A DNA stretch of 64,000 nt from Phytoseiulus persimilis (taxonomy: Eukaryota; Arthropoda; Arachnida; Mesostigmata; Phytoseiidae), in the NCBI GenBank assembly GCA_037576195.1, contig CM075102.1:28764745-28828744 (forward strand). The letters are read 5' to 3'. The notes beneath the pieces were generated by a model. The model was not told the DNA's origin, ran no database searches, and was given only the letters and a program-made list of their open reading frames with translations. Below, in pieces: positions 1 to 64,000 of the stretch; within the stretch, counting starts at the first letter, position 1, and each line of letters opens with the position of its first letter. Made by a program: the position numbers and the translations under genes.

Positions 1-77
1 AGAGCGTTCTCGCTCAACCGAGCTCGACGAATCGGACCGAAACCAGAGTATAGAAAATAATCTTTCCCCATTTTACA

Positions 78-1867
78 GTGATGTTCAATAAGGCGCACAG
101 CGTTTGGATGGGAGATGTCGAGCCCTTCATGAACGAGGAATTCATAAAGAACCAGTTCGTCGAACTCGGCCTGAAGGTCATCAACGTTCGAATAATGCAC
201 TCAAACAAGTTCCAGGATCAAAACCTCACCTACGCTTTCATCGAACTCGAAGATGAGCGGACTGCTATCAGGTAGGCGTCGCACAGCCGATCAAAGATCG
301 ATCTCACGAGCTATGCGTTCGTTCGAATCACATCGGATGCTCACTGAGGGATTTCCTTCCAGAACCGTACAGCGTTACAACGATAAGCCTCTGCCTGGAG
401 ATCCGCGAAGAAAGTTCAAGCTGAACTTCACTTGTCAATCACAGATCAAGCAAGCCCAAGATGAGAATGGCCTGTTTGTCGGTGAGCTCAGTCCGGATGT
501 CGACGACCTCATGCTTTGGTCGACATTCCAAGAACGTTATCCAAGTGTCAAGTGGGCAAAGGTATGGTCTCCGCATCACAATTATCACATGTCGGATGAA
601 GTGTGGCCGCTTCCTATTTTTGAATCAAGCCCCCCGCAGCTTCCCTGAAGCCATAATCGGTCCTACATTGCAGGTGATCAAAGATCACAACGGTATAAGT
701 AAAGGATTTGGTTTTGTGAAATTCAATCATGACGAGGAATACAATAAGGCTCTGTATGAGATGAACGGGTTCACTGGACTCGGCAGCAACGCCATCCGTG
801 TTTCGGTCGCTACGCCCAAGTGAGTTCTCGTGAACGGATGAATGCATGTCTCAAAAACTTCATGAAGAGTGCCGACATTGACATCACTGGGAGCTCCTGC
901 CCCGGGCTGATCGATCGACGGCCCGCTTGCGATTTTCTGTGAGAACCTTCCACTGAATTTCCAGGGAAAGGCGGAACACCCAGTCGCAATGGCATTCGAA
1001 CCCCAACAATCCGATGGTGGCCCATCACCAGCAGCACATGCAGTACTTCAACCAGGCGACTGCAGGCTTCCAATCTCAGAGCGACTATTACAATTATTAT
1101 TACCCTCAAGGAGGAAGCTACTACGCGCCTCATCAGTACTACGAACAGCAAATGCGGCAACGCCAAGACAAGGTAAGTTCAGTGGTCTCCTGTCAGAAGT
1201 CTACCCTGAAAGTCCGGAGGGCGGTGCAATCAGAGGGGGCAGATCTTTCCAAGAAAGTCTTTCTACAAAGTCGTGATCAGTGATACTTCTGAAATTCTCG
1301 CACCAGGAGCATTTTGCCAAGTTGGAAGAAGCCTTGAGAAGTACCAAAGCCAGCTGTGAAGAGGATTCGCTTAGTAGCGAGTATCTCGACATGGTGGCGC
1401 ATTGGTCTCTCGCGTATGGGCTCTACGTAAGTTTTTGGTTTCACTCGTTCATTCTCGCCACCGATTGTCTTCCGTGAGTGCGAAACAATGTCGTTCAGAA
1501 CAAGTATCTCATCCTCCACGAGCGACGCGAAGCTCATTGGCTGGGGATAAATGCTTCGCAGCCTTCTTGGCAGCTGAGGACTCCTGGACATTCAGAAATC
1601 GGACAAATTAGGGAATTCGGAGCTCGGAGTGGGCAACACGAATATTTCGGCCCGTCCAGGGCTTGATCTTGCGCTCCGAGCAACTCCACAGCGAAGGTAC
1701 TAACAAGGACGTCGTGTTTCTCCTTCAAGAGTGACGCTCGCAATCCCGATCTCGAGGACCAAGGAGAACATTTTTACCCCATGCTGAGGGAAAGACTCGT
1801 CAGCTCCGATTTCCAAGGCGAACTGGAAGCTGCTTACTACAGTGACATCCCACTGATCGTTAAATGA
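78..1867 (+). CDS. TRNAU1AP: tRNA selenocysteine 1-associated protein 1-like (SECp43)
   Basis: RNA-binding protein family that associates with tRNA-Sec and the selenoprotein synthesis machinery. Two RRMs are visible. RRM1 begins MFNKAHSVWMGDVEPFM. RRM2 carries the RNP motifs LFVGELSPDVDD and KGFGFVKF. A Tyr/Gln-rich tail follows, as in the family (motif YNYYYPQGGSYY). Modelled exons are 78-271 (ATG at 81, after an acceptor at 77 that implies a 5' UTR intron), 363-561, 674-819, 965-1172 and 1307-1426. All have GT-AG ends and join in frame. The part after 1426 is uncertain. A last exon at 1730-1867, ending in LEAAYYSDIPLIVK and TGA, is likely, but the exon(s) between 1499 and 1700 could not be fixed. 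The gene converges on the secreted-protein gene downstream. Confidence 0.85.
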
Positions 1868-2074
1868 ATACATACAAGAATCCGCGTGCTTGCCTCGGCT
1901 TCGTTCGTTGTGTCAGTGCTGCTCTGGAGTGTGATTCGTGGTAGTAAAGCCAAAACGTTCTGTATCGATGTCTCTTTCATGTTTTGAAAGAACGTATGTT
2001 GCGTTTCGATTTGGTGTTTCCAATGCTACCGTATCAAATGACCACCGATCTGCCGTATCTCATGCAAACAGGAA

Positions 2075-3579
2075 TCATCCTGCGACTACCTCCAAATCTG
2101 GGAACGCACTCCCTTGGAGCTCGATACCTTCACAGGATACATGCCAAAAGTACTCACTGTTCGCCATATCGGTGATTGTTGTGGCATCTCCTCCGACTGC
2201 CTCTACTTTCTTGATCCCAAATCGTGTGTCAATCCAACCTTTGAAAGACTGATCCTTGCCACGCCTCGTGAACTGGAGACGGCTCGGAGTTTTCAGGGCG
2301 ACTTCCGGCAGCGGTGTCGCGTCATCCTCGTTCGTCATGCAGAAATAGCCATCGGGAACCTTCAATGATAATCTTGGAAGGGGCTCTGGCAGGGAATTCC
2401 CCTCGAGGGTCTTCTCCTCTTACTCATTCCAACCCAATCATTTTCCCACTCGGGGCTCTGCCGCTGAGCTCACATTGAAATCGTCGGCAGAGATTCGCTC
2501 TTCGAAATCGAAAATCTCGTAAGAGAGAACTTTGTCGCTGGTTTCCATCCTGACACTGATGGGGATCTGGTCCTCTGGCCTCTCGGCCAAGGTACGTGTG
2601 AATGTGATGCTGAAGTTGTATCTCCTCCTCTCATTATTCTCATTGATTTCGATTTCCTTCTCGTTCTTCAGTTCGAGAGTTTCGGTGTTTTGGAAGAAAT
2701 TCGGAGCACCTATTCTATTCTGTAAGATGAAGGAGACATGTGTGATCTCCGCGTCTCAAACAACATGCCAGCAGCGGTCAGTCATCGTAGGTAACCGGAA
2801 CGGATGCGTCTATGAAGAAGGACGATTTTCATGGCGGGCTCAATCCTTATCATAAACCAAACCTTTTCACCATCCACACGCAGGAGGCTGCTCGCGTCGC
2901 TCAAGAGCCCATTTTCCCCGGTCAACTTGATCGGGAACAAGGGCTCATTCTCCAGGTTGTTGGGGCTTATTTTAATAATGCTGCAGCTCGAACCTGGTGG
3001 GATATATCTGTTCCCGAATGTTGAAATCACTGCTATCGTTCAAACTACAAACTCGACACTATCTCATGGGAGTTTGAGACTTCTAGCAAGCATCACTTCG
3101 ATTAAGAATCTCGCATTTACCGTCGATCTTGAAGTGAGTCTTCGTATGCGCGAATTCGTATATGTTCAAAGTCCCGCCGCTCAGGTCCGTGATAGCTAAC
3201 GCGCTGTCATCTCCAGCGCGGTAAGCAATTTTGAAGAGTCGAACTGCTTTCATCCACCCGAGAACTCGAACCTTCATGCTGAAGTCGAAGTGCAGAGCAT
3301 CATTCGCTTCCTGCTGCCCTAGGACAATAGCAACTGCAACTACAAAGAAGGCCGAATAGTTCCCCTCTGGGCTTTCGGGCCCCGATACCTCAAGAAAAAT
3401 TATGAATCTAGTCCAGAAGCTCGACCCAACCAAATCATTATTCGTATTGTATCAAGGACTACGATTCTTTCCCCCCGATCGGCCGTGAGGGAAGAATTGG
3501 TCGGTAGGCACTGATCAGAAGTGACGTAGTTCGAGAACTAACCAGAGGCAACAACAATGAAGCTCCCGAGTTTGAACAT
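2075..3579 (-). CDS. secreted protein with LolA-like-domain features, six exons
   Basis: Unnamed gene. Six exons fit without a break: 3543-3579, 3121-3318, 2863-2993, 2765-2809, 2474-2719 and 2075-2359, giving 313 residues. It starts MFKLGSFIVVASG, a short hydrophobic signal peptide. Spaced cysteines follow (FKIDGSSCSII, DRCWH, DGYFC), then the stretch SYEIFDFEE. This order (I-x-G-x-x-C, then C-x-W, then an FDFE stretch ending near a Cys) recalls the LolA-like domain of large secreted arthropod and nematode proteins. That assignment is inference, not a proven match. Without the 45-nt intron at 2720-2764 the frame would hold a TGA, so this intron decides the model. The protein stops early in what may be a second repeat, so it is either short or truncated. 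Reality of the gene is more certain than the family name. Confidence 0.6.
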
Positions 3580-5260
3580 TCCCACTTCAGAGACTCGTGG
3601 AAACAGCAGAAGAAACACGGCTCGGTGAGCGTGGGCAACTGCTCGTTGTCACGGAAGACAACAAAACTCCCTCAGGATTAAACGAAATCTTTGAGAAAGA
3701 GAGTGGGGAAGCCATACGTGAATAACGGAGCCGCATGCTGAGTTTTTCCATCTAGAACCGTTCCACCAAGAAAAGTTGTCTGTAAATTTCGGTGCGGCCA
3801 TTTACTTCCTTAGCTCCATCAGGATTCATTCTGCCTATTCATGTACATTACTGTTTGTGTTCTCAGTTTTCCACTACGACCTCTCTCACTGCTGGGTGAG
3901 AGGCATTCCGATATCCAGAATTTCGAGAATCACTTCCGCTATGAAAAGATCGGGACTAAATTCCTTTTCTCTTACGATGGGGTCCAGCGGCGACCGTCCG
4001 TCATCGGACGGAGAGCCCGTATCAGATGCTCTCCGTAAACGCCCCACAGTGATCAAAGTGATCGGCCAATCATTCGCGTTGTGAGATGTTAGGGTTCGCG
4101 ATATGCAATCTACAGATGGGGCAAAACCGAGGGACGCAGTCAAGCGCCGTGTGTCGACGATCACCGTGTATCATAGAGAGTCCGCATAGCGATTTTTGAG
4201 GTCGAATTTCCACAATTCCAGTCATGCTGGAGGGGCGTGAGCCGTTCCGAAACTGAAAGTCGGTGACCGAACTCTGTGGCAGGATTCTCCATGAGTAGGT
4301 ATCATCCGGAATGGACCGAAGTCTCCGTTTTTCGTCAATCGATTCGCCACTCATTGGAAGGCTAGTGAATTTGAGTTTTTTTTTTCTTAATAATACGGAT
4401 GTTTTATTCACCAGTAGAGTGACACATAATAATGGACATAATAATAAAGAGGTGATGATGTCAATCATATGCTCAAGGAAATCAATCTTCATCAATTTTC
4501 GAAGCCATCGATGTTGCTAGGGCATCTGACGACCCGACCAGCCGTGGCACAGTAACTAACGGATCATCTTCACTCTCCTGAACTTTCGACTCGATCCTCG
4601 CTCGTTGAATGCTGAGTTGTTGCCCCACGTGTTCTGATCTACGTCAAACAAAGAAAACGTCCCATCGGTCGAACCATCGAGTGCTCGACTCGGGTGATGC
4701 TCCGGCTTACGACAACAATTGCACTCAGTAAGCTACATATAAGCCCAGGCCTCTCAATAAAATATCGATTCCGAATTCGAGAGGAAAGAGTTGGACGACG
4801 CCGTGCTGACCCGCAAAGTACTCCGCAATCTTCTCTGGAGACGCATGCCGATTTTTGGTCGTCGAAGTTGGTGAGTGGAGTTTGTGTGTTCGCATGGGAG
4901 TCATGAGAATCAAGCTTCGGGAATCTGTAGCCATGTTTTGTTGTGTCTATATGCCTCCACGATACTCCTGTAATTATGTACAGCGACCGCATGGCCTTCG
5001 GTCAGCTTCACGACACGACTTTATATTTATGTATATAATAATTATGTATACGCAATGTTTTTCTGCAGCAGATAACACCAGATGCTTCTAACACGTTGCG
5101 ATGATCAATCATCTAGCAGCGATTTATCGTAGTATGTGATTCAGATCCTTGTTCTACTACGGTAATAACGCATTCAGCCAGTCATTTTTTCTCTTCTTTC
5201 TTTGTTCCTTTCCGCCGGTAACATCCTTCCTCCACAGCGCATATTACATGAAAGGGGCTC
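3580..5260. other. intergenic, no supported gene
   Basis: Short open frames occur on both strands (for example 3886-4164 and 4070-4495 on the minus strand), but none has a convincing codon pattern, splice structure or recognisable motif. A T-run with AT-rich sequence lies at 4376-4450. The right part probably holds the Rab7 3' UTR. Confidence 0.4.
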
Positions 5261-6251
5261 CTAGCAACCGCAGTTGTCTTGACGAGAAGAGGTTGAAGCA
5301 AGAGGCGACAGCTTGATCTGATCCGGGAACTCGTTGTAGAGCTCCACTTCGTTCTCTTGGGCCAGGGCGTTACGGGCAACAGTCGCGAATGCCTCGTCAA
5401 CATGAAGAGCCTCCTTCGCCGATGTTTCGAAATACGGAATATTGTTCTTGGACTGACACCACGATTGCGCTCGCTTAGTCATTACGGAGCTGAAATTCGG
5501 ATTCGAAGGTTACTGAGATCTCCCGTGGATCATCAAGAACATGCAGAAAACTGATATAAGAAAAGGCCTCATGATCCCGTGGGTCTCAGCTCGGGAGGAT
5601 ACAATCATGGAGTCCAAGGTTCTAGGATTTGAACCGTACCGGTTTTCCAAATCAATTTTGTTCCCGATGACGACAAAGGGGAAATTTTCTGGATCTCTCG
5701 GTGACGCTTGAATCAAGAACTCGTCTCGCCAACTCTCCAGACTCTTGAACGTGGTCGGCGAAGTGACATCGTACACGAGAAGGCAACAATCGGCACCTCT
5801 GTAGAAACCTACGCCCAGAGATTGGAAACGTTCTTGACCAGCTGTGTCCCAGATCTGCAAGTAGAATTTCGGAGACGTATACTCGCATCTCCGGAAAGTA
5901 CAATCCTGCAAACTTCACTTGAGGAACCTGTATGAGTCACGAACCTGCATTGTAACCAGCTTGTTGTCGACCATGACTTCTTTGGTGAGGAAATCCGCTC
6001 CTATTGTGGCCTTGTATTGGTTGTTGAATTTCTTTATAACATACTGATTCATGAGCGAAGTTTTCCCCACCCTGAGAATAATGACGTTCAGTTAACAGAA
6101 ATTAGAGCGACAACCGATTTCACGGGACTCTGTGGGTGCCATGATGAACATCGCGATCCCTTTCGTAAATATTCGATGCTATCATCGCATAAACATACCC
6201 GGAATCACCAAGGACGATAGCTTTTAACAGCACCTTCTTTCGGTTGGACAT
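5261..6251 (-). CDS. Rab7: Rab7 small GTPase
   Basis: Small GTPase that directs late endosome and lysosome traffic and fusion, cycling between GDP and GTP forms on membranes. Four exons: 6199-6251, 5945-6071, 5640-5854, 5261-5489. They join in frame to 207 residues, the usual Rab7 length. Start [18 protein letters not shown]. The P-loop GDSGVGKTSL is split by intron 1. Switch II reads [12 protein letters not shown], the guanine-specificity motif is NKIDLE and the base-binding loop is ETSAKE. The C-terminus is CGC, the double-cysteine site for geranylgeranylation. The stretch [20 protein letters not shown] is diagnostic for Rab7 rather than Rab9. Nothing odd is seen; all key residues are present. 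Confidence 0.97.
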
Positions 6252-8870
6252 ATTGAAGTAGAAGAAGGCTTTATTTTACTAGAATGGAGAAGGAAACCAT
6301 CAGGAGATTGAACATCCAAGGCGAGTATATACTCGGAGCAAGAATCCTAAGGAGTACAGCGGGATCGTGAGCCTCTTCCCAAGTTTGTTCCGGAGGTCTT
6401 CGAAACAGTAACTCTCGTTAGCAGAGATCCGGAGTCAACTCAATCATCCATCCGGAAGGGAGAGAACGCCTCCAGATCGGCACACTCAGGTCTGTTTCAT
6501 CCACCGACATGCGATTCTAATCTTTTTGAAGCAAAAAGCACTTAAAAAGAGCATTTGAATCGAACCAGAGAGATTTGTTAGAGAGGAATACGGCTCCGAG
6601 CAGCTCTCAATTGATGTTACCGGGACTCGACCGGAGCCAGTGCCGCTCGGACTCGTTCATCCGGCGTTCACAAGAAGTGTCAAGGAGAAACTGAACCCTC
6701 TTATCCTTCCGGATCCGAAGCTACACCATTGGATTGCTTACGAAACACGACAAAACTGGTCCTCGAGAATTTTCGTCGTCGTGAGAATGCAAATAAAATC
6801 CTTGTGACTTCTGAACCCTCGTCTTCTCGGGGCTCACGGGTTACCGTGGTGACTTTGCTCTGATTCATTTGCACTCTGTTTTCGCTACAGATCACCAGCG
6901 CTCCTTCTCTACTTCCGGTTGGGTGCCCATTCGGTCGAACCTCCTCGTAGTTTGAGCTGGTCTTCGAATCCGCTATTTTCTTAATCTTGCGACGATCTCG
7001 AGCGCTGATCTTGCCAGAGTGTGAGACAGGGACGGGGAGATATTGGAAAATTCGGTCAAGTTCGCCCCTGGACGCCCCTTGCTCGTGATTCGCTCAACAG
7101 GCTGAACACGTCACAAGAAAAAATATGGAACGTCATGTACTCGTCGAGCTTGGCAACACGGCCTCGTGAATTTCGCATTTTATCGTCCGCGGCACAGCTC
7201 GAATGATTCTCCGATCTCGTTATGTACAGGGAGCCACGTGCTAGTATTATTAAGAGGGACGCCAACTAATGACCAAGGTTCACAAGGAAGAATGAGTTTG
7301 AAACGGGAGAGGACCAGTTCGAACGGAACGAAAGCGTCATACCGATCTCTGATTCCAAAACGTTCGTGACGTGAACGATGACACTCGAGGTTTCAAGATT
7401 CGGGACTCAAATCAGGTGTCCAAAGCAGACCACGCTCTGACTTCCAAAATCTTCAAAGAATAGGGTATGTTCACAGCCTTACAGAATGTTCTTTTCGGGC
7501 TCGAGAGTACATTTTTGTTCTTCTTTTTTATCCCTTCTGTCATCATATATGGGCGCTCGAAGCACATCGAATGCTTGAGGATTCCAATGAGCTTAAAAAT
7601 CCGGCCAGTTGGTGGTGATCTTTCTGGACCTGATGATCTCGTCTACGCAAGGTTATCGCGGTTCGCTCAATACATAGACGGCCACCACACAGTCGATCCT
7701 TGGTCAACTGTCCGATGGATTGTTCGGGTAGGGGCTAGGGAATCGACTTCTCGGTCCGTCAAAGTATAGGTGACGTTGAACACAGGTCCACGGATTCATC
7801 ATTCGCAGCTCCCGAGCTGAACTGGATTATGGCATTAAAAGTGGATACCTCGTGACCGTCGACAACGAGTCACCTATCCTCGAATGAGGGCCGTGCCAAC
7901 CACTGAGACGAGCGTCCACAAACCAAGAACACGAGCCACCTCATGATTCAATCTTCCGCCACACTTTTCCATGCGAACGGCACCAGGCATGCGCCACCAA
8001 GACACACGAACTCGATAGAGAAATATCAATTCGCCAGTGACCAGCGGCCGCTTTCCTCGTACTTACGTCACCGCACAAACACCTCAGATTTTGGGTATAA
8101 TTGCTATCTATGAACTCAGGTTCTGTATACAGGTGAGAACTGCGCGTTCGACGAAACATCCTCCGAGGAAAGTGCGTATCTGAACCCAGTTGCGTCACAG
8201 AATTCGTCGCGACATCATCTTGATCAGGAAGATCGGGACCGTGGAACATCGGGTTCTGTCCACTCTAGATGCGTGCCCAGATTCAATTGTCAGGGAACGA
8301 TCACGCCTCGTAAGCGTTTGTATTATCATGCGACCCGACTGTTACCCAGAGGAATCGTCTTCTGACACTCAGCTGTCTCGGTTTCATTGGTGTTGACTCA
8401 GAATACCTCAAACTCAGCAGCAAGACTTCCGACTGAAACACGGAGTACCAAGTCTGCCCTGTTTAAGGGGACCCTCACAGCATTAGCAGGAATGATAAGA
8501 TCATTACAGAATTTTCCAGCCGAAGCCCAGTCTAAATCGTCGTTTCAAATCTTCCGTAAGGCTGAACGTTCGACTGGCCTCCGAAAATGCTGTGAGGTCG
8601 AGTTATAATGGAAAAAAATATTCCTCAGTGGGACGGTCGAACACTCACCAAGAGTGCTGCACGGGTAAACGAACAAACGTCGAGTGAATACGAACGGACT
8701 TTGGGACGAGTACGACAGCAATCTTTCTGCCTCACAAGTACAATCCCGACTAATACAAGATGGCCGATCTCACCGCGTCAGAGAGAAGCTTCAATCAGCT
8801 GAAACCTTCTATGGTGCGGATAACGCGCACGGATTCAAATTCGCCACTCGAGTCAGAGAAACTGCCTGCA
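6252..8870. other. gene-poor spacer
   Basis: No gene could be supported. Open frames at 7467-7769 (+) and 7941-8249 (-) lack family motifs or a good splice context. The 5' side presumably contains the Rab7 promoter. A frame at 8684-9277 (+) is spurious because it runs through three different repeat segments. Confidence 0.4.
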
Positions 8871-8874
8871 GGTA

Positions 8875-9083
8875 CACCGAGCCCCCGTTTAGCGGGGGGG
8901 GGGAGCTACGTCCCGTGGAGAAGAGCGCTAAGAGGAACCGCGTTGAGGGGGACAAGTTTTCACCGCTTCGTGGAGAAGCTTTCCAAAGTAGATTGCTTCA
9001 TCTCCTTCAACCGGTCTTCAGGTATCAACTGATAGCTGGACATTGCTTCAAATACGGTCTGTTTTGCACTCAGCTTTCATTCA
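8875..9083 (+). mobile_element. truncated copy of the TA-flanked TIR element (left end)
   Basis: Starts TA|CACCGAGCCCCCGTTTA, the same end as the elements at 18722 and 21716. After about 75 bp it continues with a piece (8950-9080) matching the interior of the 21716 copy around 23275-23400 (shared text aagttttcaccgct and cttcaaccggtctt). It then joins directly to SLC5 intron-7-like sequence. No right terminal repeat is present, so this is a deleted remnant. Confidence 0.65.
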
Positions 9084-10365
9084 GAAAACCGCAGGGAACT
9101 CCAATCGTATCTATTTTGATGCTCTATTGCAATGGTTCTCAACCTCCACTGACCCATCGACCCCTAGGCGACTTCGTTGAAGTTTATGGACTGCCGTCCC
9201 CCCAGGGGTCGACACTTGATCCACCTACGTGGACGCCAAGAAGTATGGTCAAATCCACCCCGGCATCACCTCTGTAAACCGGAGATCGGCCATCGACCCC
9301 CAGGGGTCGATATCGACCACTTTGAGAACCACTGCTCTATTGCATGGTGAGGGCAAGTTCATGGCGTCCGCAGAATCAATCACGGAGAGCCGTGATCATG
9401 CGCTCCAGTGCTGTTCGGGATGTCGGGCCAGACAGGGGAGACCACGTCCAAGAAAATAACGTTCGCCAGCGAGTTGACAGCCGGAGAAATTGAGCTGGGA
9501 ATCGACGGAACTTTATTCCTCTGTAGGATCATCGTAATCCCTTGAAGCGATACACGAGGGAACCCGTTGCGAAAGGATCACGAACTCACTTGAGGGAGGC
9601 CACGAAAATGCCGGATGCGAAGATGCCCGGGAGCGCTCTGTGTTTCGCCGAGACTACCATGACGAAATACGGCAAGAGTTCGTCGTAACTCTTGCTTTGT
9701 TCGGCTATCACGGAATCACAGTCGCTGAAGTACGCGAACGTCATCAGGCCCGTCATAAACGACAGAGCGAAAACTATTGCGAGTTACGGAAGGTTCCCCC
9801 AAACAACCCTGGAAGACGAGGCATTCGAGTTCTCATGCTGCCGAATCAAATGGTCTTCGCTCAATGCCTGCTTTAAGGATTTCGTTTTCGAGACTCACAG
9901 TTTCACCCGCGATTCAGTTGAGACCCTGAAGTATCTCAGGATCATCATCTGGTTCGTCGCGTACAAGGCAAGATTCGTGAAGAATCCCCCGATGACCAAG
10001 CCCTAAACCGAGTGACGGACCGTCGGGTCAAAGCTAGAGCTAGAAAAATCCTACTCAGTACATCGAAGTCATCAAAACCTGTATCGATTGAGCGTACTCA
10101 ATCCCGAGAGAACATTCTGGGCGACTCACTCATCGAAGCGGATTCTCCCACCTGTCCTCGCGACCTCCCACACGTGGGCGAAGCCTCCGACTTCGCTGAA
10201 CCCGAAGGCGACAACGATGACCATCGCGCCTATCATACAGATGGCCTGGAACGAATCCGTGTAGACCACGGCCTTAATCCTTAATACCTCCAACCGATGT
10301 GTGGATCGTGCACACGGTTCCGATCGTGAACACTGCCGTCCAAAGGCCCGTTCCAGTGAATGAGC
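9084..10365 (-). pseudogene. decayed partial SLC5 copy A (exons 7-4)
   Basis: Parallels the intact gene at about 12251-13395: intron 7, exon 7, exon 6, exon 5 and exon 4 in the same order and orientation, highly similar (for example gatgtcgggccagacaggg and atgccggatgcgaagatgcc are shared). The reading frame is broken in several places; for instance the region matching exon 5 has lost its acceptor context, and there is a short insert near 10290. Exons 1-3 and 8-10 are absent, so no transporter can be made. It carries the 205-bp hAT MITE at 9130-9334 in its intron-7 segment. It lacks the 91-bp MITE present in intron 6 of the intact gene. Confidence 0.85.
9130..9334. mobile_element. 205-bp non-autonomous hAT element (MITE)
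   Basis: Ends read CAATGGTTCTCAA and TTGAGAACCACTG, the hAT-type terminal inverted repeat. It is flanked by a perfect 8-bp duplication CTCTATTG (9122-9129 and 9335-9342). The matching place in the intact SLC5 intron (12286-12294) has the target only once. Internal sequence is rich in gacccc/ggggtc palindromes and has no coding capacity. Confidence 0.9.
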
Positions 10366-11268
10366 GGTTAAGCGATGAGTTTCATGGGAATCAGCGCATA
10401 TCTGGCGGCTACTCGTTCCGTAAGCCCGAACCCTTCAACTCATCCAACTCTTAGGGTAGTATTTTTTTCTGGGCTCCATAAGGAATTTCGGGGCAAGCTC
10501 TCTTGTTAGTTCAGCCAACGGGCGATAGGGTCGGGGACCACTATTTTCCGCACGACTGCGTGTTGGTATCCAAAGCGGGGCCAGTGAAATATGAGAGCTC
10601 CTCATTCGGCTTGGGTCGAATTCGAGTCCCCGAGAGCCCGTGAATCCGACGAGTGACTTCCCGATCGACGCAGCGTTCGGATCCACGCACACCTCCCACA
10701 CCGAGAGGGGAGGTATCTACCTCAGAGCTGCAGGGTTCTAACAGTATATAGCGAGCACTTCTAGGGGTTCGCTTGGGCCTTGAAGCTCCGCAAAGTGGAG
10801 AAGTCAGACACGAGGGTCCAGAGCACGGTATTGGCTCCCCAAGCTTGCGACGAACTCTTCGTCCCGGTAGAGACCGAGACTCCGACGTACAGAGCTCTCC
10901 AGGAGCGAACTCGGAGAGCAAGTCGCCTTCCCGGAAGATGGGTGAACCCGGCGGGTCCATTCAAGGGGCTCAACTGATTTGTTCGGTTGGATAAGGAGTT
11001 GTGTGTAGAGTCATCATCACAATATGTACACAAATCACAATAATAGGTCGTAGATGCCTTTCGTTCAATAACTCCTTCATTCGAAGTTCCTCATACGATA
11101 GGTCAGTTATACGACAAGTTTTTACACATTGGGAGTTCTTTATCTCCCAGACTTTGAGGTGTCATAGGTCGGACTCCGGGAAAATTCAAGTTAGGAATCA
11201 GTTCAACGATGTCTGGACTTGGGGCCGAATAAGCGAGCATTTATTCATCGGGTTCATCCACATGCCGT
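10366..11268. repeat. spacer with a segment of the duplicated block (10780-10985)
   Basis: Sequence at 10780-10985 is related to 17690-17770 and 20685-20780: shared agctccgc.aagtgg, gacgtacagagctctccag-like and ggggctcaac text. This makes a third, diverged trace of the segmental duplication. No gene was recognised in the rest. Confidence 0.55.
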
Positions 11269-14198
11269 TCACAGATGTATTTGAACGCATTCGAGGGACA
11301 GGCACCCAACGAAGCGGCATACTTCGTCAAGAGGCTCCGATGTCATTCCTGAAGGCCGGCTGCCGGAGCCAGCCGATATGAATGACATCTTGTGACTCTC
11401 TTCGACTGTTTGGGGTCCCGTTTCAGCTTCCTCCTGTGTAAGAAGTTGTTGTGTCAGAATTTCATCACTGAACACGCGCTTCCGACGCTCTTCAATGCCA
11501 TTGGGCGAGGCTTCGACCTCTATGCTCCCTCAAGAAGTTTGAGGAGCTCGTGAAATTTCCTGGACGGACGTTAAACTTACGTAATCAGCCCCGAGATGGA
11601 AAGCCAACCTGTCCCGGGTTCCTTTTGACAGCCACCAGCAGATCGAATCCATAGGCCTTGCCGCCAGCTTCGGGTTCATTTTCCGTGGGTTGTTGCACCC
11701 GGTCAAGAATCCCGAAGGGATGGCGACCAGGAATACGATCGCAACGGAAATGGCTGAGTACCAGATATAGGATATCTGGTAGATAGAGAAGGTCTCCGGT
11801 TCCACCCACTCTTGCGGAGTCGGTGGAACGAAGCTCTGCATTCCCATCACAGCCATGTACGTGCGCTCGCATCCCCCGACCGACACTGGTAGCTGCGGGT
11901 GGACAGGGACGGGAATGATCACGGATCTCAGGTTGATCCACAACGAGATCGCAAGTGAAACGAGGAAGCTGAGTCGCGCACCTGGGGAGAGAATTCCTGG
12001 TTGAATTTACCTCCCTACTCCGTTTCGTTCGAGGAACGCGTGTTCAAGAAGTTCGAATGACGTGAACAAACCTTTCGCGTTGACGAACGGGAGCAGGACG
12101 CCGACGGACAAGACTCCGAGGAAGGGTCCCCCAATTCCCGCGATCACGGCGTTCGTCGCCTGGAGCACGTTGCCCATGTACTCGGCGGCGAGCACGAGTA
12201 CCATCGAGAGAAGGCCGCAGACAACCCCTGGAGAGAGAGTGACTGACTTTTGAGAAAACCGTAGTGAACTCTCATTGTAACCATTTCGATGCTGTATTGA
12301 ATGGCGAGAGCGAGTTTATGGTGATCGCAGAATCAACTCACCGAGAGCCGTGATGATGCGCGCTCCAGTGCTGTTCGGGATGTCGGGCCAGACGGGGGAG
12401 ATCACGTCCACGAAAATCACGTTCGCCAGCGAGTTGACAGCCGAAGAGATCGAGCTGGAAATCGACGGAACTTTATTCCTCTGTTGGATGATGCTTATCG
12501 AGGAATACTGGATGCGAGAGGATCACGAGTAGGGCTCGCGAAAATCCGCGAGTCCGACGAGTCCAAGGAATAGGGACTCACCGGACTCGCGAGTCCGAGG
12601 CCAAGTCTGCGACCCCTATTCACGAGCTTACCTCAGAGAGGCCGCGAAAATGCCGGATGCGAAGATGCCCGGGAGCGCTCTGTGTTTCCCCAAGACAACC
12701 ATAACGAAATACGGCAAGAGTTCGTCGTAACTCTGGATTTGTTCGGTTATCACGGGGTCACAGTCGCTGAAGTATGCGAAGGTCATCAGGCCCGAGATAC
12801 ACGACAGGGCGAAAATGATTGCGAGGTACGGAAGGTTCCCCCAAACAACCCTGGAACGACGAGGCAGTCGAGTTTTCATGCTTCCGAATCGAATGGTCTC
12901 TGCTCAATGCCTGTTTTGAGGATATCGTTTTCGAGACTCACAGTTTCGCACGTGTTTCAGTTGAGACCGTGAAGTATCTCAGGACCATCATCTGGTTCGT
13001 TGCGTACGAGGCAAGATTCGTGAAGAATCCTCCGATGACCAAGCCCCAAACCGAGTGGCGGACCGTCGGGTCAAAGCTGGAGCTAGGAAAATCCAAGTCA
13101 GTACATCGAAGTCATCAAAACCTGTATCGATTGAGCGTACTCAATCCCGAGAGAACATTCTGGGCTACTCACTCATCGAAGCGGATTCTTCCACCTGTCC
13201 TCGCGACCTCCCACGCGTGGGCGAAGCCTCCGACTTCGCTGAACCCGAAGGCGACAACGATGACCATCGCGCCTATCATCCAGATGGCCTGGAACGAGTC
13301 CGTGTAGACCACGGCCTTAATTCCTCCAACCGATGTGTAGATCGTGCACACGGTTCCGATCGTGAACACTGCCGTCCAAAGGCCCATTCCAGTGACTGAA
13401 AGAATGGTGCGACAACTTAGAACTAGGACAATATTGAGATTAGCAGGTTCGCATATTCGAATACTGGGAACGCTTTCACGGCGAGATACTCACCGCTGGA
13501 AAGCGCAACGGCCGGAGCAAACAGTTGGATGGCAATGTAGATCATCATTTGGAGGAAATAGAAGAAGACCGTGATTCGACGGATCGTCCGATCGAAGCGG
13601 AGCTCCAGGTACTGTAGAAGAATCAATACTCAAACCCTATTCCCTCTCCACCTCACTGTCGATGAGACCGAAGAGAAATTTCTGATCATCCGATAGTTTC
13701 TTTGTTGACCTACGAACCTCGAAAACCGTGAGCGCCCCACTGTTGTAGAATACCGGGACAAACAGGTGGGCGGTCACCGGTATGACGAAGACATACGACA
13801 GCATCGTATAGAGATACATCGTACCGTGCTGGTGTATCTCCGCCGCGTTCCCTGCGAATCAGAGCACTCTCTACTTGAACAAAAAAAAGGGAACGGATTC
13901 ACCTTAGCACGATTTCCCGCGGGAAGTCCACAGCGTACTCACCGAGTACGTAGGAGGCGCAGATGAATGACGCCATCAATGAGGTGCTAACCAGCACCGG
14001 TGGTAACTGGCCATCCGCGGCCAGCAGCTGTCGAATGGTGGTTTGGGGTCCACCATTGAACGCCCCATAGAGCCCGATAGCTCCGGAGGTAACTATCATC
14101 GCTATGAAGACGAAGTAGTCCAGGTAGGTGAACCTGGCTACGAGCTCCTGGGCGTTCAGGATGGCGAACTCCATTCCTGGGTTGAACAGCTGGGCCAT
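11269..14198 (-). CDS. sodium/solute symporter, SLC5 family (monocarboxylate/multivitamin type)
   Basis: Plasma-membrane symporter that uses the sodium gradient to import an organic anion. Ten exons: 13943-14198, 13718-13851, 13494-13611, 13173-13395, 12942-13082, 12632-12850, 12342-12454, 12072-12227, 11581-11981, 11269-11517. All phases agree, giving 669 residues, slightly longer than many SLC5A6/8/12 members. It starts MAQLFNPGMEFAIL, then TM1 (YLDYFVFIAMIVTSG). Later family stretches include TSVGGIKAVVYTDSFQ, ASYATNQMMVLRYF, YFSDCDP, LLPYFVMVVLG and SSISSAVNSLANV, and the C-terminal tail is polar. Members of this subgroup carry biotin, pantothenate, lactate or iodide; the substrate here cannot be told. 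Decayed partial copies of the same gene flank it. A 91-bp MITE sits in intron 6. Confidence 0.93.
12530..12620. mobile_element. 91-bp palindromic MITE in SLC5 intron 6
   Basis: Ends TAGGGCTCGCG and (reverse complement) about TAGGGGTCGCAG; flanked by a 6-bp repeat CACGAG (12524-12529 and 12621-12626). It contains internal inverted pieces such as actcgcgagtccg. Both decayed copies A and B2 lack it at the matching place, so it looks like an insertion into the intact gene. Its right edge lies about 11 bp from the intron's 5' splice site, and the downstream flanking repeat overlaps the donor hexamer. Confidence 0.7.
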
Positions 14199-15306
14199 TT
14201 CGAGGATGTGTCTGTTTTTCGGAGATGGAATGCACGTGAACTGAAGTCTTCAGTCTGCTTCGAAGCGCTCTGAATCTTTGAGGATTCCTTCGAACGAAAG
14301 TCCTAACGGTGCTCTGTTCGTACTTCCTCTCAAAAACCCAACAGAAACTTAGACTCGAGTGAAGTCAATTGAACACTCTTCGTCAATCAGTGAGTAGAAC
14401 TCTGCGACTCGAAGGCATCAGGTCGTCTTTTTATATGCGCCGAAGGAGAGGAGGGTCCAAGCTCCTCGCATCCTCCGGACATGCGTCTGCGGTTTCTTTG
14501 AAACTTTGATGAAAAGATTGCCTGCAGAACTCTGTGATTCCGCCCGCCAGCGCTGTTTCGATTCGATCGTCGATGGGATTCGCGACTCGAGGAATCCAAT
14601 GAAATCATTCTCTAGAGTTTGCACGAACCGGAGTGCAGAACTAGAACGTCCTGCAGTTCATCCGAGGTTTCAAGCGAGAAACCGCGATTTGAACCCCGCA
14701 AGTCTGAAGAAATGAAGTTCAATGATCCCAAAGATTCCGAACATCTGAAAACAGGACGTCGATCAGACGGGTATGTGGGTCAGAACCGGACCTGCAACCG
14801 GACTTGGAAAGAGACTTCCAAAGTAACCGCCGCGAGTTACCCGCTCATTCCTCCCGATATGCATTTGTTGGTCCATCATTTTACTTGAAAACTTCTCTTC
14901 TGGTCCGACTATCACGGAGGTGAAGCGGTGAGACCTCGGAAAGTTCTCGAATCTGGGGTGAACTCGGAAGCGGAACTCCGCTCCCGGGAACGCGAGCTTG
15001 GGCCCGGAGTCTACATGCAGCGAGCGGACCCGGAAGCGCCGGAGAACTCGTCCAGCCTTGAGGACTCCTTCGCAGCAAAGTTCGTTCCTGGGGTACCATC
15101 TTGATCTCTCCCAGAGAGGAAAAGAGCACGAAAACGAGTCACGCTGATTGACCCCGAAGTTCGAGCTCCGTATTCATCAGGGAAGACTTCGGGACATCCA
15201 GAATCGAGAGATCGGCAGTGGCCGAACCGCGGAGAATCAGGACGGGGCGTCTTTCAATAAGTTCCAGGCCCAGAGTGACGGGGGTGGAAACTTCGAGAAA
15301 CAAACC
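14199..15306. other. upstream region of the SLC5 gene, no supported gene
   Basis: Contains the likely SLC5 promoter on its left side. A frame at 14881-15129 (-) is open, but I find no family resemblance or confident splice partners. Confidence 0.4.
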
Positions 15307-15724
15307 TTACTCCGAGCTCTCGCCACTGACACTGACATGACTGCTCTGAGGGCCGGAAGGAACGCAGACGAGAGCAGATGAGAAGGATTCCGGGTCGAGA
15401 TTCCTCAGGACGTTCGGACCCAAGAGGGCCTGAGAAATCTTCTCGAGGTCCTCGTGGTCGGACGCTCGACACGCCTGGCTCCAAACGCCCATTCGAAAAA
15501 AAGCGGGACCCGTCGCGAGGAATCTGACGAAGTTATTCGGTAATGTCGACGAAGCGCTCGACAACTCACGAAACGTGGCCCAACGACACAGGGTCCGAAA
15601 GTTTTGACGTCACCCGTGGATCTGAGCTTCTTGTTCGAACACCGTCCGGTACTTCGAGAGGACCAGAACGGAGAGGCAAACCTTCCGAGCATCTGAATGC
15701 AGCCGCCAGAGAAGCCAGGGACAT
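15307..15724 (-). CDS. hypothetical two-exon protein, 123 residues
   Basis: Exons 15570-15724 and 15307-15523, joined across a 46-nt GT-AG intron. The start is MSLASLAAAFRCSEGLP and the end is a TAA after VSGESSE. The central part (RASDHEDLEKISQALLGPN) has a natural protein-like composition. No family was recognised. The start codon is the first ATG in the open frame; an upstream exon is possible. Lies 1.1 kb upstream of the SLC5 gene on the same strand. Confidence 0.35.
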
Positions 15725-16515
15725 AGATGCATTGTTGGACGGAATCATTATCATGATTCTCATTGTGATTATGACCCCAAAGTAAAACCCCAAAAACAGT
15801 ATTTTAGGGATGGTTGAAATTTGGTTGGGGGTTCTCGGGAACGCTGAGCACGATGCAGATGATAGTCCAACTCGGTCTATTCATAATGACGCGTTCGTTG
15901 AGTATGCCAGATTAATGACCGTGATCTCAGCGTCGTCATCCGACTTTCTGAGAAACCAAGATTCAGGGGCGTTTCAAACTTGGTCGGGGGTTTATGGGAT
16001 TGGTGATGACGATGCTGGTCTTGGTTCTCCGCGATCCATCCGTCCTGATACGGAGATCGTTGATCACACATGATGATTCAAGGAGTGATGAAGAACTACG
16101 ATCACGTGGACTGTAGCCATATACGAAGTCACTCATTCGCTCTTGCCTGCCTCGCAAATGCTGCTCCACTCCCGAGCAGCATGGGAAATCAGCGAAGAAC
16201 GCAATCAAAGAATGATTACCAGGCGCGTCGTGTTGGAACGGGCCTGCGAAGACGCGGGTACAACCCGACACACACGTCTGTCAGAGCCGTTGGAGTCTCT
16301 CGAACATGCTTACATGGAGCGTAACACGTCGGCTCTGGGTTCTGGCAAACGAGCTCAGATGAGAAGGAAGCCGTCGACGCACTTGTTTCAAGGGTGCTCC
16401 GCATGCTCCCCTCTAGTAGTCAGGCTCCTCTATACTGTCATGAAGTTGAAAGAACCATACAAATCCAGTCATTCACCCGGTCAAGGACGACTACTAAAAC
16501 TTCAACGTAGAGCCC
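15725..16515. repeat. spacer with a degenerate two-copy repeat
   Basis: Two related stretches, near 15820-15880 (ttggttgggggttctcggga) and 15975-16035 (ttggtcgggggtttatggga), suggest an old local duplication of about 155 bp. A tgattatga-rich patch lies at 15745-15780. No gene was identified. Confidence 0.35.
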
Positions 16516-16809
16516 ATGGAGGTGTCAGCAGCATCATCGGCGTCAGCAACAGGGCCCTCCTTAATCACGCCGTCAGACCCCTCAGACAACCTCATGTGGC
16601 TGTATCTTCACAACCCGGACACCGAGCTCACCATGCTGCTCCGTTGCGAGTCCATCTCAGCCCTCTTCAGTGAATTTTACGGGGCACCGCCGTTTAGCGC
16701 GGAGGTTGGGAGATTATTTTCCTACGCAGCCATGATGACCGCGCCAGAATTGAACTGGGTTAGCGATGCGAATTTCGAACAACGAGTACTGCTCCGCAAT
16801 GCCGATTGA
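16516..16809 (+). pseudogene. hAT transposase C-terminal dimerisation domain remnant
   Basis: The 97-codon open frame ends with a hAT C-terminal dimerisation motif: APPFSAEVGRLFSYAAMM followed by the Leu-Arg block (SDANFEQRVLLRN). The family consensus is P-S-S-x-x-x-E-R-x-F-S, then LSDENFE and a hydrophobic LLLR stretch. Most of the transposase (BED zinc finger, catalytic Asp/Asp/Glu region) is absent. The next 110 bp, in another frame, also stay open to about 16939. It could be the decayed end of a hAT element or, less likely, a co-opted fragment. Confidence 0.65.
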
Positions 16810-16924
16810 GGATAACGAGTTTCTCATCAGGATGGCTGGATCAAGAGAAACTAACACCTGCATCGTGCTCAGCGACCCCGAAAACCAAGCCTACGTTTCA
16901 ACCATCCTCGAAATCCTTTATCTC

Positions 16925-17045
16925 AAAGGGATTCCATGATTAGTGAGAATATGATTACGGCATAATCACAGGAGTCTATGATTATGATTATGATCACAAC
17001 AGTGATCATGAATTTGTCGATTCTGTGATTCAATCATAATTGTGG
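16925..17045. repeat. atgattat-rich palindromic patch
   Basis: Repeated tgattatg words and a small perfect hairpin (ATGATCAC 16990-16997, loop AACA, GTGATCAT 17002-17009). It lies just past the hAT transposase remnant, a position where hAT elements carry subterminal repeats; that link is inference. Confidence 0.4.
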
Positions 17046-17689
17046 TTTTGCCAAACACTGTTTCGATGATCGAAATGAGTATTCGGTGCAGAGAAACCTA
17101 CAATACACACGCCGATTCCCGGATCGGGCTTAGGTGAAACTTCTGGATACGATGAGCGGGGATACCTCCGACATTCTGTAGAGATGCTGCTTGGTCCGCG
17201 CCATCGTGGAGCGAGAACCAACCCGCGTGAGGACTTCGGGAGCGCGACCGGGAGAGAATCCAACGGTACGGACCAGGTGGGTTAGAGCCTTCGCACACGC
17301 TCTAATGAAGGGCAAAAGCTCCTAGAACAGAACGGTCTCCTTCACCGAAGGCAAGGCCCTCCGCAGATGATGGACTTCCCATCCGATATGCGCCCCTTTC
17401 TCCAGGGCCAGTGGCGATCCTTGATCATTGACCCGACTCTCGGCAGACACCGAAGAAAGCAGGTAATGAGAAAATTAAGATACTTGCAGACGATTGGAGA
17501 ACTCTGCTTCAAGTCCTGCGTGTCGGAAGCTCACCGTAGTCGCGAAATGTAAGTTTTCGGAAAAAGTCAGAGAAACCTTCAACTGATCTGGTAACGAACA
17601 ATCGACTTCCGCGCTGCCCTCCCACAACCGGAGAACGGTCCGGAACGCCGGGAAAGTGATTTTACACTCCTTGGGGTTTGCTTGGGCTC
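17046..17689. other. spacer, no supported gene
   Basis: Overlapping minus-strand frames at 17030-17315 are open, but none carries a recognisable domain. Nothing else is seen. Confidence 0.35.
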
Positions 17690-18720
17690 CTTGGAGCTCC
17701 GCGAAGTGGAAAAGTCGAACGATGGGTAAACCTGGAGTGTCAATTCCAGGAGCTCAACGGAGTCTCGTCGAAATCAGAGATCAAAATCGACAGACCTGAA
17801 GTGATAGTTGAGCACGCGGCGGATTGGAATCATCTTTACCTCTGAATGGCTCATCGTCGAACGGTTTGAACGGAAGGTTGGATCAGACCGTCTCTGATAG
17901 GATGATGCTGCTAAGTGCAAACGCTAAACGAGCAGCCACTACACTAACGCTGTCTTCATGAGAACGTGCACGTCGGGGAAGCAGCGTTACGAACTGCTAT
18001 CCAGCATCTGCTTCCTCAGTCAACCTGCTAGATGCTCAGTCGACGCTACGAAATCCAGTCTCAGCGTTCCCTGCCTTTCCACCCCGTTCTTCTCTAATGT
18101 GCTGTCTTTGATTCGTTAGATGAGAGAGTTCGCGAATTTCCTCGAAAATCGGATGAAGAATGGAAGGTTCGGTGCAATCGCAGCTCTGTCCGTTGTCTGC
18201 GTCGGCGACAGCATCAAGGTCACCGCGGAAACTTAAATGTGTTCCGAAACTGTATGCTAATTTCGGAGCAGGAGAAGAACTTACTCCTCACTTGAGCAAC
18301 CTTCTGAGCTTGGAATCGAGGCGAAAATGCAGATATCTCAACACCCGCGTTTGAGGCACTAATATGAGGAACGAGAAAATCATGCCCTGGATGCCCGATT
18401 TTTAAGCAGGTCGATCGATAATTAGGGTTCGGGAACAGTTCGGCTGATGGAGCGTTCGCAGTGATTTCTCATTCATTGGAGTGAAGAAAACAAGGTGCCT
18501 CACATGAGGGACCCTCCGCCTCGCTCCCTGGAGTCACGAAGAGGCTCCACTCACAATGTCTTCGATTGTTCGACGACGATACTGAGCTTGCTTAGATGGC
18601 CGGTTGGTCGGTGCACACGGTTCGGTTCGTGAACACTGCCGTCCAAAGGCCCACTGAAAGAATCGTGCGAAATCTGAGAACTAGGACAATATTGAGAAGG
18701 GCAGGTTAGCATATTCAGAG
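17690..18720. repeat. segmental duplication, unit 1
   Basis: About 1 kb closely matching 20735-21715 in the same orientation: for example gagcacgcggcggatt, cagcatctgcttcctcagtc, ctgatggagcgttcgcag and gaagaggct.cactcacaat. Both units end with the SLC5 intron-3/exon-4 fragment, immediately followed by the same TIR element. The content of the unit before the SLC5 piece is unidentified and shows no intact gene. Confidence 0.85.
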
Positions 18721-19303
18721 ACACCGAGCCCCCGTTTAACGCGAGGTTTACATGCCATGGAAAAGAGCGCCAAGCGAAACCGCGTCTAGCGGGACCGCTC
18801 CAACATGGTTGGTATAGGGATACGGTAATCACATCGAGATAACGTGGAGAAATATGCATTTATTAGGTATGAAAATCTCATCTTAGTCTACTGGAATCAC
18901 AGTTAGGAATATCTATTCGCACATGTGTAGTTTTAGCTTGAGTGGCCGATGAATCTTCTTGAGGGCTCCGTGGAAGTGAATCTGTCGGGTCCGGCTCACT
19001 TCCATTCCATGCAGCCTAGGGATCGCTCTCCTGCAATCGATCCATGACATGTCTGAACGTTTTGCGAACGCGCTGTGCCCCCCACCCCCTCCTCCAGAGC
19101 GTCCGTCAGCGTAATGCTCACTCGCAAGTTGACTGGACAGTGAACAGCCTTAGAGCGGAACCGCGTTAAACGAGGGTTTGGTGTACTAAACACGTTTTCA
19201 CGGCGAGATTCTCAACGCTGGAAAGCGAGACGACCGGTGTAGAATGCTGGGACAAACAGCTGGGCGGTCTCCGGTACGACGAAGAGAAACGACAGCATCG
19301 TAT
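18611..19303 (-). pseudogene. decayed SLC5 copy B1 (parts of exons 4, 3, 2)
   Basis: 18611-18720 matches the intact gene at about 13347-13457 (gtgaacactgccgtccaaag). 19184-19303 matches 13462 to 13808 with an internal deletion (cacggcgaga..ctcaacgctgg, then gacgacagcatcg-like text). The TIR element 18722-19183 interrupts it exactly where the intact intron 3 reads gaatactggg. It is non-functional: only fragments of three exons remain. Confidence 0.8.
18722..19183. mobile_element. 462-bp TIR element, TA target (pogo/Tigger-like MITE)
   Basis: Left end CACCGAGCCCCCGTTTAACG; right end, reversed, CACCAAACCCTCGTTTAACG. The right side keeps the TA of the target (19184-19185). On the left the TA has decayed to GA. 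The intact SLC5 intron 3 has one TA at 13462-13463 in the same flanking sequence, which gives a direct pre-insertion reference. TA duplication and a C-A-rich end with CGTTTAACG suggest the Tc1/mariner superfamily, pogo/Tigger side (inference). No transposase remains. Confidence 0.85.
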
Positions 19304-19597
19304 TGAGATTTGTCTACTTTCATCGACATCCCTAGATTCCTCTGATGGTTCTTTCCATTTATGTGATCGAGGAAGAGGATTGAATTTTTGACAATGCAAT
19401 CACAAACATCACAGTAGTAACTACCCGATTGCGACTGCTCGGCCGTTCTCGAGATGGGAATAGTTTTCCCCAAGCGAGAGCCGGGATCCGCTTCGTACTG
19501 CCGCGGTTCAAGAAGTTCTTGTTGGGGTTTCTGTTCGCGGGAGCAAGATGGCCCGAGGCTTGGTTCGCGCCAATCTTCGTCAGATAAGGAACGAATC
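19304..19597 (-). pseudogene. ZMAT2: ZMAT2-like zinc finger fragment inserted in SLC5 debris
   Basis: Reading minus, the frame gives YYCDVCDCIVKNSILFLDHI and GKNHQRNLGMSMKVDKS, a close match to the U1-type C2H2 zinc finger of the splicing factor ZMAT2/Snu23 (C-x-x-C...H-x5-H spacing, and the family's NGK-x-HQRNLGMSM run). RLGKTIPISRT upstream matches the segment before the finger. Roughly 95 codons are present, with no N-terminus or C-terminal helix region. The fragment lies between two SLC5-derived pieces, and its frame fuses into them on both sides, producing a chimeric open frame 19198-19725. Probably a retrocopied or transduced fragment. Confidence 0.8.
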
Positions 19598-20690
19598 ACG
19601 GGAGAAGGCCACAGACAGCCCCTAGAGAGTGACTGACCTTTGAGAAAACCGTACTGAACTCCAATCGTATTGATTTTGATATCTATTGGATGGCGAGAGC
19701 GAGTCCATGGCGTCCGCAGAATCAATCACGGAGAGCCGTGATCATGCGCTCCAGTGCTGTTCGGGATGTCGGGCCAGACGGGGGAGAACACGTCCACGAA
19801 AATTACGTTCGCCAGCGAGTTGACAGCCGAAGAGAATGAGCTGGAAATCGAGGGAACTTCATTCCTCTGTAGGATTATCGTCATTCCTTGAAGCGAAACA
19901 CGAGCAAAACCAGTTGTGAAAGGATCACGAGCTCACCCGAGGGAGGCCACGAAAATGCCGGATGCGAAGATGCCCGGGAGCGCGCTTTGTTTTAATAGAT
20001 CGAGCTAGGAAGGCACTTCAGCACAAGATTAGGCCAGACGAAGTTAAGCTTTCATTACCGGAATCAGGTCCCTTTTATATGAATCTTGAAAACGATGTCC
20101 AGATGGTCATGCGCAGATCCGGACTTCTAACATGTTTCCCCAAGACAACCATGACGAAATACGGCAAGAGTGCGTCGTAATTCTGGATTTGTTCGGTTAT
20201 CACGCGGTAACAGTCGCTTAAGTACGCGAACGTCATCAGGCCTGAGATACACGACAGGGCGAAAATGATTGCGAGGTACGGAAGGTTCCCCCAAACAACG
20301 GTGGAAGACGAGGCATTCGATTTTTCATGCTGCCGAATCTATGAAACGCGATTATGAGGTCTTTGCTCAATGCCTGTTCTTTGAGATATGGTTTTTGAGA
20401 CTCACAGTTTCGCCCGTGTTCCAGTTCAGACCGTGAAGTTTCTGAGGACCATCATCTGGTCCGTCGCGTACGAGGCAAGATTCGTGATGAATCCTCCGAT
20501 GACCGGGCCCCAAACCGAGTGGCGGACCGTCGGGTCAGAGCTGGAGCTAGAAAAATCCAAGTCAGTACATCGAAGTCATCAAAACCTGTATCGATTGAGC
20601 GTACTTAATCCCGAGAGAACATTCTGGTCTACTCCCTCATCGAAGCGGATTCTTCCGCCTTCCTTCGCGACCTCCCGAGGCTCCGACGGA
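19598..20690 (-). pseudogene. decayed SLC5 copy B2 (exon 8 edge to exon 4)
   Basis: Parallels 12208-13200 of the intact gene: intron 7, exon 7, intron 6, exon 6, exon 5 and the start of exon 4. The intron-6 MITE is absent. Exon 6 is interrupted by about 145 bp of foreign sequence (19990-20134). Other small changes break the frame. It sits downstream of copy B1 in an order that does not match the gene, so the two pieces are not one simple duplicate. Confidence 0.85.
19990..20134 (+). other. coding-like foreign insert within SLC5 pseudo-exon 6
   Basis: At the junction the parental text gctctgtgtttcccc is split into gctttg and tttcccc. The inserted segment is open on the plus strand and reads as natural protein (DEVKLSLPESGPFYMNLEND, then VQMVMRRSGLLT). 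No family was recognised. Like the ZMAT2 piece, it looks like a fragment of another gene captured in the decayed copy. Confidence 0.5.
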
Positions 20691-20734
20691 CAGAGCTCTC
20701 CAGACGCGAACTCGATGAGGAAGTCGCTTTCCCG

Positions 20735-21715
20735 AACGATGGGTAAGTCAGGAGGGCCAATTCCAGGGGCTCAACGGAGTCTCGTCGAAATCAGAGGTCA
20801 AAATCGACAGACTTGAAGTGATACTTGAGCACGCGGCGGATTGAAACCATCTTTACCTCTGAATGGCTCATCGTCGAACAGTTTGAACGAAAGGTTGGAC
20901 CAGACCATGTCTGTTGGGATGATGCTGCTAAGTGCGAGCGCCAAACGAGCAGCCACGAGCAGATGCTGGATAGCAGCGTTACGAACTGCTATCCAGCATC
21001 TGCTTCCTCAGTCAACCTGCTAGATGCTCAGTCGATGCTACGAAATCCAGTCTCAGCGTTCCCTGCCTTTCCATCCCGTTCTTCTCTAATGTGCTGTCTT
21101 TGGTTCTCGAGATGAGAGAGTTTGCGCCATAGGCAAACATTCCTAGGATTTCCTCGAAAATCGGATGAAGAATGGGAGGTTCGGTGTATTCGGAGCTCTA
21201 TCCGTTGTCCGCGTCGGCGACAGCATTTAGGTCACCACGGAAACTTTGATGTGTTCCGATACTTTATGCTACTTTTGGAGCAGGAGAAGAACTTTCCCCT
21301 CATTCGAGCAACTTTCTGTGCTTGGAATCAAGGCGGAAATCTAGATATCTCAACACCCGCGTCTGAGGCACTAATATGAGGGACGAGAAAATCATGCCCT
21401 GGACGCCCGATTTTTAAGCGGGTCGATTGATAATTAGGGCTCGGGGAGAGTTCGGCTGATGGAGCGTTCGCAGTGATTTCTCATTCATTGGAGTGGAGAA
21501 AACAAGGCTCCTCACGTGAGGGACTCTTGGCGTCGCTCCCTGGAGTCACGAAGAGGCTTCACTCACAATGTCCTCGATTGTTGGACGACAATACTGAACT
21601 TTCTGAGATGGTGTCGTCAGGGTTCGGAGGGCAACTACGGCCGGTTGGTCGGTGTTTACGGTTCCGATCGTGAACACTGCCAATATTGAGATAAGCAGGT
21701 TCGCATATTCGAATA
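20735..21715. repeat. segmental duplication, unit 2
   Basis: Partner of 17690-18720 (see there). Differences include a 19-bp-arm palindrome at 20958-21004, a roughly 40-bp extra segment near 21610-21650, and a deletion that joins gtgaacactgcc directly to aatattgag within the SLC5 piece. Ends in gcatattcgaaTA, followed by the TIR element. Confidence 0.85.
20958..21004. repeat. perfect 19-bp inverted repeat, 9-nt loop
   Basis: AGCAGATGCTGGATAGCAG (20958-20976), loop CGTTACGAA, then its exact reverse complement (20986-21004). Unit 1 of the segmental duplication has the right arm and loop (17985-18010 region) but a different left arm, so the left arm in unit 2 is a secondary, templated copy. Confidence 0.85.
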
Positions 21716-23708
21716 CACCGAGCCCCCGTTTAACGCGAGGTTTACGTACCATGGAAAAGAGCGCATGGAGAGAGCATGGAAAGAGTGGGATACGGGAATC
21801 ACATCGAGATAACGTGGGGAACAATTCATTCATTGGGTATGAAAATCTCATCTCATTTCGAGACGCTCTTGTTCGACGCAACGGCTCCCCCACCGGCAGC
21901 ACAAGTCGAACTGCCGCTCACATAGGATGAATGGCTCATCAACTCTCAGCGGTCAATAGAAGAGATACAAGGCATCCTGAAGACACTCCCAAACGGAACG
22001 CAGGACCAGATGGCTTATGTTACGAACACTGGAGGGAATCTGAGCTCCATGATAGAACCCATTACGAGGCTCTTCAACAAGGTCAGGAGGACCTTTTGTG
22101 CAAACCATGTGTGCCAAGGGAGAATTCCAAACTCATGGCGCAAGGCGAAACTCACGCTACTCTTCAAGGGAAAACCAGGAGACCCTGACGACAAAATGGA
22201 CCTAAACAGAGGAATTGCGAGTGATCCAACGCTGAAAAAAGTGTTCTTCAAATGAGTCATCAGACGCATAGAATACCTCATGGAGAATTACCAGCCGCCG
22301 GAGCAGATCGGGATAGACGGGGCATCGGCACACAGGACGCCATTCATGTGGTCATGACTGAGATTAACTTGAGCCGCCCTGGAGAACACACGTTCGCGGT
22401 ATTGATTGATTGCCAGAAAGCGTTCGATTTGGCCCCTCGTCAAGGCATGATAAACGCATTCAGAAGAGCCGAAGTCAGCGGACGATTGCTCAGGGTGATA
22501 GAAAGCTTCTACAACCAAGACTCTCTAACAGTGAATGTTGGCGGAGGAGTGACAGTTGATATCCTACAGAACAGGGGCACCCCGCAGGGGGACCAATAGA
22601 GCTGGCGTCACCTAATATGGCATCACCTAACTCCGGGAAATTCCATCACGCTGGAGAAATGTTACTGCTCATACATGAAGAGGGTCCTCAGAATCTCCAA
22701 AAGCAGTCCTAACAGATATGTGTATATACTAGCGGGCATTGACCCACCTTTCGTTGAAATCTTGAGTCTGCACGTGAAGGCGACATCGACGACAGCACAC
22801 CAGGTTTTCATGGACGAGTAGAAGCAAAAAGTAGCGGAGACGAGAGAAATCCTGGAGGGTGACCCCATCATGGAACGCAGAGAAAGTTGGAGCAAGCCGA
22901 TGTTCCCAAAAAGACACTTATTCACACGTTACCTGGTGCACGGCTACCACCACAAGCTCTTCATCACCCCCGGACGCCAGACACCAAACGACGAATGTAT
23001 ATGCACGTTTTGTGGAGAAGGATGTCCCCGCTATCATGCTTTGTTATGTGAATTGAGACCGAGACTCGAAGAACTCGGTGAACTAAGTTCTATTATGTCG
23101 TCTACATGCGATAAATTATCTCAGTCCACCAAAAGCTCATCTCAGTGTGCTTGAATCACAGATAGGAATATCTTTTCGCGCATGTAGTTTCAGCTTGAAT
23201 GGCCGTTGAATCTTCTTGAAGGCTCCGTGGAAGTGGATCTGTCGGGTCCGGCTCACTTCCACTTCATGGCAAGTTTTCACCGCTTTGTGGAGAATCTTTC
23301 TAAAGTAGACTGCTTCATCTCCTTCAACCGGTCTTCGAGCATCAACTGACAGAGGGACATTGCATCAAATACGGTTTGTTTTGCTCTCAGCCTTCATTCA
23401 GCCGTGGGATCGCTCTCCTGCAATCGATCCATGACATGTCTAAGCGTCTTCGAAATTCCTTCCAAGAGAGCTGTCTCCAACTGGCGCTCTGACGCCCCCT
23501 TCCCCCAGGGATTGCAAGACGTGCCTTTGTCAGAAGATGCGGCTTCATCTTCAATTTCGATGAGCGATCGATCAGAGAGAATGCAAAGACGAGGCCAGCT
23601 ATGTTTCTATGATGTCCTCCAGAGCATCCGTCAGCGCAATGCTCACTCGCGAGTTAAGTGGACAGAAAACAGCAATAGAGCGGAACCGCGTTCAACGGGG
23701 GTTTGGTG
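21716..23708. mobile_element. second TA-flanked TIR element, carrying a nested LINE
   Basis: Same ends as the 462-bp element: TA|CACCGAGCCCCCGTTTAACG at the left; at the right, CGTTCAACGGGGGTTTGGTG followed by TA. Non-nested parts match 18722-19183 (tgaaaatctcatct, gtggatctgtcgggtccggc, atcgctctcctgcaatcgat). It inserted at the same SLC5 intron-3 site, so both copies descend from one insertion followed by segmental duplication. It contains the LINE fragment 21856-23135, an internal piece absent from unit 1 (about 23273-23400), and extra sequence at 23450-23610. Confidence 0.8.
21856..23135 (+). mobile_element. 5'-truncated non-LTR retrotransposon (LINE), reverse transcriptase to C-terminal zinc motif
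   Basis: Flanked by a 9-bp duplication CTCATCTCA (21847-21855 and 23136-23144) inside the TIR element, which gives exact ends. Reverse transcriptase blocks are readable in three frames: RNAGPDGLCYEHW, NSWRKAKLTLLFKGKPGD, NRGIASDPTLKKVF, AVLIDCQKAFDLAPRQG and NRGTPQGDQ. The C-terminal part has a Cys/His motif, CTFCGEGCPRYHALLC. Frame changes and stops (for example the TAG after NRGTPQGDQ) show it is dead. There is no poly(A) tail. The RT style and the C-terminal Cys/His motif suggest a clade with a restriction-like endonuclease (R2/NeSL/R4 type), but the clade is not certain. The catalytic FADD box region seems deleted. Confidence 0.85.
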
Positions 23709-23841
23709 TATGTTGTTTTTTAGACGCTTTGTTTCCCTTCCCTCGCTTGGGAAGGCGAAGGAGCACTCATACGATGGAGTGCAGTCCACGGTGTTGATCT
23801 GCGCCAGTGATGTGGCCATGTAGGCTCTCCGGAAACCAAGA

Positions 23842-24198
23842 CTATTTTACACTGGTTTTGAGAAGCCCAACGAATGACGCTAGTTTGCTTCGCAACGAGA
23901 GCCGGTATAGTTTTCGGAGGGAACTACACTCCCTGTGCCCCTGGGTATGTGACTGCTCCGCGATGACCATAGCAGAGAGATTCGATTCGGCGAAGGAGTG
24001 GTCGAGGCAAGAGTAGCAGAGATCTAGAGTATCGAGAATTTTCCTGTCTAGTACAGTCGAATACAGATCGGAATTCTCTATCTCTCTTGAACTGATCGAG
24101 AGGCCTCTGACACGCTCACCCAGGTCGCGGCTTGGGAACTCGAGCTCCTCACATTTGAGGATCTGATCAATTGAGGCCGAGCTCAGTTTATGTTCCAA
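23842..24198 (-). CDS. hypothetical single-exon protein, 118 residues
   Basis: Uninterrupted from ATG at 24198 (MEHKLSSASIDQILKCEE) to TAG. Codon usage looks natural, and the composition is mixed helical/polar (REIENSDLYSTVLDRKILD). No signal peptide, membrane segment or known motif. Divergent to the ionotropic receptor start 110 bp away. It may be a real small gene, or an exon of a larger one that was lost when the neighbouring elements inserted. Confidence 0.35.
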   Translation of the reverse strand: MEHKLSSASIDQILKCEELEFPSRDLGERVRGLSISSREIENSDLYSTVLDRKILDTLDLCYSCLDHSFAESNLSAMVIAEQSHTQGHRECSSLRKLYRLSLRSKLASFVGLLKTSVK

Positions 24199-24306
24199 CT
24201 ACGAAGTAAAGAAATGCTTCGATGTGGCTGCAATTAGGTGTCCTGGGCTCAGACTTGCTAGCTGGTATTTGCATAACCAATGTTCGGTGGGCAATCATGA
24301 ATTCGA

Positions 24307-26091
24307 ATGAGGGCTCGGCAGATTCGATTCCCATTTTTGAGACAAGAATCAATTAAAGCCAATACTCTGATCCTAGTTCGGGAAGATTCATCCCTCGACT
24401 GTGAGCGAGATCGCTCACGAAGCAATTGGGTCGATTCCTCGGGAGAGACCCTAAAAAAGACCGCTGAACGTTTCGAGCTTCAACTTTCGCTTCGGGCTCC
24501 ATACCGGGAGCGACGTCGGCTCTGGAGATCCCTTGACTCAGAGTCAGACGCAACCATGGTTCGTTCAAAAGTGGACGCAGTCTTGATGCTGCTGGCGCCT
24601 TACTCATGGCAAGTTATCGATCCAATGACGGGTGAAAAATCGCTCCGAGGCTGCACGATCACACCTCTATTGAGTGTTCTGGCGTCGCTCAATATCAGCT
24701 CGGATATTCAAATTCTCAAAAATGTCGGCTGGGGTAACCGCTTGCCCAACGGAACCTACACCGGAATGCAGCTCATGGCATACGAAGGTATGGCAGCCCA
24801 TGTACGAATATGGTAACAGCCCAATCGTCTATCAGCCTCTCTCCCTCATGAGGTAGGGAGCCTTTGCATTGCCTGACCGCTCGTTTTTTTTTTCATTTGG
24901 CGCCCAGGAAAAACCGATATAGCGATTGGCCCGTATTTCCCAAACCTACTGTCTGTCACAGAAATGGAAGCTGGCTTCCCCCACTATCGAACCAAAATCG
25001 TCATTCTCAGCGGCTGCCGAGCGCTCTACATGACTGAACTATCGACCGCGATTTTTGATCTGTACGTCACTCTAGCGCTTTTACTTTGCTGTCTGATACT
25101 GCCTTTGATTCTGCTGCTTGTGCAACACATCGATAATCAGCAGACCTCGATACTAGACGCATTCGGAACAGTTGTAGCGGCGCTTCTACAGGAACCGGTA
25201 GACCTCCGGAATTTTGCCAGCACATGCTCTCGTCAGATGATTGTATCTTGGGGCGCGGGGTGCTTCATCATCATGCAAGTGTTTTCTGGAGTTCTCCGGT
25301 CGCATACAGCCGTTAAAACGCGCGTAGAGCTGATTGATAGCTTCGAACAAGTGCTACGGGATCCCTCGATCGAGGTGGCGGCGTGGGCCGATACTCCGAC
25401 GCTGCTCGTGTTGAAGGAGAGACGGGGCGCATGGGTGCAGGACCTCATAGATCGGATTCAGAGGATGAACACGTTCCTAGAGAAAATGGAGGAGATCTTC
25501 GAAGAGGAGTGGATCAATAAGATACTTGATCGAAAAGCAGTTTTCGTCCAAGAACCGGACACGATGCTCGCGAGTGGAGCTCGCTTATGTGACAAGTGCA
25601 AAGGCTTTTTCCACATTAGTGAGAGAGACAATCTGGAGATAGAAGTCGTTTGGTATTACTCTCCAAAACTGGATGTCGAGACGCGCCGAGCTATCTCGCT
25701 CAGGATGAAGTGGACGTTCGAAGCTGGAGTCAAGTGGATCAAGGATAGAGAAATGTATCCAGTCGCCCCGAAGTGTTTCACGGTGGAGGTTTTTAAGCTC
25801 AAGGACGTGAAAGTTGGTGATGCAGCGAATTTCACTATTGAACAGCTCCTTCCATATTTCTTTCTTCTTTTCTTTGGACATATGATATCGACTGGCGCCT
25901 TTATGTCCGAATGTATCTGGAATTCCGCCTGGCAGCGGTACAGCGGGCGTCAGAAACTGTACAGACGTATGAAGCACCTGAAGCGTCAAAACTTGGATTC
26001 AAGACCGCGTGACCCTCGGGGATATGGGCGAGCTAGACTTGAATGGCAAGCTGTGCAATATGCTGCCAATAGGAGACGAAAGCGAGTTTGA
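24307..26091 (+). CDS. ionotropic receptor (divergent iGluR family), two exons
   Basis: Ligand-gated cation channel of the arthropod IR type, used in chemosensation. Exons 24307-24787 and 24908-26091 join in phase to about 554 residues. The ligand-binding S1 half reads APYSWQV...NGTYTGMQL, then TDIAIGPYFPN across the intron. M1 is YVTLALLLCCLILPLILLLV. The pore loop region contains VVAALLQEPVDL. M3 is SWGAGCFIIMQVFSGVLRSH, a strong departure from the SYTANLAAF of glutamate receptors, as usual for IRs. The second ligand lobe has DTPTLLVLKERRGAW and a Cys pair (LCDKCKGFF). M4 is LLPYFFLLFFGHMISTG. No signal peptide is seen at the chosen ATG, so the true 5' end may be an unrecognised exon or a later ATG (24556). 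Confidence 0.85.
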
Positions 26092-26650
26092 GTTCAACGC
26101 TAATGGGGCCGATGATCCAGGGACAACTAATTGATGTGTTTATCGTCCGAGCCCCATTGAAAGCGAATGCGAGGCTTGATTTGATCGGAGAATCGACCAT
26201 CACGGGAAATAAATTGAGAATACTATCCACTCCGTTCCGTTAGATTTTAGCTCTGCGCAGCCCGAAAACGATCGGAAGTATTTTTCTCGTCGTACTTTAG
26301 GGGTGAAACATTCTTAAGCTTTCGGCAGTTCTCTGATTTCTCACGCCACCGTTATGTACTCCTGGGAAAGAGACCCTCCTCCTCCTCCGTTTGCTGGATT
26401 GCAGTGGATTTTTTTACTCGATCGATAGCCATGAGGATGGCTCATCTTCTCCTTCCTTATTCGCGTGAGTTGGTCAGGATCGTCATCTTCTAGAAGGGCT
26501 CGAAAAATACCTTTTTCGGGCGAATTTTCTCCTGACAAATCTCACCGAAAAACGTTTTTTAGTTGAACGATCGAGTTTGAAGGTGTCAGGCTCAATTCCG
26601 GGAGACGATGCCAGCGCCGCGAATCGCTCGATGATCCGCTGTCCTGTGGG
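26092..26650. other. downstream of the ionotropic receptor, no supported gene
   Basis: Presumably 3' UTR and spacer. Minus-strand frames at 26341-26538 and 26483-26737 are open but carry no motif. Confidence 0.35.
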
Positions 26651-27270
26651 CAGTGGCGGCACCAGGATTTTTGTCTTGGGGAAGCAGATCCGGGCGGCGG
26701 GATTCTCGTGAAATTCCCTAGAAATTCCTATGAGCACTGTGCGTGGGAATTAATGGACTCCAGATGCTTCAGAGATTGGCTAATTCTCGATTCTATTCTC
26801 ATTGTGATTTACGAAGAAATCACAGAACATATTCTCCCACATGGTATCACGAAGGACGTTACGATATTATTTCTCTACAGACCTTCTAGAGACGCTACTT
26901 CACGCCGAGTATCGATTCAATTCAACTCACCGGGCTCAACACTTTAGTCAACCAGGACCTCATTCCGGGCAAATTGAGAAGGAACTTCTCATTATTTCCT
27001 GTTATTGCATCGCTGCGTCCGATTCGGGATCGATAACTGTATCCCGAGATCCGTGGAATCATCGCCCTGATTCGGTTATGAGGCTCCTCCAACGATATTC
27101 TCGGTCCTCGTTTGCGTCTCGAACACACCAGTGCTTGTGGATCTCCGAAAAATTGGCTCCGGATCGTATTGAGGTCGAACCCGACAAAATAATTCTTGGG
27201 ACGCTCAGCTTCCCGATTCTGAGATTTGGAAGGCTCAAGCTTGCCCAGCTTCCCGCTGGCGCCGCCACTG
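26651..27270. mobile_element. 620-bp non-autonomous hAT-like element
   Basis: Terminal inverted repeats CAGTGGCGGCACCAGG (left) and CAGTGGCGGCGCCAGC (right, reversed), a typical hAT end. Flanking 8-bp duplication with one change: CCTGTGGG (26643-26650) and CCTGTGAG (27271-27278). Overlapping short frames inside are not transposase-like. Confidence 0.8.
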
Positions 27271-27278
27271 CCTGTGAG

Positions 27279-28200
27279 AAACAGCGCCCGATTCACGACA
27301 ACGCGCAAATGACGCGCTTCGGCCCAAGAGATGTACGCAGACGGAAATTTCCTGTCAGTTCGGGCTTGCTTCCAACATCGGTTCAGGATTTGAGCCTACT
27401 TTCTGCTCCCAGATGGATCCACCGTATCACTGGCTCAGAGAGGTAGGCAGATTGTGAGGTAAGCATGCGAATCTCGGAAGCGACGGAGCTACGGCATATG
27501 CGGGTTTCAGTCGAATGATAGACGCATATCGCTGGCAAGCGCTCCCGAGAGAATACATAGATTAGATGATGACCGCACAATGTGCGGCAATCAATGGGGC
27601 TGGGACGCTTTTCGCGTGCGACTATCATTTTTGTAGGTGCGTATACATTCATACATTTGTGGTGGAGTTCCAGTATGGGGTATTTTCGACTGCAAGCTGA
27701 GCTATCCTCCATGTCCATTTGAGCATCGCGAAAAAATATGTCCACGTGAGGGTCGATCGATTAAGCACTTCTGGTGCGACATTAGCCTAGTTCGGGTACA
27801 CCGTCCGACGAATGATATCGGGGAAAATCGTGCCTCATCCTGGCTCCTGAGGCTCGCGTGAGGTTGGAAGCAGCTCATGCGTTTCAAACGTCACGAGAAG
27901 TGAAGGCGACAATAACTTAGAGACAGAGGCATGGAGCGTTTCAATCTTGGACCAACAGAATAATTTTGAACAATCGCGCCAAAAACAGTCCCGACTGAAA
28001 ACATTCTCTCATCTCCGCTAATCAAACCCACGTGGCGGCTCCTCTCCCCGCTCAAAGAGAATCCCGCTGCGTCCGGCTGATCAGGGTGCGCAGCGAGAAG
28101 TGAAGCGAACGAATCCGATTGTAACGAAACCCTAGGGATTTCATGGCGATTCGCGATCGTCTGAGTGAACTGTGGACTTTGAAAAAGCTGTAAGCCGAAA
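27279..28200. other. spacer and SHQ1 upstream region
   Basis: Open frames such as 27383-27745 (-) show no motif. The last 150 bp should hold the SHQ1 promoter and 5' UTR; no TATA box is evident. Confidence 0.35.
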
Positions 28201-30534
28201 ATGATAACCCCGGAGTTTCAAATCGAACAAGACTCCGACACCGTGTCTCTAACGATCAAGTCTCCCTACACCAGGGTAAGTCATTTTCTCCGGGTTTGAC
28301 CCATCACTGTATCGTTCAGAGATGTTTTGATCGTTTTCTCCACTCCACACTACTTTGGCGAACTAACCGGGGACGGTTGACACGAAACTTCGTACATCCT
28401 CGCTTCGTTTGCAACTTCCCTCAGGAACCTATCCCAATTCTTCAGAAGCTTTTGGAACACAAACGTGTGTTGCTCCCGAAACGCAATCGTCGACGGGAAT
28501 TTCTCGTTGAATTGATCTACACAAGATACCGTCGAGCCGGTAACGGTCGAGCTGGTACCACAAGTGGAGTGTACCTTGCATCGATGGCTTTCGGAATGAC
28601 AAGAGTAACTTATTCCCGTTTCGATTTTTTAGATCGCAGATGCAGACGTTTACGCTCACGACAACGAGTTCAAATTCTATTCTAAACCCTACTTCTTGAG
28701 GTTGAATTTGCCGGGGAACATCCTCCACGACGAACGTACCGAAACGAAGTATGATACGGACACCGGAAAATTCTTCTTTCGCTTCCGGAAAGAAACTCCC
28801 GGAGAATATTTCGAAGACCTCTGCTTGATGACCAAGTTGTTGGCCCCGAAGATGAGAGCAGGGCAGAAGCCCATCGAGGAAGTTGATGACAGTGAGTGAT
28901 TTCTACACCAGTTGCACAGGAATCACTTTCTCCGCTGCTAGAACGGTACAGTAGCCTGACGCTTCTCATTCGTTCCAGTCTGCGAGGAAGACCTTGATGA
29001 CGAAGAAGGTGACATCTGGCAGTTCCATCAAGAACTTCCCGAGAGGGACGAAATCGTGGGGAGCAGACACTACGGCTTCAACCACTCGAAATCGGGAGTT
29101 ATGGGTCGGATGCAAGAGTCTTTTCCGCGTGCCTGTGATATAAAGTTTGTTTCGGAGTTCGCTCCCGCAACACGATATCTTATGTTATCGAGTCTTTGGA
29201 ACTGGTTATCTCTCATCGAACTTCTCTGTCCTGAATTTTCGGTGCTCGATAACTGACACGCTTATTTTTCTCACATCAAGGGAACCAGAGAGGCTTACGG
29301 TGAGTCAAGCTAGATCCGAACGCTTGAGAGAGGAAAATGACAGGTTCGATACTTACCACTACTTCCTCGACTATCTCGATGCGAAAGAAGCGGACGGTCA
29401 AATTCGGAGCGTGATAGAGAGCCGAGTAGACTATGGGGACGTAAGTTTTTCGTAGTTCCCCAGAAGACTATTCCCGGTTCTATAACACCCGTACTGATCT
29501 TTCTCCCCCACACGAGCCTTTACCATCGACAAGTTCAACAATACTGACCATAAACGAGATTTTCCTCGTCGCAGGAGGTTCACTTCACCGAGGAACAGAT
29601 GGAAAGCCTACGAAAGCTACCTGCCCGTAACTATGTGATGGACAAAACTGAGAAACTCCACTGCATACTAGGCTTGGTGGATCTGATTTACTCATACGCT
29701 TACACGAACCGCATAAACGAATGGGATTGGAACTCAGAAAGCGGTAAGGGATCTTCGTTCTGCGGAGCTTCGTTTTAGGCTCTGTGTGCCGTCTACGTTA
29801 CTTGAGAGCCTCTCGTTTTCAGGTTGGACTGTCGCCAAGCTTTCAGCGACATTGAGCCATTTCGAGGAGTTCACATCCATGAAAGCAGTCAAGGTGTCCT
29901 GTGTGCGACGTACTCTTATATATCCGCTGATGAGATCTTATGCCTTGAGTGAGGTTTGCTGGCAAGATGCTATAGCGATATTCAAGCAAGGCGTCAAGCG
30001 CGTGTTGGTTTGTCTGTTGCAAATCCGTGACTCGATGGAAGAAGATGCGGATGGTCGTCATCTTCTCAACGATCTATACATCGATGACTACTGCATATGG
30101 CTACAGAGGCAGTGCAAATCAAGTCGGCTCCAAGACATTGCTCAGAGAATGTCGGAAACCGACGTTCAGAAAGATGATATAGGTCTGAACCTCGTGACGC
30201 TCGAGAATCGTTTCGCACAGGTAGGGCTCGTTTTCGGTGATCTCAAACTTAGATTACGGAAAAGACGCTTTCAGATGTCTGGTTATCTGGCGGAGAAGCG
30301 GTCCCTAACTGTACCGATGACTAGCTTCCGATTCCCTCGCAGTATGAGCAACCGGGAGCAGAAGGAGGAGAAAAACCGGACGACTCCGATGATTCGGGTG
30401 AGACCTCGTCGACGTCCGCGCAGGACAGCGATGACTATGACAGTTTCGACGAGTGGGGCAGCTCGGAAGAATCACCGACGACGTCAGGATCGAACACTCC
30501 GGATTCCAAAGCGGCTACCAACAGAAATTTGTAG
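28201..30534 (+). CDS. SHQ1: SHQ1, H/ACA RNP assembly factor
   Basis: Chaperone that binds dyskerin (the pseudouridine synthase of H/ACA snoRNPs) before RNA assembly. Seven exons: 28201-28275, 28633-28891, 28979-29144, 29281-29440, 29575-29743, 29823-30220, 30343-30534; phases agree, 472 residues. An N-terminal CS-like domain is seen (MITPEFQIEQDSDTVSLTI, FKFYSKPYFLRLNLPG, FRFRKETPGEYFEDL). The SHQ1 domain contains DYLDAKEADGQI, LHCILGLVDLIYSYAYTN, RRTLIYPLMRSY and LNDLYIDDYCIWLQ. The last exon encodes an acidic, Ser-rich tail (DSDDSGETSSTSAQDSDDYD), like the vertebrate tail. An AATAAA occurs 0.3 kb after the stop (30844). Confidence 0.95.
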
Positions 30535-31224
30535 ATTTGTGGATAATCATGTTTAAATATCCTCTGATGTGGAGAAGACCGCCTCCGGCTCCACACGACT
30601 TCGTTAGGAGTAAAGCCTGACCCTTTCAGTTGAGACAGTTTTTCATCCACCCATAGGAACCGACCGAAGTCAAGAGACCGCAATTGAAAACGAAACAGAG
30701 CTCCGGAATGACAAGAAGGGCCTCATAGGACATGAACAACTTGAATGAGCCATGTCGATTTGCGGGAAACATATCTAGGAGATGGACGAGCAGTGCTGAT
30801 TGGTTGCATCTCGGTAGAAGTTCAAGTCCCTCACTGGGAGCGAAATAAAGACACCGAAAGTTTTTTGTTCACCAGTTCATGGCGACTCATTTCAAAATTT
30901 TCTGTTGAATCCTCGGAGCAACGGAAGCTATCACACCGGTCCTCCGTCTGTTATGAGCAAGAGAATATGATTTTGTCCCCAGATTTCATGATCAATGACA
31001 CGCTATCAGTCGTCCGGGCTACCCGTTGCACATGGGGTCAACGGATGAATAAATTGATGTGTTGCAATTTTTTAGTGGAAGCGTGTTTGTTAGCGCCGAT
31101 ATCTTGTCATGAAACTCCACATTCTGATTCACCATGATTCCATCTGAACTTCTCATCCGCTTGCTTTGATGTTCGCAAGATCTAAATCTATCCTCTCTTA
31201 TCTTACGACGAGTTCGTCCCTCCC
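30535..31224. other. SHQ1 3' region
   Basis: A 130-codon frame at 30745-31137 (+) is open but has an unnatural composition and overlaps the likely SHQ1 3' UTR with the polyadenylation hexamer. No separate gene is supported. Confidence 0.35.
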
Positions 31225-31349
31225 ATGGACCCGTTCTGGCTACACGCCTGGAAAGACGACAGTGAGCCTCTCAGCGAACGTTCCTCCGGCTCTAAGCGGG
31301 GCGGTTCCCCCCTGAAAGCTAGCATTCTCCGAGCTCTGCCCTGTACTCG
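31225..31349 (+). CDS. possible first exon of an unidentified gene
   Basis: ATG at 31225 begins MDPFWLHAWKDDSEPLSERS and stays open to a consensus donor (CTCG|GTGAGT) at 31350. The composition is natural for protein. A likely partner exon lies at about 32269-32371: acceptor tgtttcag, then ILAPQSLTLEEVTDFYSE. The exons in between could not be joined. No family recognised. Confidence 0.3.
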
Positions 31350-31859
31350 GTGAGTTTCGTCGTTATTTTGTACCACGCCGTCCAACCGGTCTCGGAGGCC
31401 AAGCTCAAGAGACACCAGCCTAGAGGTCTGGAGGGGACTCGGTCTCACAAGAGCTCGGGTTAGAAAGATCGAACGAGAAAGATCCAAGAGAAATGAGAAA
31501 GAAGGGCTGAATATCGCCCTTGAGCGGAGCTTTATCCCGTCCCCGCGCTTCGACATCCCACTATTTAGAAATAAGACGGAAGCAGGTGATAAAACAATCT
31601 ATCAAACGGCAGCGTAATATTCCGACGCGTCGAAATTCACATCGGGATGAACTTGAGTCTTTGCTGTTGTATTGAGCTAACATCTTGGAGGAAAGCGTCG
31701 ACAAGCTCGGTTCCCGGAGTTTGAGATAGAGGACGACGTTCTTGAGCAAAAGATGACCGCCTCCTCCCCCACCCCGGTGAGCCCTCGCCAGCACAGAGAA
31801 AAGAACCGCCCCCCCCCCTATGGGGCCGCTGCCTATGGAGTGCGGTCGGATCGTTCAAT

Positions 31860-32138
31860 TTACACAGCGTTCGCACAGTCTTGGAAGTCCAAAAAATGGT
31901 AGCGTTTAGAAAACGGCCGGAGACAAGCGGTTTGCCAGGCCAGATATTTCATATTGTGTCCGATTCTGACGTCCTTCCCCTGCCCTAAATTCGAAATATC
32001 GATTTCGGAAATGGTGACAGGATCCTCGACATAAATTGCCGTTTCCTCGGGAGAGTTCTGAGCTGGATCGGTAGCCCGTTCGAGAGTTGAGCTCAAAGCC
32101 GAGGCTCGCTCAACATGAGTTGTTCTGGAGTGATCCAT
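31860..32138 (-). CDS. hypothetical single-exon protein, 92 residues
   Basis: Complete frame from MDHSRTTHVERASALSSTLE to TAA. Codon choice and composition are protein-like (EETAIYVEDPVTISEIDI, KYLAWQTACLRPFSKRY). No signal peptide, membrane segment or known domain. Antisense to the spacer of the candidate plus-strand gene described at 31225. Confidence 0.4.
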   Translation of the reverse strand: MDHSRTTHVERASALSSTLERATDPAQNSPEETAIYVEDPVTISEIDISNLGQGKDVRIGHNMKYLAWQTACLRPFSKRYHFLDFQDCANAV

Positions 32139-33138
32139 CCGGCGCAGGGTACCCAGATGGGGCTCGATTCAACCAGAGGAGACACCGATACCGCGAAGCG
32201 TCGCGGACTGCTCGAGATCACGATGACGGAAAGAAAAACATGTGTTTCAGATTCTCGCTCCACAAAGTCTCACCCTCGAGGAAGTCACAGATTTTTACTC
32301 AGAGAGCACTTCTGCGTCGACAGCGGAGGGTCCGAAAATCGGGACCAGATGATGCGGCGCCGACAGTACCAGATCTCATAAAGTCCCGGATAGCACAGAA
32401 TACGACCAATAACTGACCTCTGAGCCGTTCCTTCCGAGGCGGTCTCAAAAAAAAAAGAAACCTCCCCGTTTCAAGACCGAATCACTGAGCCGCAGGTCAG
32501 CGCAGCTGCGTGAACGGATCGAGCGGATGTCTTCTCGGAGGCGAGTATAACTTTTGTTCGCGACGAGTTGACTGGAATCCGACGAAAGTAGGTTCCCTGA
32601 GTATAACGGAACGGAACGCACCGAGAAGATATCCAAAACCGCGCGTTCGAGTAAATCGCCACACCACAACCTGTGGATAATTCGTCGAAGACAAGATCAG
32701 GTTCGTTGATTCGTTATGTATTCTTTTCCGAAAAAGAGTAGATTCGCAGCTTCGTGTCTCCAATGAGCTGAGAATGAATAGTCCTGGCGCATGGAGGTAA
32801 GCTCGACATCTCTCGTTTACCGCATAATTCCGTCTTCAAACGGTTCCTTCCATGGAAGCCTCGAAACCAGAATCCCAGTCGTGAATCGAGAGTTCGGTAT
32901 GGGTGCGCTGGTGTCGGACTCCGTTCCGTAGCTTCATCAGATTTGTGAGGTAAGCATCCTTGGTGTGGAGTGCAACAGAGAGAATGATGGGGGTGCCGAA
33001 TATTCGCAGCTTCGAGAACCATTTGGTTGGAGGGCTTGTCGCGGGACGATCTTCTCAAGGAACCAAGGAGGACGTGGATGAAGTCAACATGATAGGAAGC
33101 CTCTCGCTCAAGTCCAGATAGGATTTGATGAGCTCGGC

Positions 33139-34743
33139 ATGGCGTCGGCAGGAGGACCGCGAAACGAAATCGCTGGTGAGACTCGCTCTGACGTCAGTAA
33201 AACTTCAGTGCGTAACGATTCCGCAGGCAATCAATACCCGGGTTTATTTTCGCCCTTTCCACACAAGCAGAGAAATCCGCTCTACCACTGTTCGGAGCTT
33301 CGTTCGTCGATGCTGAGAAGTATGCATACATCGTTAACGGCAAAACAATCAACGAAATTCCTGTTTTCGACATCTACCGCCTCCATAAGCTGCGGCGGAC
33401 ATGGAATCGAATCAAGGTCTCCGGTGATGTCCCGAACTACTCCGACCAATTGAGCGCAGGTAGGGAACCGCAGGAAACGACCGAAACCCGCTGATTGCGC
33501 TTTCGAGCGTTTCATTTTGAACCTTCATTCATTCTGACCACACGCCTCTTAGAGTCGGCTGTGCTATTGCTTTCCCAGCTTACCTTCATGGGAACACTCT
33601 CTTATTGGTTTTGGGACATGAAAAATCAGGAGGAGCCGGGGAGCTGAAACTCCCAATATGTCACGTGTGTGATTTGTCGAAACGCGATGAAGGGGGCGGA
33701 GTGACTTGGAAGAGCTTCCAAACCACGGGTGACCCTCTACTCATGAAGCATGCGGTGAGTGCTTGTCATCCAGTTCACGTCCGCAGTAATTTCACCGAGA
33801 ACTCATGTCCCTTCCATTTCGCAGACTTTGGCTGTGGATTTCCCCTACGCTTATGTGGTGACGTGTCCCGCGGCTGATACGGCCACGGCAAAACTTCAAG
33901 TTCATCAACTCGATCTTAGGTCGCATATTTGGAGACGATTGCATCCAGGAACGGCGACGGATATCATCGATGACGTTACCGATCGTCACGGTTTTCAAAT
34001 TTCAATCCTCGAAGATGAGATCTTCGTTCTTTCCGGCCGGAGCGACCACGCTCACATCGAAACAAGGTTCACGGTGAGTTCATTTCCATGGTCATTCTCA
34101 ATAATTCCCGATGAGTACACAGACCTCTAGATTTATCCTTCTCCCCCATCCAAGATCCGTGTTTTCAACCTGGTGGACCGGCGATGGACTAATTCGAGCT
34201 TGTCACCTGACCCGATCTACGGTTACCCCTCCGTACGGGAGTGGCAAAGTATCGCGGTTGCTTACAACTCGATGTTCGCCGTGTTTTCCGTCGTATGTTC
34301 GATGGCGGGGGGAGAACATCTATGTGCCTGGCGGCTGGATCTCGTCAAGAAACAATGGAAGCGTTTGTGCATGCAGCCCGCAATGCACATCGAAGGTTCC
34401 GAATTCCTGCTGCTCACAACTTTGAGCTCGGTGAGTGTATAGTGGAACGCGATCAGGCAGCGATGACGACCTCGACTCCATCCAGGATAGGAATTTCTTC
34501 GTGGCGTCTATCATGGAGTCGTCGTTTCCTTTTCAGTGCAATACTTTGTTCGTGATCGTGGGAACCAAAGATTGGGGCATCGATGTTGACGACGTGTTTG
34601 AATACGCAATCGCTATTCAAACATTGAAGACGTTAAGTCTGGAAAAACTATCGGAGCACTCATCTTGTTTAGAACTAGAGAGCAGAGCAGTTCTTATGGA
34701 AATCGGCATTCCGGAAAGCATCTCAGCTTTAATGGTGGAATAG
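33139..34743 (+). CDS. kelch-repeat-like protein, six exons
   Basis: Six exons: 33139-33175, 33268-33459, 33555-33754, 33825-34073, 34155-34430, 34537-34743; phases agree, 386 residues. Beta-propeller-like repeats are spaced by about 50-60 residues: GASFVDAEKYAYIVNGKT...VFDIYRL...TWNRIKVSGDVP; AYLHGNTLLLVLGHE...WKSFQTTGDP; ISILEDEIFVLSGR...IRVFNLVDRRW; EHLCAWRLDLVKKQWKRL. The glycine doublets expected in kelch motifs are mostly single or missing, so the family call is moderate. Such proteins often act as scaffold or substrate adaptors. The start is the first ATG before a short first exon. Confidence 0.7.
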
Positions 34744-34838
34744 CTGCTGGAAACTCGGGTACATGATTATCTCATCAGTTGCTTCAGTGGGGCAGGAGAT
34801 TTTTCATGATTCGCAGCCCCACACAAAACTAGGATCAA

Positions 34839-35262
34839 ATGACCAACGCAACATCTCCAACAACACGTTCTACCGAGCTGTGCTCTCTCTCCCCGACCCG
34901 CTCCCTCCATGCCTGGGACGAAGCAGATTTCCACGAACTCCAGAGTCCAAACGGCCAGGCCTTTCTGACGAGAAACAGGTGGGAGCCGCTGTCGAAGTGG
35001 GTAGTGCTCCGAGAGTGGACGAGATCCACGATTGATGAGCTTCCATCTGAAGCGGGAGAGGGTAGCCCTGCTCGGTGATTCCACCCGCAACAGTCGGTCC
35101 TCAGTCTGGCGACGAGTTTTGAAGAATGTCATCTCCGAAGACTCATTTGAAACGCTCCCTCAAAACTTTGAGCCATATGCTGGTATCTGTTGGAGCGTGT
35201 ATGACACTCACGAGAGGTTCTGGATCGAAGGATACTTCTGGTTTGAACGCTTCATGTACTAA
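34839..35262 (+). CDS. coding-like segment, frame not resolved
   Basis: Two plus-strand frames look natural. From 34839: LHAWDEADFHELQSPNGQAF and WEPLSKWVVLREWTRS. From 35032: SVWRRVLKNVISEDSF and CWSVYDTHERFWIEGYFWF, ending TAA at 35262. They overlap near 35035-35075 in different frames, so either an unmodelled intron or a frameshift separates them. No family recognised. Confidence 0.3.
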
Positions 35263-35466
35263 AACGTCCCGCGAGTTATCCAGCGTAATATAGTGAATCT
35301 CAAGGCAAAAGACCAAAGACCAGTTCGATGAGCCATTCCAGTATCTCAGTAGTCCGGTGTAAGCGGGGTTCGAGGTTTATCGGATCCTTCTTTTATCCAT
35401 CTCTTAGCTGACCCTCTCCTAATAAACCGATTCTTTCGCACGAAAGTTCCAATCAAAATATCTTCT

Positions 35467-36170
35467 CATTCGGAAAGGTTATACGTGAAAGTTTACGACC
35501 ACGACGTTAGATATCAGCTCGCGCTACACCGATCGGGAGGAGATGGTGCCCGCGGAAACCCAAGTCCATCATTGATCTTTGTGCAAACATTCCGCATTCC
35601 CGTTGTTGCCGACAACAACACTCTCAGCCAAAGACTGACTGCGAGGTCGATCCAGATTGAAGTCGAGGCGATGAACAGTTCCTCGTACCCCGAATACTGT
35701 TTGGAGGCAGCGATAATCATGTTCAACCAAGATCTTCCCGATCTGTCGGGAAGAGATACGTCAGCGCATTGAGAAGCGTAGTTTTGAACATCTCAAGAGA
35801 TAGTTCCCCACGGACTCGATCTCATCACTGAGCTTGATTTTCAACGAGCATTGAGCTTGGGAAGTGCAATGGAAGTTTTAGACGATGAGCGGAGTGGAAA
35901 GTGCAGTGTGGAACCCGGGCCGTTTTCAACGGGAACGATCTTATGATCGGTCGGTAATTATCTAATGAATAAAACGACCCGATCGTTCCCCACGATATTA
36001 TTCTCGACGTCATCTTTCGGCGACCCTCCGCAGGCGACGAGGGTCTTGAGAGCGCTTCGCCCGAGTGGGGACCCTCATTCTTCCCTCTGGAGGCACAGAC
36101 GTCGTCAGATTTGACTCTCTCACTGCAATATAACCTCCGTATGCTCTGCGCTCGTTCTTGCAGGGTCGTG
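35467..36170 (+). CDS. coding-like exons of an unidentified gene
   Basis: An open stretch 35485-35772 reads VKVYDHDVRYQLALHRSG and SYPEYCLEAAIIMFNQDLPD. A second starts after the acceptor cctccgcag near 36034 and reads ESASPEWGPSFFPLEAQTSS and LTLSLQYNLRMLCARSC to TAG at 36170. Same strand and plausible splice sites, but the join was not fixed. No family recognised. Confidence 0.25.
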
Positions 36171-37273
36171 TAGTTGAGACGGTGTTTGTGCGGCACAGGA
36201 TGGTTTCGGGCGCGGCATTGAGTGACCAAACTGTTTTTGGAACACCTTCGCGACGTCGAACTCGTACCCCAGGCGACGCGACTCCCACTGGGATATTTAT
36301 GCCACGTTTCGATTGATATGATCGGGATCACCCACAGAGGACCAAACATTCGGGAAATGTGGTTCAAAGCTAATCGACGTGAGTTGTTCCGGTCTGAACC
36401 CGATTCAGTTCCGTTAGTAACGGCCTATGCGACCGTTATGGGGAGTAATTTCGAGCTTCAAGGCCATTTCACGGAGTTGCCAGAATGGTCTGCCGCTTCG
36501 CCGCCAGAGGCTCGCGGAAAACAGTTGATTGTCCCTGCATTGCCAGAGCGCCGAAAGCAGCTGTGAGCGATCCGGAATATCCCTCAGCCGATGAACTCCT
36601 TGGGAGCTTCATTCTTCCGATCGAGAGGTCCAGTCGGGGGCTTGTGGCTGAGCAACGCCTCCAGGAAGTGGAATCATACACTCCCGAACGCAATCTATGA
36701 TTCGATATTTTCGAGCCGTAAAACGGAGCTGTGAAAGGCCTGAAGCCCATGTGCCTTGATGTATGTATAGTATCACAGAAATCTCAGGCAGTCAGAAAGA
36801 TGATCGCTGAGGCCCTGACACGTCCTACCGTATCGAGGGTGATCGCTGCGACGAAGCCAGATGATTGAGATCCAGGCCGACATGACACTCAGGTCGTCTT
36901 CCAGACTATATATAGTCATATGGGCGCATCAGACGAGTCAAACGCACTCGTCTCGCAATGGATGAACGAATGTTACACTCGAATAGCGTTGGTATTGAGC
37001 ATCCGGAGTTGTATTTGCGCTCACAGTCGTCGAGATATTCATCAAACTGAACTTGTCAGGATCAGATCGTTCGGCCGGTAAGAGAATTCACTCGTGGGAA
37101 TCCAATGTTAACTGAAGTGAGGCATTGTAGAGCTGAACGAAACAGCGCAACCGAGCCACGTTTTAGTAAAGATTGTGAATTCTGCTGGCCAAGTCCTGAG
37201 CTAACTCTTTCCATTGTGCCTGAACGGTTTCCCGCTGTTGTTATTTGGACCGGTGCTTGTATGAATTATCGTT
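36171..37273. other. spacer with short open frames
   Basis: A plus-strand frame 36485-36700 (SADELLGSFILPIERSSRGL) is protein-like but unassigned. From 36705 to 37273 I see nothing beyond the COG8 3' end. Confidence 0.35.
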
Positions 37274-39064
37274 TTATTCGATATCAGCAGTAATCTGGGG
37301 GACGGCTCTCTTTTCGACAGGCTGCTCTGTTCCTTCCAAGCCATTAATATCACCGGCTCCGGTGATGTCAGACACCACCTCCGAGTCAATGCTAGTCTGC
37401 TCAAGAACGTCTTCATGAGCGTACACGAACTCGGCCAAGCTCTTCGTCACCTGCACAATATTTATCCGGCTCGAGGTGAGCCTCTCCACCAGTGGCAAAG
37501 AACAGCCGATAATTTTGGCGACAGTTTCCAACGGAATCATCGAGTCTACTGTCCGCGCGATGAAGTTGACCAAGTCTGTCGCGAAAATTTCGGTCACTCG
37601 AAGGAACGCTCTCTTCTCCGTTTCAGAAAGAGATTCTCGATGTAAAGCTCGAATCGATTCGGCTATGGTGATCAGCTGTTGGTTGATTGTATCCGCGACG
37701 CGACACATCGTTGGAACTAAGGCGCAAACTCGAAGCTCTCCGAGGACGTTTAGAACAGAGTTGCAGTACACGGCGAGGGGGTAAACTTCCATCAAGCTTT
37801 GAGGCGCGCTGTTCGCGACCTCCACTTGACTCGCGAGACTGCTTTGACGAACAGAGCTCAAGTCGAAGTTCTGTAGGAGTTGAAGGCATTGGGGATAACC
37901 TCTAGCAAAATGGTTCTCACAGCGTTGCAGGAGTGCCCCCTCAATGACAGGAACTAGGAGCGGTCGAAAATCGGTACCGACGCGACTGAATGAGAGACCG
38001 AAGTACATGCACTGTGACATCAGAACATCCAGTCGACATTCCTCGTCAGCCGCCAAACATTCCCTGAGATTTGAGAGAAAATACTCGATTTTCCCCACGA
38101 TCCATCCCTGGAAAATGCAGACGTCTCGAGCCGTCTCGTCCGGCGGGAAGATGGCTTTGTACTGCGTGATGATGTCGAACAGGTGCACTCGACAGAGCTC
38201 CATGACTCGACTGAGCTTTGTGTACGCGTCCTGACCGTCGGCAGTCGCGAGCAGTGAGTCGAACCAAGCGCCTCTGGTCTCCAAGAATTTCAGCTTCAGT
38301 TCCTGCTGAGTGTAGAGATCCATGCGTCTCAGGTAACCGATGACTTTCAGACACGCGGGTAACTGGATGTTGCCCCGTAGCTGGTTCAAGAGCTGGCTTT
38401 GCATGTACTGCAGATAGTGCCGTACGTCGTGACCGATGCTCGCCACCAGAGGGATCGAAGAATGTCGTCGCTCGAGCCGTTTAACATACGAGGCCAGCTC
38501 GAGGGCCTCATCGTAATTGCCGTTCTTGACACAGCTTTCCATCAGCTGGGGTATTTCCAGGATTTCCACGAGTTTCTTGTGCTTGGTCAGAGTTTGAGAC
38601 GTGAGCTTCCAATGATTCGTGATCTGCGCACATTTTGAAGAGAATTCTTCACAGGAAGCAGAGCAAACCGGGAGCTTCTGTTTCAAGGATTCCAATCGCT
38701 GGGCAACCGATTGGAACTTGGCGTAAATATCTCTGCTGCATGTGGCGGTCTGCACAAAAGTTTTGTAGTTGTTGAAGGCCAGGTCCTGAGTGGCATCTAT
38801 GATGGCGGTGTGCTCTTCGTGCAAACGTTGAGGTTCTTGCATCAGTCTGTGGATGAGTGAAGAGTGAGAATGACGGGTATGGTTTCCTCAGTCACTTAGA
38901 TTCTGAGGCACAATCAGGGCTTTCCGTCCCAATACGTACTGCTGAAGACCCATGCCACTGAGCTCGTTCATGTACTCATCGCAGTCCGGGCTCCAAACCT
39001 CCGCCAAATCCGCTTTATTCAGGATTGACAGCAGTTCAAGGTGAGAGCTCTCCGTTGTAGACAT
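37274..39064 (-). CDS. COG8: conserved oligomeric Golgi complex subunit 8
   Basis: Golgi tethering subunit (Dor1 family) of the COG lobe B complex, needed for retrograde vesicle tethering and glycosylation. Two exons: 38940-39064 and 37274-38846; 565 residues. The short first exon has ADLAEVWSPDCDEYMNELSG. The second begins LMQEPQRLHEEHTAIID and QDLAFNNYKTFVQ, the conserved coiled-coil start. Later conserved stretches are NYDEALELASYVKRLERRH, LLNQLRGNIQLPACLKVIGY and GAWFDSLL. The C-terminal 80 residues are less conserved and polar. The stop codon TAA lies within an AATAAA (37273-37278 on the complementary strand), suggesting a very short 3' UTR if that hexamer is used. Confidence 0.96.
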
Positions 39065-39115
39065 CTCTAGGAATCGCCTCCTGGAATGACGAAGTGTGCT
39101 CAGGAGGTATCGCTC

Positions 39116-39493
39116 CTATTTCGCGCCCAACAACCTTGTATTGACTTGGGTAATCTGCTCCTGCTCATGAAAGCGGAGGATATGAGTGCTGTTCGAAATC
39201 ATCGTTTCAGTGCAATGGTCAGAAGTGGACTCGCGGAAATTCTCTGATACTGTGTTGAGGGCCCGTGATGACGTATTCAAACTCACGTGGACGAACACTG
39301 TCAAATCGAAGTGCTCCCACTCGAGCTGTCTTCCCGAATCATCAGAGAATCCCCATATGACGTTTACAACATCTGGTTTTCTTTTGCGGCTGTCGCGGTG
39401 CAATGATGGAGCGCTGCCTGCTGCGACTGTTGTTCGAAAGAGGGGAAGGCGGGCAAGTTTGAATCCATGAAGGAACGTGCTCGCATCGCGCAT
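39116..39493 (-). CDS. hypothetical protein or exon upstream of COG8
   Basis: Open frame of 125 codons on the COG8 strand. Its first half (HGFKLARLPLFRTTVAAGSA, PDVVNVIWGFSDDSGRQLEW) is protein-like and ends near a consensus donor (GTGAGT, about 39278-39283), so a spliced model ending there is likely. The partner exon was not found. No family recognised. Confidence 0.3.
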   Translation of the reverse strand: MRDASTFLHGFKLARLPLFRTTVAAGSAPSLHRDSRKRKPDVVNVIWGFSDDSGRQLEWEHFDLTVFVHVSLNTSSRALNTVSENFRESTSDHCTETMISNSTHILRFHEQEQITQVNTRLLGAK

Positions 39494-39834
39494 AGTGCGG
39501 TGCTCGTCACTGCCTTCGATCGGAAAGCGCTTCGGACCTCAATGAATCCTACTCAGATGCAACGAGTAGAGCAGCAGCCGTAGTCTTTGCTCTTGGAGGA
39601 CGGTTCATCACCAAGCCTCCTTCGTTCACGAGGTCACAAAAAGCTAATCACTGGGGACCTCCAAAATGTTGGAGGAGGTTGATTTTCTAATCTCTCATGA
39701 ATGCTCTGTTTCCGCTAGCTTGAGAATGCGCGAGCCATGCAAGAGTAAATAAATGGGGGAAAACGGATCGAGTACGAGGTAGCAACTACGCGCGAAATTT
39801 ATTACCCCGGAGCCGACTATCCCATGTTCAGGGC
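39494..39834. other. spacer, no gene seen
   Basis: Nothing recognisable; only short open frames. Confidence 0.3.
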
Positions 39835-41063
39835 TCAGAACTCCACCGAAATTCTCTTGCTCACACAACGGACGGCTTCCTCCCAAGAGCATCCAGTCAC
39901 CAGTCTTGACAGAATTCGAACACAATCTGTGAGATGCAGAGGCTTCGCCTCACCGTGCTCTTCCCATCGTAAGAAGAAATTTGCAGGGAAACGCACGCTC
40001 CTGACCTGAAATCGTAGACAGAAAAGCGTCCCATTAAACCAAAGCGGTGCGTTCATTATCATATCGTGAAAAAGTTTCATCCAGATTTCTATCACACGCA
40101 CGGAGACCCGGAACTCACACCCAATTCTCGCGCCCTGCGAGCAGATGCTCCGTGCTGGTTAGCCTTGTCGACGAGAGCCCCCAAAACATAGACACAGTCG
40201 GGGTCAACCTCATCGAGCACTCCATCTCCCTCGGGAGACAAGTAGACCACATTTTCTCGAGGGAAAAGTTCCACAACTTGTTTAGCTGAAACCTCGTAAG
40301 GAAACACGATGTTCCTGCCATCCAAATGACGCTGTTGAATCAGCCGCGCTGAAGGACCCCTCTCAGGATCGAAACCGCAGAAGTGAAGGTTCAGCGGCCT
40401 TGAGGACCACCTGTTGGCGGAGTAGACTTCTTTGACATCGATGCTGAGCTTGTTTATTTCCCTCGAAGTCATGAGATGGTCATACGCGAAATCCAATGCA
40501 ATTTTCTGTCCGAAGGGCAGGTGCGGAATCATGAGCCTCTCGAGAGTAGCATACATGTAGGAATCCTCCAAACGACGGAAGAGGCAGTTGCGATTCAGGC
40601 CGTATTTGGGAATTTCATCGGTAGAAGTCCATGGTTTCAGAATTGAGGTGTTATACACGATTCGGGGTTTAGGATTCTGGCGCTTGAACTCTTTAGCCTC
40701 CTTGCCACCGTAGTATCGTAGGAACCGTCTCCTTTTATTCCACGACGGTAGCTCAATGAGCTCCAGGAGCTGTTCAGGGGTCAGATGCCTCGGCCAATTT
40801 ACATATCCACGCCGCAACTCGCGGTTCAGCGTCCGAATCATCAACCACAACTCGTTCCTCTTTATGGGGCCCTTCTCAAGCAGATGGCGGTAATCTTCGT
40901 ATCGGTAGAAAATCTCCTCAGACGCGTCAGAAGTTTTCGAGGGTTCGGTGACCGCCATCTCCAGCTGAGTCGAAGAGGAACAGGCCCTAACCGTGCAACT
41001 TCTCTGGAGCTGCCTCAAGAACAATGTCTTCGTCAGTGCTCGCATGAGATCCACTGCCATCAT
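39835..41063 (-). CDS. TRMT10C: mitochondrial RNase P protein 1 / tRNA (m1R9) methyltransferase
   Basis: SPOUT methyltransferase that modifies position 9 of mitochondrial tRNAs and, with its dehydrogenase partner, forms the platform of protein-only mitochondrial RNase P. Two exons: 40119-41063 and 39835-40005; 371 residues. The basic, Arg/Leu-rich start (MMAVDLMRALTKTLFLRQLQ) fits a mitochondrial presequence. Family stretches are KIALDFAYDHLMTSREI, LHFCGFDPERGPSA, LFPRENVVYLSPEGDG and CVYVLGALVDKANQHG. The C-terminal exon has ANFFLRWEEHGEAKPLHLTD and SWEEAVRCVSKR. The mitochondrial-type N-terminus favours TRMT10C over the cytosolic TRMT10A. Confidence 0.9.
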
Positions 41064-41109
41064 ATCGGAATTCGGGGAGCGAGTCGATTTCCTCGGGAAC
41101 AAACTATAG

Positions 41110-42243
41110 TACACTGGGCCCCATGCGGAATCGCTTCGGATTCCGAGGGCGATCTGCCAAGATGAAGACGACGTCAGTCACGCCGATGCAGTGAGGACGA
41201 TCTCCCAGACTCAGAAGAGAACAGCTTACGTTCAATTTGAGCGGGAGCAACCGCGCACCTTTCTAAATGAGCCACCGCCGCTGACGAACTTGCACTTCCG
41301 TGGCGCAGAGGGCATTATTCGATCCCGAAACGACCTGCCACACCGTAAAAGTTTCGAATCACCCGAGGTTTTCGCATTCCATGAACTGGAGATGATGTTC
41401 CGAAGAGAGCGTGGTTCGCGTTCTATGTTCAGGTTGACATCCACCGAGCCTTCAAGCCGGGTTGGACTCTACCCGTTCCTTACGGCGGACGTTTGAGCTC
41501 CCGCGCCTTCCTCCCGCGCGGAGCATACTCGTCGGAAGTTTTGAGTCCAGTCGGGACAGTTCAGTGTCCTACGGGAGTTTCCTCTAACGGAGGGATGTCA
41601 CAGCGATATGTTCTGGATTCTGAGGCTGCGGGCGGAGATCCCCATGAATATGAGGAGTCTGATCGTAAGAGCATTGCTCCCATGGACCATGAAAACGATT
41701 CGTTCAAGCTCGGGTTCCGAATCAGGTTGAGACTGCTTGAGTCAACGAGATCTCAACATTGCAGGCGCTCCATGAGCTCTGAGGAACTAATCTCAAGAGA
41801 CCGACCATTTGACCAGAGAGTTGAACGACAGAGGTTCTACCATCGGCGGTGGAGCTCATGTGTCGATCAGGACCTTGGAGGCTGGATCTCCCTGACCATG
41901 CATCCGGAACCTGAATAGATGCCGAGACAAATGAGGGATAAAGTTGCAAACAGGAATCTGAATTCCAATGGATACGATCTGAACAGAACGAGAAACAGAT
42001 GCTCGCTGGACTCTGCTCTCGAGGTTGACAGTAGAGCTTCATGCTGTCGTTATGGGTGGTTACCACTTCGTGGCGGGAGCTGTCGTTTTGTGTGGCAAGA
42101 CTCGGGAGAAAGAGGACTCTTGCCGTGACACTCTCGGAAAGCTGCTAGGAGGGAACGTCCGAAAGAAACACGCAATGAAGGCGCCGAGCTCGATGAATCT
42201 ATCGAAATTAGACTATTTTTGTTTGGAGCTGCGTGACTTCTAG
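41110..42243 (+). CDS. coding-like open segments, divergent to TRMT10C
   Basis: From 41110 to 41496 one plus-strand frame has 128 sense codons and natural composition (ICQDEDDVSHADAVRTIS, RKSFESPEVFAFHELEMMF). A second open frame runs 41493-41918 (GGDPHEYEESDRKSIAPM), and a third runs 42025-42243. No ATG begins the first one, so an upstream exon would have to lie within or across the TRMT10C gene. No family recognised, and the exon joins are not resolved. Confidence 0.3.
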
Positions 42244-42651
42244 ACGAGTGATTCATGAGAACTTGGGCAGTATTTTCGGTCTCCACCCTGGGAGTCAGCC
42301 TTGGCATCCTTCTCCTTTTCATGTGAGCCCTCATTTTGCTCGATATGAGACAAAGACTCCGAGTAGCAGAAGTCAATCCCACAAACATCTGGACCGTTGT
42401 TCAACATTCGATAATGTTTCATTCCCCTTTTATTTTTACCTCACATTAGCCCCTTGTTCGAATGGATGACTAATAAATAGCATCTTCGTTTAAGTCATAT
42501 TATCAGTGTAACTAACATGAATTCGCGTTTTTTTACTCTAATGCGTTTCGATGATGTAAAAGAAACGAGAGCCATTAAACAATTTCCGTAGATTTTGAGA
42601 AGAATGGTCGTATCGGGAAGCTCGACTCCTTCAGTATGGAACTTTCGATGT

Positions 42652-44999
42652 TTACACATTGATCTCACTTCGACCTTCGAGGTAGTCGCTGTACTTCTGC
42701 AGTACCGGTTGTACCTCCACACTAATAAATTCCATGACTTGTCCCGGGGCGCGACCAACGAAAGTGCTAGCATCTAAGAGCCCGTCGATTTTCGAGTGAA
42801 TCGGCGTGAAATACGAATCGTTCTTGATCCGCTCCACGAGGTCGTTATCTTTGCCGTGTTCCTTGACTTGAGCGGCCGCCTGATGACTGAGCACGCGGAT
42901 CTTCTCGTGACATTCTTGTCGGTCACCGCCGGCCTTGACCATGGCCATGATAACGTTTTCGGTCGCCATGAAAGGGAGTTCCTGGTCGATGTGACGTTGG
43001 ATCACTCTCGGGTAGACGACCAATCCCTCAGTTACGTTCTGCAACGTGTTCAGGATGATGTCCGCCGTCAAGAATGCTTCGGCAAGGCACACACGTCGAT
43101 TGGCGCTATCGTCGAGCGTCCTCTCCATCCACTGAGTTGCCTGAAATTCGAGACTCAATCAAAAACTTTGTTGATCGGGCTTCCCATTCTGGCAAGCACA
43201 GGGAGTTCCTCACTTCGATTGGGAACAATTCCTTACCTGAGTCTGGAGGGGGTTCATGATGAGCGTCATCAGGTGCCGAGCCAAAGAACAACACCGCTCG
43301 CTGCGCATCGGGTTCCGCTTGTAAGCCATCGCTGAGGATCCGATTTGGGTTTTCTCGAACGGCTCTTCCACTTCTTTCATATGCGCTAGGAGTCGGATGT
43401 CGGTGCAGATTTTGTGCACCGTGGCTCCGAGCGATGACAGCACCGAGAGGATCTCGATATCGACCTTTCGGCTGTAGGTCTGGCCACATATGATGAGAGA
43501 GTTCTTGAAGCCGGCCATCTCGGTGACTCGCTTGTCCAACTGTTTGACTTTGCTCTCTTCGTTCTCGAAAAGTTGCAGGAAGGAGGCCTGGGTTCCGGTC
43601 GTTCCTTTAACACCTCGGAAACGAAGTTCGTTGCGTACTCTCTGAAGGTTCTGAATGTCCATGAGAAGATCTGTCAGCCATAAACACGCGCGTTTCCCCA
43701 CGGTGGTCAGCTGAGCGGGTTGGAAGTGGGTGAAGCCTAGGGTTGGCAGCGCGGCGTACTCCTTCGCGAACTTCGCCAGGCGGTCTACGCAACGAGCTAC
43801 TTTCGGAATCAGAATATCTAATCCATCCCGTAGCTGGATCAAGTCGGTGTTATCGCCGACGTAACAAGACGTAGCTCCCAAGTGAATGATAGGAGCCGCT
43901 TTGGGACACTGCTGAGCGAAAACATGAACGTGGGCCATGACATCGTGCCGAGTCAGTTTTTCTTCTGCCGCCGCCGCCTGAAATCGGAAAATACAGCTCA
44001 GAGGAGGACCCCGAAACTCCGGACTAGTGGAAGCAGGAGGATGGTGCTCAGGAGCCAAATCGAATCGTCAAATACTCCGACACAACTGGCGGCCGGAAAA
44101 GGATCGCTGAGTTGAACCGTTCGGGGTGAACGACCCACTGATAGCTTGCGTTGGAACCTGACTAACTCGGCGGTGCGGGAGCGCCGCACCCACCTTCTTG
44201 AGACGGGAGGAAGGAATCAGACGATTTATCTACGATCGACTAATCCCAATTGTTACATACCGGGTAGTCGATTCGACTGACATTCTTCTCCATCTCAGCG
44301 ATTTGATCCTCGCGTATCGGCAAACCTGCAAACGAAAACATCTCTTGTAGGTCAGATGAACCGTCCGCTAAAGGCATTGGTCAGTGAAACTCCTGGTGAA
44401 GTTCTTTGTATGGATCCGTCGGTTGCTCCGTCAGTTTTTCACCGGCTGAGTGGAACGCACGGCGCCGATCTCAAAATTCCATCTCGGCTTGACCAGAGCG
44501 ATGCACTCTCAACCGCTCGATGGACGTTCCGCTCGATATCCACTCCGATTCGTTCGAGAAACTCGACGCTTCAGACGACCAGGGCTCAGAGGTTCGCGTT
44601 CGCGCGATCCTGCCGATCGATCGCCAACAGTGGACGGAAAGAATTCCACGTGAGGAGGGAGAATAACGCCACAAAGACTCTGCTGCTTTATCCGACAGCC
44701 ATCGCAATTCTGCTGGCTGAATCACCCGATAATTCACGGCTTGTGGGTGATTTGGGCTCAACTTCCGCGTTTCCAGGAGAGAGCTTTGAGATGATACAGT
44801 GTGACGAGATCACTGACTGCAATTTGGGAGGATAGTCATTGCGGAACTCACCAAGTTCTTGTTCTGCTTTGGCCAGAAAAATCCACAGCTTCCTCCAGGT
44901 CGAGAACTTCTTTTCGTCGCTGAAGTTATACGCCATCTCAGGTGAGGCGTACCGAGAAGTCAATGGGCTTTGGTATTTGGTGTTCATATCGGATGCCAT
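42652..44999 (-). CDS. ADSL: adenylosuccinate lyase
   Basis: Purine synthesis enzyme that releases fumarate from SAICAR and from adenylosuccinate; cytosolic homotetramer. Four exons: 44852-44999, 44261-44325, 43237-43977, 42652-43140; 480 residues, close to the human 484. Family stretches: [55 protein letters not shown] (substrate binding), [20 protein letters not shown] and [15 protein letters not shown]. The fumarate lyase signature [15 protein letters not shown] carries the catalytic-loop Ser pair. C-terminal domain: [20 protein letters not shown]. No key residue is missing. Confidence 0.97.
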
Positions 45000-45090
45000 T
45001 CTGAAGCTGGAAGACCACCTGTTACATCGACGAACAGTTTTTTAATCACCGGTCCGCTACAAATCGTTGGGAATGTTGGATCGGTTTGGG

Positions 45091-45295
45091 TCCGGAATGC
45101 CGAAAACCCGGAATACCGAAAACCCGAAATACCGAAAACCCGAAATACCAAACGCCCTGAATCCCGAAAACCCGGAATGCCGAAAGGTGTTCCCCTCCCG
45201 TCGGAGAGCAGCTGAGACTTCTATGTCGGGCGCCGAGCCCGGCCGTGGAGGCTTACTCGAAAGCATTGACATTCACGGAGGACTGCCGGAATCAT
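45091..45295 (+). repeat. minisatellite arm 1, 16-bp unit (inverted pair)
   Basis: About six copies of a unit like AACCCGAAATACCGAA at 45091-45186, one of them irregular (aaacgccctgaatccc). This is followed by about 110 bp that also matches the second arm (cttctatgtcgg, ttgacattcacgga). Because 16 is not a multiple of three, the array can encode a 16-residue periodicity; the plus frame reads RNTENPKYRKPEIPNALN. Confidence 0.85.
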
Positions 45296-45829
45296 TCGCC
45301 GGAGCCTACCCGGATCATTCGGGAGCCGTTGTATGCTGGGTTGAGCCAAGCAATGTTGTCAGGAATCTTGGGAATCTTATGACAGTCCTCGAAAGTTCGA
45401 GATTCTTTGATGAATGCCAGTCCTGATAAGCCTGCTCTGCCCGGTTAACTTGGCGAAACTTGAAGTCGAATTTTCGGAAGAGCTCGCCTTGTTCCGTACA
45501 AGAGTGGCTGATTGACCACGAAAAGCCCATACACGAGGCCATCTGAATCTGAAATCCTCATCTGTTCCCTTCAATCGTATCTGGTTGTATACGGAACCCG
45601 TGCCGGCGCTCGTTTGACGATCAACGTCAGCGCTGAATTGAGAACAGCATTGCAGATCTGGGAGCTATGCGCGGTTTCAAATAGGTTTTGGGTTGGTGGT
45701 GAAACGGGACCTCTTCGACCTCCAGGACCCACCAGCGAAGCGGGTCCCCGACTGTTCTCGTATATGTGAGCGGCTGCTGTATGTTGGATACGATTTATGA
45801 GGAGACTTGCTCACAGATTCGGATTTGAA

Positions 45830-46035
45830 CCGTTCTGGAATCCATGGATGTTAGTGAGCGCCGTCGAATCCACTTTCATAGCTGGAATCCGCACTCGGCA
45901 TAGAAGCCTCGGTTGATGTAACACGAGACCAAAATGATTTCCGGTATTGCGGGTTTTCGAGATTTCGAGCGTTCGTTATTTCGGGTTTTCGGTATTTCGG
46001 GTTTTCGTTATTTTGGGTTTTCGGGATTCCGGGTG
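45830..46035 (-). repeat. minisatellite arm 2, inverted copy of arm 1
   Basis: Reading the minus strand gives the same unit series in the same order, including the irregular unit (aacgctcgaaatctcg), then the same flank (ggcttctatgccgag). The arms are about 80% alike and separated by roughly 0.5 kb. The matching minus frame reads NNENPKYRKPEITNARN. Confidence 0.85.
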
Positions 46036-46792
46036 CACACCGTTGGATCAAGAGGGAATTTTCGTCTCTCACGAACGGAACAAAAAGAGTCGCACAGTAA
46101 GCGGGAAAGACTGCACTGCAACCGAGAATCACACGGATCAGATCAATTGGCCTCGTGGGCGTGTTTCGGCAATCCGAAGCCAGCGAATTTACGCAGAGTT
46201 CGGTTCATGGTTCGGCCAACGAATGCAACCTTTGAAGGTATCGTTCAACTGAACGCGAGTGGCATGGTGTCGAAGAAGCTCTCGAACTGCAACGCGACAC
46301 TCAATTGCGAGCACAGGAACACGGACACGCAAACACACACTTCCCCTGTCGGTCTCTCCGACCACTAGTATTGTTTATTACCTCCGTTTCATGGTGTCGA
46401 AGAACTCTTCCTTTCCTTCGGAAAAGCTTCTCCACCGGGACCAGGCCGCCGCGCTCTATCACTGAGGCGATATCACGAAATGGATAAAACCTGCCGAGAG
46501 CGACACAAGCGAGTGCCTAGGGAGATTGGCGTCGTTCGGTTCGTCTGTCTGTCTGTCCGCCGCAGTCGCTTATCTGCTAGGCCTGCCCCTCTATCTTATC
46601 CGCGATTGAGAGCAGGTATCAGCGCTCCTCCATCTCGGGGCTTGTAATCAACAGTCTGTCCTAAAGATTGTGAAGTGTCGGGGGGCTCTGCAAATGACCT
46701 CAGGGAAAAGTAGCACTCAGAAGGAGCGGCTTCTCGATCTCGGAGAGATGGAGTCAGCTCAGGATGATTCCAGTACGGTGACGACTTGCTGA
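46036..46792. other. spacer; short CTGT microsatellite
   Basis: A short tract, ctgtctgtctgtcc, lies near 46544. A small repeated phrase (atggtgtcgaagaa, 46263 and 46391) suggests a local duplication of about 130 bp. No gene seen. Confidence 0.4.
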
Positions 46793-47155
46793 GAAGGTCC
46801 GAGAGGATCAGCGCCGCCTCGGAGGGAAGATATTGTCGAAGATCGGATATCCGATCTCTCCAGAGCCACGATAACAGCGGCCGAAATCGTAGGCCACACT
46901 AGAGCTTCACCAGAGCATCATGTCAACAGCCGTTTCTCGACCTTGCAGTTGGTCGAGCACGCAGACGGCGAGCTGGTTCGCGGTTTTTCGATTCAAGGGA
47001 CAGGGTATCAGCTGTCTGAGCAAGAGTTTGCTCTCTGGCAGCTCACTGACTTCAAGTTGAAACAAGGTCTGATACGCGCTATTAGTCATATTAAAGTCGC
47101 TGTCGGCTATACTATGCTCCGGCAGAGATTTCATTGCCCACCCAATCCACTTTGA
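46793..47155 (+). CDS. hypothetical coding exon, 120 codons
   Basis: Open from just after a TGA at 46790 to TGA at 47153-47155, with no ATG at its start, so it is probably a 3' exon. It reads REDIVEDRISDLSRATITAA, EHADGELVRGFSIQGTGYQ and LSEQEFALWQLTDFKLKQGL. Composition and codon pattern are convincing; no domain recognised. Partner exons upstream were not found. Confidence 0.4.
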   Translation, partial: EGPRGSAPPRREDIVEDRISDLSRATITAAEIVGHTRASPEHHVNSRFSTLQLVEHADGELVRGFSIQGTGYQLSEQEFALWQLTDFKLKQGLIRAISHIKVAVGYTMLRQRFHCPPNPL

Positions 47156-47369
47156 TTTGGTACCAAGGTGGCGTCGATCGCGAGCTTGTTCGATATTCCC
47201 GCGAATGAGTAAATTTTACGAACTCGCAAAACCGCTAAATGCTTCGATCGACCTTAATTTTGCGAACGTCGCCATCAGGAAGGAACACGAGAGCAGCTCT
47301 CAGAAATTATGGATCCAGATACTCTGAGAAGACATTCTATCGCTTACAGGAGATGGATCCGCGCAGGAG

Positions 47370-47673
47370 CTAAACGAAGACCAGACTCGAATCGCAGAGC
47401 CCTGCGCGGTATCTCCGACGAAAACCCACCTGTGGCCGAATGACCCACTGAATGTCACACTGGAATCTCACCTCTAGTACAAGTGTAGGTTTCTGGCCGT
47501 CGTACTGAAGCGCTGGATTCAACTGGAGCCGAGCTGCACGTGCGGTAAGCAATGCCGTGCCTCCAGACGTACTCGACGTGTGTGAGAGGAACGTGAAGTG
47601 CGCTCTCACCGAAAGTGAAAATGCCGCCAAAGTTTGAAAAATAAAGCATGCCAGGGCTCAGAATTTTGACCAC
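47370..47673 (-). CDS. possible exon(s), unassigned
   Basis: Two overlapping minus frames are open. One (TARAARLQLNPALQYDGQKP) reaches a GTGAGA donor near 47469. The other (MVKILSPGMLYFSNFGGIFT) begins with an ATG. No family recognised; may be antisense chance frames. Confidence 0.2.
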
Positions 47674-47956
47674 TTCAACCTACAGCAACAGACAGGGCAC
47701 CAATCCTGCACCATTCGGTCCCGGCCAGTCTTAATGAAGGCTCTCAAAGTCGAACGTATCTCTTTTGATCGAAACCACTGCTTGAAAACTTTCGACATGA
47801 CGGCATGGGGGCGCTACAATCGTGCGAGGCCGAACCAAAACAGAACCTCCGCTTTCGCGCAGCGAGTCGAAAACTCGATTTGAGTTTTCTAGATTTCCAT
47901 TGAATGGGTGTGACGCTGGATTTCCATCCTGGATTTTATGCCATTAACTGCCAATC

Positions 47957-49333
47957 ATGTTCAGCTTTAGGTGTGCGCTCCGCGTGGCCAGGAATCGGAC
48001 GCGCGTGCGGACTTACTGTATAGCAGAAGATAACCCATACTTCGCGAAATATGCTGCCAAATTGAAAAAGTATCAGGATTCCAACCCCGAGGACTTCGAA
48101 AGCAAGATACAAGACTTGAAGAAAAGTCAACGGAAGAAGCTGCTCATCAATCCTGACGGAACCGTCGAAGATGGAGTCTCTCCAAAAGGTTCAAGTCGAA
48201 CTGTGTCTATATGCCGATTGTTGACATTTCCTGCTCAAATAACCATGATTATTGAGTTCCTCTCGATACCACCGCCCAAGAAGAAGTATCAGACTGAGTT
48301 GTCGTACTCACCGAGATTTTTCCTTAGAGTTGAAGAATACTCCGCGATTGACCAAGGGAGAAATTCGGATAGAGAAACCTGAACAGCTAGAAAGCCTTTC
48401 CGTTGAACAGCTAAGTCAAGCTTGGAAGGAAAGGCATGCCAACAAAGACTCGATTTGTGGTATCGTTCCACAGGAGCCTTTCGAGACAATGGCGAAACGT
48501 GGTGTAGAGTTCCCCATTTTCGTGTATCCAGTTCCTCGAGGGGATGGGTGAGACGACATTGATAATTCTACGTTTCCATGATTCACGCGGCCTCAGCAAT
48601 TCAGGTCTCATTCACCGGTTGTAGCCGAGATACATTCGATCAGAAATCTAGTGCTTCCCTCTTTCAGCTATGAAATGTTCCTCGGACAAGTTTCCAGTGG
48701 AGGTTTGGAAGTGCATTTCACGCCGCTAGTTGAATTCCAGAAGCACCAGAGTGAAGCGCCTCCCTGTTTACAATTGAAGTTCTTCACCGACTTCATTGAC
48801 GGCAAGGGCGTCGTCTTGATGGCCGGGGAGTACAACGGCAAGGTAAATTCCAACGATCGATAAGCAGACACAATGGTCCACGACTTTTACGCCGTGATTG
48901 ACGAACCGTGAGCAGGGGACGTTTTATAGATTCACTATTCACAACCCGGTACGAGGTGATCTACCCCTGGGCGCTGCCGGGTCATGAATAGTTCATCATG
49001 GAACGACGAGCTCTGATATTGGAACTGCCTCTCGGCTACAGAGATTCTCTCGCGGTTAGCTGGATATCGAAGCAACGATTTGTTGGAGGGCGCTCTCTCC
49101 TCAGCTCTCATGTGGTTTCTCATGAGGAAACGCATTCATTGAAGGTGATCGGGCCGGAACACGCTCAATGCCTGGCGAATCAACACCAAATCTATTATGG
49201 GTCCACTGAGCTGAAGCGGAAGCTCTTGCTCTGGAATTTCAACCGGGAACCGAAGTCATTCAATCACGAAATTCTCATAGAAGAGTTCGAAAGAACCTTA
49301 GGAGGCGTGAAGGAAGGTGTAGTTCTGAACTAG
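47957..49333 (+). CDS. ATPAF1: ATP synthase F1 complex assembly factor 1 (Atp11)
   Basis: Mitochondrial matrix chaperone that holds the F1 beta subunit until assembly. Four exons: 47957-48188, 48328-48547, 48668-48842, 49145-49333; phases agree, 271 residues, shorter than human (about 330). An Arg-rich start (MFSFRCALRVARNRTRVRTY) serves as presequence. PYFAKYAAKLKKYQ is the conserved N-terminal box. ATP11 core: SVEQLSQAWKERHANKDSIC, EFPIFVYPVPRGDGYEMFLG, VLMAGEYNGK, EHAQCLANQHQIYYG and the end RTLGGVKEGVVLN. The first donor (AAAAG|GTTCAA) is non-consensus but is the only join that keeps the frame. Confidence 0.9.
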
Positions 49334-49463
49334 GAGTAGGTTAATTTTTGTAATTGATCGTGATCGCAAGAAAGATGTATTCAGGAGATGACCTAACTTA
49401 ATAAACCGAGCGAGAGGTGCTTCCGCTCCTCGTTAACCAGGACCGCGCTGGAATTCACTCGCG

Positions 49464-50307
49464 ATGTCTAAATCTGTGCTAGTTATGGTTTGCTTTCAGA
49501 TGTTTTCATTAGCGCCCTATCATAGAGTGTTGAATCCCTATTTCACCAACAAAATCTTCCTCTCCTTCTCTATGTTTGATCTCGCGATAAGACGCGGCGT
49601 CTTCCAACATTTGCTCTGGTGATCCAATTCAACAAAATACACTCGTCTCAGGAACAGGACACATGGCCAAGAGGATCCGAGGGCCCGAGCTGTCATGGAG
49701 TTTCGGACAAAACTTGATGGCGTCCACTATTCCCCGCCACTTCCGTTCTGGTATCATGTGGTCATGCACTGGAGAGAAAAGTATCGGGTGTTTGCTGTAC
49801 CACCCGACGTTGATCGCAAGTCGGAACGAGTTACAAATCGCATGACCATTAGTATTGCGTTCTGTGAGGAGTCAAACGTGACCGGGAAGGTGTAGCTCAT
49901 TAGTTTCCAAGGCAAAACTCACACTCTCGCTTTCGGTCTGAATTCTCGAGATCAATGGACAGCTGATCCGCTCTGAGCCCCGAGAGAACCTAGCCCAAAC
50001 CCGCGCACTTGCGGTGCTGGATCTGAGTGCAAACATTACATCTGCACAGAATGAGCTTTGAAGAATCGGCAGGTTATGCTGTGAGATGAAGAGCAGTACC
50101 TCACAGCTGTTGAATAACTTGGACCAGGGATTGAGAGCTCGGAGGAGAAGAATTCACTATGACCTCGCCCCTACGCATTCGAGCTCGAGCTCCCGAATTT
50201 CCTCAAGCGAACGGGGACGATCGAATATTTTCCATGGAGTTCCCCAACGGCGTTCATCACATGGAGATGAGTCACGGGACAGAACAGACTGTATTCGTTT
50301 CACCTGA
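49464..50307 (+). CDS. hypothetical gene, two or three coding-like exons
   Basis: Exon A at 49652-49891 follows the acceptor cactcgtctcag and reads VMEFRTKLDGVHYSPPLPFW, YHVVMHWREKYRVFAVPPDV and ESNVTGK, ending at a GTGTAG donor. Exon B at about 50107-50307 follows the acceptor cctcacag and reads LLNNLDQGLRARRRRIHYDL, with a Ser-rich tail. A possible first exon starts at 49464 (MSKSVLVMVCFQ). An alternative frame at 50159-50437 is also open. No family recognised. Confidence 0.3.
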
Positions 50308-51318
50308 ATATGGTCGCCATCTGACAAGGCTTAGGTCATCGTCGTCAGGACCCTCGAACGCTCAGTACTGGGATCGTTCCGAGATTCGAACGGTGATGTC
50401 GCCGACGCACCGAGGAGGCAGGCGGAGGCCTGTCTGAATCAAGAAAATATTTCGAAATCCATCGCTACACGTGGAGCTTTGACCGTGTCCCAGTCCGGTC
50501 CGCGACGAGCTCGGAACGCATTCGCTCGAGAGCAATGATCTCCAATCCTGAAATTCCTCTCGTAATGGGCCCTCTGAATGGGGGAAATTTCTATGATAAT
50601 ACTAGAATAGTGGATCTCGACTAAAGTCGGGACGTGCGATCGCCACGATGCTCGCTGCCCGCCCTGCGACAGAAGAAGCACAAGTATTTTGTTCTGGTTG
50701 ACACTCTCTTTTGTTGCCGTCCTACTTCCGGGACCGTCAATCGAGTGCTGCGAACGCTGCTTTGCGGAACAACGCTCGGTTGCTGAGCGACGCTAACAGC
50801 GTTCGTATATCAGCAGCGCACACACGAAGTCGGAAAGAGTTTGAGTTCATGGCGGAGATCCCCCTCCGTCTCCCCTTGGAATGGGGCCGTCGCCCGAACG
50901 ATTCAGGCGCCCACCAGACGCCTCTCGCCATTGCGATGAGTCATTGTCCCTACTCTCCCTCGCACACTTGCTCCGATGTTTGCTGATTCAGGACCCTTTG
51001 CGGACTTTTTGGAGCAGCCGTGATGTTCACAAAATCGCAATTCCAGCAGGGCTGAATATATCCCGACGGAAGTCGTCAGAAAGGTGTTCGAGATCACATG
51101 GGAAACGGGGAAATGTTGCCCGATTCGAACCTCATTCGCGCGAAATTCCATGAAGCATCCCACCAGTCCTTTTCTCATGTGTAGCAACGCTCGACCGGTT
51201 ACGAAGAGCATTTCGAGTGAGTTTGGCAGGAGACTGCGGACTGTTTGTGTGCCTCTCATGATAGAGAGACACACCAACACACCCTGACAGCCGACTAACC
51301 ATTCATCCAACCCACTAG

Positions 51319-51563
51319 ACCCGAACAATAAAGCGGCGAAACTTTGTGACCTCCGCCCAGGGACCCCACCCAGTGAGCGGAAGGGAGTAAGGAAATGGAG
51401 TGATGGCTTGTCGAGAGCGGTTGCTGATCTCGGCGTAGTTTCCCTCCTCGGATTTCTTTTGAATAACCTGACAGTTCCCTGCTCGCTTACCAATGCCCAC
51501 GTGGGCTTTATTGTGGGTGAAAATCCGGAGCCCGACGAGTTGCTTGAACCGCAGTCGGCCTAA
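51319..51563 (+). CDS. hypothetical 3'-terminal exon
   Basis: Follows an acceptor (ccaacccactag) and runs open to TAA at 51561-51563. Reads NNKAAKLCDLRPGTPPSERK, ADLGVVSLLGFLLNNLTVPC and AHVGFIVGENPEPDELLEPQ. Very natural composition, including one hydrophobic stretch. A candidate upstream exon after the acceptor near 51077 reads KGVRDHMGNGEMLPDSNLIR; the join is not fixed. A further plus frame, 51493-51747 (DSIDSDAGFPLLETDPDRSS), is also open. No family recognised. Confidence 0.35.
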
Positions 51564-51749
51564 CGATCCCTTTGACTCCAGCGAACTCGAGAGTCATTCC
51601 ATACAAACGGTGTCGACGGCGACGGGGAAATCTCGCTTATACGTCCACGCGCCGGACTCCATTGATTCCGATGCGGGATTTCCACTTTTGGAAACTGACC
51701 CGGATAGGTCCAGTGATCAGAAAGAGCTTCGGCTCCCGATGATTTGAGA

Positions 51750-52490
51750 AAATAATACAGTTGATAAGGACACGCCCTGAGTCTTGATTTCAATGCTCTG
51801 GGAGCAGCAATTGACTGTCGAGCCTCCGATTAGTACAGCGGTCAGGAATCGGAGAGCATACTGCGTGTCCAAATCCACGGATCGTGGATGACTCAGACCG
51901 AGTTTCCATGGAGATCCGGTTGTTACAGCTGATCACAAACTAGTGAACATTAGCTTTTCACATGACCGGTTTTCCGGCTCCTCCGAATTTGTGGTTTCTC
52001 CCACTAAACTGCTCAAGCTTATCCATTTCCGGTTCCCGTTTTCATGGATTCACGAAGCGATGGCTGGCATTCCTCCTCGAATGTAACATCAAGTCCTCGC
52101 TCATAATCGTTTGTCACCTAAGCTTTTTTGTCAGGGAAAGGAGAGCACAAAGCGGTGACGAATCTTGAGCTGATGCAATGAAAACTCTTCTGAGGTCTTA
52201 TTAACACTACCTGCTTTATTGAAGGGGCTGCGCGCGACTGTCATTTTGGTTATGTCACTGGATCTTTTCCGTGGTTCCCTTGGTTGATATTACTAGCACA
52301 GACAATGACGTTACAATCATTTCAAAAATAATAATCGTGGTAGTAGTCATAGTTAAATACGGGTATTCTGAAATGCCTGGTAGTCGAAGTTGCTGTTGTT
52401 GTTGTGATGGTAGTGAAAAACTTAAAATGTACAAGGACTGATCTTCGTCCTGCCTAACGCTGTCGCCATCACTGAACGACAATCAAAGAA
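51750..52490. other. spacer, no gene seen
   Basis: AT-rich with a gttgttgtt run near 52395; likely 3' UTR or spacer. Confidence 0.35.
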
Positions 52491-52860
52491 CTACTCTCGC
52501 CCCGATGCACCGAAGGAAAAGGCAGCGTCAGACAGCCCGCGCATACCCCGTTTCTGCATTTCAGAGATTCGGGTTTCAAATACTGCTTTCACATCATGAA
52601 TGACATCCGCGCCTTTGGCAATGAGAGATGATGTTCCGCTCTTTTCTCCCCGTTTATTCGTCCCGTTTCTCTGTGGCTTCCCAAGCATATGTCATTTCGT
52701 TCTCGTCACTGTTTCTCGCATTGCTCATTGGTCGGATCTCAACCGTGAGTCAGACTTTCCCTTCGTCGAATCGCGGCCTCCCTCTCTCTCGCACAGTTTT
52801 AAAATCCGGGTTTCCAGATCCTCCAACCTGGCTTTCTCTGTTTGAAATGTTCCGCAGTTC
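52491..52860 (-). CDS. hypothetical coiled-coil-like 3' exons
   Basis: Minus frame 52491-52688 reads KGADVIHDVKAVFETRISEM, then QKRGMRGLSDAAF and TAG. Upstream, an open stretch around 52745-52855 reads FQTEKARLEDLETRILKLCE before a possible donor. Both have heptad-like charged/leucine patterns, suggesting one small coiled-coil protein downstream of beta-tubulin on the same strand. The join was not proven. Confidence 0.35.
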
Positions 52861-53020
52861 GATTCTCCTACGTCCGAATCCTCTCTACGTTCATATGACT
52901 AAGTCAGATTTCTTTCTCACAACATGCAAAGAGAAGGCCTCCGCTAGAGCCTCCGATCGATTCAGTGAGTGCGGAAGAGTTCGGCGCTCGACAACTGGGA
53001 AGTTAAATGTGTTTCTGCAT

Positions 53021-58026
<5,006 letters not shown>

Positions 58027-59539
58027 CGTGCTTGCTCAGTCGACAAGTGAGAAAGTCTATGAGAATACGAGAACGCCGCACTTGCTTGTGCCGCCGTAGA
58101 CCCTAACGAAGACGCGAGACGAGTGAGATCTCGTCTGACAACGTCCCATTGGCTCGTGAGAAGGGGAACTGTTTGAAGGGAGTGCAGCGGAACACGAACA
58201 CTCAAAATAGCGGCGAGCTCGTGTCGACTGATAGCTCTTCCATCTTTGATTTCCGACCAATCGTGAGCGCGCAGTTTCGTTGGAATTCCCTGAGATTATC
58301 AAACACAACGCAAGACTATCAACACATCTGGGGAGGGGCGAAATCGAAGTGAAATCATCATGCTCGATTTCAGGTCGACGACAACCTTGGGATGTGGAGT
58401 TCCTTTCCCGCAAGAGCTTCTCCAATCAGTGGTACGATATGCTGAATCTGTTTCCGCGCTCGAAGAATTGCCACATCGATTCTTCTTCGGTCTTTCGCGA
58501 TAAGAGTGTTTCGTGGTGATCTCTCGGATACGATTGATCGCATCGCCAGTCGCGGCACCTTGTTACAAACACTTTGCTACGGAGTGAGGGACCGGCGCCA
58601 AATTCAAATTGAGGGGAGGCTAGCGCCCCCTGGAGAAGCGATCGGAAACATTCCCATGACGGCGGCGACAGAGCGTGCGGTCCCGACCGATTGCTTCGGT
58701 GTTGGCAGCCGGACCGACCGACCGGCTCTTGCTTACTCGAATGTTATACCTTGCTGTGAGCCAGATAGCCGCTTCATTGCTTGCTGGGTTCCATGCTGGC
58801 CAGCCAGCCGACGTCCAGCAGCCGAGATCCGAATGGAAGGCACACGAGCGAGAGTTCATCAGCAGCGATGCGCACGGGCGCCTAAGCACGAATCCAACGT
58901 ACGAAGTTCCATTGAGCACGAATGTCATGACGTACGAAGTCTTGGAGGAGGAGGCTTCTAGCTCTGATCCAGGGCAAGCATCGAAGTCTTCCTGTGCAGT
59001 CTGGTCGCCATTCATAAGTGCCCAAATAATCCGAGGTTGGAAGCGGATCCAGGGGAATTGTCTCTTCATAATCGACAACCATGATGCTAATGAAGTTAGC
59101 CCTTGGTTGGCTGCATCGCTGGGAGAAAATATTGCTGCACAATGCGAGAATAAAAACGAAAACGAGCCACCGTCCCGACAGAAGAGGGCTCCGCGCGCTT
59201 AGATAACGGAGATCTTCCAGAAAAAGAGTTGGCAGCGATAGCAACTTCTCCAACGGATTCCGGCAGCTGCATCGCCATCGGGTCGTAGCTCTCCACTCCA
59301 TGCGAGACGAAATTCGTTGTGGACCGAAGGCCGGATTCCTGGAGTACCTCATTGCTTTGGGGTACGACGCTCGGACGAATGACAAGTCCCGATGTTAGGT
59401 CCGACATACTGATCAAAAACTCACTACATGGATACAGAAATTGTATATGGGGTTGATATTGCACGGTGAAACGATACTTGGACCAATACTCCCAACGTTG
59501 ATAGAAGGACAGAGCTACGCCACTCTACGAAACATCTAA
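58027..59539. other. tubulin upstream region with overlapping open frames
   Basis: Contains the likely beta-tubulin promoter. Several frames overlap at 58370-59385 on both strands. One plus frame begins MLYLAVSQIAASLLAGFHAG (58741-59202), which resembles a signal peptide. A minus frame at 58370-58558 is Arg/Lys-rich and also protein-like. Neither is strong enough to call. Confidence 0.3.
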
Positions 59540-61234
59540 CAACGCATCCCAAGAAAGCTAAATGACGATCGGCGTGCAGTAGAGGAGGCATCTATATCAA
59601 CAAGGGATCCAAGATGTGACGACGGCCCAAAACTTGAAGAAGTCATCCATGAACTCTCCCTCACACCTGATTATCGGAACCCAACTCAGTCGTCTGAACT
59701 GAGATTCAGAGAATAGAATCTCAATTTGCGAATCGCCGGGGTGAAGAATCCCGTTACGATGGTTCTGCTGATGAAAATCCCCGAGAGGCATCCTACTCGG
59801 ATCATCATTCATTTCAGTTCTACCCGCCGCTCGTCGTCACCTATAGCTCCGTGGAGATGATCCATGATGACCATCAGCTCCTCATCGATTTTCTCATGGA
59901 AAGCGGAACTCTCAGGAAGCCCCACAATGCTCTTTCTCACGAATCACAGTTCATTGTCTCCATATTTTCTCTTTTTCGTTGACATTCGACATCCGAGCTC
60001 GAGCGTCTCGAATATTGAATCACACCAGATCGCTGTGTTACAGTTGTGTTTTGTCCGCGATCCATTCCAATTTGTCGAGGGATTCGAGTTGGAGCGATAG
60101 CAGGGAGCGGATTTTGGAACCACAGACTGCACGACCACGAGGACTTTCCAGAGAAATGGTTTGAATCGTTTTGAAAAGTTCTTTCTTCTCTTCTGTTTAG
60201 TCCGAGCAGCCCGACGCTGTGACGTGCGCCGCCTCCTGTGGTCGGTGGCTCCGGAGTCAAACGGAGACAATTTGAGTTTAAAGAAAACCTTTTCGGCCAT
60301 GCGAACCATTCTGTATGACTTCTCAGAGCAACAACCAGAGCTCATGATCGATGAAACGTTGTTTCTTTCCCTCCGTCCGTTTGGTCTGAAGTGTGAGTCG
60401 AGATCGTGAGTACAACAACGAGTGAACTAGTTTCATGGAAAGCGTTCTCTTCCCCGGACAACCTCTGACCTACCCCATCCCCTTTCCGACGACGCCAGCT
60501 CGGATCGAAGCCCTTCTGGCATCGTTGAAGGGAAAATAACACAGAAACAGCAGTTGTGCAGGACGAACCGACATTGACCGTGTGCGGAAAACAATACACT
60601 AATGCTGGGGAATTATAACCTGTAGAACCCGGCTTCCCTGCGCATTCTTTGAACAGAGAGCCATAAAATGGACTATTCGGACAGTGGATTTCTTCACGCT
60701 AGTTTGTGTGCCCGCGAAACGAACAATGGATCTTCGCTGGGACCATATCTTCAACGTCAGCGTTCGAGGGGAACCGAGCTTGGGCATACCGGAGACCATG
60801 TAGTGGATCCCTTCGAGAGACACGTAGATGTGAGCTGACGTCACCCCGTCTCCCACACCCAATTTCCGACGAACTGTTTCTTCTAGCTCCGACGTATCGG
60901 CATTTCACTTCCTTTCACCTCGTGGAGGAAGGGCGTGACAAACACCCGGAGCCACCGGCAAACACTCGACTCGATTTGGAGGAATCGAAGTCAAAGAGAT
61001 CGTGAGTCGCTCTTCCAAAAATTCATCGGTCCATCGCTTTCGAGCCGAAGTGGAATAGTCGAAGATGGGTGGCTGGCTTAGTCATAGCGCGAAACCGACC
61101 CCACTATCGTTACTCGTTACATTTTCATGTTGTCCGAGATCTACTCGAATGTCAAAGACGAAGGCTGTTATGACATCTTTCAAGGAGCTTTGGCGGCAGT
61201 TTATTGAGCTGACTTTCCATTTGTGGAGACCACC
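59540..61234 (+). CDS. hypothetical multi-exon gene
   Basis: Four coding-like stretches on one strand. 59540-59716: DDGPKLEEVIHELSLTPDYR. 59710-59982: ESRYDGSADENPREASYSDH and VVTYSSVEMIHDDHQLLIDF. 60201-60392: after acceptor ctgtttag, LLWSVAPESNGDNLSLKKTF, TILYDFSEQQPELMIDETLF, donor GTGAGT. 60887-61001: after acceptor cttctag, PTYRHFTSFHLVEEGRDKHP, donor GTGAGT. The last two join in phase. A downstream frame near 61090-61210 reads YIFMLSEIYSNVKDEGCYDI to TGA. The first two overlap in different frames, so a frameshift or wrong boundary remains. No family recognised. Confidence 0.4.
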
Positions 61235-62485
61235 CGACCCTGCAGCAGAGTCTAGAGTACCGACGGGAGCGTCTCACCGGGTTGGTTATCCAAGTCGTCT
61301 CGGCCTTTCTCCATCCTGCTCTGCTCCGCCGGATAGAAGCGCTCGCTGTGCTCTGTTAGGGGCCCTGGGTTGCTGCTCTGTGAATAAACAATAAATGAAA
61401 CTAGAGTGGGCGAAGACTGACAGGAAAGACGAGACATGCTGACAGCATGCTTTGGGGATGCGTTATCCACGGGAAGCCGTCATTGAAGAACTTCTCCTTC
61501 GGAACATATACATGCATAGCAAAACAAACAGACAAGCGACCAACCGACTGAATCGGAATAAGCGTTGAGATTTTTGTGAAGCTCCGATCTCTGCGAGAAA
61601 ACTGCTTCCGTTTCGCATAGATATTCGCGTATTCATTGGTCGATCAGGCGAGTGAAACCTCGAAGGTGTAAAACCGCGAGACTTTCGCACCACGTCAGCT
61701 CTGAGTGGGCCCGTGGAAGCAACCAACAGGTGATTGAGAAGACGCTCGGGTGACGCATATGTTAAATTTGACGATGAGTCACAACTGAGATCGAAGCTGT
61801 CACCCCGAAAAGTATTATTGGACTTTCACACAGGCAGCGTCGAGGTGCGAAGCGTCAGCCGGCAAAGCTGATGGCTGAGCCATCAGTCCGAAGATAGATC
61901 ATTGAAGTCCACAAAGAGCTCTCCAGATCTTTCTCTCAGAATCGATACGCTGCAATGCGGACCCGTCACTCGGTGCAGCTATGCGGGTGTACTGGTCAAC
62001 CGGAATCCTTCGCACACGAATACGGAATTCGGTTCCCGGAATCAAGGTAAGAACACGTTCGACACCGAAACTTTCCCGCACGCCAGCTGGAAGAACTCGC
62101 GTGCAGCCGAACGTCTACCTCTCCACTGTGAGGCTCAAATACGCTCCACCAGCTTGGGGAGAACTTCCTAACGTCTGGCGGTGTGTCATCAAGCCGTGTG
62201 AGACCTCCAGGACTGAGACGAAACGAGAAATATGGCGACCGAAACTCTGGCGCGAGTCTCAGAGTTTTCCTCAATCTGGCAAAGTCGTAAATTGAATTCC
62301 ATGAATTCGTTCGCAGACTGAACACCCCGAATTTCCCGGCAACCGACGTTTTTCAATGTTCGTTCTTGGCGATCTGACAAATCGGTGGACCGCGTCTGAA
62401 GCTCTGCTCTCTCCTTCTACGCCGGTGCCTCCGCTTTGTTCGCGCGCCGTCTTCGGCTGCTCGCGCATACATACTGCCCAGATGT
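61235..62485. other. unresolved, no supported gene
   Basis: Overlapping frames on both strands at 61900-62585 without a clear winner or domain. Confidence 0.3.
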
Positions 62486-62776
62486 TTGCGGATGACAGTT
62501 TCCGCACTGTCCACCGATCGAGCGGAGCGAAACTACGCGTCGGTCTGTCAACGTGCCCGAGTGCGTACGGGAGTAATGCCGTCAACGAGCAAGAACAACG
62601 GTGGCAACTGCAACAAATATCGGTTCCTCCCCTATGCTGACCGGTCTTGCCACAAGCTGCGGGAGGGATGTACCGGGAGACCGATCGATGAGCAGGACTT
62701 CATCGTGGCCACTGCCACGCGCTGTGAGAGCCACAGGCGAACGAGGGATCGTTTGAACGCTCGCCGCATTAGCTGA
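62486..62776 (+). CDS. weak Kunitz-like cysteine pattern
   Basis: The frame reads CNKYRFLPYADRSCHKL, then REGCTGRPIDEQDF and TATRCESH, which resembles the second half of a Kunitz/BPTI domain (C...YRF...C-x6-GC-x-G...F...C). The last cysteine is replaced and the first half is not convincing. No signal peptide directly precedes it. Could be a decayed or incomplete exon, or chance. Confidence 0.15.
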   Translation: MRMTVSALSTDRAERNYASVCQRARVRTGVMPSTSKNNGGNCNKYRFLPYADRSCHKLREGCTGRPIDEQDFIVATATRCESHRRTRDRLNARRIS

Positions 62777-64000
62777 ATGGGGCCTCCGTGGCGATAGACA
62801 TCGTTAATCTGTCATACGAAGCTGTCAAAAGCATTTAGCACCAGTCTCCGAAAACGGTGAAGGTTCCAGAACGCTACAAGCCGCCCGAGAAGCGAGCGCG
62901 GCCACCGAGCAGTCTGTCAATATCCAGTGGAGTTCATCCGAGGTGAAACTCCGCGGGTTCAAGTGCATCCCGCCCTTTCCTATGATTAGTTCCCTCTCGA
63001 TAGATTCTTTCTCGGGCGGACTCTGCGGTCCAAGATGGAACATTGTATCTGATCGGATCGGCGGTCGAACTTTTCAGAGCGGAAACTAACGAAAGAACGA
63101 ACTCTCAAGACTTCTGTCTCGGTCGTCTATCTGAGACAACAAAAAACGGTCGACGCCCGGTAGTCAGCTCGCCGATTTTTGCAGCCGAAACTTGACGATC
63201 CACTTCGAACCCTTCCTTGTCAGCCGCGAGGATCTTTGTTTACCCGGGAATGGTGAACAGGAGGTGGATTGGAGCTGCGATTTCAGTCAGCGGCTCCCAG
63301 TAAGCGGGACAAAGATCAGAAGATTCGGTTGGAGAGGAAGTTTGACGCGGCGCTCAAATCCAGCGTCTGCTGACAGCCGAAGCAGCGAAGTAATCAAAGG
63401 CAAAGACAGACAAACAGAAGGGGAAAAAGGTCTCCGGACAAACCGTTCAGTTGGGCTCCACGGCGACGGCGGTAGCAACAAGCTACAGAAAGGTAGACGA
63501 CGGGCCAGAAATACCCCTAAAAAGCGTCTTTCTACAACTTTGTTTCAAGAGTGGATCACAGGAAGGGAACACGGTCACGTCTGTTGTGTCTTTTTCGCCT
63601 CCTATTGACTCAGCGAGTATAATCCTTCTTGCAGATTGGGGAGTCCGTAGCTCTTCCCGACGAAGAGGAAACGCTGACCCCATGAGTTTGTGATGGAACA
63701 CGAAGTCTGCTCTGACTCCTCCTAGGGTGTGGCCCTAACCATTGCTTCTCTGAGAGTACGAGATGCATCCTACAACCGTTCACGAAAATCTGTGATTGTC
63801 GCCAGGTTTCCATACCGGATCGCTACTCGATCAACGATAGTATCTCCGTTGCGCCTCTTCTAATTATTCGAGCTCACGGCAGCTCATCGAGTTACTCACG
63901 GATATCGATGCTACAGAGCATCGTGTCAATGAGTGTTGTGAGATGAAGGTACGATCTGTCGGGTTGTCAGACATTTCTTCCCGTTGAGTGTGACCCTAAA
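62777..64000. other. window end, unresolved open frames
   Basis: A plus frame at about 62808-63090 is open (APVSENGEGSRTLQAAREAS, then VKLRGFKCIPPFPMISS); another runs 63192-63608. Neither shows a known domain. No gene can be assigned before the window edge. Confidence 0.3.

Follow-up and report, generated by a model that had tools for sequence, protein, structure and literature searches.

Partial ZMAT2 pseudogenes have been described in mammals, covering exons 4-6 in guinea pig, exons 2 and 3 in platypus and exon 6 in rat, and in the accessible text of that paper the authors call the origin of the partial copies unclear (PMC6995233). Filler DNA is found at repaired chromosome breaks, for example as numts in primates, according to the available part of PMC2567098. 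In the window, by which we mean the whole stretch of 64,000 nucleotides analysed, a 288-base internal piece of ZMAT2 (Snu23) coding sequence lies at 19306..19593 on the minus strand, and it comprises 96 codons with a complete C2H2 zinc finger. This capture is real but ordinary. The piece is a genuine captured scrap of a gene, but judged from its sequence it looks like neutral debris rather than a new gene.

The ZMAT2 piece and its SLC5 flanks

The initial annotation had placed a recognisable piece of ZMAT2 at 19304-19597, between two SLC5-derived pieces. Both statements held. The homology, delimited by blastn to the ZMAT2 copy on another contig (C87), phmmer to PDB, and Pfam, extends over 19306-19593. 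Residues 65-146 of the open frame running through the locus matched residues 42-123 of 'Zinc finger matrin-type protein 2' (PDB 5o9z_N, a chain which we take to be human; phmmer, E=2.3e-29), and the zinc finger scored above the Pfam cut-offs for PF12171, PF06220 and PF12874. By these scores, the similarity to ZMAT2 is far beyond chance. The piece aligns with residues 32-130 of the C87 copy; it lacks the 31 codons that precede them and everything after residue 130, about the last third. At the DNA level 242 of the 297 aligned columns were identical, with 9 gap columns (blastn), and identity was 81-84%. Both cysteines and both histidines of the finger are kept, the 96 codons are free of stops, and the one length difference from the C87 copy (9 bases) preserves the frame.

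Self-comparison of window positions 7001-26000 revealed a mosaic of SLC5 copies, in which a more complete copy at 11776..14306 (minus strand) provided the reference frames and introns. Its conceptual exons matched PF00474 (E=9.8e-17) and the sodium-dependent multivitamin transporter in PDB (E=1.7e-49). The SLC5 identity of the flanks rests on the matches of this 11.8-14.3 kb copy to PF00474 and to multivitamin and monocarboxylate transporters in PDB; Pfam search of 17501-21003 in all three minus frames (E up to 0.05) detected the zinc finger only and no SLC5. Transmembrane segment (TM) numbers below are our own reading. The region 11530-14306 (minus strand) as a whole has the appearance of a fairly complete SLC5 copy resembling both transporter types, with decayed relatives nearby and another relative on contig C1 near 4,576,000.

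The upstream flank, at 19599..19725 on the minus strand, consists of an SLC5 intron and the stub of a TM10-region exon, as recognised by alignment with window positions 12205-12336 and by tblastx to the C1 relative. About 35 codons of it are intron, in which the donor is altered and the acceptor AG is kept near 19622; the join after removal of the intron aligns gap-free to the transporter structure. Positions 19599-19878 were 87% identical to 12205-12492, and the in-frame part 19599-19725 was 81% identical. Further upstream, this truncated copy continues with its next exon at 19745..19872 (minus strand), which reads ..SSAVNSLANVIFVDVFSPVWPDIPNSTGA (ending ..PNSTGA) and was found by tblastx to the C1 relative and by blastn to the paralogue within 12205-12492. 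On the minus strand, this copy thus runs from exon 19745-19872 through an intron and the TM10-region stub to a break at about 19599.

The downstream flank, at 19238..19309 on the minus strand, is a truncated SLC5 TM2 exon whose own frame reads NTMLSFLFVVPETAQLFVPAFYTG, identified by tblastx and by its match to window positions 13744-13815 (89%). The copy that follows the ZMAT2 piece begins in the middle of this exon, from 19309 downwards, in the same orientation as the upstream copy. In the reference copy, the TM2 exon is located about 1.4 kb upstream of the TM10 exon. At our locus the TM10 side is upstream and the TM2 side downstream, the reverse of the order in a single gene, indicating that the ZMAT2 piece sits at the join of two truncated copies. 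Inspection of the alignments showed five junction bases at 19594..19598 (minus strand) that are neither ZMAT2 nor clearly SLC5, and, at the other end, the motif ATCT common to the end of the ZMAT2 piece and the downstream SLC5 flank, forming a four-base overlap.

The C87 copy and the divergence of the piece

The assembly (180,977,233 bases in 127 contigs) was searched at the DNA level with the open frame. Seven places were found: the frame itself, one on C87, and five that matched the flanks only, four of them within the window and one on C1. The place on C87 covers the ZMAT2 part of the frame (query 109-396) with 81% identity, and it belongs to the one full-length ZMAT2 that the searches recovered from the assembly, at about 42600-43200 of C87. 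The coding sequence of this copy is intronless and its frame is broken at two places. A conceptual protein, joined over one frameshift, was used as the query of a protein search (E up to 1; all 7 candidates scored), which returned four rows: two on C87, the piece in the window itself, and a weak hit on C1 (E 0.5, 36%). The DNA and protein searches, with the best candidates scored, yielded no ZMAT2 pieces beyond the C87 copy and the one in the window. A search of the genome with PF12171 gave 11 matches among the best 150 of 367 candidates scored; the ORF on C1 that contains the strongest of these is, in our reading, unlike ZMAT2.

The C87 conceptual protein matched PDB ZMAT2 over 184 residues (E 2.6e-55), which suggests that this copy was under constraint until recently. 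Its two frameshifts may be either assembly errors or, less likely, the loss of a conserved spliceosomal gene. The same search tool recovered a gene lying in four pieces on contig C57, so an intron-bearing ZMAT2 should not be missed merely for its introns. The initial annotation had suggested that the parent gene be found and the fragment checked for missing introns. The only full-length copy found is itself intronless, so that a piece without introns does not discriminate and the processed or unprocessed class is not assignable from their absence.

Contamination as the source of C87 was disfavoured, its GC content being 50.2% against 50.7% for the window. A 296-residue ORF on C87, presumably resembling ATAD5/RFC1, had no other match in the genome at E up to 0.001, with all 8 candidates scored. 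Given this ORF without a second match and the similar GC content, C87 was read as probably unplaced native sequence. Two related genes, 55-70% identical by piece, are located at C87:40276-41316 and C57:13370-15163, the former as a single open frame and the latter in at least four pieces; we take both to resemble V-ATPase subunit d. C87 and C57 are both small, with lengths of exactly 75,000 and 50,000 bases, round sizes that we assume, from the habit of such tools, to reflect debris of Hi-C scaffold correction.

Over the 96 aligned codons, the piece differs from the C87 copy at 47 of 288 bases and 26 of 96 residues, and the base differences are distributed as 13, 10 and 24 over the three codon positions. 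Pairwise estimates, computed with an experimental Biopython module, were dN 0.139, dS 0.371 and dN/dS 0.37 by NG86, and dN 0.162, dS 0.247 and dN/dS 0.66 by YN00. Among 74 residues aligned to PDB ZMAT2, the C87 copy agreed at 59 and the piece at 47. Twenty of the differences between piece and C87 fall within these residues, and the PDB-like residue is present only in C87 in 14 cases, only in the piece in 2 and in neither in 4, suggesting that most of the assignable changes fall on the piece.

These values were compared with simulations (800 per setting) in which either a neutral piece was paired with a constrained parent, under three splits of the substitutions, or both copies were constrained. 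Under the neutral settings the mean number of changed residues was 26.1, 24.0 and 21.7 (central 95%: 21-32, 18-30 and 16-27), against 26 observed, and no stop appeared in 21%, 26% and 34% of the runs. When only neutral runs with a comparable total of changes are considered, the share that stayed free of stops and also had no more than 26 changed residues was 12%, 20% and 36%. With both copies constrained, in a strict setting in which 5% of replacements were kept, the mean was 6.5 changed residues (central 95%: 2-11). The 24 third-position differences slightly exceed the neutral means (19.5-22.4) and fall short of the constrained mean (31.1). The amino-acid divergence thus appears to fit neutral decay of the piece, at limited power; a partial or moderate constraint on it is conceivable, since the constrained setting was strict and the third-position count falls between the two models.

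The open frame 19198-19725

The frame of 176 codons that had been reported to run through all three pieces on the minus strand was confirmed at 19198..19725, as 175 codons plus the stop, and it starts with TTG, not ATG, after a TGA. ATG occurs only at codons 133 and 135 of 175, both past the finger, so ATG-initiated translation of the frame would omit the zinc finger. SLC5 intron accounts for about 35 of the 44 codons preceding the ZMAT2 piece. Neither SLC5 exon piece is read in its own frame: the open frame translates the upstream stub as RGCLWPSP, where the SLC5 frame gives GAVCGLLP and then a TGA at the junction, and the downstream exon is read as QYDAVVSLRRTGDRP instead of the TM2 sequence given above. 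When placed at random 20,000 times in window positions 7001-25000, open flanks totalling at least 79 codons were obtained in 24% of placements. First-order Markov sequences of the size of the window contained on average 5.7 stop-to-stop frames of at least 175 codons (10 runs), and the real window contains 19, probable true genes included. The best explanation is that the open frame is an accident, in which no stop has yet arisen in the ZMAT2 frame inherited with the piece and the flanks are open by chance.

The initial annotation had raised the prospect of a nascent chimeric gene. In such a gene, a transcript from the SLC5 side would be spliced and the ZMAT2 finger translated in a new protein. 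The zinc ligands are kept, the piece is stop-free, a single frame crosses all three pieces, and an SLC5 acceptor AG has been inherited upstream of the piece. Against these stand the position of the first ATG past the finger, the intronic or out-of-frame reading of the SLC5 parts, the TGA that the stub meets in its own frame at the junction, the difference between the ZMAT2 and SLC5 frames, the accumulation of replacements as under neutral simulation, and an openness of the flanks that is not unusual. This proposal was not supported, and we consider it very unlikely. A somewhat fainter chance would be that the finger is exonised, in a spliced transcript from the upstream SLC5 copy or from elsewhere, through the acceptor near 19622 and in the ZMAT2 frame; if true, exonisation would give a small protein in which a spliceosomal finger is followed by a frame-shifted SLC5 tail. 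As a new gene, the ZMAT2/SLC5 frame is unsupported so far. It also serves as a caution that a long open frame over recognisable pieces can consist of an inherited intron, an exon in the wrong frame and a scrap not yet broken.

Proposed origin of the insertion and comparison with known systems

We propose that a local group of SLC5 copies suffered a break or replication fault, that one copy's 3'-truncated end was joined to the 5'-truncated start of its neighbour, and that the 288-base internal ZMAT2 piece was copied in as filler at this join, after which it would have decayed without detectable constraint. We assign a probability of roughly 0.88 to this reading, a repair-templated insertion at an SLC5 breakpoint followed by neutral drift with an accidental frame. 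The sequences themselves establish the homology, the boundaries of the piece, the identity of its flanks, the frame mismatch, the missing ATG and the pattern of divergence; the DNA-repair or template-switch route, the join and insertion as one event, and the lack of function are what we infer. A donor-like copy is present elsewhere, on C87, and the insertion lies where two truncated SLC5 copies meet. The piece is internal to the coding sequence and runs straight into the SLC5 TM2 exon, and neither the 3' coding end nor a poly-A was present at the piece. The breakpoint setting, the four-base overlap and the lack of both a poly-A and an enclosing inverted repeat are consistent with a patch made by DNA repair or template switching, the ATCT overlap being weak evidence of mechanism. 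An assembly artefact was rejected, since near-identical sequence would be expected from a false join and the piece is 16-19% diverged from C87.

A truncated retrocopy, that is, ZMAT2 mRNA reverse-transcribed and inserted, for example by a non-LTR element, would also account for a piece without introns, and ZMAT2 pseudogenes, mostly retrocopies, are present in about half of 18 mammals according to the accessible text of PMC6995233. A reverse-transcriptase-like scrap lies 2.7 kb away. The missing introns say nothing, however, when the only full-length copy found is intronless as well; the 3' coding end and the poly-A tail are both missing, and both ends of the piece are at SLC5 breakpoints, so we regard a retrocopy as improbable. 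A literature search found no paper carrying both terms, ZMAT2 and retrocopy. A piece of cDNA might conceivably have served as filler during repair. The capture had earlier been set beside active elements. The scrap, at 22252-22599 on the plus strand, matched PF00078 below the Pfam cut-off (E 1.3e-4; 22.1 bits against 29.6), and we found no link between it and the capture. Uptake of a ZMAT2 gene piece by a DNA transposon or Helitron might be suspected from a short inverted-repeat stretch nearby, 18721-19184. This stretch, however, stops 121 bases short of the piece, with SLC5-matching sequence between, no inverted repeat found within 18600-20400 encloses the piece, and C87 is the only other place where the piece was found. 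We regard such a capture as the least probable of the origins considered.

The ends of this stretch, 18721-18743 and 19162-19184 (23 bases, 87% complementary), are the sole inverted repeat found in 18600-20400, and no tandem repeats were found in 17000-24000. The 464-base stretch appears to interrupt an SLC5 copy, 18717-19191 having no counterpart between 13458 and 13470, and parts of it recur at about 8874-8953, 21715-21853 and 23131-23710. It is possibly a small non-autonomous transposon.

Patching during repair or template switching, the preferred reading, makes the locus a worked case of how a gene scrap lodges at the breakpoint of a decaying gene cluster. Compared with ZMAT2 (Snu23) itself, a spliceosomal zinc-finger protein, the piece retains 96 codons with the full finger but lacks the start and the end of the coding sequence, and 26 of its 96 aligned residues differ from C87. 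As in the chimeric and partial gene duplicates of PMC3449122, to the extent of its available text, parts of two unrelated genes are joined, but there is no sign here of the join making a translated product. The mammalian pseudogenes, as given in the accessible part of PMC6995233, are likewise partial ZMAT2 scraps, whereas ours is an internal coding stretch at an SLC5-SLC5 breakpoint. With the filler DNA described in the available part of PMC2567098, the locus would share unrelated DNA sealing a break and possibly microhomology or added bases at the junctions; unlike numt filler, the donor here resembles a nuclear gene, and the event is old, with a divergence of 16-19%.
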